A stretch of DNA of 44,645 bases from Rhodocyclaceae bacterium (GTDB lineage: Bacteria; Pseudomonadota; Gammaproteobacteria; Burkholderiales; Rhodocyclaceae). Below the pieces are notes generated by a model. That model had not been told where the DNA came from, ran no database searches, and was given only the letters and a program-made list of their open reading frames with translations. Positions within the stretch are counted from its first letter, which is position 1. Each line of letters starts with the position of its first letter. Positions 1-44,645 of this stretch are shown piece after piece. The translations under genes and the position numbers were made by a program. The stretch is taken from contig JANXRC010000274.1 in the NCBI GenBank assembly GCA_025353195.1, positions 1 to 44,645 on the forward strand. The letters run 5' to 3'.

Positions 1-123
1 CACTTTGCTACAGATCTTGTCGGTCTCGGTTTTCGAGAAAACCGAGATTTCATGCGCCTTGCAGCCAGATGCCAACAGAATGACCACGCTCATGCCAGAT
101 AACCAATTGACTCTATTCGGCAT
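1..123 (-). CDS. partial lipoprotein, N-terminal 41 codons
   Basis: Reading from the ATG at 123 toward the window start gives 41 open codons with no stop; the gene runs off the left edge. The N-terminus is a short polar stretch, a hydrophobic segment and a lipobox (LASGC, Cys21), as in lipoproteins cleaved by signal peptidase II. It is divergent from the lipoprotein gene at 222, so the 98 bp between them should hold both promoters. No strong Shine-Dalgarno is visible before this ATG; Met11 is an alternative start. The mature part is too short to assign a family. This frame is not in the supplied ORF track. Confidence 0.5.
   Translation of the reverse strand, partial: MPNRVNWLSGMSVVILLASGCKAHEISVFSKTETDKICSKV
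25..46. repeat. 22-bp inverted repeat (10-bp arms)
   Basis: Arms CTCGGTTTTC and GAAAACCGAG flank a 2-bp spacer and match perfectly. The repeat lies inside the partial lipoprotein frame, so it may be a coincidental hairpin or a binding site. Confidence 0.5.
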
Positions 124-221
124 TTAACCGGACGCCACTGACAGTAAATATAGAAAAAGTTACGGCATCTTGGGAGTGACATATCACTTCGACGCTACGA
201 ACAGTTACTTGGGAGATCGCA

Positions 222-767
222 ATGATCCTTGGACGCCCGACCCTGCTTCTCTGCTTCTATGTTTTAGTAGGCCTAATGTATGGATGCGATAAACCAAAGG
301 AAAGTGTGCCGTCTAGCGCGAACCAGACAGTAGAGTCAAAGCTCTCAGCTGACGATATCAAGAAGCTGCTAAATGAAGCGCTGAGTGAAATCGAAAAGAA
401 AAATTATGGTCATGCGACTGAGATCACGATAAAAATTACCAAATCCGATCCAAACAATACAGAGGCATACTACCTCTCTGCGGAAGCAAACAGCGCGTCT
501 GGGAACATAAAAGAAGCAATTGGTGCGTTGGAGCAAGCGATAAAAAATGGCTTCAATAATGCCGAGCGCGTTCTTAAAGACGAAAACTTGGCTACGTTGC
601 GAGCAGCACCCGAATTCCCGTCTGTATTCATCAAAATTGGTCCGCCCCAGCCAGCAAAGGTAAGTGACACAGAGATTAGCGCTGGCTCCGTCAACATTAA
701 GCAGGGAGCTGACGGCAGCCAAACAATAAAGGCTGGTGGTATTTCAATTCAGGTACCAAAAGACTGA
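222..767 (+). CDS. putative lipoprotein with a TPR-like segment
   Basis: A 181-aa protein. The N-terminus is a hydrophobic signal followed by a lipobox-like LMYGC with Cys at residue 22, so it is probably lipidated. Residues about 45-115 are helical; the stretch around SDPNNTEAYYLSAEA and IKEAIGALEQAIKNG has the spacing of a tetratricopeptide repeat. The C-terminus turns to a Gly/Ser/Ile-rich beta-like tail ending in ISIQVPKD. The start is supported by GGGAG eight bases before the ATG. It is the first gene of a four-gene plus-strand run of exported proteins. Function is unknown; TPR lipoproteins often scaffold envelope complexes, so a partner role with the next two proteins is inference. Confidence 0.7.
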   Translation: MILGRPTLLLCFYVLVGLMYGCDKPKESVPSSANQTVESKLSADDIKKLLNEALSEIEKKNYGHATEITIKITKSDPNNTEAYYLSAEANSASGNIKEAIGALEQAIKNGFNNAERVLKDENLATLRAAPEFPSVFIKIGPPQPAKVSDTEISAGSVNIKQGADGSQTIKAGGISIQVPKD

Positions 768-801
768 TTCTCGATTTGCTCAATTACCGGGAAGACAACA
801 C

Positions 802-2448
802 GTGAAGATCAAACTTTGCATAACGATAATTGCACTAGAGCTCTTTGCGGGATACGCAATTGCGGCAGATTTTGAAATGAATGGCCGGGCATCGGTATCG
901 GCAAGCGGTGATCCACAAACGATCAAGGCCTTGGCCATTCGTGCGGCTAAGAAGCAAGCCGTAGTGGCGGGAATTGACCGCATCGTCGGACCGGACGCAT
1001 CACAATCACCCGAAGCACAGAGCAAAATTCAGCGTATTACCGACAACATTAATGACAATAAGATCATTGATAGCAAAGGGTTGCGTGTCGGTGCCGATTA
1101 CGAGATGGTCGTCACTATCGTAATTGATGACAACGACTTCCGTAACTTGATCACAGATGCCGGACTTGCCGCGAATACAAATGCTGTTCGCGCAGGTGGA
1201 AAAATTCTTGCGGTGATGGATGAGTTTTTGACGAATCCACGCGATTTAAAGCAGCCATTGGAAGAGCTGACCGAGTTTCGCTCAGAAAAAGGAAAATCGT
1301 TTAAGGACAAATCTGTGGCCGCGGGTGCTAATAGCTCGGCCGCAGCGGCTCAAGCCAGTTCTTCCAAAACCGTTGATGCAGCCGCGGCATCGAATGCCAA
1401 GGCTTCGGGTTCATACGATTCGCGGCTCGATGCCAGCGGGCGCGAATCAGTTGCTGGCAGTGCGCGAGATGGTAGCGGCTCGGTGGCTGTTGGATCTTCA
1501 CGCGAAGGCAGCCTGAGTTCACGTGATAAAGGACAGTTTTCGGGAGAGGCGTCCTCTGCCGCAAGTTACAAGGAGCGGAATGCGTCCAATGCTGCCTCTG
1601 CCTCCGCACAAAACGCGTCCTCAATTAGTGCCAAGAACGTGCAATCTGAAGACCATGACAACGTTTACTACAAAAAATTGGTGAAGTACCAACCGCAGAA
1701 CGCCGCTCCGGAGAAAGTCAGTCAAACATATAACGCCATGGTTGGCATGCTTAACAAATATGACCTACAAGTGGCAGACAACGACATGTTTCGTTCAAAG
1801 TACTTTAAGAATAAGCCAATAACAATTGAACAGATGCAAAATAGTGAGCAACTTGTAAAGTATGTCTCCTTCGCTCGGTCTGAAGCGAAGGCCGACTACT
1901 TTATGGTGGGCACGACCATCATTATTGATTCTGGGCTAAACCCAAATAGTGGCAGTGTGACCTGTACTGGTGTCACCACGGTAAAGACATATGCGACCGA
2001 AGGCGCAGAAAGCATCGCCTCTACCACCGTGTCAGAAGCTGCCGAGGGACGTCAAATAAATGAGTGCGCTGGAAATCTGGCTATAAAACTTGCTGCAATT
2101 GCTGGAGCTGAGCTTGGTGCCGCTGTACAAGAACGGGCGAAGAAGAGGACAACCTACGGCAATGACTATTTTGTAACGCTAACCGGCAAAGGCATGACTG
2201 CCATTCTCAAGTTGCAGTTTTCAAAAGCCCTAAAGTCTATCCCTGGTCTGGCTACACCGAATCAGCGTTCCTCATCCGATACTGAACTGCAATATGCGGT
2301 GACGTTTAAGGGAGACGCAGCGAGCCTAACGGATTCACTAATCGAAGCACTAAGCAGCAACCCTCTTTTTGGCAGCCTTCAAACGAGTGCCAGCGGCAAT
2401 GATCTTCGTTTTTGCTTGGGTCCATGCGGCAAGGTTGTAAAAAAATGA
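802..2448 (+). CDS. secreted protein with FlgT-like N-terminus and Ser/Ala-rich linker
   Basis: The track opens this frame at a GTG at 736 inside the previous gene. I chose the GTG at 802 because it follows CCGGGAAG and gives a clean signal peptide ending near AIAADF. The product is about 548 aa. The first mature 100 residues (GRASVS, then ALAIRAAKKQAV and a D/N-rich strand) resemble the N-terminal domain of the flagellar assembly protein FlgT and related exported proteins. A low-complexity Ser/Ala/Gly stretch of about 110 residues follows, then a globular C-terminal part ending in LRFCLGPCGKVVKK. No flagellar gene is nearby, so a flagellar role is not implied. Its stop overlaps the next start by 4 bp (ATGA), indicating coupled translation. 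The resemblance is by eye. Confidence 0.65.
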   Translation: MKIKLCITIIALELFAGYAIAADFEMNGRASVSASGDPQTIKALAIRAAKKQAVVAGIDRIVGPDASQSPEAQSKIQRITDNINDNKIIDSKGLRVGADYEMVVTIVIDDNDFRNLITDAGLAANTNAVRAGGKILAVMDEFLTNPRDLKQPLEELTEFRSEKGKSFKDKSVAAGANSSAAAAQASSSKTVDAAAASNAKASGSYDSRLDASGRESVAGSARDGSGSVAVGSSREGSLSSRDKGQFSGEASSAASYKERNASNAASASAQNASSISAKNVQSEDHDNVYYKKLVKYQPQNAAPEKVSQTYNAMVGMLNKYDLQVADNDMFRSKYFKNKPITIEQMQNSEQLVKYVSFARSEAKADYFMVGTTIIIDSGLNPNSGSVTCTGVTTVKTYATEGAESIASTTVSEAAEGRQINECAGNLAIKLAAIAGAELGAAVQERAKKRTTYGNDYFVTLTGKGMTAILKLQFSKALKSIPGLATPNQRSSSDTELQYAVTFKGDAASLTDSLIEALSSNPLFGSLQTSASGNDLRFCLGPCGKVVKK

Positions 2449-4457
2449 CTCGTGGCATTTATTTCATCGCCATACTGATCTGGTGTGGAACGGGTTGGTG
2501 CTTGGACGCAAATATTAAGCTCTACCCCGTTGCCGCTGTTTTTTCTGTTGGGGGCACCCGTGCCCCTTCGCGGATAGATAACGACTTTACAGCCGCTCTA
2601 CCAAGTGCCCAAACCGGTAATGAGTTTGCTAAATCGATTCGCCTAGCCTTTCCTGACACGGTTGCAGCTATTACAGATGAAAACAAGCGACGAACATTTA
2701 CGGTGTCACTTCAGGTAGCGAGAGCTTCAAAATACCTAATAGATAAAAAAGATGGAACTCTGGACGTGTATTTGCCGATAACGGCGTCGATCTATTTCAC
2801 CAATCTAATGACCGGTGAGGTCCTGTTTACCGCAACAAGAACCCACATTACCCAAGGGACCTTCATTCGAAAGGATATTGAAACTGGGAGCCCCAAGATC
2901 CAGGCGCTGTATAGAAGCTCTTTCAATGAACTTTACGGTGAACTGATCAAAGAAGCGCGCGAGAAGTTTCAACCCCACACGATTCATGCTTCTGTACGTG
3001 GTGAGTGGAAAGGGCTCGCGATACTCGATAGTGGATCGCAATCAGGTATTCGACGTGGAGATAGCCTGCAAGATGCTTCCGGCGTTGAACTTCAGGTGAT
3101 ATCAGCAGGGCCTACCTACGCCATCGCATCAAAGCAGCTTGGAGAATTTAAGCCGGGAACGGCTTTTGCCAAGGTAACGAATCAAACGCTTGCGGAAATC
3201 AATCGACCACGGGTACTTCCGTTGATTGAACGCACACCCGCTGATCTTCCTGCGGAAACGATACTGCAACTTTTTTCGGATGCTTTGGGTTCGAAGGCTC
3301 CAATAAGTTTGATTCCGGTAAACCCTACGTTTGCGCAAGTATTGCAAACTGCAAGCGCGAACTCATCCATTAGTCAGCAAGTGATCTACAAGAGAGAACT
3401 GCCTGGATTCTTTCTCCGTCTAAAGGTGAGTGATCCAGTGGAGTACGAAATACCTACAAACCTAGCTTACAAGACTCGGCGGGTTTACGAAGCTATGGCT
3501 TTAGCTGACCTTGTAGATCGAGAAGGCCGGGTGTTGTTTTCTGGATATGGAATAAATCGCATTGAAGACGAGGTCGTCTCGGGCATTGCATTTAATCCAG
3601 CAGCACGTAGAGAAGTAGTGATTAAGAACGCGCTATTGGATTTAGCTAATCGTTTCGCACGTGAGATGAAGTTCGAAAACGCGCAATTACCAGTTATTAG
3701 CGCTATTACAAGCGAAAGAGAATTTGGCTTGCAAGATACGCACGGCATGCTTACAAAGGGTAGTAATTGGCGTGTATACCGGTCAATTGGAAATATCCCA
3801 GGTATCAGTGGACCAGTATCGGTGCCCACATGGGAAATTCGTGTTGCTGAGGTCTCTGGCGAGAAGGCCAGGGCAGTTCTTGACATGCCAATAGTAGAAG
3901 GGGCGCCAGAGCCAGCGATGGGGGATGTTGTTTTTCTCGATGGTGTTGCAGGTAGCCAGCTGATCACCCAAAAGCACTTCGGCTTATGTCCTGAACAAAA
4001 GCTGGGAGCGATTGAAATTCCCTATTACGGTGACTTGGCAGCGAACGTATTCGCTGCGAGCGTGCATGTTCCATATTTCTCGCCCGGTCTGGCTCAAAAG
4101 GTAAATGAGTTGGTTAGTTCAGGTAGTGGATTTCGAGCGAACGCGGCCTTCAAAGAATCCGGAATTGATTACTGTGTGGAACCAGTTTATCGAATTGATT
4201 CGGTCGGGTCGAAATGCGAAGACTCCTTCTGTCGAGAAACGGCCATGGTGCGGCTGACATACCGAATTCGAACAGGTGGTATCGCAACTGGAGAAATCAA
4301 GGCCAGACATGGGCTTGAAATGCGCGTGACATCTGCTGGTATTTCGAAGACCGCCTCTGATGAGGTGCGAATGAATGCATTGAAGTCAGACGTCATAGTT
4401 GAAATCATCAAAATGAATTCGCAGATTGGGGCGATCCTCAATAGAGAGAACTATTAA
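2445..4457 (+). CDS. large exported protein of unknown function, FlgT-like features
   Basis: The ATG at 2445 overlaps the upstream stop by 4 bp and gives a signal peptide (MTRGIYFIAILIWCGTGWC), better than the track start at 2412. The product is 670 aa. Two segments look related: around mature residues 175-230, GLAILDSGSQSGIRRGDSL followed by short strands, and near residues 425-500, a region ending in GDVVFLDG. Both have the G-x-x-x-G-D pattern of the small beta domains seen in FlgT-like proteins. A C-terminal region has four scattered Cys (CVEP, CEDSFC), possibly disulfide-bonded in the periplasm. With the upstream gene it is likely to form one envelope system. Family assignment is tentative. 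Confidence 0.65.
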   Translation: MTRGIYFIAILIWCGTGWCLDANIKLYPVAAVFSVGGTRAPSRIDNDFTAALPSAQTGNEFAKSIRLAFPDTVAAITDENKRRTFTVSLQVARASKYLIDKKDGTLDVYLPITASIYFTNLMTGEVLFTATRTHITQGTFIRKDIETGSPKIQALYRSSFNELYGELIKEAREKFQPHTIHASVRGEWKGLAILDSGSQSGIRRGDSLQDASGVELQVISAGPTYAIASKQLGEFKPGTAFAKVTNQTLAEINRPRVLPLIERTPADLPAETILQLFSDALGSKAPISLIPVNPTFAQVLQTASANSSISQQVIYKRELPGFFLRLKVSDPVEYEIPTNLAYKTRRVYEAMALADLVDREGRVLFSGYGINRIEDEVVSGIAFNPAARREVVIKNALLDLANRFAREMKFENAQLPVISAITSEREFGLQDTHGMLTKGSNWRVYRSIGNIPGISGPVSVPTWEIRVAEVSGEKARAVLDMPIVEGAPEPAMGDVVFLDGVAGSQLITQKHFGLCPEQKLGAIEIPYYGDLAANVFAASVHVPYFSPGLAQKVNELVSSGSGFRANAAFKESGIDYCVEPVYRIDSVGSKCEDSFCRETAMVRLTYRIRTGGIATGEIKARHGLEMRVTSAGISKTASDEVRMNALKSDVIVEIIKMNSQIGAILNRENY

Positions 4458-4478
4458 TCAACAAACTGGAGAACTAGA

Positions 4479-5141
4479 ATGAAAAGAATTACGTTAGCGG
4501 TATTCGTCGTTGCTTGTCTCGGTGTGACGCCATCCGTCGGCTTGGCTCAGTTTGGCGGGTTGAAGTTACCTGGAACGCCTTCCAGTAACTCCGCGCCGGC
4601 TGGAGACATAGACGCGTTCCTAAAAACTGCTGCAGATGCAGAAGGCCTCGTTCGCAAGTCCAGCGACGTGCTATTTCAAGCAGTGGCGACAAAAGATCAG
4701 ATTGCGCAGCACGATGCGCAAGTACAGGCAGCCAATGCCATCGCTGATCCGAAGGAGAAGGAAGCTGCCCTAAAAAAGGCAGCTGACGATGAGCAAGCGC
4801 AATTGGCAAAAGTTGACTATGCAGCGTCGGCCAAGACGATGTCTGCGAATTTGGACGCCAAGAAGAAAGCGCAAGTCGGATCAGCCATCTGGAACTTTAT
4901 GCTTGGGATGATGAAAGACAAGGAACTAATCGATCAGGGCCAGGGAATCATCGCCTCAGTTTCATCAAATCCGATGGCTGCTACTAAAGTTGTCAAAGCG
5001 AAGGACGTGGTGTCTTCCATTTCTAGCCAAATGGGAAATATCACGAAAATCGCGGCAGGTCTTCAAAAGCTCGCTTCCGTGGTTGGAATCGATAAACTGC
5101 CGTCAAAGTCCTCGGAGGCGCCGGTCGCTGCTGCGGATTAA
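4479..5141 (+). CDS. secreted Ala/Lys-rich helical protein, unknown function
   Basis: A 220-aa protein with a clear signal peptide (MKRITLAVFVVACLGVTPSVGLAQ) cleaved near residue 24. The mature part is Ala-, Lys- and Asp-rich and predicted helical, with heptad-like spacing around residues 50-135 and a second helical block at 145-205. It has no cysteines after the signal and no recognisable catalytic motif. GGAG lies eight bases upstream of the ATG, and the gene begins 21 bp after the preceding stop, so it is the last gene of the four-gene run. Being secreted with the two FlgT-like proteins suggests a shared periplasmic or outer-membrane role, which is inference. Confidence 0.65.
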   Translation: MKRITLAVFVVACLGVTPSVGLAQFGGLKLPGTPSSNSAPAGDIDAFLKTAADAEGLVRKSSDVLFQAVATKDQIAQHDAQVQAANAIADPKEKEAALKKAADDEQAQLAKVDYAASAKTMSANLDAKKKAQVGSAIWNFMLGMMKDKELIDQGQGIIASVSSNPMAATKVVKAKDVVSSISSQMGNITKIAAGLQKLASVVGIDKLPSKSSEAPVAAAD

Positions 5142-5455
5142 ATACTGCTCAAACCGCGAGACGATATCAACCCAACTCTCTTCCTTCGGAGAATTGGTGG
5201 CCTAGCTGCATGCGTTGTGCAGCATCGAAAACGGTTGGAGCGCCTGTTAGGAAGCCCAGCATTCGCTGGATCTTTGACCCCGGCGGTATCCTCTGATAGG
5301 GTTTCCGGGGCTTTCGATTTCAGCGACCAGCCCCAATGGATCCTTTACAGCCTCACTTGACCTGCTCCCGTCCTGCCACCCCCTGCCTCCCCCACCGACG
5401 GCGACGGACCGCTTCGGACCGTGCCGCGCTCATGGAAAGGAAGCAACTCTAGTGA
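5142..5455. other. 314-bp gap before the truncated integrase
   Basis: No credible gene is seen here. It holds a small hairpin (GCTGCA-N7-TGCAGC, 5205-5223) and a longer imperfect hairpin at 5278-5310. The last part is C-rich and ends in TAGTGA directly before the integrase fragment, so the upstream half of that integrase is absent rather than frameshifted. Confidence 0.5.
5278..5310 (+). terminator. possible terminator hairpin
   Basis: Outer arms CCCCGG and CCGGGG flank an inner TATC-CTCT-GATA stem, followed by CTTTC rather than a clean T-run. The position after the four-gene exported-protein run fits a terminator, but the missing U-tract keeps this weak. Confidence 0.3.
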
Positions 5456-5962
5456 ATGGCTTTGTCCGATACGGAAAATGCCGTCTGGCGTATTCCTGCG
5501 GCTAACAGCAAGAGCAAGAGAACCCGTTCGGTGCCGCTGAACGATTCGGCCTTATGGGTGCTGGAGCAGATCGGCACTCGGGACGCAGGCGGGGTGGTGT
5601 TCGCCAATCCGGAAACGGGTGAAGCCTACACGCCCGTAACCCATGCCTGGTATCGCATCCGCAAGTTGGCCGGTATCCCGCATCTGCGCATCCATGACCT
5701 GCGTCATTCCTTCGCCAGCCTGCTGGTATCGGGGGGTCGATCGCTTTACGAAGTGCAGCAGATTCTCGGGCACTCAGACCCGAAGGTGACCATGCGCTAT
5801 GCCCATCTCTCGACAAGGGCATTGCTCGACGCGGCCAACACGGCGTCGGTGATCGTGCTGAAACCGCAACCGGCGGCAACACCACCAGCAGCGAAGGAAG
5901 CTGAGGCAATACTGGCAGTAACCCAGACGGCAGAGGTATTGCAGTTCCCACGGGCAGCGTAG
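5456..5962 (+). pseudogene. tyrosine integrase, C-terminal catalytic fragment
   Basis: The 168-aa frame is the catalytic half of a phage-type tyrosine recombinase: a beta-strand Lys region (NSKSKRTRSVPL), then H80 and R83 in HDLRH, H106 in LGHSD and the nucleophile Y115 in TMRYAHL. The core-binding domain and the first catalytic Arg are missing, and two stops (TAG TGA) sit immediately before the ATG, so it cannot be active alone. A Pro/Ala-rich tail follows the catalytic Tyr. It points toward the tRNA-Phe scar and is probably a remnant of the recombinase, or of a second element, that shaped this island. Confidence 0.8.
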
Positions 5963-6020
5963 AGGTAAGCAGGAAAACACCTGAACTGGAGCAATCTGGT
6001 TCGGGCACTGCCTCACCATG

Positions 6021-6042
6021 AGTGCAACAGTTGCACTATAAT
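6021..6042 (+). promoter_or_regulatory. palindromic operator overlapping a consensus -10, leaderless promoter
   Basis: A perfect inverted repeat AGTGCAA-CAG-TTGCACT (6021-6037) runs directly into a consensus -10, TATAAT (6037-6042). The -10 ends six bases before the ATG at 6049, so transcription should begin at or next to the start codon and the mRNA would be leaderless. No good -35 is visible. The layout suggests autorepression by the HTH protein encoded second in the pair. Confidence 0.6.
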
Positions 6043-6048
6043 GGGCGC

Positions 6049-6279
6049 ATGCCTGTAATCGCACGATTCCCCAATTGCCGGGTCAGAATCAATGCCAACG
6101 ACCACCCGCCTCCGCATTTTCATGTACTGATGAATGATGGGCGTGAGGCTTGGGTGACCATTGCGGAACTGAAGATTGTCTATGGCAAGGTGGTCGTTCG
6201 AGAGATTGCCGATGTGTTGTCTTGGGCTGCGGCAAACCGAAGCATGCTGGCCGCCAAATTCAAGGAGTTGCAACGATGA
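6049..6279 (+). CDS. DUF4160 protein, toxin-like partner
   Basis: Starting at ATG 6049 gives a 76-aa protein beginning MPVIARF and containing NDHPPPHFHV, the signature of DUF4160 proteins. I rejected the track start at 6022 because family members begin at this MP motif and the -10 box lies between the two. No Shine-Dalgarno is present, consistent with leaderless translation. DUF4160 genes commonly precede DUF2442 genes in two-gene units that resemble toxin-antitoxin modules; no biochemical activity is established that I can cite. The end overlaps the next start by 4 bp (ATGA). Confidence 0.8.
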   Translation: MPVIARFPNCRVRINANDHPPPHFHVLMNDGREAWVTIAELKIVYGKVVVREIADVLSWAAANRSMLAAKFKELQR

Positions 6280-6773
6280 GCAAAGACCATTTTGTGCTGA
6301 CTGCGGTAAAGGCTTTGCCCAACTATCGTTTGCGGCTGGCTTATGCCGACGATCAATCCTACGAGGTTGAACTGGGTGACTTGATCCGTAAATCCAAGTT
6401 TTTGGCAGCCTTGAAGGACGAGAAACTGTTCATGAAGGCCAGGAAAGGCTTTGCCGGTCGATCGGTCGACTGGATCGAGGATGAGCTTGACATGGGTTCC
6501 GATAACTTGCGCAACATGGCGGTTGAACAGGCAGGAGGAATTGGCCATGAGCGTATCTGGACATGGCTGCACGAGACCGGCCTGACACTGGAGCAAGCTG
6601 CGGAGGCCCTGGGTATCTCCAGGCGAATGCTGATCTATTACCGCGACGGAGAGAAGCCAATCCCGCGATCGATCTGGTTAGCCTGTCTCGGTTGGCAGGC
6701 AGTACGTCCCAAAGGGCAGGCGCTGCCTTTACATACACCCTCGCCAAAGGAGTATGCAGCGTTGCACGCGTAG
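6276..6773 (+). CDS. DUF2442 domain protein with C-terminal HTH
   Basis: A 165-aa protein starting at the ATG that overlaps the DUF4160 stop; AAGGAG lies nine bases upstream. Residues about 5-85 match the DUF2442 pattern (small beta-rich domain, LRLAYADDQSYEVELGDLI). Residues about 92-140 form a helix-turn-helix (GLTLEQAAEALGISRRMLIYYRDGEK). The fusion makes it a plausible DNA-binding antitoxin and autoregulator of the pair, with the palindrome at 6021-6037 as its likely site. Function is inferred from architecture and gene order. The long frame at 6563-6985 in another phase is a shadow. Confidence 0.75.
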   Translation: MSKDHFVLTAVKALPNYRLRLAYADDQSYEVELGDLIRKSKFLAALKDEKLFMKARKGFAGRSVDWIEDELDMGSDNLRNMAVEQAGGIGHERIWTWLHETGLTLEQAAEALGISRRMLIYYRDGEKPIPRSIWLACLGWQAVRPKGQALPLHTPSPKEYAALHA

Positions 6774-6779
6774 CTGGGT

Positions 6780-6823
6780 TCGGCCAAGTTCGGCGATCCA
6801 CCATACCGGGATCGGCCAAGTTC
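6780..6823 (+). repeat. 12-bp direct repeat near the island end
   Basis: TCGGCCAAGTTC occurs at 6780-6791 and again at 6812-6823. The surrounding 200 bp has no credible gene and may be debris from mobile elements next to the attachment site. Confidence 0.45.
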
Positions 6824-6997
6824 AGCAGCCAGCATACGCACGGCGTTGAACCGGTTCGATTTTCCGCATACCGCCAGCCCGAATGGTCAGTTTGGTTCGG
6901 TAGCAGGTTCGGTGGACGGGGCGGCAGACTGGTAAAATGCTGGAAAACCCTTACCGCTCTTTACCTTAGCCAGGGCGGAATATGACACTGTCCTGTT

Positions 6998-7042
6998 CTG
7001 AAAATCCGTGTGTCGGCAGTTCGATTCTGCCCCTGGCCACCA
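6998..7042 (+). other. attachment-site scar: 3' part of tRNA-Phe(GAA)
   Basis: From CTGAAAATCCGT (anticodon loop with GAA and the 3' half of the anticodon stem) through GGCAG-TTCGATT-CTGCC (T arm) to CCTGGCC-A-CCA, the sequence reads as the 3' half of a betaproteobacterial tRNA-Phe. Upstream, the expected 5' stem strand (ACGGA) is replaced by CTGTT, and neither a D arm nor the full acceptor strand can be formed. This is the usual att core of integrases that cut in the anticodon loop. Confidence 0.8.
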
Positions 7043-7050
7043 CTATCAGT

Positions 7051-7074
7051 GCGGGGGTTCTCCGGAACCCCCGC
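7051..7074 (+). terminator. strong intrinsic terminator after the tRNA-Phe remnant
   Basis: A perfect 10-bp stem, GCGGGGGTTC with GAACCCCCGC, closes on a TCCG (UNCG-type) tetraloop and is followed by AATTGTTT. It is probably the native tRNA-Phe terminator left on the chromosomal side of the insertion. Confidence 0.8.
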
Positions 7075-7119
7075 AATTGTTTGCCGATCCGGTTGCCCGC
7101 CGACGATTGGAATCACTGC

Positions 7120-7911
7120 ATGACTTCCACTCCTGACCACAGCCGCCGCTTCGGCGGCATAGAGCGCCTGTATGGCGCCGGGGCGCTGCTGCGTCTTGCG
7201 GCGGCGCACGTGGTGGTGGTGGGTATCGGCGGCGTCGGTTCGTGGTCGGCGGAGGCGCTGGCGCGCTCCGGCGTCGGTCGGTTGACGCTGATCGATCTGG
7301 ATCATGTGGCCGAATCCAACGTCAACCGCCAGATTCAGGCTTTGGAATCGACCTTCGGTGCGGCCAAGGTAGCGGCCATGAAGGACCGCATCGCGGCGAT
7401 CAATCCGGCCTGCGTGGTCGACACCGTGGAAGAGTTCATCGACGAAACCAATCTGGCGACACTGATTCCGCCCTGCGATGCGGTAATTGACGCCATCGAC
7501 CAGGTGCGCGCCAAGGCGGCATTGATAGCCTGGTGCCGGCGCGTCGGCATCCGCGTCGTGACTACCGGTGCCGCCGGCGGTCGTACCGACCCGACGCAGA
7601 TCGAAGTCATCGATTTGTCGCGTACCACGCAGGATGCGCTGGCTTCGAAAGTGCGGGCGCGACTGCGCAAGGACTATGGTTTCCCGCGTGACCCGAAGAA
7701 GAAGTTCGGCGTCGAGTGCGTGTTTTCGCCGCAGCAGATTCGCCGTATTGCCAGCACCAACTCTTGCGCGGTGGAGGGCGATGCCGTCGATGACGCGATT
7801 GACCCGGCTGCGGGACTCAACTGCGCCGGTTACGGCTCATCAGTGGCGGTCACGGCCAGTTTTGGTTTCGCTGCGGCGGCGCGGGTTCTCGCCGGTATAC
7901 TTGAAGCATGA
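7120..7911 (+). CDS. tcdA: tRNA threonylcarbamoyladenosine dehydratase
   Basis: TcdA (CsdL/YgdL) dehydrates t6A37 to its cyclic form in ANN-decoding tRNAs, using ATP. The 263-aa product has the E1/ThiF-type nucleotide fold: RFGGIERLYG at residues 10-19, VVVVGIGGVGSW at 31-42, LIDLDHVAESNVNRQ around 57-71, and the later FGVECVFS and GYGSSVAVTASFG motifs. The track start at 6982 would read through the tRNA scar and its terminator; the ATG at 7120 gives the family N-terminus. It opens a tight plus-strand run of RNA-modification and cofactor genes. Confidence 0.92.
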   Translation: MTSTPDHSRRFGGIERLYGAGALLRLAAAHVVVVGIGGVGSWSAEALARSGVGRLTLIDLDHVAESNVNRQIQALESTFGAAKVAAMKDRIAAINPACVVDTVEEFIDETNLATLIPPCDAVIDAIDQVRAKAALIAWCRRVGIRVVTTGAAGGRTDPTQIEVIDLSRTTQDALASKVRARLRKDYGFPRDPKKKFGVECVFSPQQIRRIASTNSCAVEGDAVDDAIDPAAGLNCAGYGSSVAVTASFGFAAAARVLAGILEA

Positions 7912-8672
7912 CGAATGCCCTGAATCCTCCGGTAGTCCTGATTACCGGCGCCGCCCGTCGCGTGGGCGCCGAGATCGCGCGCACCTTGCATGCCGCGGGC
8001 GCTTGCGTGGCAATTCACTATCGTTCGTCGGCCGCTGACGCCGCTACCCTGGCGGCGGAGCTGAAGGCGGCACGACCAGGCGTGGCCGGCGATTCCGCCG
8101 CGGTGTTCGCCGCCGACCTGCTGGATCTGGACGCGCTACCGCGACTGGTGGAATCCGTCGTGGCACGCTTCGGCCGGCTGGATGCACTGGTGAACAATGC
8201 CTCCTCATTCTTTGCGACGAAGGTCGGCGCTGTCGACGCGGCGGCGTGGGACGATCTGATCGGCACCAATCTCAAGGCGCCGCTGTTCCTGGCCCAGGCT
8301 GCCGCACCGCACCTCGAGCGCAGTGGCGGCTGCATCATCAACATCACCGACATTCATGCCGAGCGTCCGCTCAAGGGCTACCCGCTGTACTGCGCGGCCA
8401 AGGCCGGGCTGCTCGGATTGACCCGCGCGCTGGCGCTGGAACTGGGGCCGCAGGTGCGGGTCAATGCAGTGGCGCCCGGCGCGATCGAATGGCCGCAAGG
8501 CAAGAGTGACTTTTCGCCTGCCGAGCGCGAGGCTATCATTGAGCACACGCTCTTGAAACGTGTCGGCGCGCCGGCCGACATTGCCCGCACCGTAAAATTT
8601 CTCGTCTTCGACGCGCCCTACGTCACCGGGCAGGTAATCAACGTCGACGGCGGTCGTACCGCCTATCTATGA
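7908..8672 (+). CDS. PTR1-type pteridine reductase (SDR family)
   Basis: A 254-aa short-chain dehydrogenase. TGAARRVG (13-20) carries the Arg pair that selects NADPH in pteridine reductases; NNASS is at 96-100. The catalytic set is Asp148 (NITDIH), Tyr161 and Lys165, with Asp in place of the usual SDR serine and the 13-residue Asp-Tyr spacing of PTR1. It most likely reduces dihydrobiopterin or dihydrofolate, like FolM/PTR1. It overlaps tcdA and ttcA by 4 bp each, so all three are translationally coupled. The exact substrate cannot be read from sequence. Confidence 0.88.
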
Positions 8673-9598
8673 ACGCACCGCTGAACGCAACCCCGAGCTC
8701 GCCACCGACCGCCCGCCAGGTGCAGAAAGCCGCGTTCGAGGCCAACAAGCTGGCCAAGCGCTTGCGCCGCGAGGTCGGCAAGGCGATTGCCGATTTCAAC
8801 ATGATCGAGGCGGGTGACAAGGTCATGGTGTGTCTTTCCGGCGGCAAGGACTCCTTCGCGCTGCTGGATATCCTGCTGTTTCTGCGCGAACATGCGCCGA
8901 TCGACTTTGACATCGTCGCGGTCAATCTGGACCAGAAGCAACCCGGCTTCCCGGCCGAAGTGCTGCCGAACTATCTGCGCGAGATCGGCGTGTCTTTCCA
9001 CATTGAAGACGAAGACACTTATTCGATCGTCAAGCGCGTGGTTCCGGAGGGCAAGACAACGTGTTCACTCTGCTCGCGACTACGACGTGGCGTGTTGTAT
9101 CGCGTCGCCGGCGAACTCGGGGCGACCAAGATCGCGCTCGGCCATCATCGCGATGACATCCTGCAAACGTTGTTCCTCAACATGTTTTTCGGCGGCAAGA
9201 TGAAATCCATGGCGCCCAAACTGGTGTCGGACGACGGCCGCAACATTGTCATCCGGCCACTCGCCTATTGCCGCGAGAGCGATCTCGAAGCGTGGGCCGC
9301 GGCCCGTGCCTTTCCCATCATTCCCTGCAATCTGTGCGGTTCGCAGCCCAAGCTGCAGCGCCAGCAGGTCAAGCAGATGCTGCAGGACTGGGACAAGCGT
9401 TTCCCGGGGCGCATCGAGAGCATGTTCCGCAGCCTGGGCGACGTGGTGCCTTCGCATCTGCTCGATGCCGGCTTGTTCGATTTCGCCGGCTTGAAGGCGA
9501 CCGGAATTCCTGATCCCGAAGGGGACACCGCCTTCGATGCTCCCGTTCTCGCCACCGCTTTGCCGCAACCCATCGGTTTTCAGGCCAAGGAAGACTGA
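8669..9598 (+). CDS. ttcA: tRNA 2-thiocytidine(32) synthetase
   Basis: TtcA uses ATP and a [4Fe-4S] cluster to thiolate C32 in certain tRNAs. The 309-aa protein has the PP-loop SGGKDS at 57-62 and the two CxxC pairs of the family, C132/C135 (CSLC) and C220/C223 (CNLC), plus GHHRDD at 158-163. Length and motif order are normal. The first 20 residues are a Pro/Ser-rich extension before the conserved helix. It overlaps the preceding stop by 4 bp and touches the next start, so it is part of the same run. Confidence 0.95.
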
Positions 9599-10356
9599 TG
9601 GACGCGCGTCGTCTCCCTGCCCGCCACGGCATCCTCTGGCTGCTGGCCGGCTTTGCGCTGTTTCGCCGCCATCCGCCGCTGGTGACTGCGCTTACATTCG
9701 GCTATCTGCTGACCGTGATTCTGGTGAATCTGATTCCGAAAATCGGGCCCTTTCTCCTGCCCTTGCTGTTGCCCACCCTGACCGTCATGCTGGCCAACGG
9801 TTGCCGCGCGATTGAACGCGGGCAGCGCTTCACCAGCGAGACCCTGATCGCCGGTATCAGCGCCCAGCGCGTCGGCCTGATTCGTCTCGGCGGACTGCAT
9901 CTGGTCGGCTCCAGCCTGCTGGTGCTGGGGGGCTTTGCGCTGGGCGAGCCGATCAACATCAGCGACGGCATCGATCCGGCCGAGGCCATCGAACTCGCCA
10001 ACGATCTGGCGGTGATCCTGCTGGTAGCCTCGCCGATGTTGATGGCTTTCTGGTTCGCGCCGCTGCTGACCGCCTGGGATGGCGTCGGCGCGGGCAAGTC
10101 GCTGTTCTTCAGCTTCATCGCCAGTTGGCGCAACTGGCGCGCCTTCCTGATGTATGGGCTGGCGCTGATCCTGGTGGGCGCCATATTGCCGGGTTTGATT
10201 CTGGTCATCGCCGGACTGCTTTCGGAGGCCTTGCTCACCATCCTCTCGATTGCGCTGCGCATGCTGCTGATCTTCGTCCTGGCGCCGACCATGGTGGCCA
10301 GCGTTTATCTGTCCTACCGCGACGTGTTCGGGACGCCGGCCAATCCCGATGAGTGA
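9598..10356 (+). CDS. BPSS1780-family inner-membrane protein
   Basis: A 252-aa hydrophobic protein with about six membrane segments (for example ALTFGYLLTVILVNLI, LLLPTLTVMLA, ILLVASPMLMAFWF, GLALILVGAILPGLILVIAGLL). Sequence and length match the BPSS1780-type proteins of betaproteobacteria, whose function is unknown. The start shares a base with the ttcA stop (TGATGG) and the end overlaps nadD by 8 bp, so it is co-translated with both. No catalytic motif is visible. Confidence 0.8.
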   Translation: MDARRLPARHGILWLLAGFALFRRHPPLVTALTFGYLLTVILVNLIPKIGPFLLPLLLPTLTVMLANGCRAIERGQRFTSETLIAGISAQRVGLIRLGGLHLVGSSLLVLGGFALGEPINISDGIDPAEAIELANDLAVILLVASPMLMAFWFAPLLTAWDGVGAGKSLFFSFIASWRNWRAFLMYGLALILVGAILPGLILVIAGLLSEALLTILSIALRMLLIFVLAPTMVASVYLSYRDVFGTPANPDE

Positions 10357-11050
10357 TTTTGGCGAGGGAGTGCTCGGCCTCTTCGGCGGCACCTTCGATC
10401 CGCTGCATGTCGCGCATCTGCGCCTGGCGATCGAAGCACGCGAGGCGCTGGATCTGGCCGGGGTGTGTTTCATCCCGGCCGGCATCCCGGCCTTGCGCGA
10501 GACGCCGCATGGCGCCGCGGCCCATCGTCTGGCGATGGTCGAACGGGCGCTCGCCGATGTCCCGGGCTTTAGCGTTGATGCGGCGGAGGTGGCGAACGCG
10601 GCGAGCCGGCCGAGTTACACCATCGAAACGCTCGAACGTCAGCGCCGGCTGCATGGCCCGCAGCGCCCTCTGGTGCTGCTGCTGGGCGCCGATGCCTTCG
10701 CCCGGCTGGAGGCCTGGCACCGTTGGCGCGAGCTGTTTGATCTCGCGCACATTGCCGTGGCGACTAGACCGGGCCACGAGTTGAAAGTTATGCGCAGCGG
10801 TATCCCCGGGGACGGCGCTGCCGGTACGGCGCTCGACAGCGAATTCGCCGCCCGCCGCGGCGAACCCGCCGATCTCGCCAAGGTGCCTGCCGGCCGCATC
10901 GTTCCCTTCGCCATGACCGCGCTGGAGATATCCGCCACCGCGATTCGCCGGCGACTGGAGCAGGGCCTCAGTGTGCGCTATCTGGTTCCCGACGCCGTTC
11001 TCGACTATATTGATTCCCATCAGATCTACCGGACCCCGCATGGACATTAG
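10349..11050 (+). CDS. nadD: nicotinate-nucleotide adenylyltransferase
   Basis: NadD adenylates nicotinate mononucleotide in NAD synthesis. The 233-aa protein has GGTFDPLHVAH at 13-23, containing the nucleotidyltransferase H-x-x-H signature, and the C-terminal ISATAIRRRL motif. One insertion is unusual: between ATRPGHEL and RIVPFAMTALEIS there is a roughly 45-residue, Gly/Ala-rich loop (GIPGDGAAGTALDSEFAARRG), longer than in the E. coli protein, a variable region of the family. It is followed, with an 11-bp overlap, by rsfS, the common bacterial nadD-rsfS-rlmH order. Confidence 0.94.
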   Translation: MSDFGEGVLGLFGGTFDPLHVAHLRLAIEAREALDLAGVCFIPAGIPALRETPHGAAAHRLAMVERALADVPGFSVDAAEVANAASRPSYTIETLERQRRLHGPQRPLVLLLGADAFARLEAWHRWRELFDLAHIAVATRPGHELKVMRSGIPGDGAAGTALDSEFAARRGEPADLAKVPAGRIVPFAMTALEISATAIRRRLEQGLSVRYLVPDAVLDYIDSHQIYRTPHGH

Positions 11051-11408
11051 AAAACTACAGAAACTCGCTGTCACCGCCCTCGAAGACGTCAAGGCCAAGG
11101 AAATCGAGGTCCTCAATACCAGCAAGCTTTCCGCGCTGTTCGACCGGATCATCATCGCTACCGGTGATTCCAATCGCCACGTCAAGAGCCTGGCGCGTAA
11201 CGTCCATGACAAGGTCAAGGAGGCCGGCGGGCAAGTGATCGGGATGGAAGGCGAGGAAACCGGCGAATGGGTGCTGGTCGATCTTGGCGACATCGTGGTG
11301 CATGTCATGCAGCCCGCCGTGCGTGCCTACTACAACCTCGAAGAGCTGTGGAAGGTCGTCCCCAAGCGCGCCAGGAAGGCGACCGGCAGCGACGCAGCCG
11401 GCGAATGA
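11040..11408 (+). CDS. rsfS: ribosomal silencing factor RsfS
   Basis: RsfS binds uL14 on the 50S subunit and blocks subunit joining during starvation. The ATG at 11040, inside the end of nadD, gives 122 aa with the family blocks [33 protein letters not shown] and [16 protein letters not shown], then the expected YYNLEELW. The track start at 10971 adds 23 residues overlapping nadD that family members lack. The end overlaps rlmH by 4 bp. Confidence 0.94.
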
Positions 11409-11875
11409 AGTTGATTGTCGTGGCGGTGTCGAAGCGGCCGCCGCAATGGGTGGTCGCCGGCTGGACCGAATACGCAAAACGGATGCCGCGCGAGTTGCCG
11501 CTGGAACTGCTAGAGATCAAGCCCGAGCCGCGCACTACGGGCAAGACGGCCGAAGCCATGATGGCGCTGGAGGCCACCCGCATCGAGGCGCAACTGCCTG
11601 TCGGCGCTCGCCGCATCGCGCTGGATGAACGCGGCGATGCACCGACCACGCGGCAACTGGCCGACCGTCTGGCAAAATGGATGGCGAGCGGCGATGACGT
11701 CGCCTTCATCATTGGCGGCCCCGACGGGCTGGATGCCCGGATCAAGAACAGTGCCCACGAAACCATGCGCCTTTCCAATCTGACCCTGCCTCATGCCCTG
11801 GTCCGGGTGATCCTCGGCGAGGCGCTGTATCGCGCTGCGAGCGTGTTCAAGGGCCACCCCTATCATCGGGACTGA
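11405..11875 (+). CDS. rlmH: 23S rRNA pseudouridine1915 N3-methyltransferase
   Basis: RlmH is a SPOUT methyltransferase modifying pseudouridine 1915 in helix 69 of assembled 70S ribosomes. The 156-aa protein has the typical length, [14 protein letters not shown] at 73-86, the SAM-binding [10 protein letters not shown] at 101-110 and the C-terminal knot with GHPYHRD. The start at 11405 overlaps the rsfS stop (ATGA); the track start at 11267 lies deep inside rsfS. Confidence 0.95.
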
Positions 11876-11876
11876 A

Positions 11877-12488
11877 ATGATCAATCCGCGCATCTACCTT
11901 GCCTCCAGAAGTCCACGCCGCCGCGAGTTGCTGACGCAGATTGGCGTGCGCTTCGACTTGCTGCTGTTTCGCACTGCGCCGCGGGAAGACGAGGCGGTAA
12001 GCGAAGCCTGGTTGCCCGGCGAAACCCCGGAAGCCTATGTTGAACGGGTGGCGCGGGCCAAGGCGGTTTTTGCCGCAGGCCTGTTTACGCAGCGGCGCAT
12101 TGTCGCGCGTCCGGTGCTGGCAGCCGACACGACCCTCGATCTTGACGGGGAGATCATCGGCAAGCCGCGCGACGAAGCCGACGCGGCGGCAATTCTGACG
12201 CGGCTTTCGGGCCGCAGCCATCGCGTACTGACGGCCATTGCCGTGGCGCGCGGCGAGCGCGTCGAACACCGCCTGTCGGTCAGCGAAGTGCGCTTTCGCC
12301 AACTGGCCGCAGAGGAGATTCGCCGCTACGTTCAAAGCGGTGAGCCGATGGACAAGGCCGGCGCCTACGGCATTCAGGGTCGCGCCGCCGCCTTCGTCGA
12401 AGAGATTCGCGGCTCGCACTCCGGCATCGTAGGGCTGCCGCTGTGCGAAACGGCGCTGCTGCTGCGCGATTTCGGCTATCCGCTGTGA
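11877..12488 (+). CDS. Maf-type nucleoside triphosphate pyrophosphatase
   Basis: A 203-aa Maf protein, hydrolysing non-canonical nucleoside triphosphates to monophosphates. [11 protein letters not shown] at 9-19 is the phosphate-binding loop and Asp84 in AADTT is the catalytic base; the later KAGAYGIQG block is typical. The motifs are closest to the dTTP/UTP-specific YhdE subgroup, though I would not fix specificity by eye. It starts one base after the rlmH stop and overlaps rng by 4 bp (GTGA). Confidence 0.9.
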
Positions 12489-13954
12489 CTGAGCAATTCC
12501 TGATCAACTTCACGCCGCAGGAGACCCGTGTCGCCTTGTTGCAGCAGGGGGTGGTGCAGGAGCTTCACATCGAGCGAACCAACGGACGCGGCATCGTCGG
12601 CAATGTCTATCTTGGCCGCGTCGTGCGGGTGCTGCCCGGCATGCAGTCGGCATTCATCGAAATCGGACTGGAACGCACCGCGTTTCTGCATGTGGCCGAC
12701 ATCTGGAGCGAGCGTCCCGGCGGCAACGGTTATGGCAACCACGAGACGCGTCCGATCGAACGCATTCTCAGCGAAGGGCAATCGCTCATGGTGCAGGTGC
12801 AAAAGGATCCGCTCGGCACCAAGGGCGCGCGCCTGACTACCCAGATTTCCATTGCGGGGCGCCTGCTGGTGCACCTGCCGCAGGATACCCACATCGGCAT
12901 CTCGCAACGCATCGGCGAAGAAGCCGAGCGGGAAAAGCTGCGCGCCCGCATCCAGGCCTTGCTGCCGGCCGATCAACCCGGCGGCTACATTCTGCGCACG
13001 GTCGCCGCCGATGCCGGCGACGACGAGCTGGCGGCTGACATCGCTTATCTGCGCCGCATCTGGCGCGAGATCAAGAGCCGCAGCGTCGGCGCCCTGCCGC
13101 CGACGCTGCTGCATCACGACCTGACCCTGGCGCAGCGCGTATTGCGCGACCTGGTGAGCAATGAAACCACGGGCGTCATCATCGATTCGCGCGAGAATTT
13201 CCAGAAGCTGCAAAGCTTTGCCCACGAGTACGTGCCGCAGGTGACCGAGCGGCTCCAGCACTACACCGGCGAACGGCCTTTGTTTGACCTGCACGGCGTC
13301 GAGGACGAAATCCAGAACGCGCTGGCGCGCCGCGTCGATCTCAAGTCGGGCGGCTACCTGATCTTCGATCAGACCGAGGCGATGACGACCGTGGACGTGA
13401 ATACGGGCGGCTATGTCGGCTCGCGCAATTTCGACGACACCATTTTCAAGACCAATCTGGAAGCGGCGCAAACCATCGCCCGCCAACTCAGGCTGCGCAA
13501 TCTCGGCGGCATCATCATCGCCGACTTCATTGACATGGAGGATGAGGAGCACAAGACGGCGGTGCTCGCCGAATTCAACAAGGCGCTGTCGCGCGACCAC
13601 ACGCGCATTACCGTTTCCGGCTTCACCCAGCTCGGGCTGATCGAGCTGACCCGCAAGCGTACCCGCGAGAGTCTTGCCCATGTGCTGTGCGAGCCCTGTC
13701 CCACCTGCGGCGGCCGCGGCGAGGTGAAGACGGCGAAGACCGTGTGCTACGAGGTGCTGCGCGAACTGCTGCGCGAGGCGCGCCAGTTCACCTCACGCGA
13801 GATGCGCGTGCTGGCTTCGCCGGCCGTGATCGACCTGTTCCTCGACGAAGAATCGCAGGCGCTAGCCATGCTTTCCGAATTTATCGGCCTGCCGATTTCG
13901 CTGCACGCGGAGAGCGGTTACACGCAGGAGCAGTTCGACATCGTTCTGATGTAG
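12485..13954 (+). CDS. rng: ribonuclease G
   Basis: RNase G is the short RNase E-family endoribonuclease that matures 16S rRNA 5' ends and turns over mRNA. I place the start at GTG 12485, overlapping the maf stop, giving 489 aa, the standard RNase G length, and an N-terminus ([18 protein letters not shown]) as in the family. An S1 domain spans about 35-115. Catalytic Asp304 (TVDVNTG) and Asp347 (IADFIDME) and the CPTC zinc-link (405-408) are in place. No RNase E-like C-terminal scaffold follows. Confidence 0.95.
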
Positions 13955-13974
13955 CGCTAGAATTCGTGGCCGAC

Positions 13975-14048
13975 GCGGGTGTCGTATAACGGCATTACCT
14001 GAGCTTCCCAAGCTCATGAAGAGGGTTCGACTCCCTTCACCCGCTCCA
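13975..14048 (+). tRNA. tRNA-Gly(CCC)
   Basis: A complete cloverleaf: acceptor GCGGGTG with CACCCGC, anticodon arm TGAGC-TTCCCAA-GCTCA with CCC anticodon, T arm around GGTTCGACTCC, discriminator T and encoded CCA. A run of six T follows directly, a likely stop for the transcript. It sits 20 bp after rng and may be read from the same promoter. Confidence 0.95.
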
Positions 14049-14080
14049 GTTTTTTGCATCAGGCAAATCCCTCGCTGCCC

Positions 14081-15373
14081 TTACTGCTGGGTCGTTTCCG
14101 CCTTGATCGAGAGCCATTTCCCGTCTCGCAATTCAAGCAGATACTCCTCCATGGATTCAAATCGATAGGGCTTGCCGCCTTGCCGCCCCTGCTCGATCAC
14201 CACGGACCGTAGACTGATGATGCGATCGCAGGCGGTGCCCGCCGCGGGATTCGCCAGTTTGCCCTCGGTCCACACGCGGCGCTGTTTATAGCTCTCGAGC
14301 CCCTTCATGGCGGCGATCGTGCTCTGCGCAAGTTCCTCGCGGCCGAGGTCGACGCTGGTCATCGTGCCGTCGGTGCCGCGTACCGTGGCGCGGACGGCCG
14401 CCTCCGGTGCGAACATGGCGATGACTGCCTTTGCGTCGTGCCGCGCAATCGCGGCATCCAGTTGTCCGAGCCAGGTCGTGGCAATCTTCGTCGGCGCGCA
14501 TTCCCCGACCGCCGCAGACGCCGGTGCCATGCCAGGTGCCGCGCGCGACGTCTTGCGCCTTTGTTCCAATTCGCGCTGACTTTCCTCATCAGCGGTCTGC
14601 GAGTAGCGGTCAAGCTCGGCGTCGAATTCGCCGGGAACATAGAAGTTCGGTACCTTGTCGAGCAATACCGGCAGCAGGATGGTCATCAAGGCGCGTCCCT
14701 TGACGCCGCTCTTGCCGTCTGTTGCGGCAGCGCGGGCGAAGCCGACCCGACCCGCGTCGATGTCGAGCTTGTTCTCGCCGACCTCCATGGTCGTTCCGCC
14801 TCGATTGACCTTGTCGTAAGTTCCTTCCTTGTTGGACGTGGCGGCGGCCAGTTCCGCCGACAGCACGTACGGTTCATGGTCGGTGCCGCGAATGCCGATG
14901 ATGGCGTTGGGAGTGACAACCAGATGCCCGGCGCGATTGGTGCGGGCGATCCAGCCGCTGATAACACGCAGCGAACCGGTGACCAGACGAAGGGTGAGAC
15001 TGTCGGTCGGCTGGTCTTCGGCGACAAAGCGTTCGGCGACGAACTCGGTACTCGGACGGACCGCGACGAAGCCGGCATCCTCGGTCTTGAGTACCGCCTC
15101 GGCCAGTGCGGCGGCGCGCACGCGTTCGCCGACGTAGACCAGGTCCCCCTCGTGCAATTTTCTTTCAATCCCGGCGCCGCTGCCGGAGGCAGATGCGGCG
15201 ACCTCGCCGCGGACGCGCAGGACTGCGGCAAATCGTTTGCCGGGTTCCGGGGTTGCCGCAGACTCGGCCGCTGATGCCGATTGGCCCGGCATGGAACTGC
15301 CCATGAGGATGCAGAAGAAAGCCAGGCTGGCCGTGATGGTACCCAGCCTTGTGCGAGTCATCGACCAGTTCAT
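14081..15373 (-). CDS. exported FecR-domain protein with C-terminal NTF2-like domain
   Basis: I chose the ATG at 15373, which follows AGGA by seven bases; the track adds 20 residues before it. The 430-aa product has a signal peptide ending near QSASA. Residues about 45-180 are a FecR domain (GEVAASASG, GDLVYVGERV, VTPNAIIGIRGTDHE). After a charged linker (REL EQRRK) the last 135 residues, from TWLGQLDAAIARHDAKAVIAMFAPEA, look like an NTF2/SnoaL fold ending in LRDGKWLSIKAE. The protein is periplasmic or anchored outside, without an adjacent sigma factor or anti-sigma partner. It is convergent with tRNA-Gly. The role is unknown; cell-surface sensing or ligand binding are possibilities. Confidence 0.75.
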   Translation of the reverse strand: MNWSMTRTRLGTITASLAFFCILMGSSMPGQSASAAESAATPEPGKRFAAVLRVRGEVAASASGSGAGIERKLHEGDLVYVGERVRAAALAEAVLKTEDAGFVAVRPSTEFVAERFVAEDQPTDSLTLRLVTGSLRVISGWIARTNRAGHLVVTPNAIIGIRGTDHEPYVLSAELAAATSNKEGTYDKVNRGGTTMEVGENKLDIDAGRVGFARAAATDGKSGVKGRALMTILLPVLLDKVPNFYVPGEFDAELDRYSQTADEESQRELEQRRKTSRAAPGMAPASAAVGECAPTKIATTWLGQLDAAIARHDAKAVIAMFAPEAAVRATVRGTDGTMTSVDLGREELAQSTIAAMKGLESYKQRRVWTEGKLANPAAGTACDRIISLRSVVIEQGRQGGKPYRFESMEEYLLELRDGKWLSIKAETTQQ

Positions 15374-15433
15374 GCTGCGTTCCTGCACTTTCTTGAAGAT
15401 TGAGGAATCATTTCTGTCGCTATTGAAGCACAC

Positions 15434-15523
15434 TCATTGGCAATGGGCCAGCGCAGCCTTCGCCACCATCTTGCGCCGCACCTGGCCGCCAGCCTGAATT
15501 ACGCCGGCGATTTCATTCTTCAT
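15434..15523 (-). CDS. possible 29-aa coupled small ORF
   Basis: An ATG overlaps the stop of the zinc-ribbon gene by 4 bp (ATGA) and opens 29 codons, MKNEIAGVIQAGGQVRRKMV and onward to AHCQ. The coupling geometry is the same as for genuine gene pairs in this window. It has no recognisable family and could be chance. Confidence 0.3.
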   Translation of the reverse strand: MKNEIAGVIQAGGQVRRKMVAKAALAHCQ

Positions 15524-16239
15524 CGCCGCACCATGTTCCAGACCATGGCCACGCCATCCTGCAGCAGGTCGCCGATGTCGGCGTTCAGTCCGTGGCCGCG
15601 TTCGCGCTGGCGCTGGCTCCGTTCGCGTTCGCTGAACAGGATTGCCTCGGCCAGCAGCGCCGGGTTTGGCGGTGCTGCCTGTTTCATTGCGGCCTGCTGA
15701 TAGCCGGCCAGCGCCGCTTCGACCGCCTGCGTGTCGAGAATTGCAATCGGTGCGCGGCAATGGGTGCAGGCACTGTCCTTGCGGATATCCACGGGTGCGC
15801 CGCAACCGGTGCAGCGCACCACGCCGATGCGTACTTTGAGTTCATCGATTTCGGCACCGGTCAATTGACGCACGAATCCCTTCTCGATCATGAACTGGCC
15901 AAAGGTGATGAAGCGGCCGTGTTGTTGCCCGCAGCGCAGATAGTTGAACAGACCGCTCTTGACCCGATCCTGCGATTGAATCAGTCGCTCGTTGCAGCGC
16001 GGGCAACGCAACGGACTGGCCAGTGGCAGGCGCTGGTCGTCGCGGTGCTCGTGGATCAGCTTGAACAGCCCGATCACGCCGGCCGGCGCGAGTTGCAGGC
16101 TTTCGTATTCGTCGAACCAGATGCCCTGGCAGGCGAAGCAAAGATCAAGCGCGACCTCGCCGTTGAGCTTGCGCTGGAAGCGCTGCGCGCTCATCGGCGC
16201 CCGGCAGGATGGACAGCTGGCGATTTCAGTTTCAGACAT
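15520..16239 (-). CDS. zinc-ribbon (zf-TFIIB-like) protein
   Basis: A 239-aa protein with three pairs of zinc-knuckle cysteines: CPSCRAPM with CFACQGIWFDEYE (the zf-TFIIB signature), CPRCNERL, and CTGCGAPV with CTHCRAP. The first pairing with the xGxWFDxxE sequence is diagnostic. The remainder is helical with a basic, Arg/Gln-rich patch (RERSQRQRERG) near the end. GAGGAGG precedes the ATG at 16239; the 52 extra residues of the track ORF have no such signal. Likely cytoplasmic. Members are often annotated as hypothetical; a role in protein or nucleic-acid binding is only inferred. Confidence 0.8.
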   Translation of the reverse strand: MSETEIASCPSCRAPMSAQRFQRKLNGEVALDLCFACQGIWFDEYESLQLAPAGVIGLFKLIHEHRDDQRLPLASPLRCPRCNERLIQSQDRVKSGLFNYLRCGQQHGRFITFGQFMIEKGFVRQLTGAEIDELKVRIGVVRCTGCGAPVDIRKDSACTHCRAPIAILDTQAVEAALAGYQQAAMKQAAPPNPALLAEAILFSERERSQRQRERGHGLNADIGDLLQDGVAMVWNMVRR

Positions 16240-16312
16240 CGGGCTCAGAGCCTCCTCTCGGGACACCCGCGTCGCCCGCTGCGGATCAAGCGCGCTTGCC
16301 ACCAGGGATCTG

Positions 16313-16918
16313 TCAGATCGAACGGATGACGCCGCAGGCCACGCGCTTGCCCGAGTTGCCTGCCGGCTGCGACTTGTAGTCGTCGGGATCGGCATGAATC
16401 ACCACGCTGCGCTTGAGGATGCCATCCGGGCCTTCGCTGAGCCCAAGCATATCCAGCTCGGCGGAGAGCGTGGCTCTGCCCGAACTGTCGGCGACCAGGT
16501 TCGGCATGTCGCCGGCATGTCGGTCGGCGCCGCCTTGATGGCCGTGCGGCTTGCCCGCCGGATTGAAATGTCCCTTGGCGCTGCTGGCATCGGGCGCGCT
16601 GCAATCGCCGGCTTCATGAACGTGGAAGCCATGCGCGCCGGGCGTCAGCCCGGCAACACTGGCCTCGACACGAGTCTTCTGGCCGATGGTCTGAAAACTG
16701 ACGGTGCCGGTGACCGTGCTGCCGGAACGGGGTTCAAGGGTGGTCGCGGCTTTGGGGCCGGCCGCCTCCATGCTCGCGCAGGCGGTGAGCAGGCTGGCCG
16801 TGGAAACGAGGCAGGCGATGCGAATTGCGGGATGGAGAGTCCTGTACGGTTTAGTTACGGCCGCAGCGCCTAACGCCGATGAAGCCGGCGTTAGCCTGCA
16901 CTGAAACGTCGTTTTCAT
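16313..16918 (-). CDS. sodC: Cu/Zn superoxide dismutase, lipoprotein form
   Basis: SodC dismutates superoxide in the envelope. The 201-aa product has a lipobox (LLTAC, Cys47), so it is probably membrane-anchored. Metal-site blocks are intact: GFHVHEAGDCS (Cu ligands), the bridging/Zn region GHFNPAGKPHG and RHAGDMPN, VIHADPDDY and GKRVACGVI with its disulfide Cys. AAGGAG precedes the ATG at 16918 by eight bases. A second in-frame ATG at 17023, also with GGGAG, would add 35 residues; the signal sequence is unusually long even from 16918. Confidence 0.9.
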   Translation of the reverse strand: MKTTFQCRLTPASSALGAAAVTKPYRTLHPAIRIACLVSTASLLTACASMEAAGPKAATTLEPRSGSTVTGTVSFQTIGQKTRVEASVAGLTPGAHGFHVHEAGDCSAPDASSAKGHFNPAGKPHGHQGGADRHAGDMPNLVADSSGRATLSAELDMLGLSEGPDGILKRSVVIHADPDDYKSQPAGNSGKRVACGVIRSI

Positions 16919-17226
16919 GAAGTGTTCTCCTTGCTTGGTTGGGGTGGCGAAAGCGATCAGGGAGGCGACTGACGGGCTGGACAGCAGGTGATCGACAGCT
17001 GGCGGCTGGGATAGTGCATTCATGGTTCTCCCGGCACGGGCAGAAACGCAATGGCGCGATTGTAGCGACTTCGACCGCTTTCGAGCGCTGAAGATGGGCG
17101 GAGCGACAGGCTGCCATGCCTTGACGTGGGGGCGATACCGTTCTTCATGACCTCATGCGAATCTGTGATGATCGAACTGGGATGAGTAATGTATGGTTCA
17201 CCGCCGACCCCTGTCGAGGAATTGAG
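16919..17226. other. 308-bp divergent intergenic region sodC / HPP gene
   Basis: It contains the possible upstream sodC start (17023, minus) and the promoters of both genes. TTGACG at 17121-17126 with TTCATG 17 bp on is a weak candidate promoter for the HPP gene. No RNA gene or repeat was seen. Confidence 0.4.
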
Positions 17227-17982
17227 ATGACCGCTACGAATCCGGCGCCGCAGTCGCCGTGGCAGAAAATGCTGGGTATCGAATTCAGCCCGGTAAGTCA
17301 CCGTGAGCGGCTGGTATCCGCGCTTGGCGGTTTTGTCGGCCTGCTTGCGGTCTATGTTGCCAGCCACGCATTCGGCAGCCCGCCATCGGGGCCGCTGTTG
17401 ATCTTTTCCATCGGTGCCTCGACGGTGCTCGTCTTCGCTGTGCCCCATGGAGCGCTCTCACAGCCATGGCCGGTGTTCGGCGGGCATCTGGTGTCTGCGT
17501 TGATAGGCGTCTCCTGCGCGCAGCTGGTGCCGGACGCGGCATTCGCAGCCGCGGTCGCGGTGGGCCTGTCCATCGCCGCGATGCACTACCTGCGCTGCAT
17601 CCATCCGCCAGGCGGGGCAACGGCGCTGGCGGCCGTGCTGGGCGGCGAGTCTTTGCGCGCCCTGGGTTTCGGCCTGGTGCTGGCGCCGGTGCTGCTCAAT
17701 GCGCTGGTGTTGCTTGCCGCAGCTGTCGTATTCAATGCATTCTTTCCATGGCGCAGGTATCCCGTTTCCCTGGCGCGTCATGCTGTCAAGGCGCAAGCCG
17801 CCAGCGCCGGCTACGAGGCGATTTCGCATGAGGACTTCGTCTTCGCCCTGACGCAAATGGATTCCTTCATCGATATTTCAGAAGAGGATCTGCTGCGCAT
17901 CTACGGCCTCGCTACGGGACGGCACCGCGAGGTGGAGGCACAGGCCGCCGCTGCCCGAACCATCAACCCTGCGCCAGGCTAA
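17227..17982 (+). CDS. HPP-family integral membrane protein
   Basis: A 251-aa protein with about four membrane helices (LVSALGGFVGLLAVYVASHAFG, LLIFSIGASTVLVFAVPH, LVSALIGVSCAQLVP, a hydrophobic pair near LVLAPVLLNALVLL) and the defining motif CIHPPGGATALAAVLGG. HPP proteins are inner-membrane proteins, some linked to nitrite transport in plants and cyanobacteria; the function in proteobacteria is unsettled. The ATG at 17227 has AGGA six bases upstream, better than the track start 17155. The C-terminal 45 residues (EDFVFALTQMDSFIDISEEDL) are cytoplasmic and acidic. It is convergent with fdhD. Confidence 0.85.
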   Translation: MTATNPAPQSPWQKMLGIEFSPVSHRERLVSALGGFVGLLAVYVASHAFGSPPSGPLLIFSIGASTVLVFAVPHGALSQPWPVFGGHLVSALIGVSCAQLVPDAAFAAAVAVGLSIAAMHYLRCIHPPGGATALAAVLGGESLRALGFGLVLAPVLLNALVLLAAAVVFNAFFPWRRYPVSLARHAVKAQAASAGYEAISHEDFVFALTQMDSFIDISEEDLLRIYGLATGRHREVEAQAAAARTINPAPG

Positions 17983-18001
17983 GACACGCGGCATCGCAAA
18001 T

Positions 18002-18028
18002 CGCCGTACCGCCAGCGCCGACTCTCAA
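18002..18028 (+). repeat. interspersed 27-bp repeat, copy 1 (intergenic)
   Basis: It begins CGCCGTACC and continues CAGCGCCGACTCTCAA. It sits between the convergent HPP and fdhD stops. Three more copies are at 29853, 39743 and 41341. It shows no internal hairpin; CGCC occurs three times in direct orientation. Confidence 0.75.
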
Positions 18029-18032
18029 GATC

Positions 18033-18854
18033 CTATGCGGCGAAATCGATACGCTCGGCGCCATTGAAGACCATGAAGCGTTCGTTGCGGGCGCGACCGA
18101 TCAGGGTGACGCCGCACTGGCGCGCTACGTCGAGACCCATTTCGGTGGTGCCGGAGCGGGAGACCAGCACCGGGATGCCCATCTCGACCACCTTGATCAC
18201 CATTTCCGAGGTCAGCCGGCCGGTCGTATAGAACAGCTTGTCGGACCCCGCTTCGCCCTCCATCCACATCAGGCCGGAGATCGAATCCACTGCATTGTGG
18301 CGACCGATGTCCTCGACGTGATGGAGGATGCGGCTGCCGGCTGCGAGCACGCAGCCATGCACGGCGCCTGAGCGCTTATATACGGTGTCGAGTTGACGCA
18401 CCTGATCGACCAGGGCGAACAGGGTGGAGCGGGCGATGCGGAAGCCGTCGTCCCGCAGCGGCGCCAAGCGCTCCAGCGCGTTGCCGAACTGGGTACCCTG
18501 GCCGCAGCCGGCAGTCACGGTACGACGGCGCAGCAGATCGTCGCAGCGCTCGCCGCCATCACCGTTGAGCGTGGCAATGGCCGCCGCGCCGACGTCCCAA
18601 TCCACCTGGATCGAAGCGATGTCGCGCAGGTTCTCTACCAAACGCTGGTTGCGCAGGTAGCCGAGCACCAAGGCTTCGGGTAACTGGCCGAGGCTCATCA
18701 GGGTGACGATCTCGCGCTTGTCGAGATACAGGGTCAGCGCGCGTTCGCCCGGCATCTGCGTCGGCAGCCGGTTCCCGTCCTGATCGAGCACGCTGCCGGC
18801 AATCACCGGTTCGCAGCGCGCCTCGGAGAGCAGGGGGCGACGTTCCATCAGCAT
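18033..18854 (-). CDS. fdhD: formate dehydrogenase sulfurtransferase FdhD
   Basis: FdhD hands sulfur from IscS to the bis-MGD cofactor, which activates formate dehydrogenase. The 273-aa protein has the family blocks LYLDKREIVTLMSLGQLPE, GxLRNQRLV-like region, HHVEDIGRHNAVDSI, FYTTGRLTSEMVIK and VLVSRSGTTEMGLD. In place of the E. coli CGVC pair it reads AGCGQGTQFG, so only one Cys of the CxxC is present. The start at 18854 replaces the track's 18941, which adds a His/Pro-rich shadow. It is the last gene of the formate dehydrogenase operon. Confidence 0.93.
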   Translation of the reverse strand: MLMERRPLLSEARCEPVIAGSVLDQDGNRLPTQMPGERALTLYLDKREIVTLMSLGQLPEALVLGYLRNQRLVENLRDIASIQVDWDVGAAAIATLNGDGGERCDDLLRRRTVTAGCGQGTQFGNALERLAPLRDDGFRIARSTLFALVDQVRQLDTVYKRSGAVHGCVLAAGSRILHHVEDIGRHNAVDSISGLMWMEGEAGSDKLFYTTGRLTSEMVIKVVEMGIPVLVSRSGTTEMGLDVARQCGVTLIGRARNERFMVFNGAERIDFAA

Positions 18855-18864
18855 CGTGGTTCCC

Positions 18865-19209
18865 CTATTTCTTTGCTGGTGCGGCGGCGGCTGGAGCGGC
18901 TGCCGCCGGTGGAGCAGGTGCAGCTGCCGGTGCTGCGGCAACCGTCACCGGCGGCACGAACTTGCCCGGATCGGCGCAGGCAGTCCCGCTCGCTGGTTTC
19001 TTGCCCTTGCCTTCCGGCGTGGCGAGGTAGCGTTTGGCGGTCTTGTCCTGCGACTGGCAGAGCTGGTAGGCGGCGATCTTGTCCTTGTGCGCGTTCTCGG
19101 CCTTGGCCAAGTCTGCCTTGGCCTTGGCTTCGGGCGAAGCATCGGGCAGCTTGGCGAAGGCGCTGCCGGCAACAAGGGCGATGCTGACGATGAATGCGGC
19201 AACTTTCAT
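18865..19209 (-). CDS. small secreted Ala/Pro-rich protein of the formate dehydrogenase operon
   Basis: The 114-aa product from the ATG at 19209 has a signal peptide (MKVAAFIVSIALVAGSAFA), a lysine-rich helical middle with two Cys (QLCQSQ, GTACADPG) and a tail of about 35 residues built almost only from Ala and Pro ending in PAKK. No catalytic motif is visible. It sits between a small lipoprotein and fdhD in the operon, so it may help assemble or stabilise the periplasmic enzyme, but that is inference from position. Confidence 0.7.
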   Translation of the reverse strand: MKVAAFIVSIALVAGSAFAKLPDASPEAKAKADLAKAENAHKDKIAAYQLCQSQDKTAKRYLATPEGKGKKPASGTACADPGKFVPPVTVAAAPAAAPAPPAAAAPAAAAPAKK

Positions 19210-19222
19210 GGTGGGTTCCCCT

Positions 19223-19420
19223 TTACTGGACGCGCTTGTATTCGTTCTGGCTCTGGTTGCGGGCACGCAAGGTGGATTCCCACTTCGCCTTGTCGCCGCC
19301 GTAGTTGGCCTCGTAGGGCTTGGCATCGGTCTTGCCCCGATAGTCGCCTGCCGTCTGGACCGTTTCGCCGCAGCCGGCCAGCAGGCCGGCGCTGATCAGC
19401 ATCGCTGTGAGCATTCTCAT
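19223..19420 (-). CDS. small lipoprotein of the formate dehydrogenase operon
   Basis: A 65-aa protein with a lipobox LLAGC (Cys17) after a short hydrophobic signal. The mature part is polar and ends in NEYKRVQ. GGAGG lies upstream of the ATG, which overlaps the FeS-subunit stop by 4 bp, so its synthesis is coupled to that subunit. No family is recognised. Confidence 0.7.
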   Translation of the reverse strand: MRMLTAMLISAGLLAGCGETVQTAGDYRGKTDAKPYEANYGGDKAKWESTLRARNQSQNEYKRVQ

Positions 19421-20040
19421 TTCTGGACCTCCTTCTTTGCCGGTGCCGGTGCGCCGTCCTTGCCATACGCCTGTTGCCAGCCCCAAAGCTCGCCGCCTTT
19501 GCCGCGAGTCAGAGCGCGCTCGCGGAAGATCTCCGAGATCACGTCGGCATCGCCGGCGAGCAGTGCCTTGGTCGAGCACATTTCTGCGCAGAGCGGCAGC
19601 TTGCCTTCGGAGAGTCGGTTGCCGCCGTATTTCTTGTACTCGTCAGGCGAGCCGTCCTTTTCGGGGCCACCGGCGCAGAAGGTGCATTTGTCCATCTTGC
19701 CGCGGATGCCGAAGTTGCCTTCCTGCGGGAACTGCGGTGCGCCGAACGGACAGGCGTAGAAACAGTAGCCGCAGCCGATGCACTGGTCCTTGTCGTGCAG
19801 CACCACGCCTTCGTCGGTGCGGTAGAAGCAGTCGGTCGGGCAGACCGCCATGCACGGTGCGTCGGAGCAGTGCATGCAGGCCACCGAGACGCTCTTTTCG
19901 CCGGGCAGGCCGTCGCCGAGCGTGACGACGCGCCTGCGCTGGATGCCCCACGGGGTTTCGTTCTCGTTTTTGCAGGCGGTGACGCAGCCGTTGCACTCGA
20001 TGCAGCGCTCCGAATCACAGAGAAATTTCATGCGTGCCAT
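19417..20040 (-). CDS. fdh3B: formate dehydrogenase iron-sulfur (beta) subunit
   Basis: A 207-aa four-cluster ferredoxin-type subunit that passes electrons from the catalytic subunit to the membrane cytochrome. Cluster motifs: C13IECNGC19xxxC23, CMHCSDAPCMAVCP, CIGCGYCFYACP, and CTFC with CAEMC. It closely resembles FDH3-type beta subunits. It has no signal peptide and would be co-exported with the TAT-tagged partner. Ten bases separate it from the catalytic gene; its stop overlaps the downstream lipoprotein gene. Confidence 0.93.
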   Translation of the reverse strand: MARMKFLCDSERCIECNGCVTACKNENETPWGIQRRRVVTLGDGLPGEKSVSVACMHCSDAPCMAVCPTDCFYRTDEGVVLHDKDQCIGCGYCFYACPFGAPQFPQEGNFGIRGKMDKCTFCAGGPEKDGSPDEYKKYGGNRLSEGKLPLCAEMCSTKALLAGDADVISEIFRERALTRGKGGELWGWQQAYGKDGAPAPAKKEVQK

Positions 20041-20050
20041 CGTCTTCTCC

Positions 20051-22930
20051 TCAAGCCTTCACGACCTGGCAAACGGTCGTCTTGGTTTCCTGCATCATCG
20101 TCACGCTGTCGTAGCCGTAGGTTGTGGCGGTGTTGACCGACTCGCCGCGCACGATCGGGTGCGCCCCCTCCGGGTAATACTTGAGCATGTCCTCGCCCAT
20201 CCAGCGCCCGGAGAAGTGAAATGGCATGAAGCAGGTGCTGGCATCGACGCGTTCCGTAACCTGGGCCTTGACCTTGAGCTGAGCGCCGGTCGGCGTCTTG
20301 ACCCAGACATCCTCGCCATTGCGGATGCCGCGATCGTTGGCCGCCTTCGGGTTGATCTCGACGAACATGTCCTGCTGCAACTCGGCCAGCCACGGGTTGG
20401 AACGGGTCTCCTCGCCGCCGCCTTCGTATTCCACCAGGCGGCCCGAGGTCAGGATCAGCGGGAAGTCCTTGCCGATGTCCTTGTTCTTCTGCTGCACGCT
20501 CTTGAACAGCGTGGGCAGACGCCAGAAGGCTTTTTTGTCGTCGTGGGTCGGGTATTTCTCGATCATGTCGGCGCGCGTGGAGTACAGGGGCTCGCGATGC
20601 AAGGGCACGCCGTCTGGGAAGTTCCACACCAGGGCGCGCGCCTTGGCATTGCCGAAGGGGTGGCAACCGTGCACTTGCATCACCACGCGCTGGATGCCGC
20701 CGGACAGGTCGGTCTTCCAGTTCTTGCCTTCGGCTTCCTTCTTTTCTGCCTCGGTAAGGTCGTCCCACCAGCCCAGTTTCTTGAGCAGGACATGATCGAA
20801 TTCCGGATAGCCGAACTGCAGGTCGGCGCCTTTCGACGCCGAGCCGTCGCCGGCCAGGAGCGAGACGCCGTCGCGCTCGACGCCGAAGTTGGCGCGGAAG
20901 TTGCCGCCACCGTCCATCACGTGCCTGCTGGTGTCGTATAGATTCGGACTGCCCGGGTGCTTCATCTCCGGCGTGCCGTAGCAGGGCCAGGGCAGGCCGA
21001 AATAGTCACCATCGCACGGGCCGCCCTTGGCCCTCAGCGTCTTCACATCGAAGGTGTGCATGTTCTTCATGTGCAGCTTGAGGCGCTCGGGCGACTGGCC
21101 GGTGTAGCCGATGGTCCAGGCGCCCTTGTTGATCTCGCGCAGCGTGTCTTCCATGCTCGGCTCGTTGTTCGTCACCTTGATGTTCTTGGTGAATTCCTTC
21201 TCGAAGCCGAACTGCTGCGCCAGCAGATACATGATGACGTGGTCGGGCTTGGACTCGAACAGCGGTTCGATGACCTTCTCGCGCCACTGCAACGAGCGGT
21301 TCGACGCCGTGACGGAGCCGACCGTCTCGAACTGGGTCGATGCCGGCAGCAGGTAGACGCCGTCCTTGCGCGCCATCGCCGCCATCGACGCGGTGGCCGA
21401 GGGGTAGGGATCGACCACCAGCAGCAGATCGAGCGCCTTCATGGCCTCGATCATGTCCTTGCCGCGCGTCTGCGAGTTGGGCGCCATGCCCCAGTACACG
21501 ACAGCCTTGAGGTTGGGCCCCTGGTCGATGTTCTCGTTCTTTTCCAGTACGCCGTCGATCCAGCGCGAGACCGTGATGCCCGGCTTGGTCATCATCGCCT
21601 CGGAGGCGTAGCGGCTCTTGATCCATTCGTAATCGACACCCCAGACGCGCGCCCAGTGTTTCCATGCGCCGGCGATGATGCCGTAGTAGCCGGGCAGGGA
21701 ATCGGGATTGGGGCCGAGGTCGGTGGCGCCCTGCACGTTGTCATGGCCGCGGAAGATGTTGGCGCCACCGCCGGATTTGCCGATGTTGCCCAATGCCAGT
21801 TGCAGCACGCAGAAGGCCCGCACCATGGCGTTGCCTATGGTGTGCTGGGTCTGACCCATGCACCAGACGATGCTGGAAGGCCGGTTCATGGCCATGGTTT
21901 CGGCGACCTTGAGCAGCGTTTCGCCATCGACGCCGGATACTTCCTTGACTTTCTCCGGAGTCCATTTGGCGACTTCCTCGCGCACCTTGTCCATGCCATA
22001 GACGCGATCGTTGATGTACTGCTTGTCTTCCCAGCCGTTCTTGAAGACCTGGTGCAGGATGCCCCAGATCACCGGAATGTCGGTGCCGGAACGGAACCGC
22101 ACGTACTGGTCGGCCTTTGCCGCCGTGCGTGTGAACCGCGGGTCGGCGACGATGATCTTGGTGCCGTTTTCCTTGGCGTGCAGCACGTGCAACATTGCCA
22201 CCGGGTGGGCTTCCGCCGCGTTCGATCCCATGAACAAGATCGCCTTGGCGTTCTGCATGTCGTTATAGGAGTTGGTCATCGCGCCATAGCCCCAGGTATT
22301 GGCGACGCCGGCGACGGTTGTCGAGTGGCAGATGCGGGCCTGGTGGTCGCAGTTGTTGGTACCCCAGAAGGAGACGAACTTGCGCATCAGGTAGGACTGT
22401 TCGTTGCTGTGCTTCGAGGAGCCGATCCAGTAGACCGCGTCGGGACCGTGTTGCTTGCGGATCGCCAGCAGCTTTTCGCCGATTTCCTTCAGCGCCTGGT
22501 CCCAGCTGATCTTCTGGTACTTGCCGTCGACCAGCTTCATTGGGTACTTGAGGCGCATCTCGCCGTGGCCGTGCTCGCGTACCGAGGCGCCCTTGGCACA
22601 GTGGGCGCCGAGGTTGATCGGTGAATCGAATACCGGTTCCTGGCCGACCCAGACGCCGTTGACTACCTCGGCATCGATCGCACAGCCGACCGAGCAGTGG
22701 GTGCAGACGGTGCGGCGTATCTCGACCTTGCCTTCCTTTCCCGGGTCGGCGGCTTCGGCTTGGCGCATCATGCCGCCGCCGAGCTGGCCGGCCACCGCAC
22801 CAACGCCGAGGCCGATGCCGGAGCGCTTGAGGAAGGTGCGCCGGTCGATGGTTTCCGGTGCGCTGAGCGAGACATCGCGGGTCAGTCGGGACCGGCGCGT
22901 GGCGGCAGTCTTGTTCTTTTGCATCAGCAT
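20051..22930 (-). CDS. fdhA: formate dehydrogenase catalytic subunit, Cys form
   Basis: The molybdopterin subunit that oxidises formate to CO2. From the ATG at 22930 (GAGGAGG upstream) it has 959 aa. A twin-arginine signal lies near residues 29-50 (DRRTFLKRSGIGLGVGAVAG), so the enzyme is folded in the cytoplasm and exported. The N-terminal [4Fe-4S] ligands are C76, C79, C83 and C111, with the conserved Lys in CAKG. The metal ligand is Cys201 followed by His202 (ARICHSTTV): a Cys enzyme, not selenocysteine. The C-terminal MGD-binding domain (TSGRLVEYEGGGEETRSNPWL) is complete. Confidence 0.96.
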   Translation of the reverse strand: MLMQKNKTAATRRSRLTRDVSLSAPETIDRRTFLKRSGIGLGVGAVAGQLGGGMMRQAEAADPGKEGKVEIRRTVCTHCSVGCAIDAEVVNGVWVGQEPVFDSPINLGAHCAKGASVREHGHGEMRLKYPMKLVDGKYQKISWDQALKEIGEKLLAIRKQHGPDAVYWIGSSKHSNEQSYLMRKFVSFWGTNNCDHQARICHSTTVAGVANTWGYGAMTNSYNDMQNAKAILFMGSNAAEAHPVAMLHVLHAKENGTKIIVADPRFTRTAAKADQYVRFRSGTDIPVIWGILHQVFKNGWEDKQYINDRVYGMDKVREEVAKWTPEKVKEVSGVDGETLLKVAETMAMNRPSSIVWCMGQTQHTIGNAMVRAFCVLQLALGNIGKSGGGANIFRGHDNVQGATDLGPNPDSLPGYYGIIAGAWKHWARVWGVDYEWIKSRYASEAMMTKPGITVSRWIDGVLEKNENIDQGPNLKAVVYWGMAPNSQTRGKDMIEAMKALDLLLVVDPYPSATASMAAMARKDGVYLLPASTQFETVGSVTASNRSLQWREKVIEPLFESKPDHVIMYLLAQQFGFEKEFTKNIKVTNNEPSMEDTLREINKGAWTIGYTGQSPERLKLHMKNMHTFDVKTLRAKGGPCDGDYFGLPWPCYGTPEMKHPGSPNLYDTSRHVMDGGGNFRANFGVERDGVSLLAGDGSASKGADLQFGYPEFDHVLLKKLGWWDDLTEAEKKEAEGKNWKTDLSGGIQRVVMQVHGCHPFGNAKARALVWNFPDGVPLHREPLYSTRADMIEKYPTHDDKKAFWRLPTLFKSVQQKNKDIGKDFPLILTSGRLVEYEGGGEETRSNPWLAELQQDMFVEINPKAANDRGIRNGEDVWVKTPTGAQLKVKAQVTERVDASTCFMPFHFSGRWMGEDMLKYYPEGAHPIVRGESVNTATTYGYDSVTMMQETKTTVCQVVKA

Positions 22931-22940
22931 GGTGTCCTCC

Positions 22941-23159
22941 TCAAGTGCGCGTGGTGCGGTAGTAGTGCAAGACGTGATCGGAACTCTGGTAGCCGCTGCC
23001 CTTGGCCTCCGATTCGGCGGCCGAGATCTCCGGTGTAATCGGGCTGTGCGTTGCCATGGCAGCGGCAACTGCGCCCGCACTGCCGAGCGAGGCAGTTAGC
23101 AGAAAACTGCGCCGGCGCAGATTGGCTTCGGGTTTTTGGCGATCTTCAGGTTTCATCAT
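22941..23159 (-). CDS. small formate-dehydrogenase-region TAT protein
   Basis: A 72-aa protein with a twin-arginine-like N-terminus (NLRRRSFLLTASLGSAGAVAAAMA) and a short polar tail ending HVLHYYRTTRT. It matches the small TAT-target proteins found next to formate dehydrogenase catalytic genes, whose role is unknown. GGAGGAG immediately precedes the double ATG; either Met may start. It lies 10 bases before the catalytic gene. Confidence 0.85.
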   Translation of the reverse strand: MMKPEDRQKPEANLRRRSFLLTASLGSAGAVAAAMATHSPITPEISAAESEAKGSGYQSSDHVLHYYRTTRT

Positions 23160-23201
23160 CTCTCCTCCTCAAGGACACTCGGATGGCACACACAAGAAAA
23201 C

Positions 23202-23813
23202 CTAGCGTGCCAACAATTCACGTTCGCCATCGAGGACGCCGCGCGCAAAACGCGCCGCCGCCCGATAGAACTCGCTGTTATCCGCTTCCAGCCGCTGACA
23301 CGGGTGTACGTACCAGGACGCCAGGTGGCGGCGGAAAAAATCGGCCTGCTCGGCGCGCCCGTCGGCCACCAGCATCGCCATTACTTCGAGCAGGGCGGCG
23401 AAATGGTCTTCCGGCTCGCGCACTTGCGGATCGCGCTGGAAGCCCAGCCGCGCCAGGTGATCGCGCAGACGGGCGAGCGGCACATCCATCATAGAACCGC
23501 TCTGGTACCAGGATCCATACAGCATGACGCGCGGTTCACCGACGCCGAAGAACAGTCCGCTGTATTCGTCGGCAAGGCGACTCAGCGCCGTATCGTCAGC
23601 GCCGTCCCCGCGGATACCGCTGCGCATAACTCCCGCAGCTAGCGTGCAGAGCTCGTTCCAGGCATTGCCCAGTTCATCGTCGGTGCCGCTTGCGGCGTCT
23701 GCCAGGATGGCCAACAGCGCGGTATCGGGTGGCGCCGCGAACAGGCGTGCCAGCACCCGGTAGCAATCGGCGCGCACTTCATCGTCGGTAGCGACCAGCA
23801 GCGCGGCGGTCAT
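23202..23813 (-). CDS. TorD-family molybdoenzyme chaperone
   Basis: A 203-aa all-helical protein of the TorD/DmsD type, which binds the TAT signal of molybdoenzymes and checks cofactor insertion before export. The helical blocks CYRVLARLFAAPPDTALL, LADEYSGLFFGVG and EPEDHFAALLEVMAMLV are typical; the E-P-E/D-D-H box (PEDHFA) is the family hallmark. Start at 23813 overlaps the preceding stop by 4 bp. Its client should be the catalytic subunit two genes downstream. Confidence 0.9.
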   Translation of the reverse strand: MTAALLVATDDEVRADCYRVLARLFAAPPDTALLAILADAASGTDDELGNAWNELCTLAAGVMRSGIRGDGADDTALSRLADEYSGLFFGVGEPRVMLYGSWYQSGSMMDVPLARLRDHLARLGFQRDPQVREPEDHFAALLEVMAMLVADGRAEQADFFRRHLASWYVHPCQRLEADNSEFYRAAARFARGVLDGERELLAR

Positions 23814-25933
23814 GGGCGCGCTCCCGGGAAGTCCGCCATCACGGACATTTCCTTCGGGTTTTTCATCATGTCGATGACCCGGCAGTCGGCACACATCTGC
23901 AAGCGGCGGAGCTCGGCTGCGCCGGAGAACATGCTGTGACCAGAAAGGCGGGTGAGCATGGCGGAAATCATCTGCTGCGTGCCGAAGACCTTGGCGCAGG
24001 AAACGCAGTGGAAGGGTTCGGTCGCGTTCAAGGTGCGCGCGCGGCGGGCATCTTCGTCAAGCCACAGGCGCGGCGTGAGCGTGATTGCCTGCTCGGGACA
24101 GGTCTGGGCACAGAGGCCGCACTGCACGCAATTGCGTTCGATGAAGCGCAGTTTCGGTTCTTCGGGGGTGTCCAGCAGCGCACCGGTCGGGCAGGCGCCG
24201 ACGCAGGACATGCACAGCGTGCAGGTGCCGGCATTGACCCCGATGGCGCCGAACGGGGCTTTCGCCGGGAGATCGATGGTGCTCGGCGCCGCGGGCGACC
24301 GCAGGGCAAGATGGGTGAGCGCCATGTCGAGCGCGCTGCGCTTCTCGATGGGGAAGACGAAGGAAGCGGGTGCCGGCAGCGCCGCCTGTACGGGCAGACT
24401 CCACAGTGCGCCGGCCAGATCGTCTTCCGCGACCAGCGCCAGCCGTCCGCTGCCCATGCCGAGCGCGGCGAGAATCAGATTGCCCAGATCGACCTGCTTC
24501 TGCAAGGCCTGGCGGTAGCCGTCCGGTTGGTCGGCGTCGACCATGATCCTCAGCTGCGCGGCGCCGTAGCAGATAGTCGCCAGCGCGTAGTCGAGGCCGA
24601 ATGCCGCAACGTCGTGGACTTCAAACGGGATCACGCGTGCGGGCAGACCCTTGCCGTCGCGCCCGAGTTCGATCAGGGCGTCGCGACGGCTGGCGGCGTG
24701 GATCAGCAGGCAGGAGTCCCGACCGCCCACCTCGGCATAGCGCACCAGCCCGCGCCGGATCAAGGCCATCAGCTCGGTCGGCGACGGATAGACATGGCGC
24801 GCGGCGCCGGTCGGGCAGACCGTGGCGCAGCCGCCGCAGCCGGCACAGAGTTCGGCGCTGACGACGATGCGGTTGTTGACGCTGCTGATCGCGCTGGTCG
24901 AGCAGACGTCGATGCAACGCGTGCAGCCGGTCTTGCCTTGGCGATGATGAGCGCAGCGCGCTTCGCTGTGCGCCAGATAGAGCGGCTTCTGGAATTCGCC
25001 GACCAGGCCGGTCAGCGCGCGCGCCGCCTCGCTTTGCGCCAGAGGGTCGGACCCTGGCGCCAGGTAGCCGTCGGGCAGGTGCGGCGAACGCAGCAACGGC
25101 TGCCGCGAAAGATCGAGCACCAGGTCGAAGCGCTCCACGGTGGCGGGTGCCGCCAAGCGCGCAAAATCGATTGCGGCAAGATCGCCGCAGGCACTGATGC
25201 AGGCATCGCGGCAGGCGCCGCCGGGCGTGCAGCGCGCCGCTTCGTGGTGCGGGCCGAAGCCGCCAGTGATTCCGCTGCCACGGGTAATCGCATGCTCGGG
25301 GCAGGCGCTGACGCAGGCGCCGCAACCGGTGCAGCGCTCCAGGTCGATCGGTCCGGCGGCTTTCCAGGAGAGCTCGAAGGCGCCGAGATATCCGGAAAGC
25401 CGGATGTCTCGGCCGTCCCGGATCGGGAAGTCGCGTCGGGCAGGCAAGCCTGCGCCGTCGGTGGCCAGCACGGTGACGTCGAGTTGGTCGCCGAGCCGCT
25501 GCGCCCAGTCAATGGCAACTTCGGCCGGGCCAACGATTACCAGGCTGCCGCCGGAGCTCAGGTCGACGCTGGGCACCGGCGATGGTGCCGGGGCGGTGGC
25601 CATCGTCAGCAGAGCGGCAATCTTCGGTCCGGCCGCCGCCGCCTCATGCGACCAGCCGGCCAGTTCGCGCAGATTGACAAAGCGCAGTTCGGCCGGTGAC
25701 CCGAGACGATCAGCCATTTCGCTGAAGAAGGCCGCCTCCTGGGTGCAGCCAACCAGCACCGGGCCGTTTTGCCGCACCGCCTCGCGAAAAGTGCCGACGT
25801 CGCCGCGGCACAAAGCCTTGACCGGCGCTTCCTTGCCGACGAAACCACCGGCGGCAAACGCCGCGGCCGGTATGCTGCCGTTGCAGGTGCAGGTCAGACA
25901 GGGGACGGCGGACCTGGATTGATTAACCGACAT
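23810..25933 (-). CDS. large multi-cluster 4Fe-4S protein of the formate dehydrogenase operon
   Basis: A 707-aa cytoplasmic protein (start ATG 25933, no signal). I count at least five 4Fe-4S motif regions: CTGCGACVSACP, CTRCIDVC, CAGCGGCATVCP, CTLCMSCVGACP and CVQCGLCAQTCP, plus a CTPGGACRDACISAC stretch, an N-terminal CLTCTC and C-terminal CVSC/CADC pairs. The middle resembles the non-catalytic ferredoxin-like proteins found beside such formate dehydrogenases. No flavin or molybdopterin site is seen. It may carry electrons during maturation or reduce a cytoplasmic partner; this is inference. It overlaps the DUF3306 gene by 11 bp and the chaperone gene by 4 bp. Confidence 0.88.
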   Translation of the reverse strand: MSVNQSRSAVPCLTCTCNGSIPAAAFAAGGFVGKEAPVKALCRGDVGTFREAVRQNGPVLVGCTQEAAFFSEMADRLGSPAELRFVNLRELAGWSHEAAAAGPKIAALLTMATAPAPSPVPSVDLSSGGSLVIVGPAEVAIDWAQRLGDQLDVTVLATDGAGLPARRDFPIRDGRDIRLSGYLGAFELSWKAAGPIDLERCTGCGACVSACPEHAITRGSGITGGFGPHHEAARCTPGGACRDACISACGDLAAIDFARLAAPATVERFDLVLDLSRQPLLRSPHLPDGYLAPGSDPLAQSEAARALTGLVGEFQKPLYLAHSEARCAHHRQGKTGCTRCIDVCSTSAISSVNNRIVVSAELCAGCGGCATVCPTGAARHVYPSPTELMALIRRGLVRYAEVGGRDSCLLIHAASRRDALIELGRDGKGLPARVIPFEVHDVAAFGLDYALATICYGAAQLRIMVDADQPDGYRQALQKQVDLGNLILAALGMGSGRLALVAEDDLAGALWSLPVQAALPAPASFVFPIEKRSALDMALTHLALRSPAAPSTIDLPAKAPFGAIGVNAGTCTLCMSCVGACPTGALLDTPEEPKLRFIERNCVQCGLCAQTCPEQAITLTPRLWLDEDARRARTLNATEPFHCVSCAKVFGTQQMISAMLTRLSGHSMFSGAAELRRLQMCADCRVIDMMKNPKEMSVMADFPGARP

Positions 25934-26357
25934 CACTGCTTCCTTCCGCGGTTGCCCGGACTTCTTCCGTTGCGGGGGCGGCATTGGCCGCCGGCCCGGC
26001 TGCTGCAACCGCCGCCGATGGCTCGTCGAACAACAGTTCCCTGGCGTGGACCAGCGAACGGAGCGTCGCCTCGTCGATCGGGTCGGGTAGCGAGTAGTCG
26101 TCGATATAGGTATCGAGGCCGTCCATCACATTGAACTCAGCAGAATGAAACAGCTTTTTCAGCGCCACGCGCTTGAGTCGTTCTTCGACTTCCTGGCGCA
26201 GGAAGCCGGTGAAGTCGTCTTCGAAACGCAACGTCGCCGGGTCAGGCAACGGAACCGTATTGGCTGGCGCCGGGGCCGAGGCCGGCATCGGTTCGCCGCC
26301 TGTTTGTTTCAGGCGCGCCCAGCGCGAGAAGAAGTTCTCGCCGTGCTGCGCGATCAT
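25923..26357 (-). CDS. DUF3306 protein
   Basis: From ATG 26357 the product is 144 aa, beginning MIAQHGENFFSRWARLKQ; FFxRWSxxK-like N-termini are characteristic of DUF3306. It is acidic, with an Ala-rich tail after ELLFDEPSA. DUF3305 and DUF3306 genes recur together in formate dehydrogenase clusters of beta- and alphaproteobacteria; their role is unknown. It overlaps both neighbours (4 bp and 11 bp). Confidence 0.85.
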   Translation of the reverse strand: MIAQHGENFFSRWARLKQTGGEPMPASAPAPANTVPLPDPATLRFEDDFTGFLRQEVEERLKRVALKKLFHSAEFNVMDGLDTYIDDYSLPDPIDEATLRSLVHARELLFDEPSAAVAAAGPAANAAPATEEVRATAEGSSDVG

Positions 26358-26809
26358 GCGCGATGCTCCTGCCGGCTCGTTGCATAGCGTTTGTTCTTCG
26401 TCTTCTTTTCCGGCGGCTGGTAATGGTGACGGGCGAAATCCTCGATCCATCCCTTGAGGTCGGGCGGTAGCGGCGCGCCCTCGACGTTTTCGCCGGCATC
26501 CAGCATGCGCGCCGCTTCGCCGTAACTGACCGTCACCATCAGCACCGTCGGTCGCTCTTCTCCGTGTTCGTCCTCCAGCCGCCAGACCACGAACATCATG
26601 GGCTCGGGCGTGGTGAGATTGAGCAGGTAGTTCTCGGCCTCGTCGGAATGCAGCCGCAGTTCAAGATTGTCGCGCACCAAGTCAGCGCCCGCGAGCTCGG
26701 CACCCGCCGGCGCCATGGCGACCAAACGCCAGACATGGTCGGCCCAGCGGCTGACCAGCGTCAGACGCGTGAAACCAACGGCGACGACGACTGCCTGCGG
26801 AGGATTCAT
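26354..26809 (-). CDS. DUF3305 protein
   Basis: A 151-aa protein with the DUF3305 blocks VVVAVGFTRLTLVSRWADHVWRLVAM, LELRLHSDEAENYLLNL and PPDLKGWIEDFARHHYQP. No metal motif or signal is visible. It shares a base with the cytochrome b gene stop and overlaps the DUF3306 start by 4 bp. Function is unknown; conservation of the gene pair beside formate dehydrogenase suggests a maturation or assembly role. Confidence 0.87.
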   Translation of the reverse strand: MNPPQAVVVAVGFTRLTLVSRWADHVWRLVAMAPAGAELAGADLVRDNLELRLHSDEAENYLLNLTTPEPMMFVVWRLEDEHGEERPTVLMVTVSYGEAARMLDAGENVEGAPLPPDLKGWIEDFARHHYQPPEKKTKNKRYATSRQEHRA

Positions 26810-27813
26810 CAGGCGCGCTTGTTCTTGGCGGTGACTTGCTCGAACCAGGCCGAGTGGTGATCCTTGGCCCAGACTTCATCGACCTCGCCGGTCTTCATCG
26901 CATCCAGCGCCCCTTCGACCCCGATCGTGCCGATATAGATGTGGCCCATCGCCATCAATGTCAGCATCAGGGCGCCGATACCATGTACCAGATTGGTGGT
27001 CTGCAGGCTGGCGCGCAGTTCGAGGATGCCTGGAAAGTCGAGCAGGAAGCCGGAGGCGCTGACGGTCAGGCCGAGGATGGTGACGCCGAACCAGAACCAG
27101 GCCTTTTCGCCGAAATTGAAGCGCCCGGCAGGGACATGACTGTGGTCGAGCAGCCCGCCGGCGCGCCGTATCCATTCGGCGTCGAATCGGTCCCAGATAT
27201 TGTCCTTGGCCCACATCACGATCATCACCACGAGGGCCGCAGCGAACACCAGGCCGAGGAAATTGTGCACCGGTTTCAGCAACTGCATCAGTAACGAAAA
27301 CACCGTGTGGCCAAGCCATGGCACCAGTACGTGCTTGCCGAAAATCATCATCAGGCCGCCGGTCGCGAGCAGCACAAAGCAACCGGCCACCGTGTAATGC
27401 ACCACGCGCTCGGTCAGCGTGAATCGGGGAATCTTGCGCCCGGTAGGCGGCGACGACAGCCGCAGTTGGCCCTTCCACGCGTAATACGCCCAGATCGCGC
27501 CAAAGACGACCAGCAACAGTATGCCGCCGGTCAGCGTGACCGGGCCATTGCGCAACCTGCGCCAGGCGTTACCTTCGGATTGCACCAGAACGCCGGTCTC
27601 GGCGCCCTTGACGGTGGTGACGCCGGGATCGCCGCGACGCACGTCGCGCCACATCGGCGCTGCGTTGTGGCCGTCGGTCTGGCTCAGCTTGAGCGGACCG
27701 GCGCCGGCACTGGCCGGTGCCGGATCGGCGGCCTGGGCGGGGAGCATGGCGCCCAGCAGCAGGCTGCTGCAGACGCCGATGGCAAACGTACGCAAGCAAG
27801 CGTGTAGTTTCAT
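26809..27813 (-). CDS. formate dehydrogenase cytochrome b (gamma) subunit
   Basis: The track runs to 28614, but the ATG at 27813 follows GGAGGAG and gives a signal peptide (residues 1-29, ending AQA). The 334-aa protein has one membrane helix near 95-115 (GGILLLVVFGAIWAYYAW) followed by a four-helix cytochrome b556 domain: VVHYTVAGCFVLLATGGLMM, LLKPVHNFLGLVFAAALVVMIV, the AWFWFGVTILGLTVSASGFL segment and LVHGIGALMLTLMAMGHIYIG, with His residues that can ligate haem b. It should transfer electrons to quinone. First gene of the operon, preceded by the sigma-54 element. Confidence 0.93.
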   Translation of the reverse strand: MKLHACLRTFAIGVCSSLLLGAMLPAQAADPAPASAGAGPLKLSQTDGHNAAPMWRDVRRGDPGVTTVKGAETGVLVQSEGNAWRRLRNGPVTLTGGILLLVVFGAIWAYYAWKGQLRLSSPPTGRKIPRFTLTERVVHYTVAGCFVLLATGGLMMIFGKHVLVPWLGHTVFSLLMQLLKPVHNFLGLVFAAALVVMIVMWAKDNIWDRFDAEWIRRAGGLLDHSHVPAGRFNFGEKAWFWFGVTILGLTVSASGFLLDFPGILELRASLQTTNLVHGIGALMLTLMAMGHIYIGTIGVEGALDAMKTGEVDEVWAKDHHSAWFEQVTAKNKRA

Positions 27814-27861
27814 GTCTCCTCCATTATTCTTGTATGAATGTCGCCTAGCTTGAGATATAAA

Positions 27862-27875
27862 GCGATTTCCATGCC
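27862..27875 (-). promoter_or_regulatory. sigma-54 promoter (-24/-12) for the formate dehydrogenase operon
   Basis: Reading the minus strand, AGGCATGGAAATCGCTTT carries GG-N10-GC with GGCATG at -24 and TCGCTT at -12, close to the consensus TGGCAC-N5-TTGC. A start about 12 bases on (near 27851) leaves a 38-nt leader before the ATG at 27813. The element overlaps an inverted repeat CCATGCC-N6-GGCATGG (27869-27888). A GAFTGA-class activator is encoded divergently. Confidence 0.6.
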
Positions 27876-27903
27876 TGTATCGGCATGGAGGAAAATCAAG
27901 ATG

Positions 27904-27919
27904 TTGCAAAGATTTGCAA
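27904..27919. promoter_or_regulatory. perfect palindrome, candidate activator site 1
   Basis: TTGCAAAGATTTGCAA is a perfect 7-2-7 palindrome about 30-45 bp upstream of the -24 element, with a further TGCAA half-site (TTTGGTGCAA) just beyond. Upstream palindromes are typical enhancer sites of NtrC-type activators. Confidence 0.5.
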
Positions 27920-27961
27920 ATTTGGTGCAATGAGTTGAGACAAATCGACGCAATCGGATCG

Positions 27962-27984
27962 GTCCATGCTGGACAAAATGTCCA
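27962..27984. promoter_or_regulatory. overlapping palindromes, candidate activator site 2
   Basis: GTCCA-TGC-TGGAC (27962-27974) overlaps TGGACA-AAA-TGTCCA (27970-27984), so three alternating GTCCA/TGGAC half-sites occur in 23 bp. They lie about 90-110 bp from the -24 element and just before mobA, so they could also serve mobA control. Confidence 0.5.
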
Positions 27985-28005
27985 AATCGGAGGGAAAATC
28001 AGTAG

Positions 28006-28617
28006 ATGGGGCGGAATCAAATGGAAATGGAACAAATCGGCCCCTCTGCCGTGACCGGCCTGCTGATCGCGGGTGGGCTCGGTCGCCGAATGGGAGGAGC
28101 AGACAAGGGGCTGATGGCCATCGACGGGAAACCGATGGCAAGCTGGGTGCTCGAACGGCTGCGACCCCAGGTTGGCCAAGTGCTGATCAACGCCAACCGC
28201 AATCTCGAGGAGTGGCAGAGCTATGGCTTGCCGGTCGTGAGCGATGCAATCGGAGGCTTTTCCGGCCCACTGGCCGGGTTCCATGCCGGATTGTTGGCCT
28301 GCACCACTCCTTGGCTGGTAACGGTGCCCTGCGATTCGCCGTTTCTTCCGCACGATCTGGTGACGCGCCTGGCCGCTGCCGCTGCCGAGGCTGGCGCCGA
28401 ACTCGCGGTGGTGCGCAGCGAACAGCGACTGCAGCCGGTATTCGCCTTGCTGAAGCGCAGCCTGCTGCCCTCGCTGGAGCACTTTCTGCAAGGCGGCGGT
28501 CGCAAGATTGACCGCTGGTTCGAGGAGGTCAAGCTGGCCGTGGTGGATTTCGACGATACGGCCGCCTTCGCCAATATCAACACCCCCGAAGATCTCGCCG
28601 GCGCGCGCCGGCACTGA
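28006..28617 (+). CDS. mobA: molybdenum cofactor guanylyltransferase
   Basis: MobA joins GMP from GTP to molybdopterin, making the guanine dinucleotide form used by the formate dehydrogenase encoded next door. The 203-aa protein has LIAGGLGRRMGGADKGL near 20-36 (nucleotide loop with the catalytic Lys), PVVSDAIGGFSGPLAGFHAGL, and VTVPCDSPFLP (metal-binding Asp). Met1 (28006), Met6 or Met8 could start; GGAGG upstream lies about 12 bases from the first. It leads the divergent mobA-regulator-kinase run. Confidence 0.93.
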   Translation: MGRNQMEMEQIGPSAVTGLLIAGGLGRRMGGADKGLMAIDGKPMASWVLERLRPQVGQVLINANRNLEEWQSYGLPVVSDAIGGFSGPLAGFHAGLLACTTPWLVTVPCDSPFLPHDLVTRLAAAAAEAGAELAVVRSEQRLQPVFALLKRSLLPSLEHFLQGGGRKIDRWFEEVKLAVVDFDDTAAFANINTPEDLAGARRH

Positions 28618-28638
28618 GCGTCGTCGGCCATCGAGGAG

Positions 28639-30030
28639 ATGCCATTGGGTTCATTGCCCGCCGTTGCGGATGTTGATCTTTCGACATGGAAACACCAGTC
28701 GGTACTGGTGGTCGATGACGAGCCGGGCATGGTCAGCTTTCTCCAGCGCTCGCTGGCCCAGCGTTGCGGCTGGGTGGCTACCGCAGGGAGCGTGGAAGAG
28801 GCCGCGGAATTGCTCAGCCGGCGCCACTTCGATCTGATCGTGCTCGACATCTCGCTGCCCGGCCGTTCGGGTGTCGAATGGCTGCACCAGTTGCGCGACC
28901 AGGGCTTTGTCGGCGACGTGGTGCTGATGACTGCCTACGCCGATCTCGAAACTGCGATTGACGCACTGCGGGCCGGTGCCGCCGACTTTCTGCTGAAGCC
29001 GTTTTCCGTGGCGCAGATGCTGAACGCGGTGAAGCGCTGTTTCGAGCGCTCGTCGCTGCGGCGCGAGAACTTCGTCCTGCGTCGGGAACTGGATCAGCGC
29101 GCTGACAGCATCGAAGGAATGATCGGCAAGTCGACCTCGATTCGCGATGTCTGCGCCCGTATCAAGCGCATCGCACCGACACCCTCGACCGTGCTGATCC
29201 ATGGCGAATCGGGCACCGGCAAGGAACTCGCCGCCCGTGCCCTGCATCGCATGAGCCAGCGCGCCGACGGCCCCTTCGTACCGATCAACTGCGCGGCGAT
29301 CGCCGAACATCTAATCGAGTCGGAGCTGTTCGGCCATGTCAAGGGAGCGTTTACAGGTGCCGCAGCGGGCCGTGAAGGCTTGTTCTATTACGCGCGCGGC
29401 GGCACGCTGTTTCTCGACGAAATCTCGGAGCTGCCCCTGCCGCTGCAGGCTAAGCTGCTGCGCGTGCTGGAAGAGCGCAAGGTGCGCCCGGTGGGGTCGG
29501 AGCAGGAAGTGCCGGTGGATGTGCGTGTGGTCGCCGCCACCAACCGCAAGCTGGTCGAGGAAGTCGCGGCGGGGCGTTTTCGCCGCGATCTCTATTACCG
29601 GCTGCAGGTGGTCGAGGTGGTGTTGCCGCCGTTGCGCGACAGGCTCGACGATGTGCCGGACCTGGTCGATTACTTCATCGGCCAACTCTCGCCGCGCCTG
29701 GGCGTGGCCGAACTCGCACGCGACGCTGCGGCGCTGGCGCGCCTGGCCCGCTACAGTTGGCCGGGAAACGTGCGTGAACTCAAGAACCTGATCGAACGCT
29801 CGCTGATCCTTGGCTACTTTGCCGACGATTTCGTGCCCGATGAGGAGGCCAGCGCCGCGTCGCCAGCGCCGACTCTTGAGCCGAGCAGCGAGGCATCGCT
29901 CGCCGCCATCGAGCGCCGCCACATTCTGGGCGTGCTCGAAACCTGCAAGGGCAACAAGTCGGAGGCGGCGAGACGGCTTGGCGTTTCGCGCAAGACGCTG
30001 GAGCGCAAGTGCGCGGCGTGGGGAGTCTAG
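28639..30030 (+). CDS. NtrC-family sigma-54 response regulator
   Basis: A 463-aa protein: receiver domain (22-135) with Asp70 as phosphoacceptor, Thr98 and Lys120; AAA+ domain with Walker A GESGTGKE (189-196), sigma-54-contacting GAFTGA (236-241), Walker B LFLDEI and SWPGNVRE; linker 398-422 containing a copy of the 27-bp repeat; Fis-type HTH at about 438-460 ([19 protein letters not shown]). The ATG at 28639 abuts its GAGGAG; a TTG at 28645 has ideal spacing and may be the real start. The kinase gene overlaps its end by 22 bp. Likely activator of the divergent operon. Confidence 0.94.
29853..29879 (+). repeat. interspersed 27-bp repeat, copy 2 (regulator linker)
   Basis: It opens CGCCGCGTCGC and contains CCAGCGCCGACTCTTGA. 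In frame it encodes part of a Ser/Ala/Pro linker between the AAA+ and HTH domains, where extra residues are tolerated. Confidence 0.75.
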
Positions 30031-32066
30031 GGATTTTCTCCCGCCTGCGCGAGCGTTTTCACGGCTCGCTGCGCTTCAAACTGCTGGCGCTCGCACTCGG
30101 CCCGCTGCTGGTCGCGGTGCCGATTCTGATCGGCATACTCGCCGGCTGGGGCGCGGTGTATTACGACCGCCTGTTGATCACCAAGGTGCGCAGCGACCTG
30201 GCGGTAGCCCATGGCTATTTCGAACAGGTCAAGGACGGCGTCGGCCGCCGCGTCGAAGCGCTGGCCGGCTCCGAGCGGCTTGCGCGCGCATTGCGCGCGC
30301 GCAGCCCGGTTTCCGCGACGACCGCATTGCTGCACGAAGCTCGCGCACAACTGGGGGTGGATTTCCTGATTTTGCTCGACGCCGAGGGGCGGGTGCGCGC
30401 CGCCAGCGGTGGCCCGACCGCGGGGATGGCGTATCCGCTCGCGGCGGCGCGACTGAAGCAGCCTGACGCCCGCACCGAAGTCGACATTTTCGCTGCCGGC
30501 GTGTTGGCCGCGATCGATCCGGCGCTGGCGGAAAAGGCCCACACGCCATTGATTGCCACGCGCAACGCGACGCCCACGGTTCAAACCGATGAGTCGCGCG
30601 GCATGGTCATTCACAGCGTGGCGCCAGTTGCGGTCGACGGCGAGGCGTTGACCCAGTTTCTGGTCGGCGGGCTGCTGCTCAACAAGAATCTCGATTTCGT
30701 GGACCGCATCAACGACATCGTCTATCCGGAAGGCACGCTGCCGTCGGGCAGCGCAGGCACAGCCACGCTGTTTCTCGACGACGTGCGCATCGGCACCAAC
30801 GTCCGACTGTTCGAGGGCGAACGGGCCATCGGCACCCGCGTTTCGGCGGCGGTACGCCACACCGTACTCGATGAAGGCCGCACCTGGCTGGATCGCGCCT
30901 TCGTGGTCAATGACTGGTATGTCTCGGCCTATGAACCCATCATGGACAGCGCGGGGCAGCGCGTCGGCATGTTGTATGTCGGCTTTCTCGAGGAGCCTTT
31001 TCAGCGCGCGCGGCAGTTGGCGCTGGCCGCGGTGGCTCTGCTGTTTGTGCTGACCGTGGCGCTGGCGGCGCTGGTTTCCCGGCGCCTGGCGCGGCATGTC
31101 TCGCAGCCGGTGGAGCGCATGCATGGCACCATGAGCGCGATCGAGTCCGGCCAGACCGAGGCGCGCGTCGGCGGCGATTTGACGGACTCGACCGCAGCGG
31201 ACGAACTGGCCGAACTGGCCGCCCACTTCGATCGCCTGCTCGATCGCCTGGCGGCGCAGACCGATGCACTGCAACGCTGGGGCAGCGAGCTTGACAGCAA
31301 GGTGGCGGAACGCACGCAGGAACTGGCTGCCGCCAACCAGACGCTGCGCTCGGCGCAACAGCGCCTGGTGATGTCGGAGAAGCTCGCCGCGATCGGTCAG
31401 CTTGCCGCCGGCGTGGCGCATGAAATCAACAATCCGGTGGCGGTGATCCAGGGCAATCTCGATGTGCTGCGCGAAACCTTGGGAGACGCGGCCGAGCCGG
31501 CACTGCCGGAAATTCGCCTGATCCAGGATCAGGTGTTCCGCATTCGCCTGATTGTCACCAAGCTGCTGCAGTTCGCACGACCCGCGGAATATGCCGGCTA
31601 TCTGGAGCCGGTGCGTCTAGACCAGGTGGTGCAGGACAGCCTGGTGCTGGTGGCGCACCAGATGAAGAAGACCAGCGTTGCCGTGATGCAGGAAATGCAC
31701 GCCACACGGCCGGTGACGGTGAATCGCAACGAGTTGCAGCAGGTGCTGATCAATCTCATCGTGAACGCGCTGCAGGCTATGCCCGAGGGCGGCACGCTGC
31801 TGCTGGCCAGCGGCGACCGCGAGGAGGGGGGCATCAAGGGCGGCTTTGTCGCCGTCGGCGACAGTGGGCCCGGCATCGCACCACAAGACCGGGAACGCCT
31901 GTTTGACCCCTTCTTCACCACCAAGACCAGCGATGGCACTGGCTTGGGTCTGTGGGTGAGCCTCGGCCTGGTGCAGCGCTACGGCGGCCGAATTGACGTG
32001 GCCTGCCCGCCGACCGGCGGCTCGGTGTTTACCGTGTGGCTGCCGAATGAGGCGGTGGCGGCCTGA
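30009..32066 (+). CDS. membrane sensor histidine kinase (NtrB-like output)
   Basis: A 685-aa kinase starting at GTG 30009 (GGAG five bases upstream), overlapping the regulator gene by 22 bp. Helix 1 spans about 24-48, then a periplasmic Cache-type sensor of about 270 residues (including VGGLLLNKNLDFVDRI and WYVSAYEPIMDSAGQRVGMLYVGF), helix 2 around QLALAAVALLFVLTVALAAL, a HAMP segment, a coiled coil (LQRWGSELDSKVAERTQEL), the phosphoacceptor His471 in VAHEINNP and a HATPase with GDSGPGI and GTGLGLW. Cache domains commonly bind small organic acids or anions; formate or a related compound as ligand is inference. Confidence 0.92.
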   Translation: MRGVGSLGIFSRLRERFHGSLRFKLLALALGPLLVAVPILIGILAGWGAVYYDRLLITKVRSDLAVAHGYFEQVKDGVGRRVEALAGSERLARALRARSPVSATTALLHEARAQLGVDFLILLDAEGRVRAASGGPTAGMAYPLAAARLKQPDARTEVDIFAAGVLAAIDPALAEKAHTPLIATRNATPTVQTDESRGMVIHSVAPVAVDGEALTQFLVGGLLLNKNLDFVDRINDIVYPEGTLPSGSAGTATLFLDDVRIGTNVRLFEGERAIGTRVSAAVRHTVLDEGRTWLDRAFVVNDWYVSAYEPIMDSAGQRVGMLYVGFLEEPFQRARQLALAAVALLFVLTVALAALVSRRLARHVSQPVERMHGTMSAIESGQTEARVGGDLTDSTAADELAELAAHFDRLLDRLAAQTDALQRWGSELDSKVAERTQELAAANQTLRSAQQRLVMSEKLAAIGQLAAGVAHEINNPVAVIQGNLDVLRETLGDAAEPALPEIRLIQDQVFRIRLIVTKLLQFARPAEYAGYLEPVRLDQVVQDSLVLVAHQMKKTSVAVMQEMHATRPVTVNRNELQQVLINLIVNALQAMPEGGTLLLASGDREEGGIKGGFVAVGDSGPGIAPQDRERLFDPFFTTKTSDGTGLGLWVSLGLVQRYGGRIDVACPPTGGSVFTVWLPNEAVAA

Positions 32067-32070
32067 CGCC

Positions 32071-32085
32071 GGCCCGCAAAGGGCC
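32071..32085. terminator. short hairpin between convergent genes
   Basis: GGCCC-GCAAA-GGGCC lies in the 25 bp between the kinase and dsbC stops. It has no T-run, so terminator activity is doubtful. Confidence 0.25.
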
Positions 32086-32091
32086 TGCTGT

Positions 32092-32772
32092 TCAGCCGCC
32101 CGTTGCGGCGAAGTGCTTTTCGATTTCCGAGGCCGGAATGTAGCCGGGAACTCGTTCGCCGTTGGCGAAGAAGATCGAAGGCGTGCCGTTTATGCGCAAT
32201 CTCGCGCCAAGCTGCGCAGATTTGTCCAGCCCTGCGGTATCGCACTTGGCGGGTATGGCGGGCAACACCTTGCCGTGGTTCATCCAGTCGGTCCAGGCCT
32301 TGGACCTGTCCGGCGCACACCAGATCGCCTTGGACTTCTCGTAGGAATCATCACCTAGTACCGGCAAAAGGAAGGTGTATACCGTCACATCCTTCAGCGC
32401 CTGGATCTCTTTCGCCAGCTTCTTGCAGTAACCGCAATTAGGATCTTCGAAGGTCACCAGGATGTTCTTACCGGACCCGCGCACCTGCTTCAGGGCCAGA
32501 TCGAGCGGGAGCGCATTGAACTGGCGTTCCGCCGTGACATTCTTGCCCGTCTTGGTTTCCAGCAGAGAGCCCAGCAACACGTAAACGGCTTTGTCATCGG
32601 TGTAGAACGTCTGATTGTTCGCGGTCACTTCCCAGATGCCGGCTATGGGCGCCCTGGTGATCTTTTCGACCTTACCGAGCTTGGCCTCGACGGCTTTCTT
32701 CACATCGGCCTCGTCGGCAATCGCGACGATGGATACACAGGCCAGAGCGGCCGCAAGCAGGGGTAGTTTCAT
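32092..32772 (-). CDS. dsbC: periplasmic disulfide isomerase DsbC
   Basis: DsbC reshuffles wrong disulfides in periplasmic proteins and is kept reduced by DsbD. The 226-aa protein has a signal peptide cleaved near residue 19, an N-terminal dimerisation domain (20-75), a linker, and a thioredoxin fold with the active site C113GYC116 in FEDPNCGYCKKL and the cis-Pro loop NGTPSIFF. A second Cys pair (IWCAPD, AKCDTA) is typical. GGAG precedes the ATG. It follows the ubiH-type gene on the same strand. Confidence 0.94.
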   Translation of the reverse strand: MKLPLLAAALACVSIVAIADEADVKKAVEAKLGKVEKITRAPIAGIWEVTANNQTFYTDDKAVYVLLGSLLETKTGKNVTAERQFNALPLDLALKQVRGSGKNILVTFEDPNCGYCKKLAKEIQALKDVTVYTFLLPVLGDDSYEKSKAIWCAPDRSKAWTDWMNHGKVLPAIPAKCDTAGLDKSAQLGARLRINGTPSIFFANGERVPGYIPASEIEKHFAATGG

Positions 32773-32805
32773 GAGTTCTCCAGGGGGTTTCAGGATGCCG
32801 GCGAT

Positions 32806-33963
32806 TCAGGACGCAAGTGCGTAGCGGACCAGCAAGTCCTTTACGACCGGCAAAGCATTGGTGAGGTTCAATCCGAAGTTGCGCAAACGGGGCAAAGGGC
32901 CTTCCGTGGGACGGAAAAGGTCGTGCAGACTATCAGTCACGGTCTGCAAAGTCACCACTTCTTCCTTGCGCGCCCGCTCGTAGCTGCGCAACAACGCCAG
33001 ATCCCCGCAATCGACGTGACCAGGTTTGTCGCACAGCACGGCCGCCAGTGCTTGTGCGTCCTGGAAACCCAGGTTGATGCCGTGACCGGACAGCGGATGG
33101 ATGGTATGCGCAGCATCGCCAATCAACGCCAACCGCGGTGCCACCGAGTGCGGCGCACGCATCAGGCGCAGCGGAAAGCCGGCCGGCGGTGTAATCAGCT
33201 CCAGCGCTCCCAGACGCAGGTCGCCCGCTGCGGCCACACGGGCGCATAGCGCCGCGTGATCGAGTGCCAATAGCTCGCGCCCATGCTCTTCCGGGGTGGA
33301 CCAGACCATCGAGATGCGATTGCCCGGTAGCGGCAGCCAGGCCAGTACCCCGTCGTTGCGGAACCACTGAAACGCCGTGTCGCGGTGCGGCTGCTCGACC
33401 GTGAAGTTGGCTACCACTCCGAGCTGGTCATAAGGGTCAAAGCGCACGTCCACGCCTGCCGCAGCGCGGGTCCAGGAGTCGGCACCATCCGCGGCGACTA
33501 TCAGTCGCGTGGAAAGTTTGCGCCCATCCTCCAGCGTTAGTTGTGCCGCATCGGGTCCCAACGCGAGTGCTTGCGGGCGCGCCGGGCAAAGCAGGCTCAA
33601 GTTGCCCTGGCGTTTGACCGTCTCCCACAACTCGCGTTGCATAAGCGATGATTCAAGGATCCAGGCCAGTTCCGACACGCCGCTGCCGTAGGCGGTGAAA
33701 TCCAGCCGGCCGCCGGCGTCGCCGTGAATCTCCATGGCCCGCACGGCCTGCATACGTGTCACATCCAAGTGACGCCACGCGCCGATGGCGTCGAGGAAGC
33801 GAGCATTGCTCGGGCTGATCGCATAAATGCGCGAATCCCAGTCCTCGGGGAGAACCGGCAGCTTGCCTTCGATCAGCGCCACCGACAAAGTCGAGCGGCG
33901 CAACGCCGCTGCCAAGGCCAAGCCCGCCAGGCCACCACCCACAATCACGATATCGAAGTCCAT
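32806..33963 (-). CDS. UbiH/UbiF-family FAD-dependent hydroxylase
   Basis: A 385-aa flavoprotein monooxygenase (start ATG 33963; the track adds 12 residues). It has the dinucleotide fold IVIVGGGLAGLALA at 6-19, the DG motif VAADGADSWTR and the FAD-ribityl motif LIGDAAHTIHPLSGHGINLGFQDA. These are hallmarks of ubiquinone-ring hydroxylases; which ring position it modifies cannot be read. The 32-bp gap to dsbC suggests co-transcription. It is divergent from tRNA-Met, 74 bp away. Confidence 0.9.
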   Translation of the reverse strand: MDFDIVIVGGGLAGLALAAALRRSTLSVALIEGKLPVLPEDWDSRIYAISPSNARFLDAIGAWRHLDVTRMQAVRAMEIHGDAGGRLDFTAYGSGVSELAWILESSLMQRELWETVKRQGNLSLLCPARPQALALGPDAAQLTLEDGRKLSTRLIVAADGADSWTRAAAGVDVRFDPYDQLGVVANFTVEQPHRDTAFQWFRNDGVLAWLPLPGNRISMVWSTPEEHGRELLALDHAALCARVAAAGDLRLGALELITPPAGFPLRLMRAPHSVAPRLALIGDAAHTIHPLSGHGINLGFQDAQALAAVLCDKPGHVDCGDLALLRSYERARKEEVVTLQTVTDSLHDLFRPTEGPLPRLRNFGLNLTNALPVVKDLLVRYALAS

Positions 33964-34037
33964 GCCGCAATTGTCGCCTACCGGTGCTTGCCTTGACAAG
34001 GCAAGCGTGCGACGAGGATAATTCCGCCCCTTTGCAG

Positions 34038-34114
34038 GGTGATGTAGCTCAGTCGGTTAGAGCATCGGATTCATAATCCGGGGGTCGGTTGTTCAAGTCC
34101 ACTCATCACCACCA
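34038..34114 (+). tRNA. tRNA-Met(CAT)
   Basis: A 77-nt cloverleaf: acceptor GGTGATG with CATCACC, D arm GCTC-AGTCGGTTA-GAGC, anticodon loop TTCATAA, T arm GGTTGTTCAAGTCC, discriminator A and encoded CCA. An intact 1:72 pair argues for elongator Met rather than the initiator. Ile2 (k2C) shares the CAT anticodon, so identity is probable rather than certain. Confidence 0.93.
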
Positions 34115-34122
34115 GTAATACC

Positions 34123-34149
34123 AAGGCCCCCAGCGATGGGGGCCTTTTT
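34123..34149 (+). terminator. intrinsic terminator of tRNA-Met
   Basis: A perfect stem AAGGCCCCC with GGGGGCCTT around a six-base loop (AGCGAT), followed by TTT, nine bases after the tRNA CCA. Confidence 0.85.
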
Positions 34150-34280
34150 CGTTGGTAAGCAAAAAATCGAAATGTAATCACTGTGTACTCGTGGTGGCCC
34201 GTTCGTACCATTTCTACTTCTTGACCGAATAACATGGTCTGCCTTTTTCAGTCATCGTCCACCGCACTGTTGACGCCTGC

Positions 34281-34309
34281 TTGTAAAGTATATCCGTACT
34301 GATATACTT
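34281..34309 (+). promoter_or_regulatory. promoter and palindromic operator of a toxin-antitoxin pair
   Basis: TTGTAA (34281-34286), 16 bp, TATACT (34303-34308). An inverted repeat AAGTATAT-N8-ATATACTT (34286-34309) covers the spacer and -10, the usual place for antitoxin binding. The -10 ends seven bases before the ATG at 34316 and no Shine-Dalgarno is present, so the mRNA is probably leaderless. Confidence 0.65.
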
Positions 34310-34315
34310 GGCCAC

Positions 34316-34642
34316 ATGAAACCATTGCGATTCATAGGCGACTCACTCAAGTGCTTGCGTGAGTTTCCAGTAGACGCACGGCAGGATGTAGGCCGGCAAC
34401 TTGACCGGGTGCAGCGTGGCAAGCAACCCAACGACTTCAAGCCGATGCCCTCGATGGGCAAAGGAGTTGAGGAAATTCGGGTGTGGGACGATGCAGGTAC
34501 TTTTCGCGTGATTTACACAGCCCGATTGGCTGATGCAGTCTATGTTCTGCATGCTTTCCAGAAGAAAACAAAGGCAACGTCGAAGCGCGATATTGAAACA
34601 GCCAAGGCGCGTTTCGCCCAACTGATGAGAGGTGACATATGA
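34316..34642 (+). CDS. RelE/HigB-like (Gp49 family) toxin
   Basis: A 108-aa basic protein of the phage Gp49/HigB-like group: short helical N-terminus (DSLKCLREFPVDARQDVGRQLDRVQRG), then the sheet with MGKGVEEIRVWDDAGTFRVIYTARLADAVYVLHAFQKKTKATSKRDI. The Arg/Lys-rich core (EIRV, FRVIY, HAFQKK) is that of RelE-fold mRNA interferases, which usually cut ribosome-bound mRNA. The toxin gene comes first, as in higBA-type modules, and ends overlapping the antitoxin start by 4 bp. Activity is inferred from family. Confidence 0.88.
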   Translation: MKPLRFIGDSLKCLREFPVDARQDVGRQLDRVQRGKQPNDFKPMPSMGKGVEEIRVWDDAGTFRVIYTARLADAVYVLHAFQKKTKATSKRDIETAKARFAQLMRGDI

Positions 34643-34926
34643 GCAAGCCAAAAATCGAGAGCTACCCCAGCGTATGGGACGCCATTGCTGATACCCCCGA
34701 AGAGGCGGTAAATCTTCGTGTGCGCTCTGAATTGATGGACAAGATTACGGCCGTGATTGAAGAGAGCGGCTGGACACAAGTTGATGCGGCCAAGCGTTGC
34801 GGCGTGACTCAGCCACGGATCAATGACCTCTTGCGTGGCCGAATTTCGCGTTTCTCGCTGGACGCCCTGGTAAACATTGCGGCAGCTCTTGGTCGGCGTG
34901 TGCATATCGAGCTTGAAGCCGCCTGA
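34639..34926 (+). CDS. XRE-family antitoxin (HigA-like)
   Basis: A 95-aa protein with a helix-turn-helix at about 38-75 (SGWTQVDAAKRCGVTQPRINDLLRG, then ISRFSLDALVNIAAAL). The N-terminal 25 residues (SVWDAIADTPEEAVNLRVRSEL) are the usual arm of this HigA subgroup and may contact the toxin. AGAGG precedes the ATG inside the toxin gene. It should neutralise the upstream toxin and repress at the AAGTATAT palindrome. Confidence 0.88.
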   Translation: MSKPKIESYPSVWDAIADTPEEAVNLRVRSELMDKITAVIEESGWTQVDAAKRCGVTQPRINDLLRGRISRFSLDALVNIAAALGRRVHIELEAA

Positions 34927-35239
34927 GGAATTGATCAAGCCGCGAGGGGGTGCGTACAATTAAACGTGCAGCTGATTAAGTCAGCCAACGGCGCTTAAAT
35001 GGTCAATTTTCAGTGAGCGTCAACACGTGGGTTTTGGAACGGCCAACAGGTTCTGCCAACACGCCCATATCGAAACGTCGATCACGTCAGCGAACACTGG
35101 CGAGCGAGGGCGGCTCCCAGCGACGGGCGCGTTAGTCTTGGTGCCACAGGGCCGAGCGCGACTGCTCTCCACCAGGTGCCAAACACGACGAAAGAGAAAC
35201 CTGGGCCGTTACCGGCGCTAAGTTTGGGGCGAGGCCTGC
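34927..35239. other. 313-bp gap after the toxin-antitoxin pair
   Basis: No credible gene is visible; the ORF at 35027-35221 looks like chance. One stretch (GGTCAATTTTCAGTGAGCGT, near 35000-35020) recalls insertion-sequence end remnants, possibly IS21-like, but I cannot align it here. The region probably holds debris of the insertion that brought the toxin-antitoxin pair beside tRNA-Met. Confidence 0.35.
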
Positions 35240-35572
35240 TCAACGGTTCTTCTGCGTTCGCCGTTGCAGAGCCGGGGGAGTCTGGTGGTCCTTGAAATAA
35301 TCACGCAACTTGCGCCACACCTGCCAACCGACAAAAGCGCGGCGCGCCCAGCGCCAGGCTCGTTTCGGCCGGATGACGGCGAGCGCGACACCTGCGGCAA
35401 CGGCAAATTCCGGGTGGCGGCGTAGCCACCGGGCCCCTTCGGCCACGCTGTCTGCTCCGCTGAAGACAGGGGCCAGTCCGGCCGCGCAAGCGCCGAACTC
35501 GGCGCGCAGAGCTTCGCCGGCGATCTGGAGCCGCTGCTTCCTTAGCGCGAGTTCCAGCGTGCTGGAGTTCAT
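35240..35572 (-). CDS. YqjK-like small basic protein
   Basis: A 110-aa protein, third of three genes. The N-terminus is helical (LELALRKQRLQIAGEALRAEF), a weakly hydrophobic segment follows (EFAVAAGVALAVI) and the end is strongly basic (PKRAWRWARRAFVGWQVWRKL). Position and composition match YqjK of the yqjDEK group. It overlaps the upstream gene by 4 bp. Function unknown. Confidence 0.65.
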   Translation of the reverse strand: MNSSTLELALRKQRLQIAGEALRAEFGACAAGLAPVFSGADSVAEGARWLRRHPEFAVAAGVALAVIRPKRAWRWARRAFVGWQVWRKLRDYFKDHQTPPALQRRTQKNR

Positions 35573-35982
35573 CTCGGTCTTGTTTGGTCGCCGGTCGACA
35601 GTGCGTCACGATCCCTGCGCAGTTCGGCCAGACTCGCGGAAAACAGTTGCGAGCCTGATCGCGCCAAACTCATCGCTAGTGTCAGGCTGGCGATGCCGGC
35701 GCCGAGGAAGAGCACGGAAAAAATGCCCAGCGCCAGCAGTCGGTTGCTGTCCCACAGCAGCACGGTGAGAAAGATCGCGAGAAAGATCAGACCCGCCGCA
35801 ATGCAAAGGAATGCGGCACCGCCGTAGGCAAGCAGGGAAGTCAGGCGCACTCTCTCCTCGGCGAGTTCCACGCCGAGAAGTTCGAGGCGGTTATGGAGCA
35901 GGGTGACGCCGGTGCCGAGCAAGCCCTTGGTCGACGCGAACAAGCCGCGCTGGCCCGACGCCCTGCCCGCCTCGTCACCCAT
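35569..35982 (-). CDS. YqjE/holin-X-type membrane protein
   Basis: A 137-aa protein with two membrane helices (LLAYGGAAFLCIAAGLIFLAIFLTVLLW and LLALGIFSVLFLGAGIASLTLA) between polar ends; the segment LLHNRLELLGVELAEERVRL is the diagnostic amphipathic part of the YqjE/phage-holin-superfamily-III group. It sits between a DUF883 gene and a YqjK-like gene. It likely lies in the inner membrane together with its neighbours; the function is not established. Confidence 0.82.
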   Translation of the reverse strand: MGDEAGRASGQRGLFASTKGLLGTGVTLLHNRLELLGVELAEERVRLTSLLAYGGAAFLCIAAGLIFLAIFLTVLLWDSNRLLALGIFSVLFLGAGIASLTLAMSLARSGSQLFSASLAELRRDRDALSTGDQTRPR

Positions 35983-35990
35983 TGCTGCGC

Positions 35991-36302
35991 TCAGCGACGG
36001 CCGATCAGCAGACCGACGATGAAGCCGAAGCCCGCGGCCACGCCCACCGAGCGCCAGGGATTGTCATGCACGTAGTCGTCGGCAACGCGGCCGACCTCCT
36101 TTGCCTTGTCCACCAATGCGGCTTCGGCTTCGGCCATCTTGATCTTGGCGGCAGCAAGGCGGTCCTGGGTTTTGGCCCGGATCTCGGCAATCTTTTCGCC
36201 CGTCTGGCCGGCTGTGGCGCGCAGCAGTTCTTCGGTGTCGGCAATCACCAGCCTGACGTCGGCAATCAGTTTGTCTTTGGTGACATCGCTCGTGTCGCTC
36301 AT
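35991..36302 (-). CDS. DUF883 (YqjD/ElaB-like) protein
   Basis: A 103-aa protein: a long amphipathic helix (LIADVRLVIADTEELLRATAGQTGEKIAEIRAKTQ is the pattern; residues 12-70), then DDYVHDNPWRSVGVAAGFGFIVGLLIGRR, the C-terminal membrane anchor typical of YqjD/ElaB/YgaM. In E. coli these anchor to the inner membrane and bind ribosomes in stationary phase. First gene of the trio; AGGAGA precedes the ATG. Confidence 0.88.
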   Translation of the reverse strand: MSDTSDVTKDKLIADVRLVIADTEELLRATAGQTGEKIAEIRAKTQDRLAAAKIKMAEAEAALVDKAKEVGRVADDYVHDNPWRSVGVAAGFGFIVGLLIGRR

Positions 36303-36373
36303 GGTCTTCTCCTGAAATGAAAAACTGAAACGACAAGACTACCGATTTTGTCGCTGCGCCGCAATGACGTTTG

Positions 36374-37171
36374 TCACGTCGGTGGGAGATGGTAATCAAT
36401 CGTCAGAGGCGCATGATCCGAGAAACGCTGATCCTTATAGACCGCCGCGCGGCGCGCCGCCGCGGCCAGGCCGGGTGTGGCGATCTGGTAGTCGATGCGC
36501 CAGCCGACGTTTTTGGCCCACGCCTGCCCCCGGTTTGACCACCAGGTGTAGGCCTCGCCGGTTGCCTCGGGCAACAAGCGGCGATGCACGTCGATCCAGC
36601 CCAGATCATCGAAGACGGCAGTGAGCCAGGCACGCTCTTCAGGCAGGAAGCCGGAGTTCTTCTGGTTGGCTTTCCAGTTCTTGAGGTCGATCGGCCGGTG
36701 CGCAATGTTCCAGTCGCCGCACAGAAGGATTTCACGTCCGTCGCGTCGGGCTTCGTGCGCCAGACATTCGAGTTGCGGCCGGAATTGATCCAGGAAGCGA
36801 AATTTGGCCTGCTGGCGCTCGTCCGAACTGGAACCCGAAGGCAGGTACAGCGAGACCACCGACAGCTTGCCGAAATCTGCTTGCAGGTAGCGCCCTTCGG
36901 CATCGAACTCGGCATTGCCAAAGCCTTCGACGATGCGGTCGGGTGCCTGCCGGGAATAGATGCCGACCCCGCTGTAGCCCTTCTTCTCGGCGGCATGAAA
37001 GCAACCGGTAAAGCCCGCCGGACCCCGCAGCGCGGGGGTCAGGTCCGCCAGTTGCGCCTTGAGTTCCTGGACGCAGACGATGTCGGCCTGCTGCGTCGCC
37101 AGCCACTCGAAAAACCCCTTGCTGGCGGCGGAACGGATACCATTGAGATTCAGAGTGAGTATTCGGAGCAT
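36374..37171 (-). CDS. xthA: exodeoxyribonuclease III
   Basis: A 265-aa AP endonuclease/3'-5' exonuclease for base-excision repair. From ATG 37171 (AGG three bases upstream) the motifs are LNLNGIRSA, VCVQELKAQ (metal Glu), YSGVGIYSR, LYLPSGS, LCGDWNIAH (catalytic Asp/Asn), WRIDYQIAT and FSDHAPLTIDY (catalytic His). The track start 37183 adds four residues without a better signal. It is divergent from pyrE with only 26 bp between starts, so their promoters overlap each other's reading frames. Confidence 0.94.
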   Translation of the reverse strand: MLRILTLNLNGIRSAASKGFFEWLATQQADIVCVQELKAQLADLTPALRGPAGFTGCFHAAEKKGYSGVGIYSRQAPDRIVEGFGNAEFDAEGRYLQADFGKLSVVSLYLPSGSSSDERQQAKFRFLDQFRPQLECLAHEARRDGREILLCGDWNIAHRPIDLKNWKANQKNSGFLPEERAWLTAVFDDLGWIDVHRRLLPEATGEAYTWWSNRGQAWAKNVGWRIDYQIATPGLAAAARRAAVYKDQRFSDHAPLTIDYHLPPT

Positions 37172-37184
37172 GTGCCTGAACATG

Positions 37185-37190
37185 TAGAAT
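37185..37190 (+). promoter_or_regulatory. possible -10 box of pyrE
   Basis: TAGAAT ends seven bases before the pyrE ATG; TTCGGA lies 17 bp upstream as a poor -35. No Shine-Dalgarno is seen, so this transcript too could be leaderless. Confidence 0.35.
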
Positions 37191-37197
37191 GCGTTTG

Positions 37198-37878
37198 ATG
37201 AATGCGAACGTCGCCTTTACTGTTGCCAGCGCCGTCACCAGCGAGCTGAGCCGCGAGTTTATCGCCTTCGCTTGCGAACTGGGCGTGTTGCGCTTCGGCG
37301 AATTCTAGACCAAGGCCGGTCGTCTGAGTCCCTATTTCTTCAATGCCGGCTTGTTCAACGACGGCGCTTCGTTGTCGCGCCTCAGCGATTTCTACGCGCG
37401 CCGCATTCTTGCGGCCGGCGTTGATTTCGACGTCCTGTTCGGGCCGGCCTACAAGGGTATTCCTCTCGCCGCCGGGGCAGCCATGGCGCTCGCAGGGCTT
37501 GGGCGCAACGCCCCGTACGCCTACAACCGCAAGGAAGCCAAGGATCATGGTGAAGGCGGCACGTTGGTCGGCGCGCCGCTCAAGGGACGTGTACTGATCA
37601 TCGACGACGTGATTTCTGCGGGCACGTCGGTACGCGAATCGGTGGACCTGATCCATGATGCCGGAGCGACGCCGGCTGCGGTGGTCATCGCGCTCGATCG
37701 TCAGGAATGTGGTCAGAGCAAGCTTTCGGCAGTCCAGGAAGTGGAACAGAATTACGGCATTCCGGTGATCAGCATCGCCAGTTTGACGGACCTTATCGAA
37801 TATCTTTCCGGTCATCCGGAACTTGAAAGCAAGCTCGCCGCCGTGCGCGCTTATCGCGTTCGTTACGGCATCGAATGA
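37198..37878 (+). pseudogene. pyrE: orotate phosphoribosyltransferase with in-frame amber codon
   Basis: PyrE joins orotate to PRPP in pyrimidine synthesis. The 226-codon frame from ATG 37198 matches PyrE throughout ([42 protein letters not shown] loop [17 protein letters not shown]), but codon 37, between GEF and TKAGR, is TAG (37306-37308). The downstream track ORF begins at a TTG (37351) past conserved residues and would not replace it. A single change from AAG or CAG would restore the frame. It may be a real nonsense mutation, a sequencing or assembly error, or a strain needing suppression or pyrimidine uptake. No other frame damage is seen. Confidence 0.85.
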
Positions 37879-37909
37879 CGCCTATGACACCTCTTCCGGG
37901 AGAACCCCC

Positions 37910-38635
37910 ATGCGCCTGATTTCCGTCCTGCTGTTTATCTTTTCTGCCGTGCTTGCCCAAGGTGTTGCTGCCCAGGTACGCATCTATTGTTGTGATGATG
38001 CCAAGGGGCGCAAGGTGTGCGGTGATTTTTTGCCCCCGGCATGCCAGGGCCGGGCTTATGAAGAGCGCGACAATCTCGGCTTTGTCTCAAAAAAGGTGGA
38101 AGCTCCGCTGACCGAGGAGCAGCAGGCGCGCCGCGACGCTGAAATGGCGAAGAAGGAAGAAGCGAAGAAAAAGGCGGGCGAGGAACGCCGCCGCACGATT
38201 GCCTTGCTGTCAACCTATTCCAGCGAAAAAGATATCAATTCGGCGCGAGATCGCGCCTTGGCCGAAATTGACAAGAACCTGAAGCAGGCCCAGCAGCGAC
38301 TGGAGGAAGCCAACAAGAAGAAACAGAAGCTTGACGGGGACAAGGAGTTCTACAAGGGCAAGCCGCTACCGGATCAGGTCAGGGCGGAGGTCCGCGACAA
38401 CGAAAAGGAAATCAAGGCGCAACAGGGGACGGTGGATGCCAAGCTCAAGGAAATGGAAGAAGTGCGTGGCCGCTTCGCCGAGGAGAAGAAGCGCTATCTC
38501 GAGCTGACGGGCAAGAAGTCGACCGAAGCGACGCCTGCGGTGCCGGCTACTGCACCGGCACCAGCAGCACTGCCCGAAGCCGCACCGGCGGCGCAGCCGC
38601 CGGCTGCAGCAGCCAAACCGGCCGCGAAGAAGTAA
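37910..38635 (+). CDS. exported coiled-coil protein (DUF4124-like N-terminus)
   Basis: From ATG 37910 (CGGGAG upstream) the product is 241 aa: signal peptide to about residue 21, then a short Cys-rich segment (RIYCCDDAKGRKVCGDFLPPAC) resembling DUF4124-type domains, a charged coiled coil of about 140 residues (ARRDAEMAKKEEAKKKAGEE and on to KKRYLEL) and an Ala/Pro-rich tail ending AAKPAAKK. Probably periplasmic. It starts 31 bp after pyrE and its stop abuts the gatB stop. No function is established. Confidence 0.72.
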   Translation: MRLISVLLFIFSAVLAQGVAAQVRIYCCDDAKGRKVCGDFLPPACQGRAYEERDNLGFVSKKVEAPLTEEQQARRDAEMAKKEEAKKKAGEERRRTIALLSTYSSEKDINSARDRALAEIDKNLKQAQQRLEEANKKKQKLDGDKEFYKGKPLPDQVRAEVRDNEKEIKAQQGTVDAKLKEMEEVRGRFAEEKKRYLELTGKKSTEATPAVPATAPAPAALPEAAPAAQPPAAAAKPAAKK

Positions 38636-40087
38636 TCAGGCGCCGAGTTTTTTCTTCAGCAGGTCGGTGACCTGCTGCGGATTGGCCTTGCCGCGGGTGG
38701 CCTTCATGGTCTGTCCGACCAGCGCGTTGAAAGCCTTTTCCTTGCCGGCGCGATATTCCTCGACCGATTTCTGATTGGCAGCCAGTACCTCATCCACCAG
38801 CGCCTCGAGCGCGCCGCTATCGGTGATCTGCTTCCAGCCTTTCGCCTCGATCACTGCGTCGGCATCCTTTCCGTCACCGGCCCAGAGGGCCTCGAACACA
38901 TCCCTGGCGATCTTGTTGGAGATCGTATTGTCGGCAATGCGGCGAATGATGCCGGCGAGTTGCTGCGCTGAAAGCGGCGCCGCGGCAATCTCCAGTCCTT
39001 CCTTGTTGAGTCGGGCTGCCAACTCGCCCATTACCCAGTTGGCGCAGAGCTTGGCATTTTCCAAGCCTGCGGCCGCTGCGCAGTCCTCGAAGTAACGGGC
39101 GGTGTCGCGGGTGGCGACAAGCTGAGCTGCGTCGTAAGCGGAAAGGCCGTACTGGACTATGAAACGCGCGGTCATCGCGTCAGGCAGTTCCGGCATTCCG
39201 CGCTTCACTTCCGCGATCCAGTCCGCCGTGATTTCCAGCGGCAGCAGATCGGGATCGGGAAAATAACGGTAATCGTGCGCGTCTTCCTTGCTGCGCATCG
39301 ACCGCGTTTCACCACTGTCGGGATCGAACAGCACGGTGGCTTGCCGTATGGCGCGGCCTTCCTCGATCTCGTTGATCTGCCATTGCACCTCGAAGTCGAT
39401 CGCCTGTTGCATGAAGCGGAAGGAGTTGAGGTTCTTGATCTCGCGCCGGGTGCCGAATTCCTTCTGTCCCGTCGGTCGCACCGACACGTTGGCATCACAG
39501 CGAAACGAGCCTTCCTGCATGTTGCCGTCGCAGATGCCGATCCACTGCACCAGGGCATGCAGCGCCTTGGCATAGGCAACGGCCTCGGCGCTTGATCGCA
39601 TGTCCGGCTCGGTGACGATTTCCAGGAGAGGGGTGCCGGCGCGGTTCAAGTCGATGCCGGTCTTGCCGTGAAAATCCTCATGCAGCGATTTGCCGGCATC
39701 CTCTTCGAGATGTGCTCGTGTCAGATGCACGAACTTCTCGGTCGCCGTCTCACCAGCGCCGACTCTTATGTTCAAGCCGCCGCCCAACACTACGGGAATT
39801 TCGAACTGGCTGATCTGGTAGCCCTTGGGCAGGTCCGGGTAGAAATAATTCTTGCGCGCGAAGACCGAGCGCGGCGCGATCTTCGCCCCGACGGCGAGGC
39901 CGAACTTGATGGCGCAGACCACCGCTTCGCGGTTGAGCACCGGCAGGACACCGGGCAGCGCGATGTCCACGGCGCTGGCCTGCACATTCGGCTCGGCGCC
40001 GAAAGCGATGCTGCTGCCGGAAAATATCTTCGACTGCGTCCGCAGCTGGGCATGGGTTTCCAGCCCGATGACGACTTCCCAATTCAT
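38636..40087 (-). CDS. gatB: Asp/Glu-tRNA amidotransferase subunit B
   Basis: GatB binds misacylated tRNA and, with GatA and GatC, makes Gln-tRNA(Gln) or Asn-tRNA(Asn). From ATG 40087 it has 483 aa, normal length, with [46 protein letters not shown] and the C-terminal YqeY-like helical domain ending [10 protein letters not shown]. The loop [14 protein letters not shown] (about 105-118), just before [10 protein letters not shown], contains a copy of the 27-bp repeat and looks a few residues longer than usual. The start overlaps gatA by 4 bp. Confidence 0.95.
39743..39769 (+). repeat. interspersed 27-bp repeat, copy 3 (inside gatB)
   Basis: CGCCGTCTCAC then CAGCGCCGACTCTTATG on the plus strand; on the gatB coding strand the frame reads IRVGAGETA. 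It lies in a variable surface loop ahead of a conserved strand. Confidence 0.75.
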
Positions 40088-41553
40088 TTCACGCCTCCCG
40101 GCATCCGCGTGTGCCAGTCGGTGGCTTTCTGGTACTGGTGCGCCACGTTGAGCATCTTCGCCTCGCCGAACCAGTTGCCGATGATCTGCAGGCCCACTGG
40201 CATGTTGTTGTTGCCGAAGCCGCAGGGCAGCGACATGCCCGGCAGTCCGGCGAGGTTGGTGGAGATGGTGTAGATGTCGGACAGGTACATCTGCACCGGA
40301 TCGGCGCTCTTGGCGCCGAAGGCGAACGCCACCGAGGGCGAGGTCGGCCCCATCATCACGTCGCACTGCTTGAAGGCCGCAACAAAGTCGGCGGCGATGA
40401 GACGGCGGATCTTCTGCGCCTGCAGGTAGTAGGCGTCGTAGTAGCCGTGCGACAGCACATAGGTGCCGATCAGGATGCGCCGCTTCACTTCGGCGCCGAA
40501 GCCCTGCGCCCTGCTGCGCGAGTACATCTCCGCCAGGTCGGCATACTCCGGAGCCCGGTGGCCGTAGCGCACGCCATCGAAACGAGACAGGTTGGAGCTG
40601 GCCTCGGCCGGTGCGATCACGTAATAGGCGGGCACCGAGAGACCGGAGTTGGGCAGGCGCACTTCCACGGTGGTGGCGCCCAGCTTGCGGTACTCGGTCA
40701 GCGCGACGTCGACGGCGGCGCGCACGTCGGCATCCATGCCCTCGCCGAAAAACTCCTGCGGCAAGCCGATTCTCAGCCCGGCCAGCGGTTTCTCCAGATC
40801 GCGGCTGTAATCCTCGCCGGGACGCTCGAGCGAAGTGGAATCACGGGGGTCGAAGCCGGCCATCGCATTCAGCAGCAGCGCGCAGTCTTCCGCGCTCTTC
40901 GCCATCGGACCGCCCTGGTCGAGACTGGAGGCGAAGGCGATCATGCCGTAGCGCGATACCACGCCGTAAGTTGGCTTGAGGCCGGTGAGACCGCACAGGG
41001 CCGCCGGCTGGCGGATCGAGCCGCCGGTGTCGGTGCCTGTGGCTGCGGGCGTGAGGCGTGCCGCGATGGCCGCAGCCGAACCGCCCGAAGACCCACCGGG
41101 CACGCAGGAGACATCCCAGGGATTCTTTACCGGCCCGAAATACGAGGTTTCGTTCGACGAGCCCATGGCGAACTCGTCCATGTTGAGCTTGCCCAGCGTC
41201 ACCATGCCCGCGGCGGCGAGCTTTTCGACCACGTTGGCGTCGTAGGGCGAAACAAAGTTGGCGAGCATTTTCGAGCCGCAGGTCGTGCGCCAACCCCTGG
41301 TGCAGAAGATGTCCTTGTGCGCCAGGGGTATTCCGGTGAGCGCCGTAACGTCAGCACCGACTCTTAGTTTCTCGTCGGCGTTCCGCGCCTGGGCCAGCGT
41401 CTTTGCGCGGTCGGTGGTGATGAAGGCGTTGAGCGCGCGATTGAACTTGTCGATGCGGTCGAGAAAGAGGGTCGCCAGCTCGACGGCGGAAACCTTCTTC
41501 GCCGCCAGCGCCGCAGAGAGCTCGCGGAGCGATGAATTGATCAGGTCGCTCAT
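40084..41553 (-). CDS. gatA: Asp/Glu-tRNA amidotransferase subunit A
   Basis: GatA is the amidase that releases ammonia from glutamine for the transamidation. The 489-aa protein has the catalytic Lys80 (AHKDIFC), Ser155 (GGSSGGSA) and Ser179 ([10 protein letters not shown]), matching the Lys-cisSer-Ser triad. Residues 62-72 ([11 protein letters not shown]), just before [10 protein letters not shown], carry a copy of the 27-bp repeat. It is the middle gene of gatC-gatA-gatB, overlapping both neighbours by 4 bp. Confidence 0.96.
41341..41367 (+). repeat. interspersed 27-bp repeat, copy 4 (inside gatA)
   Basis: CGCCGTAACGT then CAGCACCGACTCTTAGT. In the gatA frame it reads LRVGADVTA, the same phase and near-identical peptide as the gatB copy. 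It is the most diverged copy. Confidence 0.7.
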
Positions 41554-41837
41554 TCGACAACTCTGGGTACTAGATACAGCCCGGCCTCGGTTTCCGGCGC
41601 AAGCGCCTGGAAATCCGCACGGCGATCGGTCTCGGTGATCCTGTCGGGACGCAGGCGCTGGACCACGTCCACGGCGTGAGCCATCGGTTCAATGCCTGTG
41701 GTATCAACCGCTTGCAGTTGTTCGATAAAGCCGAGGATGCCGTTCAGCTGGTCGCGCGTGGTTTCCCGCTCCGCGGCGGAAAGCTCGATGCGGGACAAAA
41801 GGGCGATGCGGGCGACGTCTTCCAGGGTCAGGGACAT
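41550..41837 (-). CDS. gatC: Asp/Glu-tRNA amidotransferase subunit C
   Basis: GatC (95 aa) is the small clamp that holds GatA and GatB together. It has the family pattern [45 protein letters not shown] and the C-terminal hook LVPRVVE. First gene of the operon, divergent from mreB across 141 bp that must hold both promoters; no Shine-Dalgarno stands out. Confidence 0.93.
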
Positions 41838-41915
41838 GATGACAAGTGGGGGCGAGTGAGGTTGGACCGGCGTGAAACAAGGCCTGATCGGCGCTTAAAT
41901 TGACCGGCGCGATAG

Positions 41916-43022
<1,107 letters not shown>

Positions 43023-43116
43023 GGCTCGCCCCGTGTAGTTTGCAAGCTAGCCCCGCGTCCGCTGACCTTGGGGCGCCACCGGGTTCCCATCTTTTCTTGA
43101 GAGCACACCTGCCTTG

Positions 43117-44034
43117 ATGTCCGCTGTTGGTCATGCTCCGCCGCCCTTCTTCAAGCGGGGTCCGGCGCCGCTGGTGCGGCTGGCCTTCTTCGTCTCGCTT
43201 TCGCTGATCCTGCTGGTTGCCGATCTGCGCTTTCATACCCTGGAGTGGGCGCGCCTGGCAGTCGCCACGGTGGCCTGGCCCTTGCAGCGCATGACCTGGA
43301 TTCCGATTGACGTCGCCGGCGACTTCGGCAGCTATCTGGCGCGGCAATCCACGCTCCTGAAAGAGAATGAGGAACTTCGCCGGCGCCAGCTCGGCACCGC
43401 CAACCTGTTGCTGCGCCAGCAGCATCTCGAGCAGGAAAACATGCGGCTGCGAGCGTTGCTCGACATGCGGGCGCGGCTACCGGCCGAAGGGCGCATCGTC
43501 GAGATTCTCTATGCGGCGCGCGATCCTTTCTCGCGTCGGGTGATTATCGACAAGGGCATCCAGCAAGGCATCAGCGCCGGTCAGGCGGTAGTCGATGACG
43601 TCGGCATTATCGGTCAGGTAGTGCGCGTGTTCCCGCTTACCGCAGAAGTGTTGCTGCTCACCGACAAGGATCAGGCCATACCGGTAGAGGTGCAGAGAAA
43701 TGGCCTGCGCGCCATCCTCGCGGGTGCCGGAGCCGGCATGATGGAGCTGCGCTTCCTGGCGGCGAACGCCGACGTGCAGGCTGGCGACATTCTGATGACC
43801 TCGGGGCTGGACGGCGTCTATCTGCCGGGCCTGCCGGTGGCCAAGGTGGTCAAGGTCGACCGCGACAGCGCCTACTCGTTTGCCCGCATTACCTGTGCGC
43901 CGCTGGCGGGTGTCGAGCGCCACGGCCTGGCGCTGGTGCTCGGCGGTCGCACCGCGCTGCCGCCGCAACCGGACGATTTGCCGACAGCCGAAGAGCCAAG
44001 CCGCGGCAAGCGGATAAAGAAGAAAGCACGATAG
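43117..44034 (+). CDS. mreC: cell-shape protein MreC
   Basis: MreC (305 aa) is the bitopic scaffold that links MreB filaments to penicillin-binding protein 2. It has one membrane helix (LVRLAFFVSLSLILLVADL), a coiled coil (LLKENEELRRRQLGTANLLLRQQHLEQENMRL pattern, about 75-110) and the beta-barrel periplasmic domain with DKGIQQGISAGQAV and MTSGLDGVYLPGLPV. The ATG at 43117 is preferred over the TTG at 43114. Tail is Pro-rich and basic. It starts 94 bp after mreB and directly abuts mreD. Confidence 0.95.
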   Translation: MSAVGHAPPPFFKRGPAPLVRLAFFVSLSLILLVADLRFHTLEWARLAVATVAWPLQRMTWIPIDVAGDFGSYLARQSTLLKENEELRRRQLGTANLLLRQQHLEQENMRLRALLDMRARLPAEGRIVEILYAARDPFSRRVIIDKGIQQGISAGQAVVDDVGIIGQVVRVFPLTAEVLLLTDKDQAIPVEVQRNGLRAILAGAGAGMMELRFLAANADVQAGDILMTSGLDGVYLPGLPVAKVVKVDRDSAYSFARITCAPLAGVERHGLALVLGGRTALPPQPDDLPTAEEPSRGKRIKKKAR

Positions 44035-44556
44035 ATGCAACCCACCCACGCCTCGCGCCGCATTTTGCTGCCGGTCAGAAACTGGTTCATCGTGTTGACG
44101 CTCTTTCTCGCTTTGCTGCTGAACCTGATTCCGTTCGGGAGGCTGCCCGGCATTCCCGACTGGGTGGCCCTGGTGCTGGCGTTCTGGTGCGTCCATCAAC
44201 CCCTGAAAGTAGGCATGGCGGCCGCCTTTGTGCTCGGTCTGGCGATGGACGTGGCCGACGCCAGCGTGATGGGGCAACATGCGCTGGCCTACGTGTTGCT
44301 GGCTTTCGCCGCTGCCGGGCTGTCGCGTCGCGTGCTGTGGTTTCCCCTCTCGCAGCAGGCGTTGCAGCTGCTGCCCCTGCTGCTTGGCATGCAATTGGTC
44401 ATGTTGGTGACGCGAATGATCAGCGGTGCCGAATTTCCCGGCGTGCTGTGGTTTCTTTCCAGCTTTACCGCTGCGCTACTGTGGCATCCGGTGACCTACC
44501 TGCTCCTGATTCCGCAGTTCCGGCCGGAAGACAAAGATGTGCACCGGCCGATCTGA
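44035..44556 (+). CDS. mreD: cell-shape membrane protein MreD
   Basis: MreD (173 aa) is a five- to six-helix inner-membrane partner of MreC. Helical stretches include NWFIVLTLFLALLLNLI, WVALVLAFWCV, MAAAFVLGLAMDVADASVMG (the conserved GLxxD motif) and ALAYVLLAFAAAGL. It begins directly after the mreC stop. The usual next gene, encoding penicillin-binding protein 2, is not visible before the window ends. Confidence 0.93.
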   Translation: MQPTHASRRILLPVRNWFIVLTLFLALLLNLIPFGRLPGIPDWVALVLAFWCVHQPLKVGMAAAFVLGLAMDVADASVMGQHALAYVLLAFAAAGLSRRVLWFPLSQQALQLLPLLLGMQLVMLVTRMISGAEFPGVLWFLSSFTAALLWHPVTYLLLIPQFRPEDKDVHRPI

Positions 44557-44611
44557 GAGCCAAGGGAAAGGGCAAACCGCAGTGTCCGTCGAGCGCAGCG
44601 AGCAAGCTAGT

Positions 44612-44636
44612 CGCCCCCGCCCCGGGGCGGGGGGCG
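44612..44636. repeat. GC-only inverted repeat near the right edge
   Basis: CGCCCCCGCCCC faces GGGGCGGGGGGCG with one extra G, making a hairpin of almost pure G and C with no T-run. It follows GAGCGCAGCGAGC, a repeat-like stretch. No gene is seen in 44557-44645. Confidence 0.55.
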
Positions 44637-44645
44637 TAACGGGGA

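Follow-up and report, generated by a model that had tools for sequence, protein, structure and literature searches.

The window, i.e. the whole stretch of 44,645 nucleotides that was analysed, comes from a Rhodocyclaceae bacterium and carries at one end an operon of four genes. The first-pass annotation had placed four genes for exported proteins in order at 222–5141, and an ORF check confirmed this arrangement, with all four genes on the + strand. The features of the locus are as follows.

222–767, + strand: gene 1, 181 aa; lipoprotein containing a TPR-like region, C-terminal tail conserved (AGS-VNI...AGGISI); the variable component
802–2448, + strand: gene 2, 548 aa; signal peptide, FlgT_N-like domain (residues 22–120), FlgT_M/CsgG-like domain with an insert, C-terminal alpha/beta domain (454–539)
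1246–1716, + strand: low-complexity insert of gene 2, residues 149–305 of 548 (core 161–284)
2445–4457, + strand: gene 3, 670 aa, start codon ATG at 2445; three FlgT_M/CsgG-type modules (A to C, residues ~84–174, 322–407 and 576–665) and two small barrels (178–245 and 410–501)
2445–2448, + strand: ATGA overlap of 4 bp between the stop of gene 2 and the start of gene 3
4479–5141, + strand: gene 4, 220 aa; small, exported and Cys-free, presumed helical, without a family match

The reading frame of gene 2 opens at 736, and the GTG at 802 is the start that agrees with the signal peptide. The reported 4-bp overlap between the two central genes was confirmed as the ATGA at 2445–2448; in the relatives that were read, this junction ranges from about -11 to +2 bp. 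The export signals are also present as described: the lipobox Cys of gene 1 is invariant (10/10 aligned copies), and proteins 2, 3 and 4 have hydrophobic N-termini, as judged by eye. A promoter scan gave nothing above chance.

The placement of the operon on an island is supported by three observations. Its GC content is 48.8%, compared with 63.1% in the rest of the window; a truncated tyrosine recombinase (integrase) gene is found at 5456–5962; and gene 4 is missing from 30/30 congeneric genomes, which marks the operon region as accessory. The recombinase fragment starts inside the catalytic domain (profile positions 50–169 of 172) and is probably a remnant of the island's integrase. Next come a DUF4160 ORF (6022–6279) and an ORF that weakly matches DUF2442 and has a helix-turn-helix region (together 6022–6773), a pair that may belong to the mobile region. 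Downstream of the recombinase fragment and the DUF4160 ORF, we found ordinary chromosomal genes. ARAGORN reported a tRNA-Arg at 7164–7259 within a ThiF/TcdA-like gene, but with its 96 bases and its location in a coding frame it looks like a false positive. The left end of the island is out of view because the window begins at the contig edge, and a scan of the region found no flanking repeats marking the island ends.

Protein 3 was used to search for relatives of the operon. The 299 other genomes of the order contained one, the 72,556 plasmid records five and a species-representative collection at least 17 loci, the last figure being a lower bound because one degenerate pattern was used. Among 368 other genomes of the class, no full-length relative was found; six weak matches (E 0.001–0.008) covered only the first barrel region. 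No full-length relative of protein 2 was detected among 398 other genomes of the phylum, and no relatives were found in viral contigs or phages. The carriers are alpha-, beta- and gamma-proteobacteria: Cupriavidus, Caballeronia and other beta-proteobacteria, Acinetobacter, Psychrobacter and Novosphingobium. Copies were found on plasmids of Psychrobacter (49 kb) and Novosphingobium (35 kb), and protein 3 of the Psychrobacter plasmid is 82.7% identical to that of an Acinetobacter genome, which together indicate transfer. The operon is thus a rare, horizontally moving accessory unit.

Co-occurrence of the genes in other genomes had been proposed as a check of the unit. With profiles of each protein, we found genes 2, 3 and 4 adjacent, on the same strand and in that order in 23/23 loci outside the window. 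Since these loci were located through gene 3 alone, the presence of genes 2 and 4 is an independent test, and chance is excluded as the reason for the grouping by its recurrence in 23 other loci. The four-gene unit of the first-pass annotation therefore has a conserved core of genes 2 to 4, while the lipoprotein gene 1 is variable. The reading frames are intact in 21 of the 23 relatives, with frameshifts in loci L007 and L015. Clustering of the flanking ORFs of the 23 loci revealed no further conserved neighbour, and the flanks are unrelated. The identities of proteins 2, 3 and 4 fall in parallel over 19 loci (Spearman 0.86–0.91, shared phylogeny not removed), a pattern that shared ancestry alone would also give. 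Directly upstream of gene 2, two loci carry Type I restriction R subunits with differing C-terminal domains (L018:1848-5030, Psychrobacter glacincola, and L021:1786-4689, Acinetobacter sp. ANC 4204), and a HipA-like gene lies upstream in L020.

The description of the gene 1 product as a TPR-like lipoprotein was borne out by an NCBIfam TPR_END_plus match above the cut-off, together with the invariant lipobox Cys; Pfam TPR_19 stayed just under its cut-off. Among 24 loci including the window, the full TPR form is present in 8 and a mini form in 4–5, and the gene is lost in L009. No gene 1 was found upstream in ten Moraxellaceae loci, so the lipoprotein anchor is not essential there. In four Cupriavidus loci, gene 1 is reduced to 71–85 aa that consist of the signal peptide, the Cys and a tail of the type AGDASVETSDTGTVVRAGDVSVSI. 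The full TPR forms end in the same tail as the mini forms; what is kept is thus the tail, and the TPR region can be dispensed with. In Cupriavidus pampae (L009:5197-5400), gene 1 has been deleted naturally, and its start region now stands ahead of the gene 2 signal peptide. The residue following the lipobox Cys is Asp in the window copy, and Lys, Asn, Ser or Gly in the relatives. In E. coli, Asp at this position is a possible mark for retention in the inner membrane.

Pfam, NCBIfam, PADLOC and PHROGs contained no usable family for proteins 2, 3 or 4, and PDB sequence searches, profiles included, gave no useful match. A fibroin match of protein 2 in the PDB sequence search was due to its low-complexity insert and was discarded. 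With Pfam FlgT_N, we obtained a match of only E 0.015 in one relative of protein 2, and membership at the curated cut-off was not established. The FlgT-like nature of the window proteins is invisible to Pfam; it is supported by a structure search, in which AlphaFold models were compared with the PDB by Foldseek, and by profile-profile comparison. The FlgT-family profile was built here from FlgT_N-containing proteins, and reversed and shuffled controls were scored against it.

The model of protein 3 is good (pLDDT 77, pTM 0.77). A unit made of a long helix and a three-stranded sheet of long strands occurs in it three times, with two small barrels in between. The top Foldseek match was FlgT in the LPHT ring (8z5n, E 5.2e-11), followed by FlgT 3w1e (1.6e-9). 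Against the FlgT-family profile, module A scored 36.4 (controls at most 19.8), and modules B and C did not exceed their controls. We also considered membership of protein 3 in the MreC family (matches in 9/23 members, best E 0.0012) and rejected it, reading these matches as a resemblance of one small barrel. A lipobox-like motif (LAAC/LTAC) is present in 3/23 copies of protein 3, all from Cupriavidus (L007, L010 and L025); going by this motif, protein 3 may have become the lipidated protein in some lineages.

The model of protein 2 is weak (mean pLDDT 57, pTM 0.39). It comprises three domains: a FlgT_N-like one, a FlgT_M/CsgG-like one whose first strand and first helix are separated by a disordered insert, and an alpha/beta domain at the C-terminus; pLDDT falls below 50 across residues 148–305, the span of the insert. 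Foldseek again listed FlgT first, in the LPHT ring (8z5n, 3.8e-5) and as 3w1e (5.5e-5), and then HpaA, CsgG, GNA1162 and PelC. The N domain (residues ~22–125) matched the FlgT-family profile with a probability of 85–88 and a score of 43.5 (controls at most 15.0) and the middle domain with a score of 32.4 (controls at most 20.2). The C-terminal domain was not above its reversed and shuffled controls. A Ser/Ala/Gly linker, given earlier as 110 residues, proved to be a real stretch at residues 161–284, with 58% S/A/G and no Cys. The insert is kept in 22/22 aligned copies of protein 2, always 84–132 aa long, with 52–61% S/A/G, free of Cys and with at most five of I, L, M, F and W. Proteins 2 and 3 contain conserved Cys which, like the invariant lipobox Cys of gene 1, speak for an envelope location. 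No relatedness between the two proteins was detectable by profile comparison.

Taken together, the models and profiles support the view that proteins 2 and 3 are built from FlgT-type modules, with profile support for the N and middle domains of protein 2 and for module A of protein 3; since TM-scores over the whole chain are low (0.32 or less on FlgT), the FlgT matches count at the level of modules. The earlier assignment of FlgT-like domains to both proteins is in line with structure and profile comparison, but protein 3 turned out to be larger than it implied, with its three repeated modules and two barrels. The structure search, which had been suggested as a check, returned a fold class (FlgT/CsgG/PelC) and not one known single system. 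This class is not confined to ring proteins, as the Foldseek lists also hold LptE and HpaA.

Protein 4 is always the last gene product of the operon and contains no Cys. Its helical nature is presumed from composition and reading by eye. It matched no pilin, amyloid or adhesin family, has no segment of transmembrane-strength hydrophobicity and was not above the controls against the FlgT-family profile. None of the operon proteins falls into a recognised enzymatic family.

Our tentative preference is for a stand-alone periplasmic ring or collar of proteins 2 and 3 that is linked to the outer membrane and has protein 4 as its client; the ring, its location and the client role are what we infer from these data. 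The fold class of proteins 2 and 3 is best known for members that build rings at the outer membrane (the H-ring and PelC), and by analogy the same might hold here. Proteins 2 and 3 would be made in a fixed ratio through translational coupling and would come together in the periplasm as a ring or collar at the outer membrane. Where present, the lipoprotein could anchor or recruit the collar by means of the conserved tail at its C-terminus, and the TPR part would then serve as an optional spacer. Protein 4 would be assembled on the collar, held by it or passed through it. It counts against such a collar that the operon encodes no energy source, inner-membrane part or barrel.

The same lack of a recognisable pore, ATPase or inner-membrane part would fit proteins 2 and 3 being a collar or accessory on one of the host's existing envelope machines, for example a type IV pilus or the secretin of type II secretion, with protein 4 as a fitting or regulatory subunit. 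FlgT itself, together with FlgO and FlgP, decorates another machine in this way, as the H-ring that they form surrounds the flagellar L-ring (PMC6375700). The absence of a conserved neighbour also suits an accessory of this kind, but no partner machine is linked to the operon and its carriers are spread across alpha-, beta- and gamma-proteobacteria; we regard this explanation as somewhat unlikely.

It is also conceivable, but unlikely, that the operon builds a surface structure, either an adhesin or a filament, in which protein 4 would be the surface subunit, proteins 2 and 3 the assembly platform and the Ser/Ala/Gly insert a flexible stalk. Protein 4 is small, exported, free of Cys and last in the operon in every locus, the insert is of low complexity in every relative, and the adhesin lipoprotein HpaA is among the fold matches of protein 2. 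These points have to be weighed against the lack of a pilin, amyloid or adhesin family match for protein 4 and of any encoded chaperone, usher or recognisable outer-membrane channel.

A more elaborate version of the ring would be a stand-alone envelope machine that is functionally unrelated to flagella or curli. In it, protein 2 would form rings, and its inserts, one per subunit, nearly devoid of hydrophobic residues and located where CsgG has its constriction loop, would be a disordered gate in the lumen, protein 3 a large stacked periplasmic collar and protein 4 an exported or gated client, all encoded by a cassette of three or four genes moving between proteobacteria. In this detail, we consider it doubtful, and rather improbable as a whole.

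We see little probability in a cargo directed against competitors or phages, with protein 4 as a membrane-active helical effector or receptor blocker that is stored or released by proteins 2 and 3. The patchy spread on plasmids and islands would agree with such a role, as would the type I restriction R subunit upstream in two Moraxellaceae loci and the HipA-like gene in one. However, these are two or three defence-like neighbours among 23 loci and possibly due to chance in variable regions. PADLOC gave no meaningful match, no immunity gene was recognised, and a hydrophobic segment of the strength expected for a transmembrane helix is missing from protein 4.

Neither the host assembly (99.5% complete) nor seven Moraxellaceae carriers contain flagellin (PF00669), and therefore the operon is not flagellar. 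Five beta-proteobacterial carriers do have flagellin, and the control genomes gave the expected results. The statement that no flagellar gene is nearby thus holds and extends to the lack of flagellin in the whole host assembly; the host genome also has no FlgT_N family match and no CsgG (PF03783) match. Despite FlgT being the top structural match for both central proteins, it is extremely improbable that the operon is a leftover or an outlying part of the genes for a flagellar H-ring, given these flagellin-free hosts, the whole operons on small plasmids and the intact frames in nearly all relatives.

The suggestion of an undescribed envelope apparatus is upheld insofar as this is a conserved operon of exported proteins with predicted FlgT-type folds and no known single system; the modules themselves belong to a known fold class. 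In the openly available literature on FlgT relatives outside flagella, we found no description of the operon. So far, FlgT-type ring modules have been known chiefly from the flagellar motor, which they decorate. Here a mobile operon takes them into bacteria without flagellin, which suggests that the architecture works alone or on another machine. The operon offers a small, tractable gene set for learning what FlgT-type modules build. If the ring is confirmed, Acinetobacter, Psychrobacter and Cupriavidus would have one more envelope assembly, so far uncharacterised, and the finding would bear on a shared origin of flagellar rings and curli-type channels.

Among the known systems, PelC shares the module fold, as seen in the Foldseek list of protein 2. 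It forms a 12-mer ring on PelB (PMC12141448), and the periplasmic ring at the outer membrane is a feature of PelC that proteins 2 and 3 may have in common with it. PelC is a single-domain lipoprotein on a barrel partner, whereas the proteins described here have multiple domains and no barrel. Unlike the Pel operon, the locus has no conserved polysaccharide genes or other neighbours.

CsgG (PF03783) also has the module fold, and the insert of protein 2 sits between the first strand and the first helix, the place of the CsgG constriction loop. This loop was assigned to residues 47–58 (PMC9245180), with the constriction residues Tyr66, Asn70 and Phe71 in precursor numbering (PMC7304575). The correspondence is one of topology, because the middle domain, when compared with the CsgG profile, did no better than its reversed control. 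Curli export likewise has a small operon, there with exported clients; no operon member described here has a CsgG Pfam match, and no relatives of CsgA, CsgB, CsgE or CsgF were recognised. A CsgG-type pore is unlikely, since the two transmembrane beta-hairpins per subunit were not seen: unlike in CsgG, the models of proteins 2 and 3 have no transmembrane hairpin inserts and their strand connections are short (the protein 2 model being of low confidence). CsgG is lipid-anchored, whereas protein 2 shows no lipobox by eye.

FlgT_N proteins outside flagellar FlgT (e.g. L040, 379 aa) have the same order as protein 2, with an N-domain, a middle module and a C-terminal alpha/beta domain. They differ from it in having no insert, and the sequence match of the C-terminal domain is not above controls. 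In the one locus inspected, such a protein (L056:5830-6969), with the domain order of gene 2 and no insert, is followed by genes other than those of the operon, the first for a large protein that is CHASE2-like by eye; it is part of a wider FlgT_N set that is not obviously flagellar.

The closest comparison is with FlgT of the Vibrio polar flagellum H-ring (PF16548/PF16539/PF16538; PDB 3w1e, 8z5n). Unlike FlgT, the operon has many carriers without a flagellum, no FlgO or FlgP was recognised alongside it, and the Pfam cut-offs are not reached. The proteins are also longer (548 and 670 aa), with the Ser/Ala/Gly insert in protein 2 and two extra modules in protein 3. Like FlgT, both are exported, a FlgT_N-like domain stands at the N-terminus of protein 2, and the first third of protein 3 is collinear with the FlgT_M-to-FlgT_C order. 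What FlgT holds in one chain of ~350–420 aa is here divided between two proteins, with the N-type domain in protein 2 and the M/C-type order in protein 3.
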